This document shows positions 1 through 64,000 of a stretch of DNA of 64,000 bases, piece after piece. The translations under genes and the position numbers were made by a program. Positions within the stretch are counted from its first letter, which is position 1; every line of letters starts with the position of its first letter. Source of the stretch: Agilicoccus flavus (GTDB lineage Bacteria; Actinomycetota; Actinomycetes; Actinomycetales; Dermatophilaceae); contig NZ_JACYXE010000008.1 of assembly GCF_014857905.1 (NCBI RefSeq), positions 124,001-188,000 of the forward strand, given 5' to 3'. The notes beneath the pieces are model-generated. The model was not told where the DNA came from. It searched no databases and worked only from the letters and a program-made list of their open reading frames with translations.

Positions 1-905
1 TGAGCGCCTTCCCGCTCACGCCCGTCACCGACGCCGGGATCGACGAGACCGCCTTTGCCCGCCTCGTCGCCCGAGCCGCCGCCGCCGGCGTCGACTCCAT
101 CACCGTCCTGGGCTCCACGGGCAGCTACGCCTACCTCACCGCCGACGAACGCGCCCGGGCCGTCGAGATCGCCGTCGCCGAGGCCGGCGAGGTACCCGTC
201 ATCGCCGGCATCGGCGCCACACGCACCCGCGAGGTCCGGCGCCACGCCGCGGACGCGCAGACCGCCGGCGCCGCCGGGCTGCTGCTCGCGCCCGTCTCCT
301 ACCAGCCGCTGACCGACGACGAGGTCCACACCCTGTTCAGCGACGTCGACGCCGCCACCTCCGTGCCGATCGTCGTCTACGACAACCCCGGCACGACCCA
401 CGTGACGTTCGACGACGACCTGCACGCCCGCATCGCCCGGCTGCCCCACATCGCCTCGATCAAGATCCCGCCCGTCACCGGCGGCCCCGACGCCGTGCGC
501 CGGCGGGTCGAGGCCCTCCGCGCCCGGATCCCGTCGGACGTCACCATCGGCATCAGCGGCGACCACGTGGCCGCGGACGCCCTCCTCGCCGGGTGCGACA
601 TCTGGTACAGCGTCCTCGGCGGCACCCTCCCCGAGGCCTGTCGCGACATCGTCCACGCCGCCGCCGCCGGCGACGCGGCCCGGACGGCGCAGCTCAGCGA
701 ACGACTCGCCCCGCTGTTCGACCTCTTCTCCGCGCACGGCAGCTACCGGGTCGTCTCCGCCCTCGCCGAAGAGCTGGGCCTCGTGGGGCACCCCAACCTG
801 CCCCGGCCGGTCCTCGGCCTCGACGAGGCCGCCCGCGACCGACTCCGCGCCGCCGTCGACACCCTCGCCGCCCGCGGAGTGCCCGGACTCGCACCGCTCC
901 GGTAA
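1..905 (+). CDS. Dihydrodipicolinate synthase (DapA) superfamily lyase/aldolase, 5'-truncated by the window edge
   Basis: The reading frame is open from base 3, so the start codon lies outside the window; by comparison with the roughly 300-residue family only about ten N-terminal residues are missing. It has the TIM-barrel class I aldolase pattern: GSTGSYAYL at the pyruvate-carboxylate loop (canonical DapA has GTTGE), the Tyr of VVYDNPG and the Schiff-base Lys of SIKIPP. The family condenses or cleaves pyruvate-containing substrates. The altered GTTGE loop and the lack of lysine-pathway neighbours make a true DapA uncertain; another superfamily aldolase is equally possible. It converges on glnA, with hairpins between the two. 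Confidence 0.85.
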   Translation, partial: SAFPLTPVTDAGIDETAFARLVARAAAAGVDSITVLGSTGSYAYLTADERARAVEIAVAEAGEVPVIAGIGATRTREVRRHAADAQTAGAAGLLLAPVSYQPLTDDEVHTLFSDVDAATSVPIVVYDNPGTTHVTFDDDLHARIARLPHIASIKIPPVTGGPDAVRRRVEALRARIPSDVTIGISGDHVAADALLAGCDIWYSVLGGTLPEACRDIVHAAAAGDAARTAQLSERLAPLFDLFSAHGSYRVVSALAEELGLVGHPNLPRPVLGLDEAARDRLRAAVDTLAARGVPGLAPLR

Positions 906-909
906 CGGC

Positions 910-949
910 GGATGCCGCCGGTCGAGCCGAAGCTCCACCGGCGGCATCC
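910..949. terminator. Hairpin between the dapA-like gene and glnA
   Basis: A perfect 13-bp inverted repeat (910-922 with 937-949) extends inward by gagc/gctc (924-927 with 932-935) around a CGAA loop. It starts a few bases after the stop of the dapA-like gene and lies between convergent genes, so it probably ends transcription both ways. There is no T-run. Confidence 0.75.
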
Positions 950-965
950 GCCCATCCACGTCGGG

Positions 966-987
966 ATGTCGTCCTCGATGACGACAT
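966..987. terminator. Second short hairpin upstream of the glnA stop
   Basis: An 8-bp inverted repeat (atgtcgtc at 966-973, gacgacat at 980-987) with a 6-nt loop lies between the first hairpin and the end of glnA. It is a plausible terminator for glnA transcripts, which run leftward. Confidence 0.45.
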
Positions 988-1052
988 GTTCTCGACTCCG
1001 CTTCGGGCGGGCGCCTCGCTGCGCTCGACGCCCACCCTCCGCTACGTCTTCG

Positions 1053-2477
1053 TCAGATGTCGTAGTACATCTCGAACTCGTGCGGGTGCGGCCGGAACCG
1101 GATCGGGTCGACCTCGTTCTTGCGCTTCCACTCGATCCACGCGGCGATGAGGTCCTCGGTGAAGACGTCACCCTCGAGCAGGTACTCGTGGTCCTCCTCC
1201 AGGGCGTCCAGCACCTCCGGCAGGGTGCCGGGCACCTGCGCGATGTTCTCGTGCTCCTCCGGGGGCAGCTCGTAGAGGTCCTTGTCGACCGGCTCCGGGG
1301 GCTCGATGCGGTTGCGGATCCCGTCCAGACCGGCCATGAGCTGCGCCGCGAACGACAGGTACGGGTTGGCCGAGGGGTCCGGGATGCGGAACTCGATGCG
1401 CTTCGCCTTCGGCGAGGTGCCCGCGAGCGGGATGCGGACGCACGCGGAACGGTTGCGCGCCGAGTAGACGAGGTTCACCGGAGCCTCGTAGCCCGGGACG
1501 AGGCGGTGGTAGCTGTTCACCGTCGGGTTCGTGAACGCGAGCAGCGACGGCGCGTGCTTGAGCAGACCACCGATGTACCAGCGGGCGATGTCGGACAGGC
1601 CGCCGTAACCCTGCTCGTCGTAGAAGAGCGGCTTCCCGTCCTTCCACAGCGACTGGTGCGTGTGCATGCCCGACCCGTTGTCACCGAAGAGCGGCTTCGG
1701 CATGAACGTCGCCGACTTGCCCGCCTCCCAGGAGACGTTCTTGACGATGTACTTGAACTTCATGATGTCGTCGCCGGAGTGGACGAGCGTGTTGAACTTG
1801 TAGTTGATCTCCTGCTGCCCGGCGGTGCCCACCTCGTGGTGGCTGCGCTCGACCTCGAGACCGACCTCGTCCAGCTTCTGGCAGATCAGGTCACGCAGGT
1901 CGGCGTAGTGGTCGACCGGCGGGACGGGGAAGTAGCCGCCCTTGTACCGGGTCTTGTAGCCCTTGTTGCCACCCTCCTCGACGCGGCCCGTGTTCCAGGC
2001 GGCCTCGACGGAGTCGATGAAGTAGTAGCCGGCGTTCTGCTTCGTCTCGAAGCGGACGTCGTCGAAGACGTAGAACTCGGCCTCGGCGCCGAAGAACGCC
2101 GTGTCGGCGATCCCGGTGGACCGCAGATACGTCTCCGCCTTGGCGGCGATGTTGCGCGGGTCGCGCGAGTAGGGGTCGTCCGTGAACGGGTCGACGATGA
2201 AGAAGTTCATGACGAGCGTCTTCTCGACCCGGAAGGGGTCGACGAAGGCCGTCGAGATGTCGGGCAACAGCTTCATGTCCGACTCGTGGATGGCCTGGAA
2301 ACCCCGGATCGAGGAGCCGTCGAACGCCTGTCCCTCGGTGAAGAAATCGAGGTCGACCGTCTTCGCAGGCACGTTGAAGTGCTGCATGACGCCGGGCAGG
2401 TCGCAGAAGCGGATGTCGACGAACTGCACGCCCTCGCTGCTGATGTACTCGAGGACTTCTTCGGGTTTGCTGAACAC
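1053..2477 (-). CDS. glnA: Glutamine synthetase, type I
   Basis: This 474-residue protein starts at GTG 2477, six bases after an AGGAGG. It makes glutamine from glutamate, ammonia and ATP in the cytoplasm as a dodecamer. The length and N-terminus ([20 protein letters not shown]) match type I enzymes, and it ends MYYDI. Tyr402 in [10 protein letters not shown] is at the conserved adenylylation site, so GlnE-type modification is expected (known for the family). The upstream operator at 2553-2590 indicates transcriptional control by GlnR. As in many actinobacteria it sits beside the RDD/DUF4191/lipA genes. Together with gltBD at 31-37 kb it would form the GS-GOGAT route. Confidence 0.97.
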
Positions 2478-2536
2478 GCACGGCCTCCTGTTCGGGGCGT
2501 CGCCCGCGGCGACGACCTGGATCTCGTTCGCCCACG

Positions 2537-2590
2537 ACGTTAGGCGCGGAGGGTTTCGGCACCGTCACCCGATTGTTTCCGGGGGGTTTC
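2537..2590 (-). promoter_or_regulatory. glnA promoter with four-half-site GlnR operator
   Basis: Read on the minus strand, 2590-2553 is GAAAC-n6-GAAAC-n6-GTGAC-n6-GAAAC with every spacer exactly six bases (plus-strand half-sites at 2586-2590, 2575-2579, 2564-2568, 2553-2557). This matches the actinobacterial GlnR consensus GTnAC-n6-GAAAC repeated twice, with the first half-site changed to GAAAC. A -10-like TAACGT follows at 2542-2537, putting the start near 2530 and leaving a leader of about 50 nt. No other regulator is known to me with this exact spacing. Confidence 0.85.
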
Positions 2591-2699
2591 AGGCCGTGGC
2601 CCCGGGTCGCGCCGTCGCAGGCCTGGTCGTGCTCGACGCTATCGCGTCGGCGCCCCTCCCGCGCCGCCCGGACCCGCCCGGCGTCGTCGGAGCGCCGCC

Positions 2700-2705
2700 T
2701 AGAGT
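2700..2705 (+). promoter_or_regulatory. -10 element (TAGAGT), leaderless start of the RDD gene
   Basis: TAGAGT ends seven bases before GTG 2713. There is no purine-rich ribosome-binding site, so the mRNA probably begins at or next to the start codon. Confidence 0.55.
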
Positions 2706-2712
2706 GGGTGCC

Positions 2713-3180
2713 GTGGTCGATCGCAGAGACATCGGTTCGTGGCTCGAGGGCCCCGGCGCCCGCGGGCCCCAGGACCCCGAGGCCTACCCCGGCGCATCCC
2801 TCGGGCTCCCGCAGGACGGTCCCGGCTCCCTGGCCCCGATCGGCCGACGTGTGCTCGCCCTGTTCATCGACGGAGCGGTGGCCCAGCTGATCGCGCGCGG
2901 ACTGCTCGGATTCGAGCTCGGGGTGGGCGGCTTCGACGCCTTCAAGCCCCTGCTCGTCGTCTTCGTCATCAACGTGCTCATGGTCGGCGCCGGTGGCTGG
3001 ACCATCGGGCACCGGCTCCTGGGGATGCGCGTCGACGCCTGCCCCCGCGGGTGGGCCGGCCCGCGCCGCGCCCTCGTGCGCGCGCTCCTGCTCTGCCTCG
3101 CCGTCCCGCCCCTGGTCGTCGGCCGCGACGGTCGCGGCCTGCACGACCGCCTCGCCGGGACGGTCCTCGTCCGCTCCTGA
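2713..3180 (+). CDS. RDD family membrane protein
   Basis: The start is GTG 2713, chosen because the -10 box just upstream fits a leaderless message; this gives 155 residues. After a Gly/Pro-rich cytoplasmic leader of about 40 residues comes RRVLALFIDG (the R-D pair of RDD proteins), then three hydrophobic segments (about residues 54-70, 78-95 and 118-137), TIGHRLLGMRV, and a second conserved Arg/Asp region near the C-terminus (GRGLHDRLAGT). RDD proteins are integral membrane proteins of mostly unknown function. It is divergent from glnA and convergent with the DUF4191 gene, the conserved actinobacterial order. Confidence 0.85.
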   Translation: MVDRRDIGSWLEGPGARGPQDPEAYPGASLGLPQDGPGSLAPIGRRVLALFIDGAVAQLIARGLLGFELGVGGFDAFKPLLVVFVINVLMVGAGGWTIGHRLLGMRVDACPRGWAGPRRALVRALLLCLAVPPLVVGRDGRGLHDRLAGTVLVRS

Positions 3181-3217
3181 CGCGTCCCGCCCCGGACGCC
3201 TCCCGCCCCGGACGCGA

Positions 3218-3250
3218 ATCGGCCCGCCCCCGGACGGGGAGCGGGCCGAT
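3218..3250. terminator. Bidirectional terminator between RDD and DUF4191 genes
   Basis: The 10-bp arms atcggcccgc (3218-3227) and gcgggccgat (3241-3250) are perfect, and the loop contains a further cccc/gggg pairing. It lies between convergent stop codons. Confidence 0.8.
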
Positions 3251-3290
3251 GCGGCGTTCGATGTCGTGACGAGGCCCGGGGGCCGGCGCG

Positions 3291-4040
3291 TCACATCCGG
3301 GGACGCCCCCCGGAGCGCATCCGCTGCGGGTCCATGCCCTTCGGCACCGGCGGGGCCACCCGCGCGAGGGCGTGCAGGCGCCGGTTCACCGCCGTCACCT
3401 CGTGGTTGGTGAGCTGCTTCTTCAGCTTCTTCATCCGGCCGATGACCTCGCGCGCGGCGACGACGTTCTCGCCCTCACCCGTGCCGAGGCGGTAGGTCGT
3501 GACCGGGACGTTCGGCACGAGGCGCCCGACGCGCTTGCGCTCGGCCGCGAGGAGCTTGTTCGTGCGGCCCGTCGGCCCCTCGCCGATGAGGACGACACCC
3601 GGCCGCCCGACGGCGCGGTAGACCATCGAGGCGTGCTCGAGGTTCGCGCCGCGACCGCCGTCGACGGCCACCGGTTCCTGTTCGTAGGCCCAGCCCCGGC
3701 GCAGCCCCTGCAGGACCGCACCACCGGCCCCGGGACGACCCTCGATGGCGCCGTACGCCGCCTTCTCGGCCACGCGGGAGAGCAGGAACATCGCGGCGAG
3801 CGCGCCGAGGGGGAGGGCGAGGAACCCGCCGTACACGGGGTGGCCGAACGCGGCGCCGATCAGGACACCGACGAGCACGATCCCGAGGATCGCGCCGGCC
3901 ATTTTCCAGCCAATGAGCCGGTCGGCCCGGTGCGCCAGCGTGAACACCTGACGGAGCTGCGCGAAGCGCTGCTTCTTCTCCTTGGGCGGCTTGGCGGACG
4001 CCGAACCGTCGTCCGTCCTTCTCTTCAACAAACGGGCCAT
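3291..4040 (-). CDS. DUF4191 family membrane protein
   Basis: This 249-residue protein starts at ATG 4040. It has a basic N-terminus (RLLKRRTDDG, then PPKEKKQRFAQLRQVF), two transmembrane segments at about residues 48-66 and 70-88 (GAILGIVLVGVLIGAAF; GFLALPLGALAAMFLL), and a cytoplasmic basic C-terminal domain ending in Arg-rich residues. The domain is confined to actinobacteria and its function is unknown. It lies 18 bp downstream of lipA on the same strand, so it is probably in the lipB-lipA transcription unit, as in mycobacteria. Confidence 0.85.
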   Translation of the reverse strand: MARLLKRRTDDGSASAKPPKEKKQRFAQLRQVFTLAHRADRLIGWKMAGAILGIVLVGVLIGAAFGHPVYGGFLALPLGALAAMFLLSRVAEKAAYGAIEGRPGAGGAVLQGLRRGWAYEQEPVAVDGGRGANLEHASMVYRAVGRPGVVLIGEGPTGRTNKLLAAERKRVGRLVPNVPVTTYRLGTGEGENVVAAREVIGRMKKLKKQLTNHEVTAVNRRLHALARVAPPVPKGMDPQRMRSGGRPRM

Positions 4041-4058
4041 GGCGGTGGAGGTCGCTCC

Positions 4059-5081
4059 TTACGAGGCGGTCAGGCGCCGCTCGACGAGGCTCGCGGCCTC
4101 CTGGCGCGCGGGCGCGTCGACGTCCTGATCGAGGTGGGACAGGTGCTCGGGAATCGTACGGCCGGACGCGCGCATCGCCTGCGCCCACAGCCGGCCGGCG
4201 CGGTAGGAGGACCGGACCAGCGGGCCCGCCATGACGCCGAGGAAACCTACCTCGCGCGCCCGGTCGGACCAGTGGACGAACTCCTCCGGCTTGACCCAGC
4301 GGTCGATCGGGTGGTGCAGCTTGCTCGGGCGCAGGTACTGCGTGATCGTAAGGATGTCGCAGCCCGCGTCGTGCAGGTCGCGGATGGCCTCGTCGATCTC
4401 GTGGTCCTCCTCGCCCATCCCGAGGATGAGGTTGGACTTGGTCACGAGGCCCTCGGCCTTGGCCATCGAGAGCACCTTGAGGGACTTCTCGTACGTGAAG
4501 GCCGGCCGGATGCGCCGGAAGATCCGCGGCACCGTCTCGAGGTTGTGGGCGAACACCTCCGGGCGGGCGTCGAAGACCTGGCCCACGAGTTCGGGTCGGG
4601 CGCCGAAGTCGGGCGGCAGGATCTCCACGCCCGTGTTCGGGTTGAGCCGGTGGATCTCGCGGATCGTGTCGGCGTACAGGCCGGCGGCGCCGTCCGGACG
4701 GTCGTCGCGGGCCACGCCGGTGACGGTCGCGTACCGCAGCTCCATCCGTGCGATCGACTCGGCGACCCGGCGGGGCTCGTCGAGGTCGAGCTCGGTGGGT
4801 CGGCCCGTCGCGATGTCGCAGAAGTCGCAGCGTCGCGTGCACACGTCGCCGCCGATGAGGAACGTCGCCTCGCGGTCCTCCCAGCACTCGAAGATGTTGG
4901 GACACCCCGCCTCCTGGCAGACGGTGTGCAGACCCTCGGTCTTGACCATCGAGTGCAGCTGGGTGTACTCCGGACCCATCTTCGCGGTGGTCCGGATCCA
5001 GGACGGCTTCCGCTCGATCGGGGTCTCCGCGTTGCGGGCCTCGACCCGCAGCAGTCGGCGTCCCTGCGGTGTGACGGTCAC
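4059..5081 (-). CDS. lipA: Lipoyl synthase
   Basis: The start is GTG 5081, preceded at six bases by AAGGAG; a longer in-frame extension to 5144 has no such support. The product has 340 residues. It inserts two sulfurs into octanoyl-lysine of lipoyl domains by radical-SAM chemistry. Seen: the auxiliary-cluster cysteines in [12 protein letters not shown], the radical-SAM motif CTRRCDFC, and the C-terminal RSSY whose Ser ligates the auxiliary cluster. It follows lipB on the same strand and lies close to sucB and lpd, whose complex is its substrate. Confidence 0.97.
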
Positions 5082-5219
5082 GGACGGCTCCTTGTTCGAC
5101 GTCGGGTACGGCCGGCGGGTGACGCCGACCGTGGCGCGCGGCACGAGGGAGTTCGTCAGCAGGACGTCAACCGCCTCGTGGCGCGCCGGGGCGCCGTGGT
5201 GTGGCGCGGGTACCCCAGC

Positions 5220-5933
5220 CTACGCGCCCGCCGCGCGCGCCAGGGGCGCGGTGTCGGGCTCGTCGACCCCGGCACGCCAGTCCGCGTCGGCGCGGACGGC
5301 GACCGCGTCGAGCACGCGGCTCAGGTGGGCCTGGGCGAGGGGGAGGATCTCGCGGACCGTGACGTCGCGCCCCGTCTCGAGCGACAGATTCGTCACACCC
5401 GCGTCGGCGATGCCGCACGGCACGATCACCCCGCCCCACCCGAGGTCGCAGTCGGCGTTGAGCGAGAACCCGTGCTGGGTGACGTTCTGGGCGACGCGGA
5501 TGCCGATGGCGCCGACCTTGCGTTCGGGCCGGGTCGCGTCGGCGGGGATCCACACGCCGCTGCGCCCGGCGACCCGCTCGGCGTGCACCCCGAGGTCGGC
5601 GCACACCCCGATCATGACGTCCTCGAGCCGGCGGACGTGCGCGACGACGTCGAGGCGGCGGGGGAGCCGGACGATGGGGTAGCCGACGAGCTGCCCCGGG
5701 CCGTGCCACGTGATCTTGCCGCCGCGGTCGACGTCCACCACGGGCGTGCCGTCGAGGGGGCGCTCGTGCGGCTCGGTGCGCTTGCCGGCCGTGTAGGTGG
5801 CGGCGTGCTCGAGGAGGAGGGTCGTGTCGGGCAACGTCCCCGCGACGACCTGCGCGTGCACCGCCCGCTGGTGGTCCCACGCCTGCCGATAGTCGACGAG
5901 GTCCGGGTCCAGGCCGAGCACTTCGAAACGCAT
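5220..5933 (-). CDS. lipB: Octanoyl-[ACP]:protein N-octanoyltransferase
   Basis: This 237-residue enzyme starts at ATG 5933. It transfers octanoate from acyl carrier protein to the lysine of lipoyl domains, the step before LipA. Seen: the lysine of [15 protein letters not shown], and the catalytic Cys of [13 protein letters not shown], giving the Cys-Lys dyad of the family. A TAGACT box at 5945-5940 ends six bases before the ATG, so the lipB-lipA message is probably leaderless and separate from the sucB unit upstream. Confidence 0.96.
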
Positions 5934-5939
5934 GGCCCG

Positions 5940-5945
5940 AGTCTA
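5940..5945 (-). promoter_or_regulatory. -10 element (TAGACT) for lipB
   Basis: On the minus strand TAGACT is followed by six bases and then ATG 5933. No Shine-Dalgarno sequence is visible, so a leaderless message is likely. Confidence 0.55.
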
Positions 5946-6031
5946 GGCCGCACGGTGGCGGGTGACGGGCGCCGACCGGTCCGCTCCCGGCCCGACCCGC
6001 GACCGGACCGGCAGCGGCGCCGCGGCCCCGG

Positions 6032-6931
6032 TCAGGAGCGGGTGACCTCGGCCGCGAGCGTCGACTCCACGTCCGGCCGGGAGAACGCGAAGCCGGCGTC
6101 GGTGAGCACCTCGGGAACGACGTGCCGGCTGCCGAGCAGCTCGGTGGACATCCCGCCGAGGCCGAACTTGATCGCGGCGGCCGGCGCGGGGAGGCCGTAC
6201 GGACGGGAGACGAGGCGGGCGAGCGTGGCGAAGACGTCCTTCTGGCGCGCCGCCTCCGGCGCCACGAGGTTGACCGGTCCGGTGATCTCGGGGTGGTCGA
6301 GCAGGAACGTCAGTGCGGCGACCTCGTCCTCGAGCGAGATCCACGCCCACCACTGCTCGCCGGTGCCGAGGGGCCCCGCGAGGCCCGCCTTCGCGAGCGG
6401 CAGGGTCTTGGCGAGCGCCCCGCCACGCGTGCTGAGCACGATGCCCGTCCGGGCGAGGGCGACCTGGTGGCCGTCCTTTGCGGCGAGCATCGCCTCGGCC
6501 TCCCAGTCGCGGCAGACGTCGGGCAGGAACCCCGGCTCGCACGACGCCGTCTCGGGGAGGAGCGCCTCGCCGCGATCGTCGCCGTACACGCCGATGGCCG
6601 ACCCGCTGACGAGCCGGACGGGGCGTCCGAGCCCGGCGAGGGCCCGGACGAGGGTGCGCGTCGAGTCGAGCCGCGAGCGCCGGATCGTGGCCCGGTACTC
6701 GGCGCTCCAGCGGTGGTCGGCGATGCCGGCGCCCGCGAGGTTGACGACGGCGTCGACGCCGTCGAGCGCGCCCGGGTCGAGGGGGGAGCCGGGCTCCCAC
6801 CGCACCTCCGACGACGTGCGGGGGGCCCGCCGCACGAGGTGGACGACCTCGTCGCCGCGCTCCAGCAGGGACGACGACAGCGCGCCGCCGATCAGGCCAG
6901 AGGCTCCGGTGATGGCGACGCGCTGTGTCAT
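6032..6931 (-). CDS. TIGR01777 family NAD(P)-dependent epimerase (SDR superfamily)
   Basis: The start is ATG 6931 with CAGGAG six bases upstream, giving 299 residues; the frame is open further upstream but without a site. The Rossmann motif is ITGASGLIGGALSSSLLERG. NLAGAGIADHRW, the SGSAIGVYGD segment and the C-terminal domain (residues about 240-295, PEVLTDAGFAFSRPD) are typical of TIGR01777 (DUF1731) proteins. The substrate is not known for the family. It sits between sucB and lipB, its usual place in actinobacteria. Confidence 0.88.
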   Translation of the reverse strand: MTQRVAITGASGLIGGALSSSLLERGDEVVHLVRRAPRTSSEVRWEPGSPLDPGALDGVDAVVNLAGAGIADHRWSAEYRATIRRSRLDSTRTLVRALAGLGRPVRLVSGSAIGVYGDDRGEALLPETASCEPGFLPDVCRDWEAEAMLAAKDGHQVALARTGIVLSTRGGALAKTLPLAKAGLAGPLGTGEQWWAWISLEDEVAALTFLLDHPEITGPVNLVAPEAARQKDVFATLARLVSRPYGLPAPAAAIKFGLGGMSTELLGSRHVVPEVLTDAGFAFSRPDVESTLAAEVTRS

Positions 6932-7022
6932 GGGTGTCTCCTGAGTGTCTCCTGGCGGCAGTGTCGAGCGGTGACCTGCCATGGGGTGCGGGCCGGTGGC
7001 CCGCACCCCGACCCTGCCAGGA

Positions 7023-8882
7023 TCAGACGTCGAACGCACCCTCTTCCAGGCGCTTCTTCAGCGCGGAGAGGAAGCGACCGGCGTCCGCGCCGTCGACGAT
7101 GCGGTGGTCGTAGGTGAGCACGAGGTTCATCATCGAGCGGATCGCGATCGACTCGTTGCCGTACTCGTCCTGCACGACGACGGGCCGCTTGACGATCGCG
7201 CCCGTGCCGAGGATGGCGACCTGCGGCTGGTTGATGATCGGCGTGTCGAGGATCGACCCGTTGCTGCCGATGTTGCTGATGGTGAACGTGCCACCACCGA
7301 GCTCGTCCGGCCCGATCTTGTTCGTGCGGGTGCGCTGGGCCAGGTCGGCGATCTTGCGGGCGATGCCGGCGATGTTGAGGTCGCCGGCGTCCTTGACCAC
7401 CGGGACGACCAGGCCCTTCTCGGTGTCGACCGCGATGCCGAGGTGCTCGCCGTCGTGGTAGACGATGTTCTCGCCGTCGACGCTCGCGTTGATCGACGGG
7501 AACGCCTTGAGGGTCTCGACCGTGGCCACCGCGATGAACGGCAGGAACGACAGCTTGGCCCCCTCGCGAGCGGCGAAGCTCTCCTTGTTCTTGGCCCGGA
7601 CCGCGGCGATGCGCGTCATATCGACCTCGACGACCGCGGTGAGCTGCGCCGAGACCTGCAGGGACTCGACCATGCGCTGCGCGATGATCTTGCGCAGGCG
7701 CGTCATCTTCTCGGTGGTGCCGCGCTTCGGCGAGACCGGGGCGCTCGCGCCGCCGCCCTTGCCGGAGGGAGCGGGAGCCGCCTGCGCCGCGGGAGCACTC
7801 GGGGCGGACGAGGAGTCCGGCGCCGGGGCCGGCTGCTGCTCGGGCTCCGCGGGCTCGGCCGCGGCCTTGGCCGCATCGAGCACGTCCTGCTTGCGGATGC
7901 GGCCCCCGACGCCGGTGCCCTTGAGCGAGGACAGGTCGACACCGTTGTCGGCGGCGAGCTTGCGCACGAGCGGGGTCACGTAGGCGGAGGCGTCCTCGAC
8001 GTCGTCGGACGACGCGTCCTGCTTCGGCTGCTCCGCCTTGACCTCCTCCTTCTTGGGGGCCTCGTCCTTCGTCGGGGCCTGCTCCTGCTTGGGGGCGGCC
8101 TCCTCCTTCTTCGGAGCCTCCTGCTTCGGCTCCTCCTTCTTGGGCTCCTCCTTCTTGGGCTCGTCCTTCTTCGGCTCATCCTCGGCGGCGGACCCGCCGC
8201 CGGAGCCGCCGATGATGGCGAGGTCGGCGCCGACCTCGGCCGTCTCGTCCTCGGCGACGAGGATCTTCGTGAGCTTGCCCGCGACGGGCGAGGGGATCTC
8301 GGTGTCGACCTTGTCGGTCGAGACCTCGAGCAGGGGCTCGTCGACCTCGACGTCGTCGCCCTCCTCCTTCAGCCAGCGCGTGATGGTGCCCTCGGTGACC
8401 GACTCACCGAGCGCCGGCATCGTGACGCGCTCGCCGTCGCCCGACCCCGAGTCGCCGGAGCCGGAGTCCGAGCCGGAGCCCGCCGTGCCCTCGGGGTCGT
8501 CGGACTCGGAGCTCGGGGACGCGGAGGTGGTCTCCTCGACGGTCTGCTCGGTCTCGGCCGTGGCCTCGTCGGACTCCTTGGCCGCCTCGGCGTCGGACCC
8601 GTCGGAGGAGGCGGACTCGTCGCTGCCGCCCGCGTCGTCGGCGTCGCCGTCACCGATGATGCACAGGTCGGCGCCCACGTCGGCGGTCTCGTCCTCGTCG
8701 ACGAGGATCTTTTGCAGGGTGCCGGCGACCGGCGAGGGGATCTCGGTGTCGACCTTGTCGGTGGACACCTCGAGCAGCGGCTCGTCGACCTCCACCCTGT
8801 CGCCCACGCTCTTGAGCCACTGGGTGACGGTTCCTTCGGTGACCGACTCGCCAAGAGCCGGCATGGTCACGCGTTCGGACAT
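7023..8882 (-). CDS. sucB: Dihydrolipoamide acyl/succinyltransferase (E2) with two lipoyl domains
   Basis: This 619-residue protein starts at ATG 8882 with AGGAG upstream. Domain order: lipoyl domain 1 (about 1-77, lipoylated Lys43 in [10 protein letters not shown]), an Asp/Glu/Ser-rich linker, lipoyl domain 2 (about 150-225, Lys191 in the same motif), a Lys/Glu/Pro linker with repeated PKKEE units, an E3-binding domain (about 297-333, [16 protein letters not shown]), an Ala/Pro linker, and the catalytic core ending in [14 protein letters not shown] (His near 593). It is the core of an actinobacterial 2-oxo-acid dehydrogenase complex; in mycobacteria the orthologue serves pyruvate dehydrogenase, so the name sucB may not reflect the main substrate. 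lpd lies just upstream. Confidence 0.95.
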
Positions 8883-8915
8883 TTGAGAGATCTCCTCCGT
8901 GTCGGTGTTGACGTG

Positions 8916-8921
8916 AGTCTA
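8916..8921 (-). promoter_or_regulatory. -10 element (TAGACT) for sucB
   Basis: TAGACT on the minus strand is placed to give a short leader of about 27 nt containing the AGGAG of sucB. It suggests sucB can be transcribed independently of lpd. Confidence 0.45.
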
Positions 8922-8938
8922 GGACGCCGTGGCCCTGG

Positions 8939-10342
8939 TCATGCGTGGGCGTGCAGCGGTTTTCCGGCGAGGGCGAGATGCGCCTCGCCGAGCGACTCGT
9001 TCTGCGTGGGGTGGGCATGGACGAGGGCGGCGACCTCCTCGGGCAACGCCTCCCAGCCGTAGATGAGCTGCGCCTCGCCGACCTGCTCGCCCATCCTCGC
9101 GCCCACCATGTGCAGCCCCACCACCGGCCCCGTCTGGTTCGCCCCGCCCCGGCGCACGAGCTTGACGAACCCGGTGGTGCCGAGGATCTGGCTCTTGCCG
9201 TTGCCGCCCAGGTGGTACTCGTACGTGGTCACCTCGCCGTACCGTTCGCGGGCCTGCGCCTCGGTGAGCCCGACGGAGGCGATCTCGGGGTCGCAGTACG
9301 TGACGCGCGGGATCCCGCTCTCGTCCAGCGGGGTGGGGTGCAGGCCGGCGAGGTCCTCGGCGACGAAGATGCCCTGGGCGAAGCCGCGGTGGGCGAGTTG
9401 CAGGCCCGGCACGATGTCGCCGACCGCGCGGACACCGGGGACGTTCGTGCGGCAGCGCTCGTCGGCGAGGACGAAGCCGCGCTCGACGGCGACCCCCGCC
9501 TCCTCGTAGCCGAGGCCCTGCGTGACCGGGCCCCGTCCGACGGCTACGAGCAGGAGGTCGGCGCGCAGCGGATCGCCCGACTCGACCGTGACGGTGACGC
9601 CGTCCGCGTCCTGGGTCGCCCCGGCGAGGCGGGCGCCCGTGCGGACGTCGATGCCGCGGCGCCTGAACGCCCGCGCCAGGGCGGTGGACACCGCGGGGTC
9701 CTCGGCGGCCACGAGGCGGTCGAGGGCTTCCACGACGGTCACGTGCGCCCCGAAGGACCGGAAGACCGAGGCGAACTCGACCCCGATGACCCCGCCGCCG
9801 AGGACGACGACGCGGTCCGGGAGCGTCTCGAGCCTCAGGGCCTCGTCGCTGGTGAGGATGCGCCCGCCGATGTCGAGGCCGGGCAGCGTGCGGGCGCGGG
9901 AACCGGTGGCGAGGACGACGCTCGGGGCGGTCAGCCGGAGCGGACCGTCGGCCGTGGCCACCTCGACGGCGTCGGGGGCCGCGAGCCGGCCGTCGCCCTG
10001 GACGAACGTGATCTTCTCGGCCCCGGAGACGAGACCCTGCAGACCCTGGTACAGGCGGCCGACGACCCGGTCCTTGTAGGCGTGGACGCCGGCGAGGTCG
10101 ACGCCCGCCAGGGTGGCGCGGACGCCCACGGACTCGGCCTCGCGGGCCGTGTCGGCCACCTCGGCGACGTGCAGGAGCGCCTTGGTCGGGATGCACCCGC
10201 GGTGCAGGCACGTGCCCCCCAGCTCGGCGCGTTCCACGAGCGCCACGCGCAGGCCGAGTTGGGCTGCCCGCAGGGCGCAGGCGTATCCGCCGCTGCCCGC
10301 TCCGAGCACGATGAGGTCGAAGGCGTCGTTGCCTGCGGTCAT
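8939..10342 (-). CDS. lpd: Dihydrolipoyl dehydrogenase (E3)
   Basis: The start is ATG 10342, giving 467 residues; the longer frame upstream lacks family similarity. It reoxidises dihydrolipoamide with NAD+ using FAD and a redox disulfide. Seen: FAD-binding LIVLGAGSGGYACALRAA, the disulfide pair in GGTCLHRGCIPTKALL, the NAD-binding GGGVIGVEFAS, a second FAD motif GVRAVGDI, and the C-terminal HAHPTQNESLGEA with the His-Glu catalytic pair. It ends 56 bp before sucB starts, on the same strand. Confidence 0.96.
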   Translation of the reverse strand: MTAGNDAFDLIVLGAGSGGYACALRAAQLGLRVALVERAELGGTCLHRGCIPTKALLHVAEVADTAREAESVGVRATLAGVDLAGVHAYKDRVVGRLYQGLQGLVSGAEKITFVQGDGRLAAPDAVEVATADGPLRLTAPSVVLATGSRARTLPGLDIGGRILTSDEALRLETLPDRVVVLGGGVIGVEFASVFRSFGAHVTVVEALDRLVAAEDPAVSTALARAFRRRGIDVRTGARLAGATQDADGVTVTVESGDPLRADLLLVAVGRGPVTQGLGYEEAGVAVERGFVLADERCRTNVPGVRAVGDIVPGLQLAHRGFAQGIFVAEDLAGLHPTPLDESGIPRVTYCDPEIASVGLTEAQARERYGEVTTYEYHLGGNGKSQILGTTGFVKLVRRGGANQTGPVVGLHMVGARMGEQVGEAQLIYGWEALPEEVAALVHAHPTQNESLGEAHLALAGKPLHAHA

Positions 10343-10544
10343 GGGGTGTCGCCCTGCTTCCTGCCGGGTCACGGCACGCGAGGTGGGACGACCGCGCGGC
10401 GTCGGGCCGCCCGGCCGGCCGTGGCCGGCGACGGTGGCCCCGGACACGACGGGCCCCATCCTCTCATCGGCGCGGCCGGCACGCGGGCCGAGCGACGCGT
10501 CCCGGGTCGACGGTGGACGAGGGCGGGTCCCGCCGCGGGGCGCC

Positions 10545-12617
10545 TCAGTTCGCCGGCGGCGTCCCCCAGGAGGCGCCCGTCGCCTCGGCGACGCGGTCGA
10601 GCAGGCCCGTCGAGACCGTGGTCATGGCCGGGCCCGAGAAGTGCGATCCGTCCGGCCGGGCGTACTCGGCGCCGCCGGGTGCGGCGAACCGGGCGCCGGG
10701 CAGCCGCGCCGGGGTGTGGTCGTCGCACGGGTTCCCGTCGTCGCGGCAGTAGAGGTCGTCGACGCGGACGGTGACCACGCGAGGGTCGCGCTGCGCGTAC
10801 TCGCGCACGATGCCGTTCCACGTCCGGCGCAGGTCGTCGTGGTTGCGCAGCCGGTCGAGGAACGCGTGGCACTTCTGCGGCGTGCACCGGGTGTCGATGC
10901 CGTCGCCGACCCGGTCCACGTCCACGATGACGAGCCGGGCGCCCGTGGCCGTGAGCCGGTCGACGGCCTCCGCCAGCGACGCCTTCTGCGCCGCCCAGAA
11001 CTCGTCCGTGCCCGCGACGAGGGGCCGACCGTCCGGCCCCTGGCGGTCGGCGAGCTCGTAGCGCGACCACCAGACGACGACGCCGGGCTTGGCCTGCTCG
11101 ATCGTCTCCGTCTGCGCCTCGGGGACCTCCTGCGCACAGGACCCCCCGGCGAGGAGTGTCCCGTCGACGTCGAGGGCCGGCACCCCGATGGCGGGGCAAC
11201 CGCCGCGGGCCGCGTTGAGCACGGTGAGGTCGCGCCGCGCCGCGACCGGATCGAGGGCGGGCACGAGGCGCCGCATGACGCTGTCGCCGACGACGACGAC
11301 CGTGCGGTCGCTCTGCGTCCCCGACGCGAGCGCGGGCACGACGGTGTTGAGCGGGGTGCCGCCGAGCATCGAGGTGACGAGGGCCACCACGGCCATGACC
11401 CCGGCGGCCTGCACGAGGACGCGGCGAGGGTGCCACCGGGCCGGGCGACCGGACCGGATCGGCGTCTCGATCAGGTGGTAGGACAGCGCGGCGAGGGCCA
11501 CGGTGAGCGCGACGACGAGGGCGGCGCGGCGCGGCGAGAAGCCGTGCCCGTCGATGATCCACACGGCCAGCGGCCAGTGCCACAGGTAGATGCCGTAGGA
11601 GATGCGCCCGAGGTAGGCCATCGGCGTCGACCCCAGGACCAGGGTCAGACCCCGGCGCCGGTCGGCGACGCTCGTCGCGGCCACGAGGACGAGGCAGGCC
11701 AGGGCGAAGGCGAACGCGCCGCCGCGGAAGTACAGCGGGGACGGTGCGTGGGAGTCGCCGAGCGTCGCGACCCCCGCGACCACGCCGGCGAGGCCGAGCC
11801 ACATGAGCGGCTGGCTGCGTTCGGTGACGACCCGGCGGACGCCGGGTCGGGCCATGAGGGCGGCCCCGAACGCCCCGAGGAGGGGCTCGAAGGCCTTCGT
11901 GTCCGTGCCCATGTAGGCGCGGTCCGGTCCGGACGGGTCGTAGAGCGTCGCCATGAGCACGACGGACCCGAGGATCAGCGCGCCGGCCGCGACGAGCGCG
12001 GCGGTCGCGGTCCGGCGCCTGCGGTCGGCGTTGCGCTCGTTCCGGCCGGCGGAGTCGATGGGGCCGTCGGAGGCGGTCCGTGCCCGGCGCAGCGCGAGGG
12101 CGCCGAGCCCGGCGAGCAGGAGCGGCCACAGGAGGTAGAACTGCTCCTCGACCGCGAGCGACCACACGTGCTGCAGCGGTGACATCGTCCCGTCGGCCGC
12201 GAAGTAGCTCGAGGTCGAGATGAACCGCCAGTTGCCCACGTAGAGCAGCGACCACAGGGCGTCGGCCCCGAGACCGGGGCGTCGGAACGGGGGAGCGGCG
12301 ATCATCGCCCAGACGAGCACCGTGAGGATGACGACGATCGAGGCCGGCAGGAGCCGGAGCACGCGCCGCATCCAGAAGCGGGCGAGGTCGATCCGGCCGC
12401 GATGCGTCAGCTCGGTGAGCAGCAGCGTGGTGATGAGGTAGCCCGAGAGGACGAAGAAGACGTCGACGCCGAGGAATCCGCCGTGGGAGAACGGCAGGCT
12501 CACGTGGTAGGCGATGACGAGGAAGACGGCGACGGTCCGCAGCCCGTCGAGCGCGTCGAGGCGCCGTGGACGCGTACCGCGACGCGATCGGGCCGGGGCG
12601 GGCGCGGGCTGGCTCAC
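10545..12617 (-). CDS. OatA-like membrane O-acyltransferase with SGNH domain
   Basis: The start is GTG 12617 with CAGGAG upstream, giving 690 residues. The N-terminal half (about 20-390) is an acyltransferase-3 domain with about ten membrane helices, starting RRLDALDGLRTVAVFLVIAYH (conserved His) and GGFLGVDVFFVLSGYLI. The C-terminal half (about 440-690) is an extracytoplasmic SGNH hydrolase-like domain with VGDSV (Ser) and RPDGSHFSGP (Asp-His). Such two-domain proteins O-acetylate peptidoglycan or other envelope glycans; the acceptor here cannot be told. It separates lpd from pepA, which are closer in many relatives. Confidence 0.88.
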   Translation of the reverse strand: MSQPAPAPARSRRGTRPRRLDALDGLRTVAVFLVIAYHVSLPFSHGGFLGVDVFFVLSGYLITTLLLTELTHRGRIDLARFWMRRVLRLLPASIVVILTVLVWAMIAAPPFRRPGLGADALWSLLYVGNWRFISTSSYFAADGTMSPLQHVWSLAVEEQFYLLWPLLLAGLGALALRRARTASDGPIDSAGRNERNADRRRRTATAALVAAGALILGSVVLMATLYDPSGPDRAYMGTDTKAFEPLLGAFGAALMARPGVRRVVTERSQPLMWLGLAGVVAGVATLGDSHAPSPLYFRGGAFAFALACLVLVAATSVADRRRGLTLVLGSTPMAYLGRISYGIYLWHWPLAVWIIDGHGFSPRRAALVVALTVALAALSYHLIETPIRSGRPARWHPRRVLVQAAGVMAVVALVTSMLGGTPLNTVVPALASGTQSDRTVVVVGDSVMRRLVPALDPVAARRDLTVLNAARGGCPAIGVPALDVDGTLLAGGSCAQEVPEAQTETIEQAKPGVVVWWSRYELADRQGPDGRPLVAGTDEFWAAQKASLAEAVDRLTATGARLVIVDVDRVGDGIDTRCTPQKCHAFLDRLRNHDDLRRTWNGIVREYAQRDPRVVTVRVDDLYCRDDGNPCDDHTPARLPGARFAAPGGAEYARPDGSHFSGPAMTTVSTGLLDRVAEATGASWGTPPAN

Positions 12618-12950
12618 GAGGGGACGACTCCTGACGCTGCGGCGCACGCCCGGTGGTCGCGGTGTGGATCGCGGTGGCATCCCTGGCCCCCCGCGGCGCG
12701 CGGGCCTGCGATGACGTCCCCCAGTCTACGGCGGAGGCCCCGATGGGCCGCGCCGCCGCGCCCGGTCGACCCGCCGCGCCGCGGGCCGGCCGTGCCGGCC
12801 GGCGGACCCACCGCAACCGCCCGACCTCGGGCCACCGCGACGCCCCGCCGCGGAGCCCGGGGTCAGGGGCCCGCCGTCGCGGGGGCGTCGAGGTGGGTGC
12901 GGCCGTCCGGGTGGCCGGCGGTGGGTCGGGCCGGCGAATCCCGCCCGAGG
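12618..12950. other. Intergenic region with acyltransferase promoter
   Basis: I see no gene in these 333 bp. On the minus strand TAGACT (12728-12723) is a likely -10 for the acyltransferase, leaving a leader of about 100 nt with the ribosome-binding site at its end. A 7-bp GC hairpin with a triloop (12784-12800) could end the pepA message. Confidence 0.45.
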
Positions 12951-14546
12951 TCAGGCGCGGGACTCGGCGAAGCCGACGAGGGTGCGGACGCCGTACCCCG
13001 TGCCCCCCTTGGGGGTGTAGCCGTGCGCGGAGCCCTCGTTGTAGGCCGGACCCGCGATGTCGAGGTGACCCCACGAGTGGGGGCGGCCGTCGGCGCTCGC
13101 GCCGGCGAACTCGCGCAGGAACGCGGCCGCGACCATCGCGCCGCCCTCGCGCTCGCCCGTGTGCTTGAGGTCGGCGACGAGGGAGTCCATGCCGGACCGG
13201 ATCTCCTCGGCGATCGGCATCGGCCACACGCTCTCGCCGGCGGCCGTGGCCGCGCTCGTGAGCTCGCCCTGGAGGTCGTCGTCGTTGGCCATGACGGCGG
13301 CGGTCCGCTTGCCGAGCGCGATCATCGCCGCGCCGGTGAGGGTGGCGACGTCGACGATGGCGTCGGGGTCCGACTCGGCGGCGAGCGCGATGCCGTCGGC
13401 CATGACGAGGCGGCCCTCGGCGTCGGTGTTGATGATCTCGACGGTCCGTCCGCCGCGCATGGTCACGACGTCGCCGGGACGCTGCGCGTTCGATCCGGGC
13501 ATGTTCTCGGCGAGGCACAGGTAGCCGGTGACCTCGACGGGCAGGCCGAGGCGGGCGATCGCCGACACGGCCGCGGCGACGGCGGCGGCACCGCCCATGT
13601 CGCACTTCATCGTGATCATGCTCCCGGCGGGCTTGATGCACAGGCCGCCCGAGTCGAAGGTGATGCCCTTGCCGACGAACGCGAGGCGGGCGCGGGCCTT
13701 GCGGCGGGGGCGGTAGGTCATCGTCACGAGGCGGGGCGGCCGGGCCGACCCCTGCCCGACCCCGAGGATGCCGCCGAATCCGCCCGCCTCGAGCGCGGAC
13801 TCGTCGAGGACCTCGACGTCGACGCGCTTGGGCGCGTGCTCGCGGACGGCGTCGGCGAAGCTGGCGGGGTACAGGGCGTTGGGGCTCGTGTTGACGAGGT
13901 CGCGGGCCCAGGCCTGCTCCTGCGCGAGGACGGCCGCGCGCTCGAGGGCGGCGTCGAGCTCGGCGGACGACGGGCCGCACACGACGACCTCCGCCACGGG
14001 CGCCCCGGACCCCTCGCCGGGCGTGCTGCGGTGGCGGTCGAAGCGGTAGGCCCCGAACGCCGCCCCCTCGGCCGCGGCGACGGCGAGCGCGGTACCGCTC
14101 GCGATCTCAGTGCTCGTGGCGCTCCGGGCGCTCTTGGTGCCCTTGGCGTTCTTGGCGCCTTCTGCCTCGCCCGCGGGGGCCGCGACGACGACCCGGCTGC
14201 GACCGGCGAGGGAGCGGATCGCGGCGCCGGCGGCCCGGCGGACGGTCTCCTCGCTTGGGACCTCGCCCGGTTCGTGGGCGCCGAGGCCGGCGACGACGAC
14301 GAGCGGGGCGGCGACTCCGGGGGTGCCGGTGACCGACACGTTCTCGCCGGCGGTGCCCGCCGCGCGCAGGGTGGCGAGCGTCTCGGTCAGGTGGGTCCGC
14401 GCCTTCTTGCCGAGTGCCTCGGCTCCGAGGAGGCGGACGCCGGGCCGGCCCTTCGTCGTCGACCCCTGAGCGGGGACGGCGAAGAGGACGAGGGCGTCGG
14501 CCTCGATCTCGTGGGGGGCCGAGGTGGACGGGGACAGCGTCGTCAC
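12951..14546 (-). CDS. pepA: Leucyl (cytosol) aminopeptidase, M17 family
   Basis: This 531-residue protein starts at GTG 14546 (AAAGGA upstream). It removes N-terminal residues from peptides using two metal ions. The C-terminal catalytic domain holds VGKGITFDSGGLCIKP, MKCDMGGAAAV and the signature NTDAEGRLVMADG, covering the metal ligands and the catalytic Lys. The N-terminal domain is less conserved and contains an odd Ala/Lys/Ser-rich stretch (about residues 127-152, AEGAKNAKGTKSARSATS), encoded by near-repeats of cttggcgcc. It is convergent with nothing; the 54-bp repeat array lies directly upstream. Confidence 0.95.
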   Translation of the reverse strand: MTTLSPSTSAPHEIEADALVLFAVPAQGSTTKGRPGVRLLGAEALGKKARTHLTETLATLRAAGTAGENVSVTGTPGVAAPLVVVAGLGAHEPGEVPSEETVRRAAGAAIRSLAGRSRVVVAAPAGEAEGAKNAKGTKSARSATSTEIASGTALAVAAAEGAAFGAYRFDRHRSTPGEGSGAPVAEVVVCGPSSAELDAALERAAVLAQEQAWARDLVNTSPNALYPASFADAVREHAPKRVDVEVLDESALEAGGFGGILGVGQGSARPPRLVTMTYRPRRKARARLAFVGKGITFDSGGLCIKPAGSMITMKCDMGGAAAVAAAVSAIARLGLPVEVTGYLCLAENMPGSNAQRPGDVVTMRGGRTVEIINTDAEGRLVMADGIALAAESDPDAIVDVATLTGAAMIALGKRTAAVMANDDDLQGELTSAATAAGESVWPMPIAEEIRSGMDSLVADLKHTGEREGGAMVAAAFLREFAGASADGRPHSWGHLDIAGPAYNEGSAHGYTPKGGTGYGVRTLVGFAESRA

Positions 14547-14614
14547 GGGTGGTCCTTTCGCTGGGGTGGCACCGGCGTCCGGATCGGGCGGCCGTCGGGG
14601 ATGTCCGTGACCTC

Positions 14615-14620
14615 AGGATA
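14615..14620 (-). promoter_or_regulatory. -10 element (TATCCT) for pepA
   Basis: On the minus strand TATCCT lies about 70 bp before the pepA start, between the gene and the first copy of the 54-bp repeat. Any -35 would fall inside that repeat. Confidence 0.4.
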
Positions 14621-14623
14621 TTC

Positions 14624-14947
14624 GAGCGGCGAACGGAGGGGAGCGTGCGAGCCGTAGTGAGCGCGACAGAAGGCTCTGAGCGGCGAACGGAGGGGAGCGT
14701 GCGAGCCGTAGTGAGCGCGACAGAAGGCTCTGAGCGGCGAACGGAGGGGAGCGTGCATGCCGTAGTGAGCGCGACAGAAGAATCTGAGCGGCGAACGGAG
14801 GGGAGCGTGCAAGCCGTAGTGAGCGCGACAGAAGGCTCTGAGCGGTGAACGGAGGGGAGCGTGCGAGCCGTAGTGAGCGCGACAGAAGGCTCTGAGCGGC
14901 GAACGGAGGGGAGCGTGCGTGCCGAAGCGAGCGCGACAGAAAGCCCC
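14624..14947. repeat. Six-copy 54-bp tandem repeat array
   Basis: Units start at 14624, 14678, 14732, 14786, 14840 and 14894, with no spacers. Each begins gagcggcgaacggaggggag and ends near gcgcgacagaaggctct. Copies 1, 2 and 5 are nearly identical, copies 3 and 4 have a few changes, and copy 6 is the most diverged and ends only seven bases before the gcvT -10. Because 54 is a multiple of three, open frames run through it on both strands, but these read as low-complexity repeats and carry no coding signal. Related copies occur at 16641 and 44612. Confidence 0.95.
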
Positions 14948-14953
14948 TGCCGC

Positions 14954-14959
14954 TAGGTT
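14954..14959 (+). promoter_or_regulatory. -10 element (TAGGTT) for gcvT
   Basis: TAGGTT ends seven bases before ATG 14967 with no ribosome-binding site between, so gcvT is probably leaderless. The -35 position falls in the last copy of the 54-bp array. Confidence 0.55.
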
Positions 14960-14966
14960 GGCGGTC

Positions 14967-16076
14967 ATGACGCAGACGGACCCGTTGACCTCGCCCCTGC
15001 ACGAGCGCCACGTCGCGCTCGGCGCCAAGATGGCCGATTTCGGCGGGTGGCAGATGCCGATCGAGTACCCCGGCGGTGGCGTGCTGCGTGAGCACACGGC
15101 CGTGCGCGAGCGGGTCGGCATCTTCGACGTCTCCCACCTCGGCAAGGCCCTCGTCTCGGGGCCCGGGGCGGCGGACTTCTGCAACGCCTGCTTCACGAAC
15201 GACCTGCGCAAGGTGACCCCGCCCAAGGCGCAGTACACGATGTGCTGCGATCCCGAGACGGGCGGCGTCGTCGACGACCTCATCCAGTACTACAAGGGGG
15301 ACGACGAGGTCTTCCTCATCCCCAACGCCTCGAACACGACGGAGGTCGTGGCGCGGATGCGCGCGGAGCTGCCCGAGGGGCTGACGCTGACGAACCTCCA
15401 TCACGACCACGGCATCATCGCCGTGCAGGGGCCGCGGTCCGCTGAGGTCGTGGCCGCGCTCGGCCTGCCCACGGACCTCGAGTACATGAGCTACGCGGAC
15501 GCCGCGTTCGGCGGCGAGCCGCTGACGGTGTGCCGGACGGGTTACACGGGGGAGAAGGGGTACGAGCTCGTCATGCCGTGGGGCCGGGCCGAGGCGGTGT
15601 GGGACGCGCTCGTCGAGGCGATGGCCCCGTACGAGGGGCTGCCCTGCGGTCTCGGGGCGCGCGACACGCTGCGCACCGAGATGGGGTACGCCCTGCACGG
15701 TCACGAGCTGAGCATGGAGATCACCCCGAACATGGCGCGCGCGGGCTGGGCCGTGGGCTGGGACAAGGAGACGTTCTGGGGCAAGGACGTCCTCTCGGCG
15801 CAGCGCGCCGAGAAGTCGTGCCGCCTCGCGTGGGGACTGCTCGTGGACGGTCGCGGCATCCCGCGGGCCGGGTGCGTCGTCAAGAACGCGGAGGGCGCCG
15901 AGATCGGGGTCGTCACGTCCGGGACGATGTCGCCGACGCTGAAGAAGGGCATCGCCCTCTGCCTGCTCGACCGCGGGGCGAGCGTCGGCGACGAGGTCGT
16001 CGTCGACGTCCGGGGCCGCGACGTCGCCGCCACGGTCACCAAGCCCCCGTTCGTGCAGGCCGGCGCCGGGGACTGA
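14967..16076 (+). CDS. gcvT: Glycine cleavage system aminomethyltransferase (T protein)
   Basis: This 369-residue protein starts at ATG 14967. It transfers the methylene carbon from the aminomethyl-lipoyl H protein to tetrahydrofolate. Seen: SPLHERHVALGAKMADFGGW at the N-terminus, IFDVSHLGK (conserved Asp), the RTGYTGEKGYEL segment, LRTEMGYALHG, and the C-terminal barrel with GVVTSGTMSPTLKKGIAL. No gcvP or gcvH is in the window. The position next to pepA is common in actinobacteria. I see no glycine riboswitch before it. Confidence 0.95.
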   Translation: MTQTDPLTSPLHERHVALGAKMADFGGWQMPIEYPGGGVLREHTAVRERVGIFDVSHLGKALVSGPGAADFCNACFTNDLRKVTPPKAQYTMCCDPETGGVVDDLIQYYKGDDEVFLIPNASNTTEVVARMRAELPEGLTLTNLHHDHGIIAVQGPRSAEVVAALGLPTDLEYMSYADAAFGGEPLTVCRTGYTGEKGYELVMPWGRAEAVWDALVEAMAPYEGLPCGLGARDTLRTEMGYALHGHELSMEITPNMARAGWAVGWDKETFWGKDVLSAQRAEKSCRLAWGLLVDGRGIPRAGCVVKNAEGAEIGVVTSGTMSPTLKKGIALCLLDRGASVGDEVVVDVRGRDVAATVTKPPFVQAGAGD

Positions 16077-16128
16077 CGGGGAGGCCGACCCGGGGGCGAG
16101 CACGCCGGACCGGACGGTCGCTGGGCTC

Positions 16129-16604
16129 TCAGCCGGTCCGGTCCCGCAGGACGTGTTCCGACGGGTCGAGCGGCACTCCGCCGATGCGCGCGATCTCCGC
16201 GGCGTGTTCGGGGAGGAAGCCGATGCTGCGGAGACGCGCCCGCTCGAGGTCACCACGCGGACGACGTCCGGGTCCCAGCGGCCCGGCGTGATGACGTGGT
16301 CCACGTCGTCCCAGGACCACGCCCGCCGCAGCGGCCATCTCATCCTCATCCCGTCCCCGTCGACCTGGAACCAGCGTCCCGGCAGGTGCGCCAAGCCGAC
16401 GTGGAACAGGGCCAACGCCCCGTAGACGGCCACCGTGCACGACCTCCCGTCGAGGGCGTGCAGCAGGAACATCGCGCCCCAGACGGCGGCGGTGAATCAG
16501 GACAGCGCGCGCAGCTTGGGGGACATCCGGGGACGGGCCTCCGACCCACCGTCGACCCGGCGGGTCTCCATCGGCGACGGGTGATCGGGGACGTTCTCGG
16601 GCAT
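16129..16604 (-). pseudogene. Broken small membrane protein gene (one nonsense codon and one frameshift)
   Basis: From ATG 16604 the frame reads MPENVPDHPSPMETRRVDGG and on to KLRALS, then meets TGA at 16499-16497, and continues in the same frame with FTAAVWGAMFLLHAL, a second hydrophobic stretch (VAVYGALALFHVGLAHL) and GRWFQVDGDGMRMRW. Near 16240-16250 the sensible frame changes, and the end (RSIGFLPEHAAEIARIGGVP to EHVLRDRTG) lies in another frame ending at TGA 16131-16129. The TGA sits where a Trp codon would fit. The intact protein would have had about 158 residues, with two membrane segments followed by a possible PH-like domain. I do not recognise the family. Confidence 0.65.
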
Positions 16605-16640
16605 GTGGCATGGTCGCACCGCCCCCGCGTCCCACGAGTC

Positions 16641-16671
16641 GAGCGGCGAACGAAGGCGAGCGCCACAGAAG
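16641..16671. repeat. Single degenerate copy of the 54-bp repeat
   Basis: The sequence gagcggcgaacgaaggcgag followed by cgccacagaag matches the two ends of the 54-bp unit with an internal deletion of about 20 bp. It lies upstream of the broken membrane-protein gene. Confidence 0.6.
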
Positions 16672-16719
16672 GGGCCGCACCGCGCCCGCGGCGCGGAGGC
16701 ATGGCCCGAGAACCCGGGC

Positions 16720-17517
16720 TCAGAGGGTCGCGGCGGCCGCGGCGAGCGCGCAGGCCAGCGAGACCTCGACGGCGGCGCCGAGCACGTCGCCGGTGATGCC
16801 GCCCAGACGCCGTCGGGCGTGTTCGACCACGACGACGGCGCTGACGACGGCGACGACGAGGGTCAGCCCGGCCGCGAGGACGTCTCCGACCGCCAGGCCG
16901 ACGGCCACCGCGAGCACCGCCGCGGCGGCAGTGGCGGCCGCGAGCGCGGCGGGGGAGACCGTCCCGGCGACGGTCGCGCCGAGCCCCCCGGCGGTGGCGG
17001 CCGGGACACCCCGACGGCACGCCCACGCGAGCACGTGGCGCGATACGAGGACCGCGAGGAGGGCGAGCCCGATGCCGGCGAGCGACACGATCAGGCCGGA
17101 CAGGGCCGCGACCTGGACGAGGAGGACGAGGACGATCGCCGCGATGCCGCTCGGCCCGGTGTCGCTGCGCTTCATCACGGCGAGCGCGCGCTCGCGGTCG
17201 AACCCCGCGGACAGCCCGTCGGCGAGGTCCGCCAGGCCGTCGAGATGCATCGCGCGGGTGCTCAGCGCGAGGGCGGCGACGACGAGGGAGGCGACGAGCA
17301 GCGGGGGCGCCGGGGACCGCGATCCGGCCCACGCGACGAGCCCGAGGACGACCGCCGTCGGCAGCATCGCCGGCGGGGCGAGGGCCATCGCCGCGCCCGC
17401 GACGCGCCGGTCCACCCGCTCGGGTGGCGGCACCGGGAACGCGGTGAGCGTGCCGACCGCGAGGCGCAGGGCGTCGCGCAGGACGCGCCCCCGCGGCGGG
17501 GGTGGATCCGAGGTCAC
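16720..17517 (-). CDS. cobS: Adenosylcobinamide-GDP ribazoletransferase (cobalamin synthase)
   Basis: The start is GTG 17517, which overlaps the cobU stop as GTGA; 265 residues. This membrane enzyme joins adenosylcobinamide-GDP and alpha-ribazole, the last step before adenosylcobalamin. Seen: RAMHLDGLADLADGLSAGFD with its acidic metal-binding residues, then MKRSDTGPSG, and about seven hydrophobic segments rich in Ala/Val. The overlap implies translational coupling with cobU. Confidence 0.93.
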   Translation of the reverse strand: MTSDPPPPRGRVLRDALRLAVGTLTAFPVPPPERVDRRVAGAAMALAPPAMLPTAVVLGLVAWAGSRSPAPPLLVASLVVAALALSTRAMHLDGLADLADGLSAGFDRERALAVMKRSDTGPSGIAAIVLVLLVQVAALSGLIVSLAGIGLALLAVLVSRHVLAWACRRGVPAATAGGLGATVAGTVSPAALAAATAAAAVLAVAVGLAVGDVLAAGLTLVVAVVSAVVVVEHARRRLGGITGDVLGAAVEVSLACALAAAAATL

Positions 17518-18092
17518 GACAGGCCGAAACGGGGGGCGTCGTCGAGCCGCGGCACCCCGGTGAGGTCGAGGACGCGACCCGCGACGACGAGCGCCGCGTG
17601 GTCGGCGACGTCGGCGACGGCGGCGTTGGCGCGGCCCAGACCGTCGCGGAAGACGCGCCCGGAGGGCGTGGCCGGGACGACGCCCGAGCCCACCTCGTTC
17701 GAGACGAGCACGACGTCCGCGCGGGTCTGCTCGACGGACGCGACGAGCCGGCGGATCCCCGCCCCGATCTCGGCCCGCGCCCGGCCGGCGTCGTCCCAGG
17801 CGCGCGCGTCGTCGACGAGCCGCGTCAACCACGTCCCCAGGCAGTCCACGAGCAGAGCGTCACCCGGCCCGGCGTCCGCGAGCGCGCCGGGCACGTCGGC
17901 GGTCTCGAGCGTCGTCCACGCGGCCGGTCGGCGGGTGCGGTGGGCCCGGACGCGTGCGGCCCACTCGGTGTCCCCGTGACCGGGGACGGGTCCGGGCGCG
18001 ACGTACGTGACCGCCTCGCGACCGGCCAGCAGCCGTTCGGCGTAGGCGCTCTTGCCGCTGCGCGCCCCGCCCAGCACGAGCACCGTCGTCAC
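17514..18092 (-). CDS. cobU: Adenosylcobinamide kinase / adenosylcobinamide-phosphate guanylyltransferase
   Basis: This 192-residue protein starts at GTG 18092 with GGAGGGA upstream. It phosphorylates adenosylcobinamide and attaches GMP. Seen: the P-loop GGARSGKSAYAERLL, LVDCLGTWLTRL, and VVLVSNEVGSGVVP followed by the FRDGLGRANAAVA region, all typical of CobU. It overlaps cobS and is divergent from cobD across 164 bp. No B12 riboswitch signature is visible in that gap. Confidence 0.94.
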   Translation of the reverse strand: MTTVLVLGGARSGKSAYAERLLAGREAVTYVAPGPVPGHGDTEWAARVRAHRTRRPAAWTTLETADVPGALADAGPGDALLVDCLGTWLTRLVDDARAWDDAGRARAEIGAGIRRLVASVEQTRADVVLVSNEVGSGVVPATPSGRVFRDGLGRANAAVADVADHAALVVAGRVLDLTGVPRLDDAPRFGLS

Positions 18093-18244
18093 GTCGTCCC
18101 TCCACTCACGCCCCGACCCTAACCGGCGCCCCGGCCGGATCGTGAGATCGCACGACCGACCGCCCCCGGCGGGCCCTGGCCGGTACGACGTGGCATCTCA
18201 CCACGCGGCCGTCCCCCTGACGCCGGGGAGGGCGGTGCTCACGG

Positions 18245-18250
18245 CAGACT
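18245..18250 (+). promoter_or_regulatory. -10-like element (CAGACT) for cobD
   Basis: CAGACT ends six bases before GTG 18257. No ribosome-binding site is present, so a leaderless cobD-cobQ message is plausible, although the hexamer lacks the usual first T. Confidence 0.4.
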
Positions 18251-18256
18251 GGGCCG

Positions 18257-19210
18257 GTGCCCTCGACCACGGCGCGTTCCGCCGCGCTCATGACCGGCCT
18301 CGCGATCGGTTACGCCGCCGACCTCGTGTTCGCCGACCCCCGCCGGTTCCACCCCGTCGCCGGGTTCGGGAGCGCCGCCCTGCGGCTCGAGCGGTCGCTC
18401 TACGCCGACGACGTGCGGGCCGGGGCGCGCTACGTGACGGTCGCCGTCGGGGCGCCCACGCTGCTCGCGGCCGGCGCCGACGCCCTCGTCCGGCGCCGGC
18501 CCGCGGCCCGCGCGGTCCTCGTCGCCGCGTGCACGTGGGCGGCCCTCGGCGGGCGCAGCCTGTACCGGGAGGGCGTCGTCATGGCCGCCCTGCTCGCGAC
18601 CGGGGACGTCGCCGCGGCCCGTCGCCGCCTGAGTCACCTGTGCGCCCGCGACCCCGAGGGCCTCGACGTCGACGAACTCGCCCGCGCGACGGTCGAGTCG
18701 TTGGCCGAGAACACCTCCGACGCCGTCGTCGCCCCGCTGTTCTGGGGGGCGGTCGCCGGGCCGGCCGGGATCGTCGCCTACCGGTGCGCGAACACCCTCG
18801 ACGCGATGGTCGGCTACCGCAGCCCCCGCTACGCGCGCTTCGGCAGCGCCGCGGCACGGCTCGACGACGCGCTCAACGTCGTGCCCGCCCGGCTCACCGC
18901 GGCCCTCACGGTCGCGCTCGCCCCGCTCGTCGGCGGCGCCCCGGCGCAGGCGTGGCGCGCCTGGCGCGACGACGCGCCCGCGCACCCCAGCCCCAACGCC
19001 GGCCCGGTCGAGGCCAGCGCCGCCGGCGCGCTCGGCGTGCGACTCGGCGGCAGCAACGCCTACGGGAACGTCGTCGAGCACCGCGGCACCCTCGGCCGCG
19101 GCCGCCCGGTCGGCGTCGGCGACGTGCCCCGCGTGCTGCGCCTCTCCGGCGCCGTCGGGGCCGCCGCCCTCGGGTGCTGCGTCGCCCTCGCCTCGCGGAT
19201 CGGGGCCTGA
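18257..19210 (+). CDS. cobD: Adenosylcobinamide-phosphate synthase (CobD/CbiB)
   Basis: This 317-residue membrane protein starts at GTG 18257. It attaches aminopropanol (or its phosphate) to adenosylcobyric acid. Conserved segments seen: ADPRRFHPVAGFG near the N-terminus, ESLAENTSDAVVAPLFW in the middle, AYRCANTLDAMVGY, and HPSPNAGPVEASAAGAL. There are several hydrophobic helices. It ends one base before cobQ, giving a two-gene operon divergent from cobU-cobS. Confidence 0.94.
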   Translation: MPSTTARSAALMTGLAIGYAADLVFADPRRFHPVAGFGSAALRLERSLYADDVRAGARYVTVAVGAPTLLAAGADALVRRRPAARAVLVAACTWAALGGRSLYREGVVMAALLATGDVAAARRRLSHLCARDPEGLDVDELARATVESLAENTSDAVVAPLFWGAVAGPAGIVAYRCANTLDAMVGYRSPRYARFGSAAARLDDALNVVPARLTAALTVALAPLVGGAPAQAWRAWRDDAPAHPSPNAGPVEASAAGALGVRLGGSNAYGNVVEHRGTLGRGRPVGVGDVPRVLRLSGAVGAAALGCCVALASRIGA

Positions 19211-19211
19211 C

Positions 19212-20816
19212 GTGCGTGGTCTGCTCGTCGGCGGGACGACCTCCGACGCCGGGAAGTCCCTGCTCACCGCGGGCCTGTGCCGCTGGCTGGCCCGCGACGG
19301 CGTCGACGTCGCGCCGTTCAAGGCGCAGAACATGTCGAACAACTCGATGGTGTGCGCCGACGGCGCCGAGATCGGCCGCGCCCAATGGCTGCAGGCGCAG
19401 GCCGCCCGCGTCGTCCCCGAGGCCGCGATGAACCCGGTGCTACTCAAGCCGGGCAGCGACCGGCGTTCCCACGTCGTCCTCCTCGGCCGCCCGGCCGGGC
19501 ACCTGCACTCCCGCGAGTGGTCGACGGGCCGGCGAGAGCTCGCGGCCGCGGCGTTCGCGGCGGTCGAGGAGCTCGCCGGCCGCCACGAGGTCGTCGTCGC
19601 CGAGGGCGCCGGCAGCATCGCCGAGGTCAACCTGCGCGAGGGCGACTTCGCGAACCTCGGGCTCGCCCGCGCGACGGGGCTGCCCGTCGTCGTCGTCGGC
19701 GACATCGACCGCGGCGGCGTCCTCGCCTCGATGTACGGCTCGTGGGCGCTGCTGCCGGAGGACGACCGCGCCTGCCTGGCGGGCTGGATCGTCAACAAGT
19801 TCCGCGGCGCCCTCGACCTGCTGACGCCCGGACTCGACGTCGTGCGCACCCGCACCGGCCTGCCGATGCTCGGCGTCGTCCCCTGGCTGGAGGACGCGTG
19901 GCTCGACGGCGAGGACGCCCTCGCGCTCGGGGCGTGGGGCGACCGTGATCTCGACGACCTCGACGACCTCGACGACCCCGACCGCCGTGACGATTCCGAC
20001 GGCCCTGTCGGGAATGCCGGGAGTGCCGGAACGCGGTCCGGGGCGGCGGGGATCGACCCGCTGCGCGTCGCCGTCGTCGGTTTCCCGCGGTTGTCGAACG
20101 CCACGGACGTCGACGCGCTGGCCGCGGAGCCGGGCGTCGAGGTCGTCGTCACCCGCCGCCCCGGCGACCTCGCGGGCGCCGACCTCGTCGTCCTGCCCGG
20201 CTCGCGCGCGACCGCGAGCGACCTGGCCTGGCTGCGCTCGCGCGGTCTCGCCCAGGCCCTGACCCGGCGGGCCGCCGACGGGGGGCCCATCGTCGGCATC
20301 TGCGGCGGGTACCAGATGCTCGCCCGGTGCATCCGGGACGACGCCGGGGTCGAGATCCCCGGCGGGGGAGCGGTCGACGGCCTCGGGCTGCTGCCCGTCG
20401 ACGTCACGTTCCACGCGCAGAAGCGCCTCGGGACGCCCGTCGGCTCGTGGGAGGGTCACCGGGTCGAGGCGTACGAGATCCACCACGGGGTGGCCCGCCG
20501 CTGTGAGCCGGGCCCAACGGGGGAGCCGGGCGGAGTCCCGGCGCTGGGCGCGTCACCGACGGGGGAGGTGCGGCCGTTCCTCGACGGCTGGTCCGCCGGT
20601 GCCGTGTGGGGCACGACGTGGCACGGGGCGTTCGAGAACGACGGCTTCCGTCGCGCGTTCCTCGCCCAGGTCGCCGACCGCCGGCGCCTGCCGTGGCGGG
20701 CCCGGACCGGGGCGCCGGGCTTCCGCGCCCGCCGCGAGACCATGCTCGAGCACCTCGCCGACGCCGTCGAGGGCCACCTCGACACCGGCGAGCTCCGGCG
20801 CCTCATGCGCATCTGA
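19212..20816 (+). CDS. cobQ: Adenosylcobyric acid synthase (glutamine-hydrolysing)
   Basis: This 534-residue protein starts at GTG 19212. It amidates four carboxyl groups of the corrin ring using glutamine and ATP. The N-terminal synthetase domain (about 1-235) holds the P-loop GTTSDAGKSLLTAGL and PFKAQNMSNNS; the C-terminal amidotransferase domain has the nucleophile Cys364 in VGICGGYQML and a downstream EIHHG. Between the domains is an unusually acidic linker (RDLDDLDDLDDPDRRDD) followed by a Gly/Ala stretch, encoded by a short repeat of gacctcgac. The corrin-ring genes are not in the window, so this cluster covers only late steps. Confidence 0.94.
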   Translation: MRGLLVGGTTSDAGKSLLTAGLCRWLARDGVDVAPFKAQNMSNNSMVCADGAEIGRAQWLQAQAARVVPEAAMNPVLLKPGSDRRSHVVLLGRPAGHLHSREWSTGRRELAAAAFAAVEELAGRHEVVVAEGAGSIAEVNLREGDFANLGLARATGLPVVVVGDIDRGGVLASMYGSWALLPEDDRACLAGWIVNKFRGALDLLTPGLDVVRTRTGLPMLGVVPWLEDAWLDGEDALALGAWGDRDLDDLDDLDDPDRRDDSDGPVGNAGSAGTRSGAAGIDPLRVAVVGFPRLSNATDVDALAAEPGVEVVVTRRPGDLAGADLVVLPGSRATASDLAWLRSRGLAQALTRRAADGGPIVGICGGYQMLARCIRDDAGVEIPGGGAVDGLGLLPVDVTFHAQKRLGTPVGSWEGHRVEAYEIHHGVARRCEPGPTGEPGGVPALGASPTGEVRPFLDGWSAGAVWGTTWHGAFENDGFRRAFLAQVADRRRLPWRARTGAPGFRARRETMLEHLADAVEGHLDTGELRRLMRI

Positions 20817-20834
20817 GCCGGGACGATGCCGCCC

Positions 20835-20854
20835 CGTCGGCGTGGCCGCCGACG
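20835..20854 (+). terminator. Hairpin after cobQ
   Basis: An 8-bp perfect stem (cgtcggcg at 20835-20842, cgccgacg at 20847-20854) with a TGGC loop starts 18 bases after the cobQ stop. Confidence 0.55.
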
Positions 20855-20945
20855 TCGCTCGGTGGGCTCGTCGCCTGGCGGGCGCGGCGCAGGCCGCCGC
20901 CGCGCACCGCGGCCCGGGCCTCACCGTGCCGCAGAGGCGGCCTCC

Positions 20946-21242
20946 TCAGCTGCGCGGACGCTCGTCCCGGCCGGACTGGTACCCCCGCACCCAGCGCGTC
21001 GCCTCGGCCAGGCCCGCGCCGGTGCGTTCGCGGTAGGCCTTGATCGCCTCGATCGACCGGTTCGCGTCGACGAGGGCCTTCTCGTCCGCGGTCAGGGCGA
21101 ACTCGTCGGGCAGGTCGTCGGTCTCGACGCCGGCGTGCGCCGCGAGGCGCCGCAGCAGCTCGTCCTGGCGCACGAGGGTGCGCTCGATGCGCGCGAGGCG
21201 CCGTTCCCGTTGCTCATCGCCGAATCCGAACATGTCGACCAC
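20946..21242 (-). CDS. Small protein with ribosomal L7/L12 C-terminal-like segment
   Basis: This protein of 98 residues starts at GTG 21242; ATG 21233 three codons later is equally likely. The N-terminal half is a basic, helix-forming segment (EQRERRLARIERTLVRQDEL) of coiled-coil character. The C-terminal half, ANRSIEAIKAYRERTGAGLAE, resembles the L7/L12 C-terminal helix region (IK.VRE.TG.GL.EAK..V). The protein is too short and lacks the stalk N-terminal domain, so it is not bL12 itself. Similar small proteins are known in actinobacteria without an assigned role. Confidence 0.65.
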   Translation of the reverse strand: MVDMFGFGDEQRERRLARIERTLVRQDELLRRLAAHAGVETDDLPDEFALTADEKALVDANRSIEAIKAYRERTGAGLAEATRWVRGYQSGRDERPRS

Positions 21243-21330
21243 GCTACGTTCCGCGGCTCCACCACGAGGTGCGCGTCGCGGGCGGGTCGTCGATGCGGCA
21301 GGGATGGGACGGGGCGTGACGTGGTGGGAC

Positions 21331-21978
21331 TCAGAGCCCGAGGCGGGTCTCCTGCAGCGCGGCCACGGCGTCGGGCTCGCCCTCGACCTCGACCGCCGCG
21401 ACGGCCCCCCGGCCGAACCCGTACAGCACGAGCTCGCCCGGCTCGCCGCGCAGGACGACGGTGCCGAGCTTCGTCGGGCCGCGCACGGCCTTGCGCCCGT
21501 GCTCGGGGGTGACGAGGACGATGCCCACGGGGGAGCGCCGGAACATGAGCTGACCCATCTGACGCAGACGCGACCAGAGCGCGGCCTGCACGTCGGCGTC
21601 GAGGGCCCGGCGCGGCTCGTCGGGTTGCGCGCGCAGGACGTCCTCGTGATGGACGTAGAACTCGACGAGGTTGACGGCGTCGTCCACCGCGGGCACGCGG
21701 ACGGGGGACCAGCCGGGCGGCCCTTGGCGGACCATGTCGACGAGGCCCGGCCACGCCTGCTCCGCGTAGGTGTCCTGGACGCGGGCCGTGCGGTCGGCCA
21801 GGGCGGGGATGACGACGCCCGCCGCCGCGTCGGGGCGGCGCTCCCGGACGACGAGGTGCGCGGCGAGATCGGAGGTGTCCCACCCGTCGCACAGCGTCGG
21901 CGCGTGCGGTCCGACGCGGGTGAGCGTCGAGCACAGCGATCGGCGTTCGAGCTGGGCGAGTCCCGTCATGTCGACCAT
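21331..21978 (-). CDS. TIGR03085 family metal-binding (DinB/mycothiol maleylpyruvate isomerase-like) protein
   Basis: The start is ATG 21978 (a second ATG lies at 21969); 215 residues. The pattern [20 protein letters not shown] and the later [15 protein letters not shown] match TIGR03085, an actinobacterial branch of the DinB-like four-helix fold whose histidines usually bind a metal. The function is not established. It is divergent from hisI across 55 bp, an arrangement also seen in relatives. Confidence 0.8.
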
Positions 21979-22033
21979 CGTCGCAGACCCGGGCGGAGGG
22001 CCGGCGACCGTAGGGCGTTGGCACAATGACACC

Positions 22034-22471
22034 GTGACCGACCCCACCCCGCCCGCCGGCCCGCTCCCCGACGAGATCGCGCGCGTGCTCAAGCGCGACG
22101 CCGCCGGGCTCGTGGCGGCCGTCGTCCAGGACCACGCCACGCGGGACGTGCTCATGGTCGGGTGGATGGACGACGAGGCGCTGCGCCGGACCCTGTCGGA
22201 GGGCCGCGTGACCTTCTGGTCCCGCAGCCGCGGGGAGTACTGGCGCAAGGGCGACACGAGCGGGCACGCCCAGTTCGTCCGCGAGGTCCGCCTCGACTGC
22301 GACGGCGACGCCCTGCTCGTCGTCGTCGACCAGGTGGGGGCGGCCTGCCACACGGGGACCTGGTCCTGCTTCACCCGCGACCTGCCGGCCGTGACCGGCG
22401 CGACCGCCCCCCGGCCGACCCCCGCCCCGCCGACCCACCCGACCCGGCCGACCGAGAGGGCCCCTCGATGA
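22034..22471 (+). CDS. hisI: Phosphoribosyl-AMP cyclohydrolase
   Basis: The start is GTG 22034, giving 145 residues. It opens the ring of phosphoribosyl-AMP in histidine synthesis. Seen: [33 protein letters not shown], the metal-binding DCDGDA, and [12 protein letters not shown] with two zinc-ligand cysteines. The C-terminus is a Pro/Thr-rich tail. Its stop overlaps the trpE start (ATGA), so histidine and tryptophan genes share a message here. A CACAAT at 22022-22027 could be its -10. Confidence 0.95.
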
Positions 22472-24012
22472 CCACCCCCGCCCCCGACCTCACGTACGGG
22501 ACCACGTGGCCGGACCTGCCCACCTTCCGCGCGCTCGCGCCGGACCGCCGCGTCATCCCCGTCGTCCGCCGGCTGCTCGCGGACGCGGAGACGCCGGTCG
22601 GGCTCTACCGCAAGCTCGCGAAGAACGCGTCCGGGACCTTCCTGCTCGAGTCGGCCGAGCACGGCGGCGTGTGGTCGCGGTACTCGATCATCGGCGCGGG
22701 CAGCCGGGCGGTGCTCACCGAGTCGGAGGGTCGCGTCCACTGGCTGGGCGAGCCGCCGGCCGGCGTGCCCCGCGAGGGCGACGACCCGCTCGAGGCGCTG
22801 CGGGCCACGCTCGAGGTGCTCGCCACCCCGCCGCTGCCTGGCCTGCCCCCGCTGACCGGCGGCATGGTCGGGATGGTGACGTACGACGCGGTGCGGCGCT
22901 GGGAGAAGGTCCCCGATGCCCTGCCGGACGTGCTCGGTCTGCCCGAGTTGGCGATGATGTTCGCCACCGACCTCGCGGTGCTCGACCACGCCGACGCCTC
23001 GATCCTCCTCGTCGCCAACGCCGTCAACTACGACGGCAGCGACGAGCGGGTCGACGAGGCGCACGCCGACGCGCTGGCGCGCCTCGACGCGATGACCGCC
23101 GACCTCGCGGCGCCGGCCCCGTCGACGGTGGTGGCGGTGGACGCGGCCCCGCCGGACGCGACGAGCGACGTGACCCCGGAGCACTTCCACGGGATCGTCG
23201 AGGCCGGCAAGGAGGCCATCCGGGCCGGCGAGGTGTTCCAGGTCGTGCTGTCCCAACGGTTCACCGCGCCCTGCCCGGCCGACGCGCTCGACGTCTACCG
23301 CGTCCTGCGGACGACCAACCCGAGCCCGTACATGTACCTGATGCGGTTCACGAAGCCGGACGGGACGCCCTACAACGTCGTCGGCTCCAGCCCGGAGGCC
23401 CTCGTCAAGGTGAACGGGGACCGGGTCGTCACGCACCCCATCGCCGGCTCCCGCCCGCGCGGCGCGACGCCGGAGGAGGACGCCGCGTTCGAGGCCGACC
23501 TGCTCGTCGACGCCAAGGAGCTGTCCGAGCACGTCATGCTCGTCGATCTGTCCCGCAACGACCTGCAGCGCGTCTGCCGGCCGGGCACCGTCGAGGTCGT
23601 CGACCTGCTCGACGTGCGCCGGTACAGCCACATCATGCACCTGGAGTCCACGGTCGTCGGCCGCCTGAAGGAGGGGGCCGACGCCTACGACGCCCTCGCG
23701 GCGACGTTCCCCGCCGGGACCCTGTCCGGGGCTCCGAAGACCCGGGCCATGGCCCTCATCGACGAGCTCGAGCAGAGCCGCCGCGGCCTCTACGGCGGGG
23801 TCGTCGGGTACATGGACGTGGCCGGCGACCTCGACATGGCCATCGCCATCCGGACCGCCGTCATCCAGGACGGAAAGGCGTACGTCCAGGCCGGCGGGGG
23901 CATCGTCGCCGACTCGGTGCCCGATCTGGAGTTCGCGGAGTCCGTCAACAAGGCCGCGGCCGCCCTGCGGGCCGTGGCCACCGCCGCGACGATGCGGACG
24001 ATGACACCGTGA
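22468..24012 (+). CDS. trpE: Anthranilate synthase component I
   Basis: This 514-residue enzyme starts at ATG 22468. With a glutaminase partner (TrpG, not in this window) it turns chorismate into anthranilate. Seen: the LLES element near residue 60 linked to feedback inhibition by tryptophan, the chorismate-binding domain with [11 protein letters not shown], the GSSPEAL and GSRPRG motifs, [25 protein letters not shown] and the C-terminal [10 protein letters not shown]. It overlaps hisI and the next gene by 4 bp each. Confidence 0.97.
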
Positions 24013-24800
24013 CGTCCTCGCCTCCCGAACCACCCCCGGGCCGGCCGGCCGTCGAGGGGTCCGGCGGTGTCGGGACGCCGGCCCGAGTGCGGCGGACGCC
24101 GCGACGCGGTGCGGTCGTCGCCTCGCTCGTGGGGCTCGCGGCCCTCGGCGCGGTCCTCGCGCTGCCGACGTGGGTCGCGGGCGACGTGGTCGACCCGGCG
24201 CTCGGACCGCATCGGGCCGCGCTGCCCGGCACGGTCGTGGCCCCCGCGGTGCTCGGGCTCTCGCTCGCCGCGGGCGCCGCGGGCCTCGCGGGCGCCCTCA
24301 CCGGGAGGTTCGCGCGGGTCGTCGCCGCCGTCGTCGCGCTCGGATGCGGGATCGGGATCGTCTGGGCCACCGCGCTCGTCCTCCGTGACCCGGGAGCCGC
24401 CCTCGCGCGCGGCGCGGCCGGGAGCGTCGGCCGCGCCGACGCCGCCGGGGTCACCGGTGCTGTCGCCGCCCCCGCCGCCTACGCGGCCGCGGTCGTCGGG
24501 GCGCTCCTCGTCGTGGCGGGGCTCGTCCTCGCGTTCGCCGTGCGCGGACCCTCCGGCCTGTCGTCGCGCTACGAGGCGCCCGTCGGCGCGGCCACGGTGG
24601 GCGGGCCCGCCGGGCCGCACGGACGCACCGACGCCGACGACGAGGGCGCGAGGACAGGCCGGCCGGCCGAGGCGCCCGCGGCGGGCGACCCCGCGGTCGG
24701 CCGGGTCCCGCGCGAGGGCGAGGACGCCCCCCGCTCCCGGCGCGACTCCGCCGTCACGGACTGGGACCGGCTCAGCCGGGGCGACGACCCGACGGCGTGA
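24009..24800 (+). CDS. Trp biosynthesis-associated membrane protein (TIGR02234)
   Basis: The start is GTG 24009, overlapping the trpE stop (GTGA); 263 residues. It has four hydrophobic segments (about residues 35-57, 71-97, 99-123 and 153-178) and the conserved actinobacterial C-terminal motif TDWDRLSRGDDPT. This family is always found inside trp clusters but its role is unknown; it may help tryptophan precursor handling or regulation at the membrane (inference). Position between trpE and trpC supports the assignment. Confidence 0.88.
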   Translation: MTSSPPEPPPGRPAVEGSGGVGTPARVRRTPRRGAVVASLVGLAALGAVLALPTWVAGDVVDPALGPHRAALPGTVVAPAVLGLSLAAGAAGLAGALTGRFARVVAAVVALGCGIGIVWATALVLRDPGAALARGAAGSVGRADAAGVTGAVAAPAAYAAAVVGALLVVAGLVLAFAVRGPSGLSSRYEAPVGAATVGGPAGPHGRTDADDEGARTGRPAEAPAAGDPAVGRVPREGEDAPRSRRDSAVTDWDRLSRGDDPTA

Positions 24801-24915
24801 GCCGCCGGACCGGTGGCCCCGAACGGGCCCCCCGCCTGACACAATCGGTCCGACGGCGCCGCCGTCGCAGCGACCATCACCGCACCGGATCACGGCTCGG
24901 CAAGGAGACACACCC

Positions 24916-25155
24916 ATGGCAGACGCACACGCCCACGCAGAGGACCACGGCCACAGCCCCGCGGCCTGGACCGGGGTCGGCATCCTCCTCGTGGCCTCCG
25001 CTCTGATCTGCCTGGGCATGGTCCTCGACGTGCCCCTCATGTGGATGGTCGGCATCGTCGGGATCGTCGTCGGCGCGGCCGCCTGGGTGGTCCTGGCCAA
25101 GAAGGCCGCCTCCGCGAAGGCCGGCCACGAGCAGGGCACGACCGCCGTCCGCTGA
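24916..25155 (+). CDS. HGxxPAAW family small membrane protein
   Basis: This 79-residue protein starts at ATG 24916 with AAGGAG nine bases upstream. The His-rich N-terminus HAHAEDHGHSPAAWTGVG contains the family motif HGxxPAAW, followed by two membrane helices (about 18-37 and 42-60) and a basic tail. It is regularly found between trpE and trpC in actinobacteria; the function is unknown. The His cluster could bind a metal (inference). Confidence 0.85.
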   Translation: MADAHAHAEDHGHSPAAWTGVGILLVASALICLGMVLDVPLMWMVGIVGIVVGAAAWVVLAKKAASAKAGHEQGTTAVR

Positions 25156-25227
25156 CCGCTCGGGGGCCGCGGCGCCCACCCCCGCCCCGGCCTCCCCGGG
25201 GCGTGCGGCGCCCCGGTCGGCGCGAGA

Positions 25228-25233
25228 TAGCCT
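25228..25233 (+). promoter_or_regulatory. -10 element (TAGCCT) for trpC
   Basis: TAGCCT ends six bases before GTG 25240, with no Shine-Dalgarno sequence. This points to a leaderless internal promoter for trpC-trpB-trpA. Confidence 0.5.
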
Positions 25234-25239
25234 GTCGGG

Positions 25240-26070
25240 GTGGGAACCGTACTGGACGACATCATCGTCGGGGTCCGTGAAGACCTCGCCGAGCGCCAGA
25301 CCAGGGTGAGCCTGGACGACCTCAAGCGCCGCGTCGAACGCGTGACGCCCGCGCTCGACGGGGTGGCCGCCCTGCGCGGGCGGGGCGAGGGCGAGAGTGT
25401 GCGGGTCATCGCGGAGGTCAAGCGGTCCAGCCCTAGCAAGGGCGCGTTGGCCCTCATCGCCGACCCGGCCTCCCTCGCCCAGGACTACGAGCGGGGCGGC
25501 GCCTCGGTCGTCAGTGTGCTCACCGAGCAGCGCCGCTTCGGCGGCAGCCTCGCCGACCTCGAGGCCGTGCGCGCGGTCGTCGACATCCCCGTGCTGCGCA
25601 AGGATTTCGTCGTCACGAGCTACCAGCTCTGGGAGGCCCGGGCGGCCGGCGCCGACCTCGTCCTGCTCATCGTGGCGGCCCTCGACGACGACGAGCTCGT
25701 CGGGCTGCTCGAGCGGACGCGCTCCCTCGGCATGACGGCCATCGTCGAGGTCCACGACGAGGCGGAGGCCCGGCGTGCCGTCGACGCGGGAGCGCGGGTC
25801 GTCGGCGTCAACAACCGCAACCTCAAGACCCTCGAGGTCGACCGCGGGACCTTCGCCCGCGTCGCGCCCCACCTGCCCGACGACCTCGTGCGCATCGCCG
25901 AGTCCGGGGTCCGCGGACCCCACGACGTCATCGAGTTCGCCCAGGCGGGCGCCGACGCCGTGCTCGTCGGCGAGACGCTCGTGACCGGCGGCGACCCCGC
26001 CTCGGCCGTCGCCGACCTCGTCGCCGCCGGCTCCCACCCGGCCCTGCGCGCCGGGCACGGCCCGTCCTGA
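25240..26070 (+). CDS. trpC: Indole-3-glycerol phosphate synthase
   Basis: This 276-residue TIM-barrel enzyme starts at GTG 25240. It converts CdRP to indole-3-glycerol phosphate. Seen: the catalytic-loop lysine in [32 protein letters not shown] with the second lysine, [20 protein letters not shown] and VGETLV at the phosphate-binding end. No trpF is in the cluster; in actinobacteria PriA normally covers that step (family knowledge). Confidence 0.97.
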
Positions 26071-26209
26071 CGCGCCCGAGGGGACCGGACACCGAGCCGT
26101 CGCCGTCCGGCACGAAGGCCCTGCCGGACCGGCGGCCCGGACGCCCCGGCCGTTCCCTCCGACACCGTTCCACCCCGCCCACCGACCGCACCGGCAGAAG
26201 GCCCCCGTC

Positions 26210-27514
26210 GTGACCCCTGAACCCCATCGCCCCGAGAACCCGCCCCGCCCCGCCCCACCGGGCGTCGGCATAGGCCGCTTCGGCGACTTCGGCGGGCGGT
26301 ACGTCCCCGAGGCCCTCGTCGCCGCGCTCGACGAACTCGACGAGGCCCGGCGCAAGGCCGAGGTCGACCCCGACTTCACCGACGAGCTCCTGCGCCTCCA
26401 GCGCACCTACACGGGCCGCCCGAGCCTGCTCACCGAGGTGCCGCGCTTCGCCGAGCACGCCGGCGGCGCCCGGGTCTTCCTCAAGCGCGAGGACCTCAAC
26501 CACACCGGCTCCCACAAGATCAACAACGTCCTGGGGCAGGCCCTGCTCACGAAGCGGATGGGCAAGACGCGCGTCATCGCCGAGACCGGGGCCGGTCAGC
26601 ACGGCGTCGCGACGGCGACCGCGGCGGCGCTCATGGGGTTGGAGTGCGTCGTCTACATGGGGGAGCGGGACACGCAGCGGCAGGCGCTCAACGTCGCCCG
26701 GATGCGGCTGCTCGGTGCCGAGGTCGTGCCGGTGAAGAACGGCAGCCGCACCCTCAAGGACGCCGTCAACGAGGCGATGCGCGACTGGGTCGCCAACGTC
26801 GACTCCACGCACTATGTCCTCGGCACGGTGACGGGCCCCCACCCGTTCCCCGAGATGGTCCGCAACTTCCACAAGATCATCGGCGAGGAGGCCCGCGAGC
26901 AGGTGCTCGAGGCCGTCGGGCGCCTGCCCGACGCCGTCTGCGCCTGCGTCGGCGGCGGGTCGAACGCCATGGGCATCTTCCACGCCTTCGTCCCCGACGC
27001 CTCGGTGCGCCTCTTCGGCTTCGAGGCCGGGGGAGCGGGCATCGACTCCGGGCGGCACGCCGCGCGCTTCTCGACCGGGACCCGCGGGGTCCTGCACGGG
27101 GCCGCGACCTACGTCCTGCAGGACGACGACGGCCAGACGATCGAGTCCCACTCGGTCTCGGCCGGCCTCGACTACCCGAGCGTCGGCCCGGAGCACGCCT
27201 ACCTGTACGAGTCGGGGCGGGCCACCTACGCGCCCGTCGTCGACGACGAGGCGATGGAGGCGTTCCGCCTGCTGTGCCGGACCGAGGGCATCATCCCCGC
27301 CATCGAGAGCGCCCACGCCCTCGCCGGGGCGATGAAGGTCGGCCGAGAGCTCGGGCCGCAGGGTGTCGTCCTCGTCAGCCTCTCCGGCCGAGGCGACAAG
27401 GACGTCGACACGGCGGCGCGGTGGTTCGGGCTGCTCAGCGCTGAGGACCTCGTCGAGGAACAGGAACTCAAGGCGTCCGAACCGGTCGCCGAGGCGGACG
27501 GGAGCGGCTGGTGA
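26210..27514 (+). CDS. trpB: Tryptophan synthase beta chain
   Basis: This 434-residue PLP enzyme starts at GTG 26210 with AGAAGG upstream. It condenses indole with serine. Seen: [13 protein letters not shown], the PLP lysine in [22 protein letters not shown], the phosphate loop GGGSNAMG and the C-terminal [10 protein letters not shown]. It is a standard TrpB1 in length and pairs with trpA, which it overlaps by 4 bp. Confidence 0.98.
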
Positions 27515-28347
27515 GCGGGCAGGCGGCGGTACGGATCAAGGACGTCTTCGAACGGACGCGGGCGGAGGGCCGCGCGGCGCTCGTGGGCTACCTGCCCGTC
27601 GGCTACCCCGACGTCGAGACCTCCCTGCGCGCGATGCGCACGGTGGTCGAGGCCGGCGCCGACGTCGTCGAGGTCGGCTTCCCCTACAGCGACCCGATGA
27701 TGGACGGACCGACGATCCAGCAGGCGGCGGTGACCGCGCTCGAGGCGGGCACCCGCCTGCCGCACGTCTTCGACGCCGTCCGCACCGTGACGCAGGCCGG
27801 CGCGGCGGCGGTCGTCATGAGCTACTGGAACCCGATCCTCAGCTACGGCGTCGACCGCTTCGCGGCCGACCTCGCCGCCGCGGGCGGCAGCGGCGTCATC
27901 ACCCCCGACCTCATCCCCGACGAGGCCGACGAGTGGATGCGGGCCGCGGACCGCCACGGGCTCGCGACGATCTTCCTCGTCGCGCCCTCGAGCACGCCGG
28001 AGCGCCTGGCCATGACGACCGGCAACTGCCGGGGCTTCGTCTACGTCGCGTCGACGATGGGCGTCACCGGGGCGCGGACGAGCGTCGGGGCGGGGGCCCG
28101 GGACCTCGTCGGCCGGGCGCGCGCCGTCACCGACCTGCCCCTGGCCGTCGGACTCGGGGTGTCGACGCGGGCCCAGGCCGCCGACGTCGCCTCGTTCGCC
28201 GACGGCGTCATCGTCGGCTCCGCGCTCGTCGCCGCGCTGGGGCAGGACGCCTCCAGCGAGAACCCAGGTGACCTCGTTAACCTGACGGAGGTGGTGACGG
28301 ACCTCGGCGCGGGCGTACGGGAGGGTGCAAGTGCAGGTCGACGGTAG
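27511..28347 (+). CDS. trpA: Tryptophan synthase alpha chain
   Basis: This 278-residue protein starts at GTG 27511 inside the trpB stop (GTGA). It cleaves indole-3-glycerol phosphate and passes indole to TrpB. Seen: [15 protein letters not shown], the catalytic Glu and Asp in [16 protein letters not shown], and [11 protein letters not shown]. Its last 23 bases overlap the start of the next gene, so the thiol-related genes that follow are coupled to trp translation. Confidence 0.96.
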
Positions 28348-28903
28348 ACCGCCGGCGCGTTCCGGCCCCGGTGAGGACGGCTCCGACGCCGCCCTCCCGA
28401 CCGCCGATCCCTCAGGGCGGCCCGAGGGCCGCTCCGCGAGACGCACCCGGATCCTCGACGGCCTCGGCCTGCCGGCGCGTCTCGTCCTCGGGGGAGTGCT
28501 GATCGTCGCGGGCGCCCTCAAGGTGGGTCGCCCCCTCGTGTCCGCCCGGGCCGTCCAGGCGTACCAGATCTTTCCCTTCGACGTGGCCGCCGTCATCGGC
28601 TACGCGTTGCCGGTGGTCGAGATCGTCGTCGGCGCCCCGCTCGTCGTCGGTCTCTTCACGCGGGTCTCCGCCGTCGTCGGCGGCCTGCTCATGCTCGCGT
28701 TCGTCGTGGGCATCGCCTCCGCCTGGGCGCGGGGCCTGAGCATCGACTGCGGGTGCTTCGGGGGCGGCGGCGAGATCGGCGCGGCCCAGACCGCCTACCC
28801 GGCGGAGATCGCCCGCGACCTCGGGTTCGCCCTGTGCGGGGCCTGGCTCGCGCTGCGCCCACGCACCCCCTTCTCGCTCGACGCTCGCCTCGGCGCGCGA
28901 TGA
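28325..28903 (+). CDS. MauE/DoxX-type membrane protein
   Basis: The start taken is GTG 28325 within the end of trpA; GTG 28331 is possible. The 192-residue protein has a charged N-terminal segment, then four membrane helices (about 49-69, 83-103, 108-131 and 152-170), and DCGCFGGGGEIG in a loop, the cysteine motif found in MauE-like proteins that support thiol-disulfide exchange in the periplasm. A DsbA-like protein follows, which fits a redox-partner role (inference). Confidence 0.75.
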   Translation: MQVQVDGRPPARSGPGEDGSDAALPTADPSGRPEGRSARRTRILDGLGLPARLVLGGVLIVAGALKVGRPLVSARAVQAYQIFPFDVAAVIGYALPVVEIVVGAPLVVGLFTRVSAVVGGLLMLAFVVGIASAWARGLSIDCGCFGGGGEIGAAQTAYPAEIARDLGFALCGAWLALRPRTPFSLDARLGAR

Positions 28904-28957
28904 CACGAGACCCGCGGCCGACGGACCGAACCGCCGCACCACGACCCCGCCCCGTCC

Positions 28958-29019
28958 GACCCACGACGCCCTTGACCCACAAAGCCTTTGACCCACGACG
29001 CCCCTGACCCACGATCCGG
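28958..29019. repeat. 16-bp tandem repeat, nearly four copies
   Basis: Units gacccacgacgcccyt start at 28958, 28974, 28990 and 29006, the last incomplete. They lie between the MauE-like and DsbA-like genes, just before the latter's ribosome-binding site. Confidence 0.85.
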
Positions 29020-29052
29020 CCGAGACGTGAGCCACCCGAGCAAGGAGAACCG

Positions 29053-29835
29053 ATGAGCAGCACGCCCCAGGGACCCGGCAGCCGGCCGGGGGATCGCAGT
29101 GCCCGCCAGGCCAAGATCGACGCCGCCGCGCCGAAGCCGAGCAAGGCCAAGCCGATCCTCATCGCGCTCGTGTCGATCGTCGCCGTCCTCGGCGTCGTCG
29201 CCGCGGTGTGGTTCGGCACCCGCGGGTCGCAGACCGATCCGGCGGCCGCCGCCCCCAAGGGCGCCACGGGGGCGACCGGCGGGATCGCCGTCACCACGAA
29301 CGCGAAGGCGGGCGCGCCCACCCTCGACGTCTACGAGGACTTCCAGTGCCCCGCGTGCATGCAGGCCGAGGCCGCGGTCGGCCCGACCATCAGGAAGATG
29401 GCCGCCGACGGTGAGGCCAAGGTCGTCTACCACATGAAGTCGTTCCTCGACGCGAACCTCGGCAACGACTCCTCGACGCGCGCGGCGCTCGCCGCGTCCT
29501 GCTCCGCCGACGCCGGCCGCTTCCAGCAGTTCCACGACGCCGTCTTCGCGGCGAACACGCCCGAGGGGCAGGGGTACACCGACGCCCAGCTCGAGACGTT
29601 CGCGACGCAGTCGGGCGTCACCGGCGACGCGCTGAACACGTGGAAGTCCTGCTACTCGACCAAGAAGTACGCCGACTACGTCAAGGGCGTCGAGGAGACG
29701 ACCGCCAAGGCGGGCGTCACCGGCACCCCGACGTTCCGCGTCAACGGCAAGGACATGGACCTGAGCAAGGTCAACGACGCCGCCGGGTTCCGGGCCGCCG
29801 TCCTCGCCGGCGGCGCCGCGTCGCCCACGTCCTGA
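29053..29835 (+). CDS. DsbA-family membrane-anchored thioredoxin-like protein
   Basis: This 260-residue protein starts at ATG 29053 with AAGGAG nine bases before. A cytoplasmic N-terminus is followed by one membrane helix (about 34-55, PILIALVSIVAVLGVVAAVW) that anchors an extracytoplasmic thioredoxin fold. Seen: YEDFQCPACMQAEA with the CPAC active site, a helical insertion containing two more cysteines, and the cis-Pro loop GVTGTPTFRVNG. It probably oxidises or isomerises disulfides in exported proteins, with the MauE-like protein as possible partner. Confidence 0.88.
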   Translation: MSSTPQGPGSRPGDRSARQAKIDAAAPKPSKAKPILIALVSIVAVLGVVAAVWFGTRGSQTDPAAAAPKGATGATGGIAVTTNAKAGAPTLDVYEDFQCPACMQAEAAVGPTIRKMAADGEAKVVYHMKSFLDANLGNDSSTRAALAASCSADAGRFQQFHDAVFAANTPEGQGYTDAQLETFATQSGVTGDALNTWKSCYSTKKYADYVKGVEETTAKAGVTGTPTFRVNGKDMDLSKVNDAAGFRAAVLAGGAASPTS

Positions 29836-29845
29836 GGCACTGGCC

Positions 29846-30745
29846 GTGTTCGCCGCGATCCCCAGCCCCGACCAGGGCGTCTGGTACCTGGGCCCCTTCC
29901 CCCTCCGGGCCTACGCGCTGTGCATCCTGCTCGGCATCGTCGTCGCCACCGTGTGGACGGGCCGCCGGCTCGAGGCGCGGGGCGGGGATCGCGACGCCGT
30001 CCTCGACGTCGCCGTCTGGGCCGTCCCGTTCGGCATCGTCGGCGGGCGGCTCTACCACGTGGCCTCGTCGTGGCAGCCGTACTTCGGCCCGGGCGGTCAC
30101 CCCGTCGACGCCCTGAAGATCTGGCAGGGCGGCCTCGGCATCTGGGGGGCCGTCGCCCTCGGGGCGGTCGGGGCGTGGATCGGCTGCCGGCGGGCCGGGG
30201 TCGACTACCTCACGCTCGCCGACAGTCTCGCGCCGCCGCTGCTCGCGGCCCAGGCCATCGGTCGGCTCGGGAACTGGTTCAACAACGAGCTGTACGGGGC
30301 GCCGACCGACGCGCCGTGGGCCCTCGAGATCCACGCGTGGGACCACGCCCTGGGCCGGGCCACGGTGGCTCCGGACGGGGCCCCCGTCGTCCTCGGCACC
30401 TTCCACCCCACGTTCCTCTACGAACTCCTGTGGTGCCTCGCCGCCGCGGCGGTCCTCGTCGCCGTCGGGCGCCGTCGGGGCCCGCTCTACCGCCGCCAGG
30501 GCCAGCTCATGGCGCTCTACCTCGTCGCGTACACGATGGGTCGGGGAGTCATCGAGAACGTGCGCATCGACGAGGCGAACCACGTCCTCGGGCTCCGGCT
30601 CAACGTGTGGACGTCGGTCCTCGTCCTCGCCTTCGGCCTCGCCTGGTGGTGGTGGCTCGGTCGGCGCGGTCGACCGGCGATCGAGCCGCACCGCGAGCGG
30701 GTGGGCTCCGCGGCCGCCGACGCCGCGAGCGCCCCGCGACCCTGA
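29846..30745 (+). CDS. lgt: Phosphatidylglycerol:prolipoprotein diacylglyceryl transferase
   Basis: This 299-residue membrane enzyme starts at GTG 29846, 10 bp after the dsbA-like gene. It adds diacylglycerol to the lipobox Cys of prolipoproteins (such as LivK in this window). Seen: the signature GRLGNWFNNELYG, GGLGIWGAVALG, HPTFLYE and about seven hydrophobic helices. The position after trpA is conserved in actinobacteria. Confidence 0.95.
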   Translation: MFAAIPSPDQGVWYLGPFPLRAYALCILLGIVVATVWTGRRLEARGGDRDAVLDVAVWAVPFGIVGGRLYHVASSWQPYFGPGGHPVDALKIWQGGLGIWGAVALGAVGAWIGCRRAGVDYLTLADSLAPPLLAAQAIGRLGNWFNNELYGAPTDAPWALEIHAWDHALGRATVAPDGAPVVLGTFHPTFLYELLWCLAAAAVLVAVGRRRGPLYRRQGQLMALYLVAYTMGRGVIENVRIDEANHVLGLRLNVWTSVLVLAFGLAWWWWLGRRGRPAIEPHRERVGSAAADAASAPRP

Positions 30746-30793
30746 GATCGCCCTCGCCCGGCGGGCCCGGTCGGGCCCACCTCGGCGGTCTCA
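30743..30793 (+). terminator. Terminator after lgt
   Basis: Outer arms tgagatcgcc (30743-30752) and ggcggtctca (30784-30793) pair with one G-U, and an inner gggccc/gggccc (30763-30768, 30773-30778) encloses GGTC. The stem starts at the lgt stop codon. Confidence 0.75.
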
Positions 30794-30834
30794 CGATGCG
30801 ATCGGTTGCGTACCGGATGACGGGATGCAGGCCC

Positions 30835-30855
30835 TAAACTGACGCTCTCGTCAGT
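30835..30855 (+). promoter_or_regulatory. Putative gltB -10 (TAAACT) with hairpin at the transcript start
   Basis: TAAACT (30835-30840) is a good -10 but has no clear -35 at normal spacing. It overlaps a 7-bp inverted repeat, actgacg (30838-30844) and cgtcagt (30849-30855), with a CTCT loop. This could be an operator at the start site. The leader to gltB would be about 86 nt. Confidence 0.45.
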
Positions 30856-30932
30856 CATCGCAGGCCATCGACGTCCATGCGAGCCTCCTCGGCCTGTGCG
30901 CAGGCCGCCTCCTCCCAGGACGGTGATGTTCT

Positions 30933-35475
<4,543 letters not shown>

Positions 35476-35483
<8 letters not shown>

Positions 35484-36930
35484 CCCCCGAGGGTTTCTCA
35501 AGCACCGCACCCGAGAGCTGCCCGCCCGCCGGCCCGTGCCGGTGCGGATCATGGACTACAAGGAGGTCTACGAGCCGCAGCCGGTCGAGCAGCTGCAGCG
35601 GCAGGCGAGCCGCTGCATGGACTGCGGCATCCCGTTCTGTCACAGCGGGTGCCCGCTCGGGAACCTCATCCCCGAGTGGAACACGTTCTCGTGGAAGGGC
35701 CGCTGGCCCGAGGCGATCGAGCGGCTGCACGCGACGAACAACTTCCCGGAGTTCACCGGGCGCCTGTGCCCCGCGCCGTGCGAGACCGCCTGCGTGCTCG
35801 GCATCAACTCCGACCCGGTGACGATCAAGCAGATCGAGGTCACGACGATCGAGCGGGCCTTCGACGACGGCCGCGTCGTCCCCATGGCCCCCGAGCGCCT
35901 GTCGGGCCGCACCGTCGCCGTCGTCGGGTCGGGCCCGGCGGGGCTCGCCGCCGCCCAGCAGCTCACCCGGGCCGGCCACACGGTGGCCGTCTTCGAGCGC
36001 GCCGACAAGGCCGGCGGCCTCCTGCGCTACGGCATCCCGGAGTTCAAGATGGAGAAGGCCGTCCTCGACCGCCGCCTCGCGCAGATGCGCGCTGAGGGCA
36101 CCCGGTTCCGTACCGGCGTCGACGTCGGCGGCGAGATCTCGGGCGAGGACCTGCGGCGTCGCTACGACGCCGTCGTCCTCGCGGTGGGGTCGACCGTGCC
36201 GCGCGGGCTGCCCGTGCCAGGCGCGGACCTCAGCGGCGTCGTGCAGGCGATGACGTACCTCCCGCAGAGCAACCGCGCGAGCCTCGGCCAGGACGTGCCG
36301 GACCAGATCCTGGCCACCGACAAGGACGTCGTCGTCATCGGCGGCGGCGACACCGGCGCCGACTGCATCGGCACGGCCCTGCGCCAGGGCGCACGCTCGG
36401 TGACGTCGCTGGAGATCATGCCCCAGCCCGGGACCGAGCGGTCCTCGGCCCACCCGTGGCCCACCTACCCGATGCTCTTCCGGGTGGCCAGCGCGCACGA
36501 GGAGGGCGGCGAGCGGGTCTACGCGACGAGCACCCGTCGGTTCCTCGGCGACGACGGCGCCGTCTCCGGTCTCGAGATCGTCGAGGTCGAGATGAAGGAC
36601 GGCCGCTTCGAGGAGGTCCCCGGCACGGACCGGGTCATCCCCGCGCAGCTCGTGCTCCTCGCCATGGGCTTCGTCGGCCCTCAGAAGGAGGGGGTCGTCG
36701 AGCAGCTCGGCGTCGACCTCGACGGGCGCGGCAACGTGACCCGCGACGAGGCCTTCATGACGAGCGTCCCCGGCGTCTTCGTCGCCGGCGACGCGGGCCG
36801 CGGCCAGTCGCTCATCGTGTGGGCCATCGCGGAGGGTCGATCGGCGGCCAACGGCGTCGACGCGTGGCTGACCGGTCGGTCCACCCTGCCGCGGCCGATC
36901 GCGCCGACGGACCGCCCGTTGGTGGTCTGA
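35476..36930 (+). CDS. gltD: Glutamate synthase, small subunit
   Basis: This 484-residue protein starts at GTG 35476, overlapping the gltB stop. It passes electrons from NADPH through FAD and iron-sulfur clusters to GltB. Seen: cysteine clusters [17 protein letters not shown] and CPAPCETAC for two 4Fe-4S centres, FAD motif [22 protein letters not shown] motif [14 protein letters not shown], and the second FAD motif [13 protein letters not shown]. Length is normal for the family. Coupled to gltB. Confidence 0.97.
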
Positions 36931-37039
36931 GAACCAGGGCGGGCGCGTCGACCGGGTCGTCGAGCGCCGGTCACGAGACGTTCACCATGTCGGGGCGGTC
37001 CGAGCAACGGGCCGCCCCGATCGTCGTCCGGGCTGCCCC

Positions 37040-37045
37040 TAGGAT
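37040..37045 (+). promoter_or_regulatory. -10 element (TAGGAT) for pyk
   Basis: TAGGAT ends seven bases before ATG 37053 and no ribosome-binding site intervenes, so the message is probably leaderless. Confidence 0.6.
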
Positions 37046-37052
37046 TGGGCTC

Positions 37053-38471
37053 ATGCGCCGAGCCAAGATCGTCAGCACCCTGGGCCCCGCCGTCGCCAGC
37101 GAGGAGAAGATCCGCGAGCTGATCGAGGCGGGCGTCGACGTCGCCCGGATCAACCGGTCCCACGGGAGCGCCGAGGAGCACGCGCAGCAGATCGCGTGGG
37201 TCCGGGCCGCCTCCGAGGCCACCGGCCGGGCCGTGGCCGTGCTCGTGGACCTGCAGGGGCCGAAGATCCGCACCGGCCGCTTCTCGGGCGGCCCGGTCAC
37301 CCTCGCCCCGGGCGACCGCTTCACCATCACCATCGACGACGTCGACGGCGACCAGAACCGCGTCTCGACGACGTTCAAGGGCCTGCCGGGCGACGTGCGC
37401 CCCGGCGACATGCTCCTCATCGACGACGGCAAGGTGCTGCTGCGGGCCCGCGAGGTGAGCGAGACCGACGTCGTCACCGAGGTCGAGGTCGGCGGGGTCG
37501 TGTCGAACAACAAGGGCATCAACCTCCCGGGCGTGGCCGTCTCCGTGCCGGCCCTGTCCGAGAAGGACGAGGAGGACCTGCGCTGGGGTCTGCGCGAGGG
37601 GGCCGACTGGATCGCGCTGTCGTTCGTCCGCGACGCACGTGACGTCGAGCGATGCCACGAGATCATGGCGGAGGAGGGGATCGTCCGCCCCGTCATCGCG
37701 AAGATCGAGAAGCCCCAGGCCGTCGCCAACCTCGCCGAGATCATCGACGCCTTCGACGGCATCATGGTCGCCCGCGGCGACCTCGGCGTCGAGATGCCGC
37801 TCGAGGAGGTCCCGCTCGTCCAGAAGACGGCGGTCGAGCTGGCGCGTCGCCAGGCCAAGCCGGTCATCGTCGCCACCCAGGTGCTCGAGTCGATGATCGA
37901 GAACCCCCGCCCGACGCGCGCCGAGGCGAGCGACTGCGCGAACGCCGTGCTCGACGGGGCCGACGCGATCATGCTCTCGGGCGAGACGAGCGTCGGCGCG
38001 TGGCCGATCATCGCCGTCCGCACGATGGCCCGCATCATCGAGAACACCGAGGACCACGGGCTCGGTCGCATCCCTCCGCTGGGGTCGACGCCGAGCACCA
38101 CCGGGGGCGCCATCACCCGGGCCGCCGCCGAGATCGGGCAGTTCCTGCACGCCAAGTACCTCGTCGTCTTCACCACGTCGGGCGACTCGGCCCGGCGCAT
38201 GTCGCGGGTGCGGCCGTCGCTGCCGATGATCGCGTTCTCGCAGGAGGAGCAGACGCGTCGCCGGCTCGCGCTCACGTGGGGCATCACGACGATCAACCTG
38301 CCGATGATCGAGACGATGGCCGAGATGGTCACGCACGCCGACGAGATCCTCCTCGCCCAGAGCCGGTGCACCGAGGGCGACGCGATCGTCGTCGTCGCCG
38401 GGGTCGCCACCGGCGTCTCGGGTTCCACGAACACCCTGCAGGTGCACCGCGTGGGCGTCTCCGGCACCTGA
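37053..38471 (+). CDS. pyk: Pyruvate kinase
   Basis: This 472-residue glycolytic enzyme starts at ATG 37053. It converts phosphoenolpyruvate and ADP into pyruvate and ATP. Seen: [12 protein letters not shown], the substrate-site [21 protein letters not shown], the catalytic-lysine signature [27 protein letters not shown], and [18 protein letters not shown]. The C-terminal allosteric domain ends [11 protein letters not shown] and on to a regular C-terminus. Normal length. Confidence 0.98.
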
Positions 38472-38497
38472 GCCGCAGCCTTGCGTCGCCCGGCCCG

Positions 38498-38525
38498 CGG
38501 CCGGCCGCTCGTCCTCGGCCGGCCG
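38498..38525 (+). terminator. Hairpin after pyk
   Basis: A 10-bp perfect stem (cggccggccg at 38498-38507 and 38516-38525) with an 8-nt loop lies 27 bases after the pyk stop, before the tRNA promoter. Confidence 0.55.
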
Positions 38526-38564
38526 GCCTCCGCCGTGCCGGCCGACGGGGGCGGCGGGCCGCGT

Positions 38565-38570
38565 TATGCT
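38565..38570 (+). promoter_or_regulatory. -10 element (TATGCT) for tRNA-Leu
   Basis: TATGCT lies 16 bases before the mature tRNA 5' end, leaving a short trailer for RNase P. No convincing -35 hexamer is seen. Confidence 0.45.
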
Positions 38571-38585
38571 GAACGACGATTCCCG

Positions 38586-38668
38586 GCCGGGATGGTGGAA
38601 TGGCAGACACGGAGCACTCAAAATGCTCTGGCCGAGAGGTCGTGCGGGTTCGAGTCCCGCTCCCGGCA
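38586..38668 (+). tRNA. tRNA-Leu (anticodon CAA)
   Basis: The acceptor stem GCCGGGA/TCCCGGC pairs fully with discriminator A at 38668. The anticodon stem GAGCA/TGCTC encloses CTCAAAA, giving anticodon CAA for UUG codons. The long variable arm (TGGCCGAGAGGTCGT with GGCC/GGTC pairing) is the class II mark of tRNA-Leu, and the T arm GCGGG-TTCGAGT-CCCGC is complete. CCA is not encoded. Confidence 0.95.
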
Positions 38669-38850
38669 CCGCACTCCCTGCACGTTCCGCGCGGCGGACG
38701 TCTGCACGCGTCAGCGCAGGGGCCGGCCGGAGCGGATACGGTGCGGGGGAGGGCGGCCCCCGACGGCGGCAGGACGCCTTTGCGCGAGACCCCCACCCGG
38801 CCCACCGGCATCGACGCGAGCCCCGGCGCCGGGCGGTCGGTTCGGCGGTC

Positions 38851-38856
38851 TAGGGT
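38851..38856 (+). promoter_or_regulatory. -10 element (TAGGGT) for the ANTAR regulator
   Basis: TAGGGT ends seven bases before GTG 38864. There is no ribosome-binding site, so the message is probably leaderless. Confidence 0.55.
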
Positions 38857-38863
38857 GGGCGAC

Positions 38864-39568
38864 GTGACCGACGCCAACGACTCCGCCATCCCGGTTCCCG
38901 CGGCTCCGGCCGCCCCGAGCGGTCCCGACGCCGCCGAGCCCGCCACCTCCGCGCCCGGGGCCGACGACGCCCAGGACCGCGAGGGGGGCGCCGGCCGCAC
39001 CCGCGTCGTCGTCGCCGAGGACGAGGCGCTCATCCGCCTGGACCTGGCCGAGATGCTCGGCGAGGCCGGGTACGACGTGGTCGACCAGGTCGGGGACGGG
39101 GCCGCCGCGGTCGAGGCGGTCCGGGAGCACCGTCCCGATCTCGTCATCATGGACGTCAAGATGCCCAAGCTCGACGGCATCAGCGCCGCCGAGGAGATCG
39201 GCCGTGAGCGGATCGCCCCGGTCGTCATGCTCACCGCGTTCAGCGACAGGGAGCTCGTCGAGCGCGCCCGCGACGCCGGGGTCATGGCCTACGTCGTCAA
39301 GCCCTTCACCATCGACGACCTCCGGCCCGCCATCGACATCGCCCGGTCGCGCTGGGCCGAGGTCGTGGCGCTCGAGGCCGAGATCGCCGACCTCGGTGAG
39401 CGCCTCGAGACCCGTAAGGCCGTCGACCGGGCCAAGGGCATCCTCATGAGCCAGCTCAAGCTGAGCGAGAAGGACGCCTTCCGCTGGATCCAGAAGACGG
39501 CGATGGACCGTCGCCTCGGGATGCGGCAGGTGGCCGAGGCCGTCATCGACGGGATCCCCGGCCGCTGA
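38864..39568 (+). CDS. ANTAR-domain response regulator (PdtaR-like)
   Basis: The start is GTG 38864, giving 234 residues. After a disordered Ala/Pro/Asp N-terminus of about 45 residues comes a receiver domain (VVVAEDEALIRLDLAEML, the phosphoacceptor Asp in LVIMDVKMPKLDG, the Lys of YVVKPF), then a coiled linker and a C-terminal ANTAR RNA-binding domain (about 170-232: RKAVDRAKGILMSQLKLSE, AFRWIQKTAMD). ANTAR proteins bind paired stem-loops in mRNA leaders and prevent termination. The mycobacterial homologue PdtaR works with the kinase PdtaS; no kinase is in this window. Confidence 0.92.
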   Translation: MTDANDSAIPVPAAPAAPSGPDAAEPATSAPGADDAQDREGGAGRTRVVVAEDEALIRLDLAEMLGEAGYDVVDQVGDGAAAVEAVREHRPDLVIMDVKMPKLDGISAAEEIGRERIAPVVMLTAFSDRELVERARDAGVMAYVVKPFTIDDLRPAIDIARSRWAEVVALEAEIADLGERLETRKAVDRAKGILMSQLKLSEKDAFRWIQKTAMDRRLGMRQVAEAVIDGIPGR

Positions 39569-39587
39569 CGCGCCGCGCCACGTGACC

Positions 39588-39631
39588 TGCGGGACGCCCG
39601 CTCCGACCGACGTCGGGGCGGACGTCCCGCA
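39588..39631. terminator. Long bidirectional terminator between ANTAR regulator and DUF554 gene
   Basis: Outer arms of 9 bp (39588-39596 with 39623-39631), one C/A mismatch, and inner arms of 10 bp with a G-U (39598-39607 with 39612-39621) form a nearly continuous 20-bp stem with a CGAC loop between convergent genes. Confidence 0.85.
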
Positions 39632-39640
39632 TGATGCGGC

Positions 39641-40492
39641 TCAGGCCAGGGTCGCGACGAGCTGGGTGAGCAGCGGGGCGACGACGAGCGCGGGCAACAG
39701 GTCGCCCACGGGGATGTCCCGGATCCGCAGGAGTCGGAAGGCGATCCCGACGAGGAGGAGCCCGCCCGTCGCGGTGAGCGCGCTGATCTGGGCGTCCGGC
39801 ATGACGCCGCCGAGCACGAGTCCGGCCACGGTGAGTAGGCCCTGGATGACGACGACCGACACCGCCGACGCGAGCACCCCCACGCCGAAGGACGCCGCGA
39901 ACGCCATTGCCGCGAACCCGTCGAGGACCGACTTGACGGCGAGTTGGTCGATGCCGCGGCCCAGCCCGTCGTTGAGCGCCCCGAGGATGGTCAGCGGGCC
40001 GACGCAGAAGAGCAGGGTCGCCGTGAGCCACCCCTCGATGAACCGCTCCCGCGGGGAGGCCTCGACCTCGCGGGCGCCCGGCGCGCGCTCGGTGGCGGGC
40101 TCGTCCGACGCGACGGAGCCTCGCCCCGGGCCCGCGGGGCCCGACGCGCGGCGGCCGCCCGGCAGGCGCCGGGCCACGATGCGTTGTACGTGGTCGGCGA
40201 GCCCCTCGAGACGGTGCTCGATCCGCAGCAGGGAGCCGACGACGCCGCCGATGAGCAGGCTGCCGAGGACGATGAGCACGGGAGCGGATCCGCCGACCGC
40301 GTCGGCGAACGCGGCGTCCGTGACGGCGGTCGCCGACAGGGCCGCCATGAGCAGGGTGACGAGGCCGAGGCAATCGGTGACGACCCCCCGGGTGGCCGCG
40401 GGGAGCCGGTGCCCGATCGTCATCCCCACCAGGGCGCCGAGGACGACCGTCGACGCGTTGAGGACCGTGCCGAGGCCGGGGAAGCTCGTCAT
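39641..40492 (-). CDS. DUF554 family membrane protein
   Basis: This 283-residue protein starts at ATG 40492 and has about seven hydrophobic segments. The N-terminal GLGTVLNASTVVLGALVGM and the internal CLGLVTLLMA and SLLIGGVVGSLLRIEHRL match DUF554 (YqgA/YdfK type), with a Gly/Pro/Arg-rich insert at about 108-145 between the halves and a C-terminal VKSVLDGFAAMAFAASFGVG. The family is thought to be a transporter but no substrate is established. A TAGGGT at 40504-40499 precedes the ATG by six bases, implying a leaderless message. Confidence 0.85.
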   Translation of the reverse strand: MTSFPGLGTVLNASTVVLGALVGMTIGHRLPAATRGVVTDCLGLVTLLMAALSATAVTDAAFADAVGGSAPVLIVLGSLLIGGVVGSLLRIEHRLEGLADHVQRIVARRLPGGRRASGPAGPGRGSVASDEPATERAPGAREVEASPRERFIEGWLTATLLFCVGPLTILGALNDGLGRGIDQLAVKSVLDGFAAMAFAASFGVGVLASAVSVVVIQGLLTVAGLVLGGVMPDAQISALTATGGLLLVGIAFRLLRIRDIPVGDLLPALVVAPLLTQLVATLA

Positions 40493-40498
40493 GGCGTC

Positions 40499-40504
40499 AC
40501 CCTA
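40499..40504 (-). promoter_or_regulatory. -10 element (TAGGGT) for the DUF554 gene
   Basis: On the minus strand TAGGGT is followed by six bases and then ATG 40492. Confidence 0.5.
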
Positions 40505-40585
40505 GACGGCGGGTCGGCCGGGGCCGCCGCGTCCTCCTCGGACGAGCGTCCCGGACAACCGCTCACCACGGGGGCGCGGAGGGTC

Positions 40586-40591
40586 TAGTGT
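40586..40591 (+). promoter_or_regulatory. -10 element (TAGTGT) for the GNAT gene
   Basis: TAGTGT lies 52 bases before ATG 40644. Unlike many neighbours this gene has a leader with AGGAG, so the message starts upstream of the ribosome-binding site. Confidence 0.4.
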
Positions 40592-40643
40592 GTGCGGCGG
40601 ACGAGTCCACCAGCGTCCGACCCCACCCCCTTCAGGAGCAGCG

Positions 40644-41252
40644 ATGTCGCGAGTCGGTACGTCGATCCGGGTCTTGTCGGAGGCCGTGTCGGGAGGGGTG
40701 CCGGAGCTCGCGCCCGACGAGGCCTTCGCCGCGTTCGCGCAGCTGTGGGTCCAGCGCCGGGTCGACCTCGGTCATCCCGCCGACAGCGCCCGCCGGGCGG
40801 TCGCCGACGGCCGGCTCCGGGAGGCGGCCCTGTCGAGCGACGTCGTCGTCCAGCTCGCGGTCTGCGCCGGGGAGATCCGCGGCTTCGCGTGGGTCGCCGT
40901 CCGCCCGCTGTCGACCCTCCTCGACAGCCCGGGCGTGACGATCGAGGACATGTACGTCGACCCCGACCGCCGCCGCCACGGGACGGCCAAGGCGCTGCTC
41001 GTCGCGGCCGGCACCCTGTCGCAACGCAACGGCGGCGACCAGATCGCCTGCGTCGCGCCGACGCACGCCCGCACCCTCAACCGGGTTCTCGCCCGGCTCG
41101 GCTTCGTGCCGGCGGCCACGTCCCGCGTCGCCTCCTCGTCGGCGCTGCTCCGCCGCCTGCGCGGCGGGTCCTCGCCGCGGGACGCCGTGCTGCTGCGCCG
41201 TCGCACCCACCGGGCCCGACTCGCCGCGGAAGGCGTGGCCCTGGCCCGCTGA
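40644..41252 (+). CDS. GNAT family N-acetyltransferase
   Basis: The start is ATG 40644 with AGGAG six bases upstream; 202 residues. The acetyl-CoA region is IEDMYVDPDRRRHGTAKALL, a degenerate form of the Q/RxxGxG/A loop, followed by a conserved beta-alpha unit ending LNRVLARLGFVPAA. The substrate cannot be told. The C-terminus is Arg-rich (RGGSSPRDAVLLRRRTHRAR). It converges on the thioesterase gene. Confidence 0.75.
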   Translation: MSRVGTSIRVLSEAVSGGVPELAPDEAFAAFAQLWVQRRVDLGHPADSARRAVADGRLREAALSSDVVVQLAVCAGEIRGFAWVAVRPLSTLLDSPGVTIEDMYVDPDRRRHGTAKALLVAAGTLSQRNGGDQIACVAPTHARTLNRVLARLGFVPAATSRVASSSALLRRLRGGSSPRDAVLLRRRTHRARLAAEGVALAR

Positions 41253-41266
41253 ATCCCTGCCCCGAG

Positions 41267-41302
41267 CGGCCCGGTCGGCCCCCCGGAGGGCGGACCGGGC
41301 CG
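41267..41302. terminator. Bidirectional terminator between GNAT and thioesterase genes
   Basis: The 10-bp arms cggcccggtc (41267-41276) and gaccgggccg (41293-41302) pair perfectly, with further GC pairing in the loop, between convergent stops. Confidence 0.75.
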
Positions 41303-41331
41303 AGGTGCCCCACGGGGTACGCGGGACCGAC

Positions 41332-41775
41332 TCAGGCGCCCGGCGGGCGCAGGCGGATCAGGCAGGTGAGCCGGGCGGTGCACACGCGCCGGCCCTCGTC
41401 GTCGCGGACGACGATCTCGTACGTGGCGAGGCTGCCGCCCCGGTGCAGCGCCGTGGCCACGCCGTGGACCCGCCCCGTGCGGGCCGCCCGGTGGTGGGTG
41501 CACCCGAGCTCGATGCCGACGGCGATGCGATCGGCGCCGGCGTGGGCGGCCGCGGCCAACGACCCGAGGGTCTCGGCGAGCACCGCGCTCGCGCCGCCGT
41601 GGAGGAGGCCGTACGGCTGGGTGTTGCCGGCGACGGGCATCGAACCGGACCCACCCTCCGGGCCGTACTCGTCCAGCTCGATCCCCATGCGCCCGATGAG
41701 GGTGTCCGCGACGTCGTCGGGGTCGACGACCCACCCTCGTGTCCCGTCTCCGCCGGTGCGACCCGCCTCGCTCAT
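41332..41775 (-). CDS. PaaI-type hotdog thioesterase
   Basis: This 147-residue protein starts at ATG 41775 with AAGGAG upstream. The hotdog-fold pattern GNTQPYGLLHGGASAVLAET contains the HGG motif and catalytic acidic residue seen in acyl-CoA thioesterases, and the strand region IAVGIELGCTHHRAA follows. It probably hydrolyses an aromatic or medium-chain acyl-CoA; the substrate is unknown. It is divergent from polA with 47 bp between the start codons. Confidence 0.85.
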   Translation of the reverse strand: MSEAGRTGGDGTRGWVVDPDDVADTLIGRMGIELDEYGPEGGSGSMPVAGNTQPYGLLHGGASAVLAETLGSLAAAAHAGADRIAVGIELGCTHHRAARTGRVHGVATALHRGGSLATYEIVVRDDEGRRVCTARLTCLIRLRPPGA

Positions 41776-41809
41776 CCCGCCTCGTCTCCTTCGTGTCGGT
41801 GCCTGCCCC

Positions 41810-41815
41810 TACGCT
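41810..41815 (+). promoter_or_regulatory. -10 element (TACGCT) for polA
   Basis: TACGCT ends seven bases before GTG 41823; the GTG two bases earlier is followed by TGA and cannot be used. This supports a leaderless polA message. Confidence 0.6.
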
Positions 41816-41822
41816 GCCATGT

Positions 41823-44612
41823 GTGAGCCGACTTCTCCTCCTCGACGGACACTCGCTGGCCTACCGGGCCTTCTTCGCGCTGCCGGCCGAGAACTTCTCG
41901 ACGACGACCGGCCAGACGACGAACGCCGTGTACGGATTCACGTCCATGCTCATCAACCTGCTGCGCGACGAGGAGCCCACGCACCTCGCCGTGGCCTTCG
42001 ACCTGTCCCGGCAGACCTTCCGCACGCAGGAGTACGCCGAGTACAAGGCCGGCCGAGCGGCGACGCCCGACGAGTTCCGCGGCCAGATCTCGCTGCTGCA
42101 AGAGGTGCTCGACGCGCTCCGCATCCGCCACGTCTCCGTCGAGGGGTTCGAGGCCGACGACATCATCGCCACCCTGACCACCCGGGCGGCGGCCGCGGGG
42201 CTCGACGAGGTGCTCGTCTGCACCGGCGACCGCGACGCCATCCAGCTCGTCGACGAGCGCACCACCTTGCTCTACCCGGTCAAGGGCGTCTCCGAGCTGT
42301 CCCGCATGACGCCGGCGGCGATCGAGGCCAAGTACGGCGTGACGCCGAACCGGTACAGCGACCTCGCGGCCCTCGTCGGGGAGACCTCCGACAACCTCCC
42401 CGGCGTCCCCGGAGTGGGCCCCAAGACCGCGGCCAAGTGGATCGGCGCGTACGGCGATCTCACCGGGGTCGTGGCCCGGGTGGACGAGATCAAGGGCAAG
42501 GCGGGGGAGAACCTGCGGGCGCACCTCGACCAGGTGCTGCGCAACCGACGGCTCAACCAGCTCGTGCACGACGTGGACCTGCCGCTCGACATCGCCGATC
42601 TCGCGCGCGCCGACTGGGACCGCGACGAGGTGCACCAGGTCTTCGACGGGCTCGAGTTCCGGGTCCTGCGCGACCGCCTCTTCGCCACGCTGACCACCGC
42701 CGAGCCGGAGGGCGAGGGCGGCTTCGACGTGCGCGGCGAGACCCTGGCCCCCGGCACCGTGGCCGCGTGGCTGCGTGAGCACACGTCCGCCCAGCAGCCG
42801 GTGGATCCCGCGGCCCGGCCCGAGGAGGTCACCGCCGAAGGCATGACCGCCGAGGTCGAGCCGGCCGCCACGCCGTCGACCACGCCGGCCCCGCCGTCGG
42901 CGGCCCGGACCGGCGTCCACGTCGTCGGCGCGACCGCGCGCTTCGGGGTGGGCGACGCCCAGGGCCTCGCCCTCGCCGGGGCCGACGGCACCGGTGCGTA
43001 CGTCGACCTCGTCGACCTCACGAGCGATGACGAGCGCGAGCTCGCCGCCTGGCTGGCCGACCCGGCCCGGCCCAAGGTGCTCCACGACGCCAAGGGCCCC
43101 CTCCACGCCCTGGCCGCGCGCGGCCTCCCGGTCGCCGGCCTCGTCTGCGACACCGCCCTCGCCGCGTACCTGCTCAAGCCCGACCAGCGCTCGTTCGACC
43201 TCGCGGACCTCGCGCTGCGCCACCTCCACCGCGAGCTGCGCGACGACGCGGAACAGGCCTCGGGGCAGGGGGTCCTCGACTTCGCGGCGGAGGAGTCCGA
43301 CGGTGCGGCCCAGGGGGCGATGGTGCGGGCCCGCGCCGTCGTCGACCTGTCCGACGTCCTCGTCGCCGAACTCGAGTCGCGGGAGGGGCTGCCGCTGCTG
43401 CGCGACCTCGAGCTGCCGGTCCTCGACGTCCTCGGCCGGATGGAGCGCACCGGGATCGCCGTCGACTCCGACGGGCTGGCCACGATGGAGGCCGACTTCG
43501 CCGCCAAGGTGGCCACCGCCCAGGCCGACGCGTTCGCCGCCATCGACCACGAGGTCAACCTCGGCTCGCCCAAGCAGCTGCAGGTCGTGCTGTTCGAGGA
43601 GCTGGGCCTGCCGAAGACGAAGCGGACGAAGACCGGCTACACGACCGACGCCGAGGCCCTCGCCGACCTCTACGCGAAGACCGAGCACCCGTTCCTCGAG
43701 GCCCTGCTGCGCCACCGCGACGCCTCGCGCCTGCGGGTCACCGTCGAGGGCCTCATGAAGTCCGTCTCGGACGACGGTCGGATCCACACGACCTACCAGC
43801 AGACGATCGCGGCGACGGGCCGCCTGAGCTCCACCGACCCCAACCTGCAGAACATCCCGGTGCGCACGGAGGAGGGTCGCCGGATCCGGTCCGCCTTCGT
43901 CGTCGGGGACGGGTTCGAGTCGCTCATGTCGGCCGACTACAGCCAGATCGAGATGCGGATCATGGCGCACCTGTCGGGCGACGCCGGCCTCATCGAGGCC
44001 TTCCGGGCGGGGGAGGACCTCCACCGGTTCGTCGGCAGCCGGGTCTTCGGTGTCGAGCCGGCCGACGTCACGTCGGCGATGCGGGCCAAGGTCAAGGCGA
44101 TGTCCTACGGACTCGCCTACGGGTTGTCGGCATTCGGCCTGTCGCGTCAGCTCCTGATCCCGACGTCCGAGGCGACCGAGCTCATGGACGGCTACTTCGA
44201 GCGGTTCGGCGGGGTCCGCGACTACCTGCGCGACGTCGTCGAGCAGGCCCGGCGCGCGGGATACACCGAGACGATGCTCGGGAGGCGCCGCTACCTGCCC
44301 GACCTCGGCTCGAGCAACCGTGCCCGGCGCGAGATGGCCGAGCGCATGGCGCTCAACGCCCCGATCCAGGGGTCGGCGGCGGACGTCATGAAGCTCGCCA
44401 TGCTGCGGGTCGACCGCGCGCTGCGCGAGGCCGACGCCGCGTCGCGCGTGCTGCTGCAGGTGCACGACGAGCTGATCCTCGAGGTCGCGCCGGGGGAGCG
44501 GGAGTCCCTCGAGGCGCTGGTGCGCGAACAGATGGGCAGCGCCGTCGAGATGGACGTGCCGCTCGACGTCAGCGTGGGCGTGGGAGGGAGCTGGCACGCG
44601 GCCGGTCACTAG
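41823..44612 (+). CDS. polA: DNA polymerase I
   Basis: The start is GTG 41823, giving 929 residues. Domain order: 5'-3' exonuclease (about 1-300; LLLLDGHSLAYRAFFALP, VEGFEADDIIATL, GETSDNLPGVPGVGPKTA), a Pro/Ala linker, a 3'-5' exonuclease-like domain without the catalytic DxE carboxylates, hence probably without proofreading, and the polymerase domain (about 550-929) with motif A (SADYSQIEMRIMAHLSGD), motif B (KAMSYGLAYGLSAFGLS) and motif C (LQVHDELILEV). It functions in repair and Okazaki-fragment processing. The TAG stop touches the start of a 54-bp repeat array. Confidence 0.98.
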   Translation: MSRLLLLDGHSLAYRAFFALPAENFSTTTGQTTNAVYGFTSMLINLLRDEEPTHLAVAFDLSRQTFRTQEYAEYKAGRAATPDEFRGQISLLQEVLDALRIRHVSVEGFEADDIIATLTTRAAAAGLDEVLVCTGDRDAIQLVDERTTLLYPVKGVSELSRMTPAAIEAKYGVTPNRYSDLAALVGETSDNLPGVPGVGPKTAAKWIGAYGDLTGVVARVDEIKGKAGENLRAHLDQVLRNRRLNQLVHDVDLPLDIADLARADWDRDEVHQVFDGLEFRVLRDRLFATLTTAEPEGEGGFDVRGETLAPGTVAAWLREHTSAQQPVDPAARPEEVTAEGMTAEVEPAATPSTTPAPPSAARTGVHVVGATARFGVGDAQGLALAGADGTGAYVDLVDLTSDDERELAAWLADPARPKVLHDAKGPLHALAARGLPVAGLVCDTALAAYLLKPDQRSFDLADLALRHLHRELRDDAEQASGQGVLDFAAEESDGAAQGAMVRARAVVDLSDVLVAELESREGLPLLRDLELPVLDVLGRMERTGIAVDSDGLATMEADFAAKVATAQADAFAAIDHEVNLGSPKQLQVVLFEELGLPKTKRTKTGYTTDAEALADLYAKTEHPFLEALLRHRDASRLRVTVEGLMKSVSDDGRIHTTYQQTIAATGRLSSTDPNLQNIPVRTEEGRRIRSAFVVGDGFESLMSADYSQIEMRIMAHLSGDAGLIEAFRAGEDLHRFVGSRVFGVEPADVTSAMRAKVKAMSYGLAYGLSAFGLSRQLLIPTSEATELMDGYFERFGGVRDYLRDVVEQARRAGYTETMLGRRRYLPDLGSSNRARREMAERMALNAPIQGSAADVMKLAMLRVDRALREADAASRVLLQVHDELILEVAPGERESLEALVREQMGSAVEMDVPLDVSVGVGGSWHAAGH

Positions 44613-44773
44613 AGCGGCGAACGGAGGCGAGCGTGCGAGCCGTCGTGAGCGCGACAGAGGGTTCTGAGCGGCGAACGGAGGCGAGCGTGCGAGCCGTCGT
44701 GAGCGCGACAGAGGGTTCTGAGCGGCGAACGGAGGCGAGCGTGCGAGCCGTCGTGAGCGCGACAGAGAGTTCT
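44612..44773. repeat. Three-copy 54-bp tandem repeat array
   Basis: Units start at 44612, 44666 and 44720. They begin gagcggcgaacggaggcgag and end gcgcgacagagggttct, and match the 14624 array except for a few fixed differences (ggcg for gggg, gtcg for gtag, gggttct for aggctct). Within this array copies are nearly identical, so copies have been made uniform locally. It lies between polA and the methyltransferase gene. Confidence 0.95.
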
Positions 44774-44793
44774 GACCACCTGCGCACCGGTCG

Positions 44794-45678
44794 TCACCCC
44801 GGCCGTCGCGCGACCCAGATGCAGGTGCCGGGCAGGATCGCGCCGCGGGTGGGGCTCCATCCGCCCCAGACGGACGTGTTCTCGTCCGGCCATTCGGGTT
44901 CGAGGAGGTCGACCACCTCGAGGCCGGCGGAGACGAACTCCCGCAGGCGGGCGCCGAGCGTGCGGTGGTGTTCGGCGTACGTGGGCCGGCCGGCGAGGGA
45001 TTCGACGTACGGGGTGGTGTCCCAGTAGGACATCGTCGCGACGAGACCGGCCGGACCGGGGTCGTCGGGGAAGCACCACCGCATCGGGTGCGGGGTGGAG
45101 AAGACGGCCCGCCCGCCGGGACGCAGGACGCGGGCGACCTCGGCGAGCACGACGTGCGGGTCGGCGACGAACGCGAGGACCCCGTGGGCGGAGAAGACGA
45201 TGTCGAACGAGGCGTCAGCGAAGGGGAGGGCCCGGCCGTCGCACTGCACGAGCGGCAGCGTTGCGCGAGCGCCCTTCTCGTCGGCGTCGTCGACGCGCGC
45301 GGACCCGTCGATCGCGCGGGCCCGGCGGAGCATCCCGGCCGAGAGGTCGGTGGCGACGACGCGGGCGCCGGTGCGGGCGACGTACCGGCCGCCCTGCGCG
45401 GCTCCCGCGCCGATCTCGAGGACGTCGGCGCCGGCCACGTCGCCGAGGAGGTGCAGGTCGGACTCCCGGACGCCCTCGGGTCCCCAGACGAGTTCGGCGT
45501 CGCCGAGGAACGCCCCGTGTTCGGCGTAGTAGTCCTCGGCCTGCTCGTCCCACCAGGCCCGGTTCGCCCGGGCGGAGTCGTCGGCCCCGACGTCGCGGCG
45601 GGCGGCGACGATCTCGTCGTGCACGGGCTTCCCGTCGGGTCCGAAGGCGACGGCGGCGGTCTGGTCGGAGTCGCTCAC
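44794..45678 (-). CDS. Class I SAM-dependent methyltransferase
   Basis: The start taken is GTG 45678, giving 294 residues. Seen: motif I VLEIGAGAAQGGRYVARTGA, VVATDLSAGML, QCDGRALPFADASFDIVFSA (motif for the acidic loop), and VLAEVARVLRPGGRAVFSTP, a full Methyltransf_11 fold. An N-terminal segment with RANRAWWDEQAEDYYAEHG is common in actinobacterial members of unknown substrate. The substrate cannot be inferred. Confidence 0.85.
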   Translation of the reverse strand: MSDSDQTAAVAFGPDGKPVHDEIVAARRDVGADDSARANRAWWDEQAEDYYAEHGAFLGDAELVWGPEGVRESDLHLLGDVAGADVLEIGAGAAQGGRYVARTGARVVATDLSAGMLRRARAIDGSARVDDADEKGARATLPLVQCDGRALPFADASFDIVFSAHGVLAFVADPHVVLAEVARVLRPGGRAVFSTPHPMRWCFPDDPGPAGLVATMSYWDTTPYVESLAGRPTYAEHHRTLGARLREFVSAGLEVVDLLEPEWPDENTSVWGGWSPTRGAILPGTCIWVARRPG

Positions 45679-45767
45679 CCCGGCAGTCTCCCAGCCTGTG
45701 GCGTCCCGGCGGACCCCCGCGCGAGCGGATCGTCGGTCGGGCGGATCCGTCGCGTGGCGACCGGGAC

Positions 45768-45796
45768 TTGGAGACCGACGGTGGGATCGGTAGGGT
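45768..45796 (+). promoter_or_regulatory. rpsA promoter (TTGGAG-17-TAGGGT)
   Basis: TTGGAG (45768-45773) and TAGGGT (45791-45796) are separated by exactly 17 bases. It is the best two-box promoter in the window and points to rpsA, with a start near 45803. Confidence 0.65.
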
Positions 45797-45802
45797 AGAC
45801 GT

Positions 45803-46083
45803 GCGCATGGCGTGCGCTCGCCGCACGATCGTCCATCGTCCGCATCGCTCCGGCCGCGATCGTCCCAGATCGCTCCGGCGGCCACCCGAGACCAACGGGT
45901 GGCCCGAGGATGCACGACCCCGCCCGATCGTCGCACCGGTGAGCGGACCCGTGTCGCACCGCACACCTTCACGATCGGCCGTTCCGCGGTTCGTTCGCTC
46001 GGGTGTGCACACCCTGTTCGCCGGAGTGCGCTGCCGAACGCGTGCCCCTTGATTCCACTGTCCACCAACGGAGCCCCAACTAC
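45803..46083 (+). promoter_or_regulatory. Long rpsA 5' leader
   Basis: About 280 nt separate the predicted transcript start from ATG 46084, with no convincing gene. It holds an 8-bp hairpin, ggccaccc (45880-45887) with gggtggcc (45897-45904), and repeated cgatcgtcc-like words. S1 in other bacteria represses its own translation through its leader, so the same is possible here (inference). Confidence 0.5.
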
Positions 46084-47553
46084 ATGACTGCCAGCCCGGC
46101 CACTTCCGAGATCGCGATCAACGACATCGGGTCCGAGGAAGACCTCCTCGCCGCCATCGACGCGACGATCAAGCACTTCAACGACGGCGACATCGTCGAG
46201 GGAGTCATCGTCAAGGTCGACCGCGACGAGGTTCTGCTCGACATCGGCTACAAGACCGAGGGCGTCATCCCCTCGCGTGAGCTGTCGATCAAGCACGACG
46301 TCGACCCGTCCGAGGTCGTCGCCGTCGGCGACGACGTCGAGGCGCTCGTCCTCCAGAAGGAGGACAAGGAGGGTCGCCTGATCCTCTCCAAGAAGCGCGC
46401 CCAGTACGAGCGCGCCTGGGGCACGATCGAGAAGATCAAGGAAGAGGACGGCGTCGTCACCGGCACCGTCATCGAGGTCGTCAAGGGTGGTCTCATCCTC
46501 GACATCGGCCTCCGCGGCTTCCTCCCCGCCTCCCTCGTCGAGATGCGCCGCGTCCGCGACCTCCAGCCGTACGTCGGCAAGGAGATCGAGGCCAAGATCA
46601 TCGAGCTCGACAAGAACCGCAACAACGTCGTCCTGTCGCGCCGCGCGTGGCTCGAGCAGACGCAGTCCGAGGTGCGCACGAGCTTCCTCAAGGAGCTCCA
46701 GAAGGGCCAGGTCCGCCCGGGCGTCGTGTCCTCCATCGTCAACTTCGGTGCGTTCGTCGACCTCGGCGGCGTCGACGGTCTCGTCCACGTGTCCGAGCTG
46801 TCCTGGAAGCACATCGACCACCCCTCCGAGGTCGTCGAGGTCGGCCAGGAGGTCACGGTCGAGGTGCTCGACGTCGACATGGACCGCGAGCGCGTCTCCC
46901 TGTCGCTCAAGGCGACGCAGGAAGACCCGTGGCAGCACTTCGCCCGCACCCACGCGATCGGTCAGGTCGTGCCGGGCAAGGTCACCAAGCTCGTTCCGTT
47001 CGGTGCGTTCGTCCGCGTCGACGACGGCATCGAGGGTCTGGTCCACATCTCCGAGCTGGCCGAGCGTCACGTGGAGCTGCCGGAGCAGGTCGTCACCGTC
47101 GGTGGCGAGATCTTCGTCAAGGTCATCGACATCGACCTCGAGCGTCGCCGCATCTCGCTGTCGCTCAAGCAGGCCAACGACGCGGCCGCGGGCAACGCCG
47201 AGTTCGACCCCACGCTGTACGGCATGGCGGCCGAGTACGACGAGCAGGGCAACTACAAGTACCCCGAGGGCTTCGACCCCGAGACCAACGAGTGGCTCGA
47301 GGGCCACGAGAAGGAGCGGGAGACCTGGGAGAAGCAGTACGCCGACGCGCACGCGCGCTGGGAGGCGCACCGCGCCCAGGTCGAGGAGGCCCAGAAGGCC
47401 GACGCCGAGGCCGTCACCACGGGCGAGGCCCCCGCGACCTCGTACTCGAGCGGCGGCTCGTCGTCCGACACGGGTCAGGTGACCTCCACCGAAGGCACCC
47501 TCGCCTCCGACGCGGCTCTCGCCGCGCTGCGCGAGAAGCTCACCGGCAACTGA
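46084..47553 (+). CDS. rpsA: Ribosomal protein bS1
   Basis: This 489-residue protein starts at ATG 46084. It has four S1 RNA-binding domains (about residues 30-100, 118-183, 204-273 and 290-358), seen as repeats of GxVxxxxxxGxFVxLxxxxGLVHxSE such as GFLPASL, VDGLVHVSELSW and IEGLVHISELAE, followed by an acidic and Ser-rich tail (about 375-489). This domain number is normal for actinobacteria. It binds mRNA on the 30S subunit. A strong terminator follows. Confidence 0.97.
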   Translation: MTASPATSEIAINDIGSEEDLLAAIDATIKHFNDGDIVEGVIVKVDRDEVLLDIGYKTEGVIPSRELSIKHDVDPSEVVAVGDDVEALVLQKEDKEGRLILSKKRAQYERAWGTIEKIKEEDGVVTGTVIEVVKGGLILDIGLRGFLPASLVEMRRVRDLQPYVGKEIEAKIIELDKNRNNVVLSRRAWLEQTQSEVRTSFLKELQKGQVRPGVVSSIVNFGAFVDLGGVDGLVHVSELSWKHIDHPSEVVEVGQEVTVEVLDVDMDRERVSLSLKATQEDPWQHFARTHAIGQVVPGKVTKLVPFGAFVRVDDGIEGLVHISELAERHVELPEQVVTVGGEIFVKVIDIDLERRRISLSLKQANDAAAGNAEFDPTLYGMAAEYDEQGNYKYPEGFDPETNEWLEGHEKERETWEKQYADAHARWEAHRAQVEEAQKADAEAVTTGEAPATSYSSGGSSSDTGQVTSTEGTLASDAALAALREKLTGN

Positions 47554-47588
47554 GTCGGCGCGGCCCCGGCCGCCTCGACGGTTCACGC

Positions 47589-47623
47589 GGACGGCCCGTC
47601 CCCCACCGGGGGGCGGGCCGTCC
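47589..47623 (+). terminator. Terminator after rpsA
   Basis: Arms ggacggcccg (47589-47598) and cgggccgtcc (47614-47623) pair perfectly, with an inner ccccc/ggggg around ACCG and one bulged T. Confidence 0.85.
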
Positions 47624-47693
47624 GTCGTCTCCGCGTCGGACCCGCCTGGTCGGGCGTCCGACCGCAAGACCCCCACGCTCCGGGCGGCGCGCC

Positions 47694-47699
47694 TACAGT
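47694..47699 (+). promoter_or_regulatory. -10 element (TACAGT) for coaE
   Basis: TACAGT ends six bases before ATG 47706, with no ribosome-binding site, so the message is probably leaderless. Confidence 0.6.
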
Positions 47700-47705
47700 G
47701 GGGTC

Positions 47706-48899
47706 ATGCTGAAGGTGGGCCTGACCGGCGGAATCGGATCCGGCAAGTCGACGGTGGCGCGCCGACTGGCAGAGCTCGGCGCGTGCGTCGTGGACTCGGA
47801 CGTTCTCGCGCGCGAGGTGGCGGCCCCCGGTGGTGACGGGTTGGCGCGCGTGCGGCGCCGCTTCGGGGACGGCGTCATCACGGCGGACGGGTCCCTGGAC
47901 CGGCCCGCCCTCGCCTCCGCCGTCTTCGGAGACGACGCCGCCCGAGCGGACCTGGAAGGCATCCTGCATCCCCTCATCGCGGAGCGGACGGCGCAGGTCG
48001 TGGCGGCCGCGCCGCCCGACGCGATCGTCGTGCACGACGTCCCTCTGCTCGTCGAGAAGCACATGGGCCCCGGCTATCACCTCGTCGTCGTGGTCGATGC
48101 GCCGGCCGCGGTGCGGCTGGAGCGCCTCGTCGGCGAACGCGGCATGGGGGAGGCGGACGCGCGAGCCCGCATGGAGCACCAGGCGAACGACGACACCCGG
48201 CGTGCGGCCGCCGACGTGCTGCTGCCCAACGGCGGCTCGCGCGAGGAGCTCGTGGCGGCGGTGCACGAGCTGTGGCACGAGCGGCTGCGCCCGTTCGAGG
48301 AGAACGTCCGGCTCGGCCGCCCGTTCCGGCGGCCCGACACCCCGGTGCTCGTCGACTACGACCCCGGCTGGCCCCACGCGGCTCGGCGGATCGTCGACCG
48401 TCTCGGGGCTGCCCTCGGGGACCGGGCGCCCGAGATCGAGCACGTGGGATCCACCGCCGTGCCGGGGATGCCCGGCAAGGACGTCATCGACGTGCAGATC
48501 GGGGTGTCCAGGCTCGCCGACGCCGACGACCCGGACTTCATGTCGACCATGGCCGACCTCGGCTTCCCGCGGATCGACGACTACCGGATGGATCACCCCA
48601 CGGAGGACCTGCCGGACCCGTCGTTGTGGGTGAAGCGGTTCCACGCCTCGTGCGACCCGGGCCGCGTCGTCCATGTCCACGTCCGGGAGCTCGGCAGCGC
48701 AGGCTGGCAGTACGCCCTCCTGTTCCGCGACTTCCTGCGCGCCGATCCCGAGGCCGCGGCCGAGTACGTCGACGTCAAGGACCGGCTCCGGCGCGAGTCC
48801 TCCTCGAGCGCGGACTACGCCGAGGCGAAGGCCCCGTGGTTCGGTGAGATCTGGCCCCGCATCCAGGCCTGGGCGCAGCGGTCCGGCTGGCACGACTGA
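47706..48899 (+). CDS. coaE: Dephospho-CoA kinase fused to a GrpB/UPF0157 domain
   Basis: This 397-residue protein starts at ATG 47706. The kinase domain (about 1-200) has the P-loop GLTGGIGSGKSTVARRL and LVVVVDAPAAVRLERL, and makes coenzyme A from dephospho-CoA and ATP. The second domain (about 215-390) is GrpB-like (nucleotidyltransferase fold): VDYDPGWPHAARRI, EHVGSTAVPGMPGKDVIDVQ and HVHVRELGSAGWQYALLFRD. The same fusion is present in mycobacterial CoaE; the second domain may regulate or help fold the kinase (inference). Confidence 0.95.
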   Translation: MLKVGLTGGIGSGKSTVARRLAELGACVVDSDVLAREVAAPGGDGLARVRRRFGDGVITADGSLDRPALASAVFGDDAARADLEGILHPLIAERTAQVVAAAPPDAIVVHDVPLLVEKHMGPGYHLVVVVDAPAAVRLERLVGERGMGEADARARMEHQANDDTRRAAADVLLPNGGSREELVAAVHELWHERLRPFEENVRLGRPFRRPDTPVLVDYDPGWPHAARRIVDRLGAALGDRAPEIEHVGSTAVPGMPGKDVIDVQIGVSRLADADDPDFMSTMADLGFPRIDDYRMDHPTEDLPDPSLWVKRFHASCDPGRVVHVHVRELGSAGWQYALLFRDFLRADPEAAAEYVDVKDRLRRESSSSADYAEAKAPWFGEIWPRIQAWAQRSGWHD

Positions 48900-48951
48900 C
48901 CCCACCGCCGATCCGACGAGCTCGATCGGCCCACCCGGCGCCGGCCTCCGG

Positions 48952-48957
48952 TACAGT
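48952..48957 (+). promoter_or_regulatory. -10 element (TACAGT) for the exported NTF2-like protein
   Basis: TACAGT is placed to start a message near 48964, about 23 nt before GTG 48987. Confidence 0.4.
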
Positions 48958-48986
48958 CCACTCACCCTGTCCCACCACAGAATCGG

Positions 48987-49580
48987 GTGATCGTCGTGCC
49001 GTCGTCCCTTCGTGCCGCCCTCGCCGTCCTCGCTGCAGTCCCGGTGCTGCTCGCCGGTACGGCGGCCTCCGCCCCCGCCTCGTCGACGACGCCGACGGCC
49101 GTCCGGGCCTCGGCCGACCGCCCCCTGACGGACGCCCCGGATGCCGTTGCCGGCGGCGAGCGTCATCGGCCCCGGTGCCGGGCGACGAACGAGAAGGAGA
49201 TCGCCCGCCTCTTCGACCGATGGAACGCCTCCCTCGCGACGGGACGGGCGGACACGGTCGTGCGACGCAACTACGCCCCCGGCTCCGTCCTGCTGCCCAC
49301 GCTGTCGAACGTCCCGCGGGACACTCCCGAGGAGCAGCGTGACTACTTCACGCACTTCCTCGCGGGCCGACCCACCGGTCGCATCGTGTCCCGGCACATC
49401 GACATCGACTGCCGCACGGCCGTCGACGCCGGGCTCTACACCTTCACCTTCGGCGACGGGCGGGTCGTGCCGGCGCGGTACACGTTCACGTACCGGTGGA
49501 CCGGCCACCGGTGGCTCATCACGAGCCACCACTCCTCGGCGATGCCGGAGGCCACACCCGTCGCGCCCCACGCGCCCTGA
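48987..49580 (+). CDS. Secreted NTF2-fold (SgcJ/CaMKII-association-like) protein
   Basis: The start taken is GTG 48987 (GTG 48996 is possible); 197 residues. A signal peptide (about 1-30, LRAALAVLAAVPVLLAGTAA then ASAPAS) precedes a disordered segment and a domain from about 65: LFDRWNASLATGRADTVVRR, YAPGSVLLPTLSNVPRDTPE, YFTHFLAGRP and a C-terminal YRWTGHRWLITSHHSSAMPE. This matches the NTF2-like CaMKII-association/SgcJ family, whose bacterial members are mostly uncharacterised. No partner gene adjoins it. Confidence 0.75.
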   Translation: MIVVPSSLRAALAVLAAVPVLLAGTAASAPASSTTPTAVRASADRPLTDAPDAVAGGERHRPRCRATNEKEIARLFDRWNASLATGRADTVVRRNYAPGSVLLPTLSNVPRDTPEEQRDYFTHFLAGRPTGRIVSRHIDIDCRTAVDAGLYTFTFGDGRVVPARYTFTYRWTGHRWLITSHHSSAMPEATPVAPHAP

Positions 49581-49595
49581 CCGCGCCGGTCGAAT

Positions 49596-49622
49596 CGACG
49601 CCTGGCATGAGCCGAGGCGTCG
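49596..49622. terminator. Hairpin after the NTF2-like gene
   Basis: An 8-bp stem (cgacgcct, 49596-49603; aggcgtcg, 49615-49622) with an inner ggc/gcc pair lies 16 bases after the stop, between this gene and the regulator remnant. Confidence 0.6.
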
Positions 49623-49654
49623 CGGGACCGTGTCCCCGCGGCATCTCGCCCGTG

Positions 49655-49900
49655 TCACGACGTCGCGGACCGCACTCCGGAGGAGGTCCGATCGGCGAGC
49701 AGCCGGAGGCGTTCGTCGGAGCGGGACCCGGGCGCCGCGGAGAAGACGAGCATTTGCAGTCCGCGGTCCACGGCGAGGTCCATGCTCTGGAAGACGAGGT
49801 CGAGGTCGCCGACGACCGGGTGCCGGATGCTCTTGGTGCCGGCGCGATGGTCGACGACGTCGTGGGCGTCCCAGAGCTCCCGGAACTCCTGGCTGTGGGC
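49655..49900 (-). pseudogene. C-terminal remnant of an XRE-family regulator (MmyB-like ligand-binding domain)
   Basis: The minus strand encodes SQEFRELWDAHDVVDHRAGT, KSIRHPVVGDLDLVFQSMDL and MLVFSAAPGSRSDERLRLLA, the last ~75 residues of MmyB-like regulators. The helix-turn-helix and most of the ligand domain (about 190 residues) are missing: upstream of about 49900 the frame loses similarity and no start codon with support exists. Such regulators usually sit divergently beside an aldo/keto reductase, which is also broken here. The exact 5' breakpoint is approximate. Confidence 0.7.
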
Positions 49901-49979
49901 GGCTCCGGGAGGGGTCCCTGCCGGTGCACCTACCGGCGGACCCTCGCGCGGGCGACCGGGAACGGGTTGACTCGGCGTC

Positions 49980-50500
49980 ATGAGATACCGCCACCTGCCC
50001 GGCACCGGAATCAGCGTCTCCAACCTGGCCCTCGGCACGATGGGGTTCGGCACCGCGACCGACGAGAAAGACGCGTTCGCGATCCTCGACCGGTTCGTCG
50101 AGGCCGACGGCAACCTCGTCGACACCGCCAACGTGTACGGCGGGGGCGTCTCCGAGGAGGTCGTGGGCCGCTGGATGGCCGACCGCCCGGACGACCTGAG
50201 CGAGCGCGTCGTCCTCGCCACGAAGGCACGGTTCGGCACGGGGCCCGACGTCAACGAGGTCGGCAACTCCCGCCGCAACCTCGACCGCGCCCTGAGCGCG
50301 TCGCTGCGCCGCCTCGGGCGCGAGAACATCGACCTATACCAGCTGCACGGCTGGGATGCGCTGACCCCGATGGAGGAGACGAACGTCTCGACGAGGTGAG
50401 CGCCCCGACGCCGAACGACTACCCGTACGGGCCGTTCGGCGAGAAGCAGCGCCACCGCTACGTCGAGTCCTCCGAGCAGGCCATCGGCGAGCTCTTCTGA
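49980..50500 (+). pseudogene. Aldo/keto reductase with large internal deletion
   Basis: ATG 49980 opens [20 protein letters not shown], with [13 protein letters not shown] (catalytic Asp and Tyr) and [18 protein letters not shown], then the frame stops at 50397-50399. In the next frame the family's C-terminal end follows immediately ([20 protein letters not shown] to AIGELF, stop 50498-50500). About 180 residues of the barrel, including the catalytic His region and cofactor site, are gone and the junction shifts the frame. The 139-residue product could not be an active reductase. Confidence 0.75.
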
Positions 50501-50506
50501 GCTGGG

Positions 50507-50544
50507 GACGCACCCGGGCGGGGCGGTCGTCGTCCGGGTGCGTC
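50507..50544 (+). terminator. Terminator after the aldo/keto reductase remnant
   Basis: An 11-bp perfect stem (gacgcacccgg at 50507-50517, ccgggtgcgtc at 50534-50544) starts six bases after the old stop codon. Confidence 0.7.
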
Positions 50545-50565
50545 GAGGTTGTCGGTGGGGGCGTC

Positions 50566-50571
50566 TACCGT
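50566..50571 (+). promoter_or_regulatory. -10 element (TACCGT) for uvrB
   Basis: TACCGT ends seven bases before ATG 50579, giving a probably leaderless message. No LexA-box-like palindrome is visible in the gap. Confidence 0.6.
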
Positions 50572-50578
50572 GTCACCC

Positions 50579-52681
50579 ATGCGTCCCGTGACCGATCTGC
50601 AGCGCACCGTCGCCCCGTTCGACGTCGTCTCGGAGTTCTCCCCGAGCGGCGACCAGCCGACCGCGATCGCGGACCTCACACGGCGGTTGCGGGCCGGGGA
50701 GCAGGACGTCGTCCTGCTCGGCGCCACCGGCACGGGCAAGTCGGCCACCACGGCCTGGCTCGTGGAGCAGGTGCAGCGGCCCACGCTCGTGCTGGCCCCC
50801 AACAAGACGCTGGCGGCGCAGCTGGCCAACGAATTCCGGGAGCTGCTGCCGAACAACGCCGTCGAGTACTTCGTCAGCTACTACGACTACTACCAGCCCG
50901 AGGCGTACGTCCCGCAGACGGACACGTACATCGAGAAGGACAGCTCGATCAACGACGAGGTGGAGCGGCTGCGGCACTCCGCCACGAACAGCCTGCTCAC
51001 CCGGCGTGACGTCATCGTCGTCGCCTCGGTCTCGTGCATCTACGGTCTCGGCACGCCGCAGGAGTACGTCGACCGGATGGCGCGGCTCAAGGTCGGGCAG
51101 GAGATCGACCGCGACACGCTGCTGCGCCGGTTCGTGCAGATGCAGTACACCCGCAACGACCTCGCGTTCACGCGGGGCACGTTCCGGGTGCGGGGTGACA
51201 CCGTCGAGATCATCCCCATGTACGAGGAACTCGCCGTGCGGATCGAGTTCTTCGGCGACGAGATCGAGCGCCTGTACACGCTCCACCCGCTCACGGGGGA
51301 GATCGTGCGCGAGGAGCAGGAGATGTACGTGTTTCCCGCGTCGCACTACGTCGCGGGCCCCGAACGCATGGAGCGCGCCATCGGCGGCATCGAGCACGAG
51401 CTCGAGAATCAGCTCCGCACGTTCGAGCAGCAGGGCAAGCTCCTCGAGGCGCAGCGCCTGCGCATGCGCACGACGTACGACATCGAGATGATGCGGACCG
51501 TCGGCGTCTGCAACGGCATCGAGAACTACTCGCTGCACATCGACGGCCGCGAACCCGGGTCGGCCCCCAACTGCCTCCTCGACTACTTCCCCGAGGACTT
51601 CCTCCTCGTCATCGACGAGTCCCACGTCACCGTGCCCCAGATCGGCGCCATGTACGAGGGCGACATGTCGCGCAAGCGCACCCTCGTCGACCACGGCTTT
51701 CGGCTGCCCAGCGCGATGGACAACCGCCCGCTGAAATGGGAGGAGTTCCTCGACCGGATCGGGCAGACGGTGTACCTGTCCGCGACCCCTGGCGACTACG
51801 AGGTCGCCAAGAGCAACGGCGTCGTCGAGCAGATCATCCGGCCCACCGGACTGCTCGACCCCGAGATCGTCCTCAAGCCGACCAAGGGCCAGATCGACGA
51901 CCTGCTCTTCGAGATCGGCGAGCGCACGAAGAAGAACGAACGCGTCCTCGTCACGACGCTGACCAAGAAGATGGCCGAGGACCTCACGGACTACCTCCTC
52001 GACAAGGGGGTGCGGGTCCGTTACCTGCACTCCGAGGTCGACACCCTGCGCCGGGTCGAACTGCTCCGGGAGCTGCGGATGGGGGAGTACGACGTCCTCG
52101 TCGGCATCAACCTGCTGCGCGAGGGCCTCGACCTGCCCGAGGTGTCTCTCGTCTCCATCCTCGACGCCGACAAGGAGGGGTTCCTGCGGTCGGCCCGCAG
52201 CCTCATCCAGACCGTCGGGCGGGCCGCGCGCAACGTCTCCGGCCAGGTGCACATGTACGCCGACTCCATCACGCCGTCGATGGAGTCGGCGATCGACGAG
52301 ACGCGCCGACGCCGTGAGAAGCAGGTGGCCTACAACCTCGAGCGGGGGGTCGACCCGCAGCCGCTGCGCAAGAAGATCGCCGACATCACCGACATGATCA
52401 ACCGGGAGGACGCCGACACCGAGGCGCTGCTCGGCTCGGGCCGCAACCAGTCGCGCGGCAAGAAGGGCGGCCGCAAGGGCGCCGACGCCGACGCCGGCCG
52501 GTCCCGGGCGGTCGACACGACGTCGATGGCCGCCTCGGAGCTGTCCGACCTCATCCAGGAGCTCACCACGCAGATGCACGGCGCCGCGGAGGAGCTGCAG
52601 TTCGAGCTCGCGGCCCGGCTGCGGGACGAGCTCGGCGACCTCAAGAAGGAGCTGCGTCAGATGCAGGAGGCGACACGCTGA
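50579..52681 (+). CDS. uvrB: Excinuclease ABC subunit B
   Basis: The start is ATG 50579, giving 700 residues. It is the helicase-fold damage-verification subunit of nucleotide excision repair. Seen: [18 protein letters not shown], Walker [17 protein letters not shown], the beta-hairpin region [20 protein letters not shown], the DESH box in [12 protein letters not shown], motif [11 protein letters not shown], and a C-terminal UVR motif (about 660-695, [13 protein letters not shown]) for UvrC binding. uvrA lies 2.3 kb downstream. Confidence 0.98.
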
Positions 52682-52758
52682 CCTGCACCGATCGGCGCGC
52701 CGGCCGGTTGTGCGCACACCGGTGGCGGGCGGGGATCGGCACGGGGCGCCGGAACCGG

Positions 52759-52764
52759 TAAGGT
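52759..52764 (+). promoter_or_regulatory. -10 element (TAAGGT) for terC
   Basis: TAAGGT is placed so that transcription starts near 52771, directly before the riboswitch. Confidence 0.5.
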
Positions 52765-52775
52765 GCGAACGTCAA

Positions 52776-52874
52776 CGGAGGGGAGTATCCCTGTCACGAC
52801 CTCCCGTCAGCACGGTCCCGGCGCACCGACGCCCGGCCCGGGAGGTCGGCCCCTCGGGGTGGGAGAGACCTCCG
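52776..52874 (+). ncRNA. yybP-ykoY family Mn2+ riboswitch
   Basis: Both conserved loops are present: GGGGAGTA (52780-52787) and GAGACC (52865-52870). The outer stem pairs CGGA (52776-52779) just before the first with TCCG (52871-52874) just after the second. Between them are a 9-bp stem, gacctcccg (52798-52806) with cgggaggtc (52839-52847), and a short cccc/gggg hairpin. This family senses Mn2+ and controls TerC/Alx-type genes. The GACCTCCGG after the second loop can also pair with the ribosome-binding site GGAAGG (52889-52894) with one bulge, suggesting translational control (inference). Confidence 0.85.
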
Positions 52875-52899
52875 GCCCCCTGCCCTCCGGAAGGCCCCC

Positions 52900-53889
52900 G
52901 TGAACATCCCGCTGTGGTTGTGGATCGCCACCCTCGTCGTGACGGTCTCGTTCCTCCTCGTCGACGTGCTCGTCATCGCGCGTCGGCCCCACGTCCCGAC
53001 GATGGCGGAGTGCGCCCGGCACCTCGCGTTCTTCGTCGGATCCGCCATCGTCTTCGGCATCGCGATCGGCGTCCTGTCCGGCTGGGACTACGGCGCCCAG
53101 TTCTTCGCCGGCTGGATGACGGAGTACTCGCTGTCGGTCGACAACCTCTTCGTCTTCATCATCATCATGGCGAAGTTCGGGGTGCCGGAGAAGTATCAGC
53201 AGGCGGCCCTCATGGTCGGCATCATCATCGCCCTCGTGCTCCGCGGCATCTTCATCGCGGCCGGGGCCGCCCTCATCAACCAGTTCGCGTGGGTGTTCTA
53301 CCTCTTCGGTCTCTTCCTCATCTACACCGCCGTCAAGCTCGCCAAGGAGGGCATGGGCGACGACGACGATGACGACTACGAAGAGAACGCGTTCCTCAAG
53401 TGGGTCACCCGGAAGTTCCCGGCCACGAACTCGTGGGAGCACGGCACGAAGCTCTTCACCCGGGAGAACGGCAAGCGCATCATCACCCCGATGCTCATCG
53501 TCATCCTCGCCCTGGGCACCACCGACCTCATGTTCGCGCTCGACTCGATCCCCGCGATCTACGGCCTCACCCGCGAGCCCTACCTCGTGCTCACCGCGAA
53601 CATCTTCGCCCTCATGGGTCTGCGCCAGCTGTACTTCCTCATCGGCGGTCTGCTCAAGCGCCTCGTGTACCTCAGCCTCGGCCTGTCCGTGCTGCTCGCC
53701 TTCATCGGCGTCAAGCTCATCCTGCACGCCCTGCACGAGAACAACCTGCCGTTCCTCAACGGCGGTCAGCCGATCCACTCCGTCCCGGAGATCCCCATCT
53801 CCGTGTCGCTCGGCGCGATCGTCGTCATCCTCGGCGTGACCACCGTCGCGAGTCTCGCGAAGACCCGCCGGGACGAGCGCGTCTCCTGA
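52900..53889 (+). CDS. TerC/Alx family membrane protein, probable Mn2+ exporter
   Basis: This 329-residue protein starts at GTG 52900 with GGAAGG upstream. It has about nine membrane helices and the family's acidic residues within them (SVDNLFVFIIIMAKF; TDLMFALDSIPAIYG), plus a cytoplasmic linker with six consecutive Asp. The C-terminus continues past the last helix (SVSLGAIVVILGVTTVASLA). Many members export Mn2+ or act in metal homeostasis; tellurite resistance is the historical name. The riboswitch in front supports a manganese role. Confidence 0.92.
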   Translation: MNIPLWLWIATLVVTVSFLLVDVLVIARRPHVPTMAECARHLAFFVGSAIVFGIAIGVLSGWDYGAQFFAGWMTEYSLSVDNLFVFIIIMAKFGVPEKYQQAALMVGIIIALVLRGIFIAAGAALINQFAWVFYLFGLFLIYTAVKLAKEGMGDDDDDDYEENAFLKWVTRKFPATNSWEHGTKLFTRENGKRIITPMLIVILALGTTDLMFALDSIPAIYGLTREPYLVLTANIFALMGLRQLYFLIGGLLKRLVYLSLGLSVLLAFIGVKLILHALHENNLPFLNGGQPIHSVPEIPISVSLGAIVVILGVTTVASLAKTRRDERVS

Positions 53890-53907
53890 CCGCCCGCCGC
53901 CGCCCCG

Positions 53908-53940
53908 CCGGCCCCTGACGCACGACGCGTCAGGGGCCGG
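53908..53940. terminator. Bidirectional terminator between terC and the EamA gene
   Basis: A 14-bp perfect inverted repeat (53908-53921 and 53927-53940) with an ACGAC loop. The stop codon of the EamA gene lies inside its right arm. Confidence 0.9.
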
Positions 53941-54847
53941 CGTCGGTCTGCGGGCCGGAGGGCGCCTCCTGTTCCGGGTCCGCCGGATCCCGCCGGGTCA
54001 CGACCGCGGAGGCGGCCACGACGAGGAGCATCCCGACGAGCTGCGCCGGCGCCAGGGTCTGCGAGAGCACGAGGAAGCCGGCGAGAGCGGCGACGGCGGG
54101 TTCGAGGCTGAGCAGGACGCCGAACACGTGGGCGGGCAGGCGGCGCAGGGCAAGGAGCTCGAGGGAGTACGGCAGGACGGACGAGAGCAGGGCCACGCCC
54201 GCTCCGACGAGGAGCGGATGCGGATCCACGAGCCGGCTCCCGTGCCCGGCGACGCCGAACGGGGTCACGACGACCGACGCCACGACGAGCGCGATCGCGA
54301 GCCCGTCGAGGCGGGCGAACCGGGCCCCGACGCGGGCCGAGAGCAGGATGTACGCGGCCCAGCACGCTCCCGCCGTGAGCGCGAGGCCGAGCCCGACGAC
54401 GTCGACCGCGGCCCCGTCGGTGTCGACGATCCTCGAGATGAGCACGACGCCGGCCGCGGCCACGACCACGGCGACCCCGTCGAGGACCCGACGGGACAGC
54501 ACCGCGGCGAGCACGAGCGGCCCGATGAACTCGACGGTCACGGCGACGCCGATCGGCAGGTGGACGAGCGAGGCGTAGAACGACGTGTTCATCGCGGCGA
54601 GCGCGAGCCCGAAGGCCACGACGGTGGCCCAGTCGCCGCGGGACCGGCCGCGGATCCGGGGCCGCGCGACGAGCAGGAGGACGACGGCCGCCACGAGGAG
54701 GCGCAGGGTCACCGAGCCCGCGACGCCGACGATGGGCAGCAGCGTGGCCGCGAGGGCCCCGCCGAACTGCACCGAGACGACGGCCGCGAGGACGAGGCCG
54801 ACGGCGGAGGCGCGCGAGCTGGGGTCGAGGGTGGGGGCGGCACGCAT
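53930..54847 (-). CDS. EamA/RhtA-type drug/metabolite transporter
   Basis: The start is ATG 54847, giving 305 residues. It has ten hydrophobic helices in two EamA halves, with VQFGGALAATLLP, LVHLPIGVAVTVEFIGPL and LPYSLELLALRRLPAHVFGV, the last two typical of the RhtA branch exporting amino acids such as threonine or homoserine. The substrate is unproven. A TAGGTT on the minus strand ends seven bases before the ATG, implying a leaderless message divergent from uvrA. Confidence 0.88.
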   Translation of the reverse strand: MRAAPTLDPSSRASAVGLVLAAVVSVQFGGALAATLLPIVGVAGSVTLRLLVAAVVLLLVARPRIRGRSRGDWATVVAFGLALAAMNTSFYASLVHLPIGVAVTVEFIGPLVLAAVLSRRVLDGVAVVVAAAGVVLISRIVDTDGAAVDVVGLGLALTAGACWAAYILLSARVGARFARLDGLAIALVVASVVVTPFGVAGHGSRLVDPHPLLVGAGVALLSSVLPYSLELLALRRLPAHVFGVLLSLEPAVAALAGFLVLSQTLAPAQLVGMLLVVAASAVVTRRDPADPEQEAPSGPQTDAGP

Positions 54848-54854
54848 GGGTCCC

Positions 54855-54860
54855 AACCTA
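54855..54860 (-). promoter_or_regulatory. -10 element (TAGGTT) for the EamA gene
   Basis: On the minus strand TAGGTT is followed by seven bases and ATG 54847. Confidence 0.5.
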
Positions 54861-55007
54861 GACGCCGTCGGCCGGCCTCCCGTCGGGCCTCCCGGTGGGC
54901 GCGGGACTGCCGGCTGCCGGACACCCGGGGGCCGGCCGGTCGGCGGCCGACCGACCCGTCGCGGGACCGGACCCGGGCGGCGCGCGGACCCTGTCGGTGG
55001 GCCCGAA

Positions 55008-55013
55008 TACGAT
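55008..55013 (+). promoter_or_regulatory. -10 element (TACGAT) for uvrA
   Basis: TACGAT ends seven bases before GTG 55021, with no ribosome-binding site. This fixes the uvrA start and suggests a leaderless message. Confidence 0.6.
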
Positions 55014-55020
55014 GGCGGAC

Positions 55021-58209
<3,189 letters not shown>

Positions 58210-58240
58210 CGGATCGGGCGCAGCACACGGTGCGGTGACG

Positions 58241-58272
58241 CGTGACGGCGGGGCCGAGGCCCCGCCGTCACG
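58241..58272. terminator. Bidirectional terminator between uvrA and livF
   Basis: A 14-bp perfect stem (58241-58254 and 58259-58272) with a CGAG tetraloop lies 31 bases after the uvrA stop, between convergent genes. Confidence 0.9.
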
Positions 58273-58304
58273 TCTGAGAGGTCGTCGCCTGCGGGCGACG
58301 CGCG

Positions 58305-59014
<710 letters not shown>

Positions 59015-59018
<4 letters not shown>

Positions 59019-59914
59019 CCCCGGCCTCCTTCCCGTGCCTCGCGCGCCTCGACCTGCGCCTCGATCTTCGCGTCGATGTCGTCCGGATCGTCGGGCTCGG
59101 TCCCGTCGCCGGTCCCGATGTACGCCTCGATGACCCGCGGGTCGGACTGCACCTCGCCGGGCGTGCCCTCGATGAGCGTCTTGCCCCGCACGAGGCACAG
59201 CACGCGGTCGCACAGGTTGAAGATGAAGCGCATGTCGTGCTCAATGACGACCACGGCGAGACCCGAGTCGCGGATCTTGAAGATGAGCCTCTCGGCGTCG
59301 GCCGTCTCCTGCGGGTTCATGCCGGCCGTCGGCTCGTCGAGCAGGAGCACCTTCGGGTCCGTCGCCAGCGCGCGGGCGATCTCGAGTCGGCGCTGGTCGC
59401 CGTACGGCATGTTGCGCGCGAGCAGCTCGGTCGATCGACCCAGGCCGACGTAGTCGAGGAGCTCCTGGGCCCGCTCCCGGGTCTGGGCCTCCTCCCGACG
59501 GAAGCGCGGCGTCCGCAGGATCGAGTCGAACGCGCCCGCCTTCGTCCGGCAATACCGCCCGACCATGACGTTCTCGAGCGCGGTCATGTTCGCGAACAGG
59601 CGGATGTTCTGGAACGTCCGGCTCATCCCGGCCCGCACGACCCGTCCCGGCTTCGGCGGGAGGACCGTGCCGCTGAGACGCACCTCGCCCTCCGTCGGCT
59701 TGTACAGACCCGTCAGGCAGTTGAAGAACGTCGTCTTCCCGGCGCCGTTCGGGCCGATGAGGCCGACGATCTCGCCCTCGCGGACCGTGAGGTCGACGTC
59801 GTCGACGGCGGTGAGGCCGCCGAAGCGCATGACGACCCCCCGGGCCTCGAGCAGGACGTCGCGGCCCGAGGGGGCGTCGGGCGCGCCGGTGTCGTGGGCG
59901 ACCGCGGTGCTCAT
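59015..59914 (-). CDS. livG: Branched-chain amino acid ABC transporter, ATP-binding protein
   Basis: The start is ATG 59914, overlapping the livM stop; 299 residues. Seen: FGGLTAVDDVDLTVREGEIV, Walker A IGPNGAGKTTFFNCL, SRTFQNIRLFANMTALENV, Walker B VLLLDEPTAGMNP, HDMRFIFNLCDRV and the LivG-type C-terminus with GEVQSDPRVIEAYIG. An acidic tail of about 35 residues (DGTEPDDPDDIDAKIEAQVE) extends past the usual end. It pairs with LivF. Confidence 0.95.
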
Positions 59915-61638
59915 GAGGTCTTCTCCTCGAGGTGGATCGTCTGGACCTTGTCGGCGAGGTGCTCGTCGTCCTCGTGGAACTCGAGCTTGCGACGCTTGCT
60001 CGCGACGAGGCCCTCGGGGCGGAACCGCATCATGAGGACGAGCAGGAGCCCGAAGATGAGGAGGCGGTACTCGGAGAAGAAGCGCAGCTTCTCGGGGAGC
60101 AGCTTGAGCACGACCGCGCCGAGGAGCACACCGCCCACGGTGCCCATGCCGCCGAGGACGACTGCCGCAAGGAGGAACGCCGACTCGAGGAACTGGTACT
60201 GATCGGGGGTGACCGAGACGTCGTGGTGCGCCTTGATCGTCCCCGCGAGGCCCGCGAGGAAGGCGCCGCCGGCGAACGCGAGCAGCTTGAGCCCGAAGAC
60301 GTTGACGCCCATCGCGTCGGCCGCCTTCTCGTCCTCGCGGATCGCGACCCAGCCGCGACCGATGCGGCTGTTGTTGAGGTTCGAGAAGATGACGATGATC
60401 AGCGCGATGACGCACAGCAGGAGCAGGTAGTAGTTCGAGAAGCGCGTGATGGGGATCCCGAACAGGTGGTGGGTGACCCCGAAGTCGAAGCCGAAGAAGT
60501 TCAGCTCCGGGATCGCCGGGATGCCGTTGGGGCCGTTCGTGATCTTCGGGCCGTTGTTGCCGTCGAGGTTGAACATCGCGAGCCGGAAGATCTCACCGAA
60601 GGCGAGCGTGACGATCGCGAGGTAGTCGCCGGAGACCCGCAGGGTCGGCGACCCGATGATGAGGCCGAGCAGGGCCGAGAACAGCGCGCCGATGATGACC
60701 GTGACCAGGAACGGCGGCTGCCAGTCGATCGTCGCGAACGCCGAGCCCGACAGGATCGCCCCGACGTAGGCACCGGCGCCCAGGAAGGCGATGTACCCGA
60801 GGTCGAGCAGGCCCGCGAGCCCGACGACGATGTTCAGCCCGAGGGCCGTCGCCGAGAAGATGATGACCTGGGTCGCGATGGACATGTTCGCGTCGGACCC
60901 GTTCTGCGTCAGCGGGAAGGCGAACGCGGCCACGAACGCCGCGAGCGTGAGCACGCGGCTGTGGTACGAGGCGGTGACGCCCAGCCACGTGAACGCGTTC
61001 GCTCCGGCCAGCCCGGCGGCGGCCGCGCCGACCCCGAGCAGGAGCAGGACGAAGGCCCAGGGGTCGCGCAGCGTCAGGCCGTCGGCGACGAGCAGCAGCG
61101 CGATCGCCACGAGCGCGACGAGGACGAGGATCTCGACCCAGCCCTTGGCCCGCATCGCCCCGATGTTGCGGCTCGGGCGGCTCACCCCGAGGCGCCCGGC
61201 GACGACGAGCACGAGCGATCCGACGAGGGCCACCCAGGCCCCCGGGTCGGCGTTGACGAGCCCGCCGGCCTGCGCCGTGATCGCCGCCAGGGTCAACGCC
61301 ATGTAGGCGACGGCGCCGAGCCCGAGGCGGAACGCGCCCCGGCTCGTGTCGAGGCCGGCCCCGAGTCGGCGCAGGGGACCCTTCGCCGACATCGCGAGGA
61401 CGAGTCCGAGCAATCCGAGGACGAGCATCGTCAGCTGCACCGGGGCGGGGTTGCCGTAGAGGGTGAGGTCCCCGAGGACGTCGGGGTCGTAGCACCACGA
61501 CATGAGGGCCGAGGCCGTCATGAGGCCGCTGCCGGCGTAGGCGAGGGGCACACCCTTGCCCGTGGCGCGGGGCGCAGGGGCGGGGGCGGAGCTGTCGGGG
61601 CTGTTCGCCCCGTCGGCGCGGTCGACTGTCGTACTCAT
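59911..61638 (-). CDS. livM: Branched-chain amino acid ABC transporter, permease, with extra N-terminal membrane region
   Basis: The start is ATG 61638, overlapping the livH stop; 575 residues. The C-terminal 320 residues are the standard permease (LNIVVGLAGLLDLGYIAFLG, GDYLAIVTLAFGEIFRL, RIGRGWVAIREDEKAADAMG, GGMGTVGGVLLGA). The first 230 residues add about five to six hydrophobic segments and loops not present in the basic LivM core. The extension could be actinobacterial or could tune assembly (inference). Confidence 0.93.
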   Translation of the reverse strand: MSTTVDRADGANSPDSSAPAPAPRATGKGVPLAYAGSGLMTASALMSWCYDPDVLGDLTLYGNPAPVQLTMLVLGLLGLVLAMSAKGPLRRLGAGLDTSRGAFRLGLGAVAYMALTLAAITAQAGGLVNADPGAWVALVGSLVLVVAGRLGVSRPSRNIGAMRAKGWVEILVLVALVAIALLLVADGLTLRDPWAFVLLLLGVGAAAAGLAGANAFTWLGVTASYHSRVLTLAAFVAAFAFPLTQNGSDANMSIATQVIIFSATALGLNIVVGLAGLLDLGYIAFLGAGAYVGAILSGSAFATIDWQPPFLVTVIIGALFSALLGLIIGSPTLRVSGDYLAIVTLAFGEIFRLAMFNLDGNNGPKITNGPNGIPAIPELNFFGFDFGVTHHLFGIPITRFSNYYLLLLCVIALIIVIFSNLNNSRIGRGWVAIREDEKAADAMGVNVFGLKLLAFAGGAFLAGLAGTIKAHHDVSVTPDQYQFLESAFLLAAVVLGGMGTVGGVLLGAVVLKLLPEKLRFFSEYRLLIFGLLLVLMMRFRPEGLVASKRRKLEFHEDDEHLADKVQTIHLEEKTS

Positions 61639-62561
61639 GCGCGATCCACCACCCGGGCGCCCAGCAGACCCTGCGGGCGGAAGACGAGAACGAGGATGAG
61701 GAGACCGAACGCGAAGACGTCCTTCCAGGCCCCCGTGACGAACACGGTGGCGAGGGCCTCGGCCACCCCGAGGGTCAGGCCGCCGACGACGGCGCCCTGG
61801 ATGTTGCCGATGCCGCCGAGCACCGCGGCGGTGAACGCCTTGAGGCCGGCCATGAAGCCCATCTTGAAGTCGATGTTGTTGTTCTGCAGACCCTGGGCGA
61901 CGCCGGCGATGGCGGCGAGCGCCGCGCCGAGCGCGAAGGCGATGACGATGATCCGGTCGACGTCGATGCCCATGAGTCGGGCGGTGTCGGGGTCCTGGGA
62001 GACGGCCTGCATCGCGCGGCCCTGCTTCGTCTTGTTGATGAACCAGCCGAGGAAGAGACCGCAGACGAGCAGCGCGCCCATCGTGAACAGCGCCGGTCGC
62101 TGGATGACGACGGAGCCGAGGTGGAACGGGCTTCCCGTGACGCCGTCGATCGCCGGGAAGGGGATCTTGGACTTCGCCGAGGGGAAGCCGGGGATCGTGC
62201 CGTAGAAGAGGCGGACGAACTCCTGGAGGAACACCGAGATGCCGATCGCGGTGATGAGTGGCGCCAGGCGCGGCGCGTGTCTCAAGGGGCGATAGGCGAT
62301 GCGTTCCATGATCACCGCGGTCGCGACGGAGGCGGCGATCGCCCCGGCGATCATGACCGGGAGCACCCACACCGAGGTGTTGTCCCGGAAGAGGAGGAAC
62401 CAGGTGCTCAACGCCCCGAAGGCGCCGATCATGAAGACCTCGCCGTGGGCGAAGTTGATGAGCTGGACGATGCCGTAGACGACGGTGTATCCGACGGCGA
62501 TCAGGGCGTACAACGAGCCGTTGGTCAGGCCGTTGACGAGCTGCTGAGGTATGTCGTTCAT
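61635..62561 (-). CDS. livH: Branched-chain amino acid ABC transporter, permease
   Basis: The start is ATG 62561, giving 308 residues. Seen: LVNGLTNGSLYALIAVGYTV, INFAHGEVFMIGA, the EAA-like loop QAVSQDPDTARLMGIDVDRI and GGIGNIQGAVVGG, with about eight membrane helices. It pairs with LivM. It is separated from livK by 172 bp containing a hairpin. Confidence 0.95.
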   Translation of the reverse strand: MNDIPQQLVNGLTNGSLYALIAVGYTVVYGIVQLINFAHGEVFMIGAFGALSTWFLLFRDNTSVWVLPVMIAGAIAASVATAVIMERIAYRPLRHAPRLAPLITAIGISVFLQEFVRLFYGTIPGFPSAKSKIPFPAIDGVTGSPFHLGSVVIQRPALFTMGALLVCGLFLGWFINKTKQGRAMQAVSQDPDTARLMGIDVDRIIVIAFALGAALAAIAGVAQGLQNNNIDFKMGFMAGLKAFTAAVLGGIGNIQGAVVGGLTLGVAEALATVFVTGAWKDVFAFGLLILVLVFRPQGLLGARVVDRA

Positions 62562-62683
62562 GGTGGTGGGCGGACCTCTGTCCTCGGGAGCGGGCCTGCG
62601 GCCGTACCTGCGCGGCCGCAACTCGAACGCGCAGGCGCGACGGTGCGATGCGAACTGGGGCTCCGGGCCGGTCGACCCGGACG

Positions 62684-62719
62684 GACGCAGGCGCCGGGGT
62701 GACCCCCGACGCCTGCGTC
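62684..62719 (-). terminator. Hairpin between livK and livH
   Basis: Arms gacgcaggcg (62684-62693) and cgcctgcgtc (62710-62719) pair perfectly around an inner cgggg/ccccg. It lies just after the livK stop, so it could end part of the transcripts and keep binding protein in excess over the membrane parts. Confidence 0.75.
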
Positions 62720-62733
62720 GTTCGTGAGCGGTC

Positions 62734-63966
62734 CTACTTGACCTCGCCCGTCTTCTCCGGCGCCCAGGCGCCGGACTTGACCGTGTACACGGTCAGCGTG
62801 CGGGTCTTGCTGTCGCCGTACTCGTCGAAGGCGACGTTGCCGGAGACGCCGTCGAGGCTCACCTTGCCGAGCGCGTCGATCGTCGCCTGGCGGGCGCTCT
62901 GCGCGTCCTGCGCGCTCGCCAGCGAGGTCTTGAGCGCCTCGATGATCGCCTGCGCGGCGTCGTACGAGTAGGCCCCGTAGGCGCCCGGAGGCTCGGCGTA
63001 GCCGGCCGCCTTGTAGGCGTCCTGGAACTCCTTGCCCTTCGCGAGCTCCTCGATCGGGGCGCCCACGGAGGTGGAGAGGTCGCCGTTCGCCTTGGCGCCG
63101 CCGGCGAGCGAGATGTACTTCGGGTCGAAGATGCCGTCGCCGCCCATGAGCGGCACGGCGAGGCCGGCGCTCTTCATCTGGTTGGAGAGCGGGCCGGCCT
63201 GGGGGAACTCGCCGCCGTAGTACACGGCCTGCGGGCCGGCGCCCTTCACCGCGGTGATGGCGGTCTGGTAGTTCGCGTCGTCGGGGTTGATGGTCGTCGC
63301 GGCGACGACCTTGCCGCCCTTGGCGGTGAACTCCTTGGTGAAGGCGTCGACGAGACCCTGCCCGTACGTCTTCTTGTCGTGGATCGTCGCGACGTTCTTG
63401 ATCCCCTTCTCGAGGAGGTACTGCGCCGCGAAGGGGCCCTGCACGTCGTCCGTCGTACACGTGCGGAAGTAGCCGGGGTAGGTGCGCTTGGGCGCCGTCG
63501 CGAACGCGGCGCCCTTCGTCAGGGCCGGGTTCGTGTTCGCCGGCGAGACCTGCGCGATCTTCGCCGTCGACAGGATCGGCTGGACGTTCTGGGCGACGCT
63601 CGAGTTGAGGGTGCCGACGACGCCGACGACGTCGGCCTCGCCCGCGAGGGCGGTGGCCGCGTTCGCGCCGGTGTCGGGCTTGGCCTCGTCGTCCTTGGCG
63701 TCGAGCTTGAGCGTCCACCCCGGGATCATCTTGTTCTGGTTCGCCTGCTTGATGGCGAGGTCCACGCTGTTCTTGATGCCGAGGCCGAGGGCGGACAGGT
63801 CACCGGACAGGGGCGCGATCACGCCGATGGTGGCCGTCTTCTCACCGGAGCCGCCGCCGGAACCGGAGTTCGAGTTCGAGTTGTCACCGCGCGATCCGCA
63901 GGCCGACAGCACGAGGGAGGTCGCGAGCACGCTGGCTGCGACGGTGGTCACGGAACGTAGACGCAC
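62734..63966 (-). CDS. livK: Branched-chain amino acid ABC transporter, substrate-binding lipoprotein
   Basis: This 410-residue protein starts at GTG 63966 with GAGGAGGA upstream. A signal peptide ending in the lipobox LSAC (Cys23) makes it a lipoprotein, so it depends on Lgt. After a Ser/Asn/Gly linker comes a type I periplasmic-binding fold: IGVIAPLSGDLSALGLGIKN, VVGVVGTLNSSVAQNVQPIL, AQVSPANTNPAL and YGAYSYDAAQAIIEAL, as in Leu/Ile/Val-binding proteins. The upstream promoter lies outside the window. Confidence 0.95.
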   Translation of the reverse strand: MRLRSVTTVAASVLATSLVLSACGSRGDNSNSNSGSGGGSGEKTATIGVIAPLSGDLSALGLGIKNSVDLAIKQANQNKMIPGWTLKLDAKDDEAKPDTGANAATALAGEADVVGVVGTLNSSVAQNVQPILSTAKIAQVSPANTNPALTKGAAFATAPKRTYPGYFRTCTTDDVQGPFAAQYLLEKGIKNVATIHDKKTYGQGLVDAFTKEFTAKGGKVVAATTINPDDANYQTAITAVKGAGPQAVYYGGEFPQAGPLSNQMKSAGLAVPLMGGDGIFDPKYISLAGGAKANGDLSTSVGAPIEELAKGKEFQDAYKAAGYAEPPGAYGAYSYDAAQAIIEALKTSLASAQDAQSARQATIDALGKVSLDGVSGNVAFDEYGDSKTRTLTVYTVKSGAWAPEKTGEVK

Positions 63967-64000
63967 GGAAGGTCCTCCTCAGGGATGCCGCGCCGGGCAC

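Follow-up and report, generated by a model that had tools for sequence, protein, structure and literature searches.

Genes and features of the locus

In the window (the whole stretch of 64,000 nucleotides of Agilicoccus flavus DNA that was analysed), the leader under study fills the gap that separates uvrB, which ends at 52681, from a GTG start codon at position 52900; its motifs and stems fall within 52776-52899. The protein encoded by the open reading frame starting at 52900 was matched by PF03741 at 171.9 bits and by TIGR03718 ('R_switched_Alx') at 369.2 bits (curated cut-off 246.4), and shares 33% identity with E. coli Alx (336 aligned positions). The leader is thus followed by a gene of manganese homeostasis, and the TerC gene that a sequence-only reading had placed directly downstream is indeed there. 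TerC proteins are described as participants in Mn detoxification (PMC13274385, in excerpt) and, as argued for B. subtilis, reported to supply exported enzymes with Mn (PMC10550928, in excerpt). The earlier prediction that this TerC exports Mn is kept as likely, with the loading of exported enzymes as a further reported role. The uvrB gene (50549-52681) is directly upstream of the leader; among the 75 TerC loci with more than 1400 nt of upstream sequence, 29 likewise have a same-strand uvrB gene upstream.

Table 1. Features of the TerC leader and its gene. Coordinates of P1.2, P3 and P4 were taken from a fold in which P1.1 and three P1.2 pairs were enforced, and from the sequence.
Feature	Position	Strand	Basis or remark
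Candidate -10 box, TAAGGT	52759..52764	+	Transcript would begin immediately 5' of P1.1
P1.1 switch helix, 5' strand CGGAGG	52776..52781	+	Pairs with 52869-52874 (CCTCCG), 6 Watson-Crick pairs
L1 motif GGGGAGTA	52780..52787	+	Exact match; first two G inside P1.1
P1.2, 5' strand	52788..52791	+	Pairs with 52861-52864, constrained fold
Five-nucleotide junction at the P2 position, no P2 hairpin	52792..52796	+	
P3.1, 5' strand	52797..52806	+	Pairs with 52839-52848, 10 bp, constrained and free folds
L3 element GUCAGCAC	52806..52813	+	Enclosed by P3.1; contains A52809
P3.2 hairpin	52814..52838	+	Constrained fold; helix 4 of the covariation analysis
P4 hairpin, short	52849..52860	+	Constrained fold; helices 5-6 covary over A1
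GAGACC, 3' part of L1 running into the P1.1 3' strand	52865..52870	+	Exact match
CCTCCGG, P1.1 3' strand (52869-52874 and one base)	52869..52875	+	Candidate anti-Shine-Dalgarno sequence
Shine-Dalgarno sequence GGAAGG	52889..52894	+	Sequence; 5 nt before GTG
TerC/Alx family membrane protein	52900..53889	+	329 aa, GTG start, TIGR03718

Architecture of the leader

The sequence-only reading had named two loop motifs, an outer stem joining them and two inner stems. Both motifs were found as exact matches on the + strand (GGGGAGTA and GAGACC), the outer stem corresponds to the six pairs of P1.1, and the inner stems are represented by P1.2, P3.1 and a short P4, as judged from the sequence and the constrained fold. 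A third conserved element, absent from that reading, is L3 (GTCAGCAC at 52806-52813). Its core, CGTCA, aligns with CGUCAUUACG of the E. coli alx leader, and its C, G, C and A are invariant in all 68 leaders of the alignment described below; L3 therefore carries an invariable adenosine, which is also present in E. coli alx. A52809 is a candidate counterpart of the adenosine that contacts Mn2+ in the crystal structures.

The -10 box of Table 1 is given as a candidate only, because a consensus scan returned no sigma-70 promoter at the A. flavus leader. A conserved -10 box was judged unconvincing, TANNNT being present at -16 to -21 from GGGGAGTA in only 14 of the 68 leaders.

Comparative sequence analysis

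For comparison of the leaders, 80 loci with TerC homologues were gathered. Within 350 nt upstream of TerC, GGGGAGTA was present in 69 of the 80 loci, GGGAGTA in 70, and GGGAGTA together with GAGACC in 64. The alignment A1 comprised 68 sequences, namely the window leader and those of 67 of the 80 loci; L006 was left out as an exact duplicate, and L015, L025, L028, L044, L048, L061, L065, L069, L071, L073, L075 and L080 were left out for lack of the motif pair. GGGAGTA is invariant in all 68 aligned leaders, and the first G of GGGGAGTA is conserved in at least 90% of them. The cells of P1.1 are paired in 98.8% of cases over the 68 sequences, those of the three modelled P1.2 pairs in 99.5%, with covariation from U-A to C-G, and seven of the nine pairs of the consensus P3.1 show two-sided changes. 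The stretch from P1.2 to P3 (A1 columns 19-41) consists of 3-6 letters in 67 of the 68 rows and of 22 letters in L040.

Over the 25 modelled pairs of A1, 93.8% of the cells were paired, compared with 82.2% after shuffling, and 192 two-sided compensatory cells were counted, compared with 53.2 in the shuffles. None of 500 shuffles scored as high on any measure, although the relatedness of the sequences inflates permutation and shuffle tests, and pairing dropped to 35-52% when the structure was slid along the alignment. P1.1, P1.2, P3 and P4 are thus supported by covariation. The row of the window itself fails 9 of the 25 modelled pairs (seven in P3.1 and two helix-6 cells in P4) because of misregister; when the window leader was aligned to the covariance model R1, which was built from A1 and hence from TerC leaders only, all modelled pairs were standard.

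Since the structure had been derived from A1 and kinship inflates the shuffle test, a held-out covariance model (R2) was built from a second alignment, A2, of 47 leaders, from which the window and the 16 related loci ranked highest (L001-L016) were excluded. The 47 leaders were taken from the 53 rows of A1 that follow L016; L040, L042, L051, L057, L058 and L062 were omitted by choice. R2 found the window leader at 67.2 bits (E=9.6e-14) and also recovered, at 39 bits (E=5.8e-7), the alx leader of E. coli, a reported member of the family; this bears out the earlier assignment to the yybP-ykoY riboswitches. The excluded loci L001-L014 and L016 were recovered at 60-90 bits; the decayed element of L015 scored 21.2 bits. 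R1 matched the alx leader at 41.2 bits, and the E. coli mntP leader was found by neither R1 nor R2.

Among the loci left out of A1, R2 placed an element directly upstream of TerC in L025, L044 and L073 and, at E<=1, none in L028, L048, L061, L069 and L071. In L065, L075 and L080 the element is situated about 1.2-1.3 kb upstream of TerC, perhaps before an intervening gene. The search of the A. flavus genome with R1 gave one significant site, the TerC leader, the next best having E=0.72. The genome contains a second Alx-family gene (L118, C11:526200-527138, - strand, 371.6 bits); it was found without such a leader, as neither R1 nor R2 matched there.

Single-sequence folding

Considered singly, neither the motifs nor the fold of the leader stand out. 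GGGGAGTA occurs three times in the window (0.63 expected; at least three in 2 of 100 shuffles), and GAGACC occurs 68 times. The single-sequence fold has a z score of -0.79, with 41 of 200 shuffles folding equally well. The free minimum fold of 52774-52910 (-66.2 kcal/mol) is without P1.1, whose 5' strand pairs in this fold with a second copy of CCCUCCG at 52883-52889. Enforcing P1.1 and P1.2 gives a fold of the same segment at -57.5 kcal/mol, in which the Shine-Dalgarno sequence is still partly enclosed in a small hairpin; these energies exclude tertiary contacts and ligand. Single-sequence folding was therefore rejected as evidence in either direction; the residual pairing of the Shine-Dalgarno sequence with P1.1 closed slightly lowered our confidence in the reading that is preferred below.

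Searches with the Rfam model

The sequence-only reading had proposed a search with the yybP-ykoY covariance model of Rfam. Nowhere in the window did RF00080 (Rfam 15) reach its gathering cut-off (45 bits), and a search of 281 nt at E<=10 also came back empty, so that the A. flavus leader stays below the threshold for membership; likewise, no match was obtained in the whole A. flavus genome or in any of 20 related loci (20 of the 80 were searched). Of two E. coli K-12 leaders used as yardsticks (L140 and L141), that of alx was also unmatched at E<=10, and that of mntP scored 44.9 bits, just below the cut-off. Both are reported as Mn-regulated riboswitches of the yybP-ykoY family (PMC9603457, in excerpt). 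The negative result for the A. flavus leader, an outcome that the sequence-only reading had named as refuting, was discounted on these grounds and judged a false negative, of a kind to which the Rfam library is evidently prone. The argument that a leader unmatched by Rfam is no riboswitch was rejected for the same reason, RF00080 missing the alx leader too.

In a sample of the phylum comprising 198 genomes, RF00080 returned one site over its cut-off and six at E<=0.001, and R1 returned 45 at E<=0.001, an advantage that is partly by construction because R1 is tuned to the phylum. Both searches were run with stricter filters. Some of the sites found by RF00080 were weak under R1 (L085, L086 and L083) or unmatched (L084). 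Annotation relying on RF00080 will under-report Mn2+ control in the phylum, and a better family model would name likely Mn2+ exporters.

Other genes preceded by the element

Besides the window, 58 sites of R1 were listed in the 198-genome sample of the phylum, all of which were read. TerC genes follow 33 of them, P-type ATPase genes nine, genes of the GDT1 family, which we take to be the same as UPF0016, eight, and Na/Ca exchanger genes three; the remainder precede two M48 peptidases, one M50 peptidase and one PGPGW membrane protein or lie at a contig end (one site). Families were assigned with Pfam for representatives and by similarity to those for the others. UPF0016, MntP and P-type ATPases are listed as Mn efflux systems in an excerpt of PMC13274385. 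The unusual targets are the M48 peptidases, the M50 peptidase and the PGPGW protein, at L135 (G028:C952), L150 (G013:C271), L106 (G042:C128) and L124 (G139:C1), the M48-peptidase leaders with the element coming from two genomes of one genus. The occurrence of the element before these genes perhaps points to an Mn-linked membrane quality control. The GDT1 leaders (L110, L121, L127, L128, L129, L130, L132 and L133) all carry CGACAYAC in L3 instead of CGTCA (8 of 8), and, to judge from these sequences, the type of L3 may go with the target gene.

Probable expression platform

The sequence-only reading had also proposed that a sequence after the second loop pairs with the ribosome-binding site. 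Such pairing is possible: the P1.1 3' strand CCTCCGG (52869-52875) can form 7 bp with CCGGAAGG (52887-52894) at -9.8 kcal/mol, a weak helix with one bulged base. In the first analysis of the clade, a helix of at least 7 bp was found in 40 of the 68 leaders and in 24% of shuffled linkers, a comparison confounded by the fact that any Shine-Dalgarno sequence pairs with CCUCC. For this reason the linkers were permuted among the 68 leaders. Own linkers paired better with their own P1.1 3' strands than permuted ones (none of 5000 permutations was as good, a figure subject to the same inflation by kinship), and in 57 of the 68 leaders the own linker was superior to the median of the foreign ones. In the A. 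flavus leader the pairing is weak, since 54 of the 67 foreign linkers equal or exceed it, and in the ensemble the unpaired state predominates at five of its six Shine-Dalgarno bases.

No intrinsic terminator was detected in 52660-52960, and none of the 68 linkers (from GAGACC to the start codon) contains a run of five or more T. An intrinsic-terminator mechanism was rejected on both counts. By comparison with the clade, control is probably translational. A translational switch is well supported for the clade as a whole; for the A. flavus leader it is no more than plausible, given its weak own pairing and the partly paired Shine-Dalgarno sequence.

Interpretation and alternatives

The yybP-ykoY Mn2+ riboswitch is the best-supported reading of the leader, on the basis of its motifs (the L1 motif GGGGAGUA at 52780-52787, the 3' strand of L1 and P1.1, GAGACC, at 52865-52870, and L3), the covarying structure, the held-out model, the gene context and the absence of U runs. 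A P2 hairpin and a four-way junction, as described for the crystal structures (PMC6754395), were absent from 67 of the 68 rows; P2 was not taken as defining, because the E. coli alx leader is also without the P2 insertion, and an element of the alx type without P2 would form a three-way junction. We consider it very probable that TerC/Alx is turned on at high intracellular Mn2+ by this leader, acting as a yybP-ykoY (Mn2+) riboswitch of the alx type. Mn2+ as the ligand, the docking of the loops and the direction of regulation are predicted by analogy with characterised members of the family, and the ribosome-binding-site switch from the clade, with its weak form in A. flavus.

In the proposed mechanism, Mn2+ and Mg2+ would dock L1 (GGGGAGUA/GAGA) on L3 (GUCA) across the three-way junction of P1.2, P3 and P4, and thereby stabilise the outer helix P1.1. 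With P1.1 open, its 3' strand CCUCCGG would be free to pair with CCGGAAGG, the Shine-Dalgarno region, and so restrain translation; with P1.1 closed by Mn2+, the ribosome-binding site would be more accessible and TerC would be made. TerC would then remove Mn2+ from the cytoplasm and might also pass Mn2+ to exported enzymes.

That common G-rich motifs in a GC-rich, foldable stretch have produced this picture by chance is extremely improbable. The missing RF00080 match, the ordinary fold energy and the frequency of GAGACC would suit such an origin, but the covariation in A1, the presence of the motifs before 64-69 of 80 homologous genes and the match of the held-out R2 speak against it, the last refuting chance as far as computation can. 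A leader related to yybP-ykoY RNAs could instead be tuned to Ca2+, Cd2+ or pH. Na/Ca exchangers and P-type cation ATPases are among the targets of the RNA, the alx leader of E. coli also answers alkaline pH (PMC9603457, in excerpt) and binding of Ca2+ by the S. pneumoniae mgtA element is reported (PMC9495176, in excerpt); against this, the core letters of L1 and L3 are kept, and an excerpt of PMC13274385 ascribes Mn2+ efflux or detoxification to UPF0016, P-type ATPase and TerC proteins. We regard a signal other than Mn2+ as improbable.

A more serious competitor, if still an unlikely one, is an Mn2+ riboswitch that acts mainly on transcription, through Rho-dependent termination or pausing of RNA polymerase, and not by masking the ribosome-binding site. 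It would accommodate the weak pairing at the A. flavus ribosome-binding site and the fact that this site is partly paired with P1.1 closed; moreover, a 2024 paper on Rho and a riboswitch is cited in the consulted excerpt of PMC13274385, and P1.1 of L. lactis acts with paused RNA polymerase and NusA (PMC11087558, in excerpt). It is opposed by the strong clade-wide pairing between the P1.1 3' strand and its own linker, as well as by the lack of an intrinsic terminator in 52660-52960 and of T5 or longer runs in the 68 linkers.

Comparison with known systems

Neither the family nor its ligand nor its link to terC/alx is new, and one additional Mn2+ riboswitch is ordinary; the importance of the case lies in the alx-type form that the standard library misses. 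The point of lasting value is the frequency of such leaders, lacking P2, before the TerC genes of these actinobacteria, where the current library overlooks them. No paper on the TerC leader of A. flavus relatives was found in the open-licence literature, with Nocardioides included by name, which is a weak negative. We tentatively suggest, as a less likely possibility, that alx-type elements lacking P2 make up a natural subfamily of Mn2+ riboswitches, found from Gammaproteobacteria through to Actinomycetota and for the most part unseen by Rfam 15, whose three-way junction may alter metal affinity or pH dependence relative to the crystallised four-way form and whose wider gene set in the phylum would include M48 and M50 membrane proteases.

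Among characterised RNAs, the E. coli alx leader was compared most closely. It shares with the A. flavus leader the downstream gene family and the elements GGGGAGUA, CGUCAUUACG and GAGACC, lacks the P2 insertion in the R1 alignment and is equally missed by RF00080; it differs in its linker, in its GC content (0.48 versus 0.75) and in a P4 extended to 26 nt, compared with 3 in the model. It is reported to respond to Mn2+ and to alkaline pH (PMC9603457, in excerpt). The 'Manganese' family RF00080 (e.g. E. coli mntP) has in common with the A. flavus leader the L1 motif and an L3 that opens with CGUCA. Its model of 177 positions contains a P2 hairpin, CGUCAACAUACU in L3 and a downstream tail, whereas the A. 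flavus leader has no P2, carries CGUCAGCACG in L3 and gave no reported match. The 3' strand of the X. oryzae construct begins with an identical GAGACC (PMC6754395).

The leader of C. glutamicum cg2157 (terC), compared by its description in an excerpt of PMC3890552, is likewise a yybP-ykoY RNA before an actinobacterial terC gene; according to the same source, which dates from 2013, it scored 49.13 bits with RF00080 in the Rfam data used there and is supported by RNA-seq. The C. glutamicum control genome searched here contains a TIGR03718 match and is not among the named RF00080 matches. The S. pneumoniae mgtA element, as described in the consulted part of a review (PMC9495176), resembles the A. 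flavus leader in combining a yybP-ykoY aptamer with a three-way junction, but stands before another gene in another phylum.
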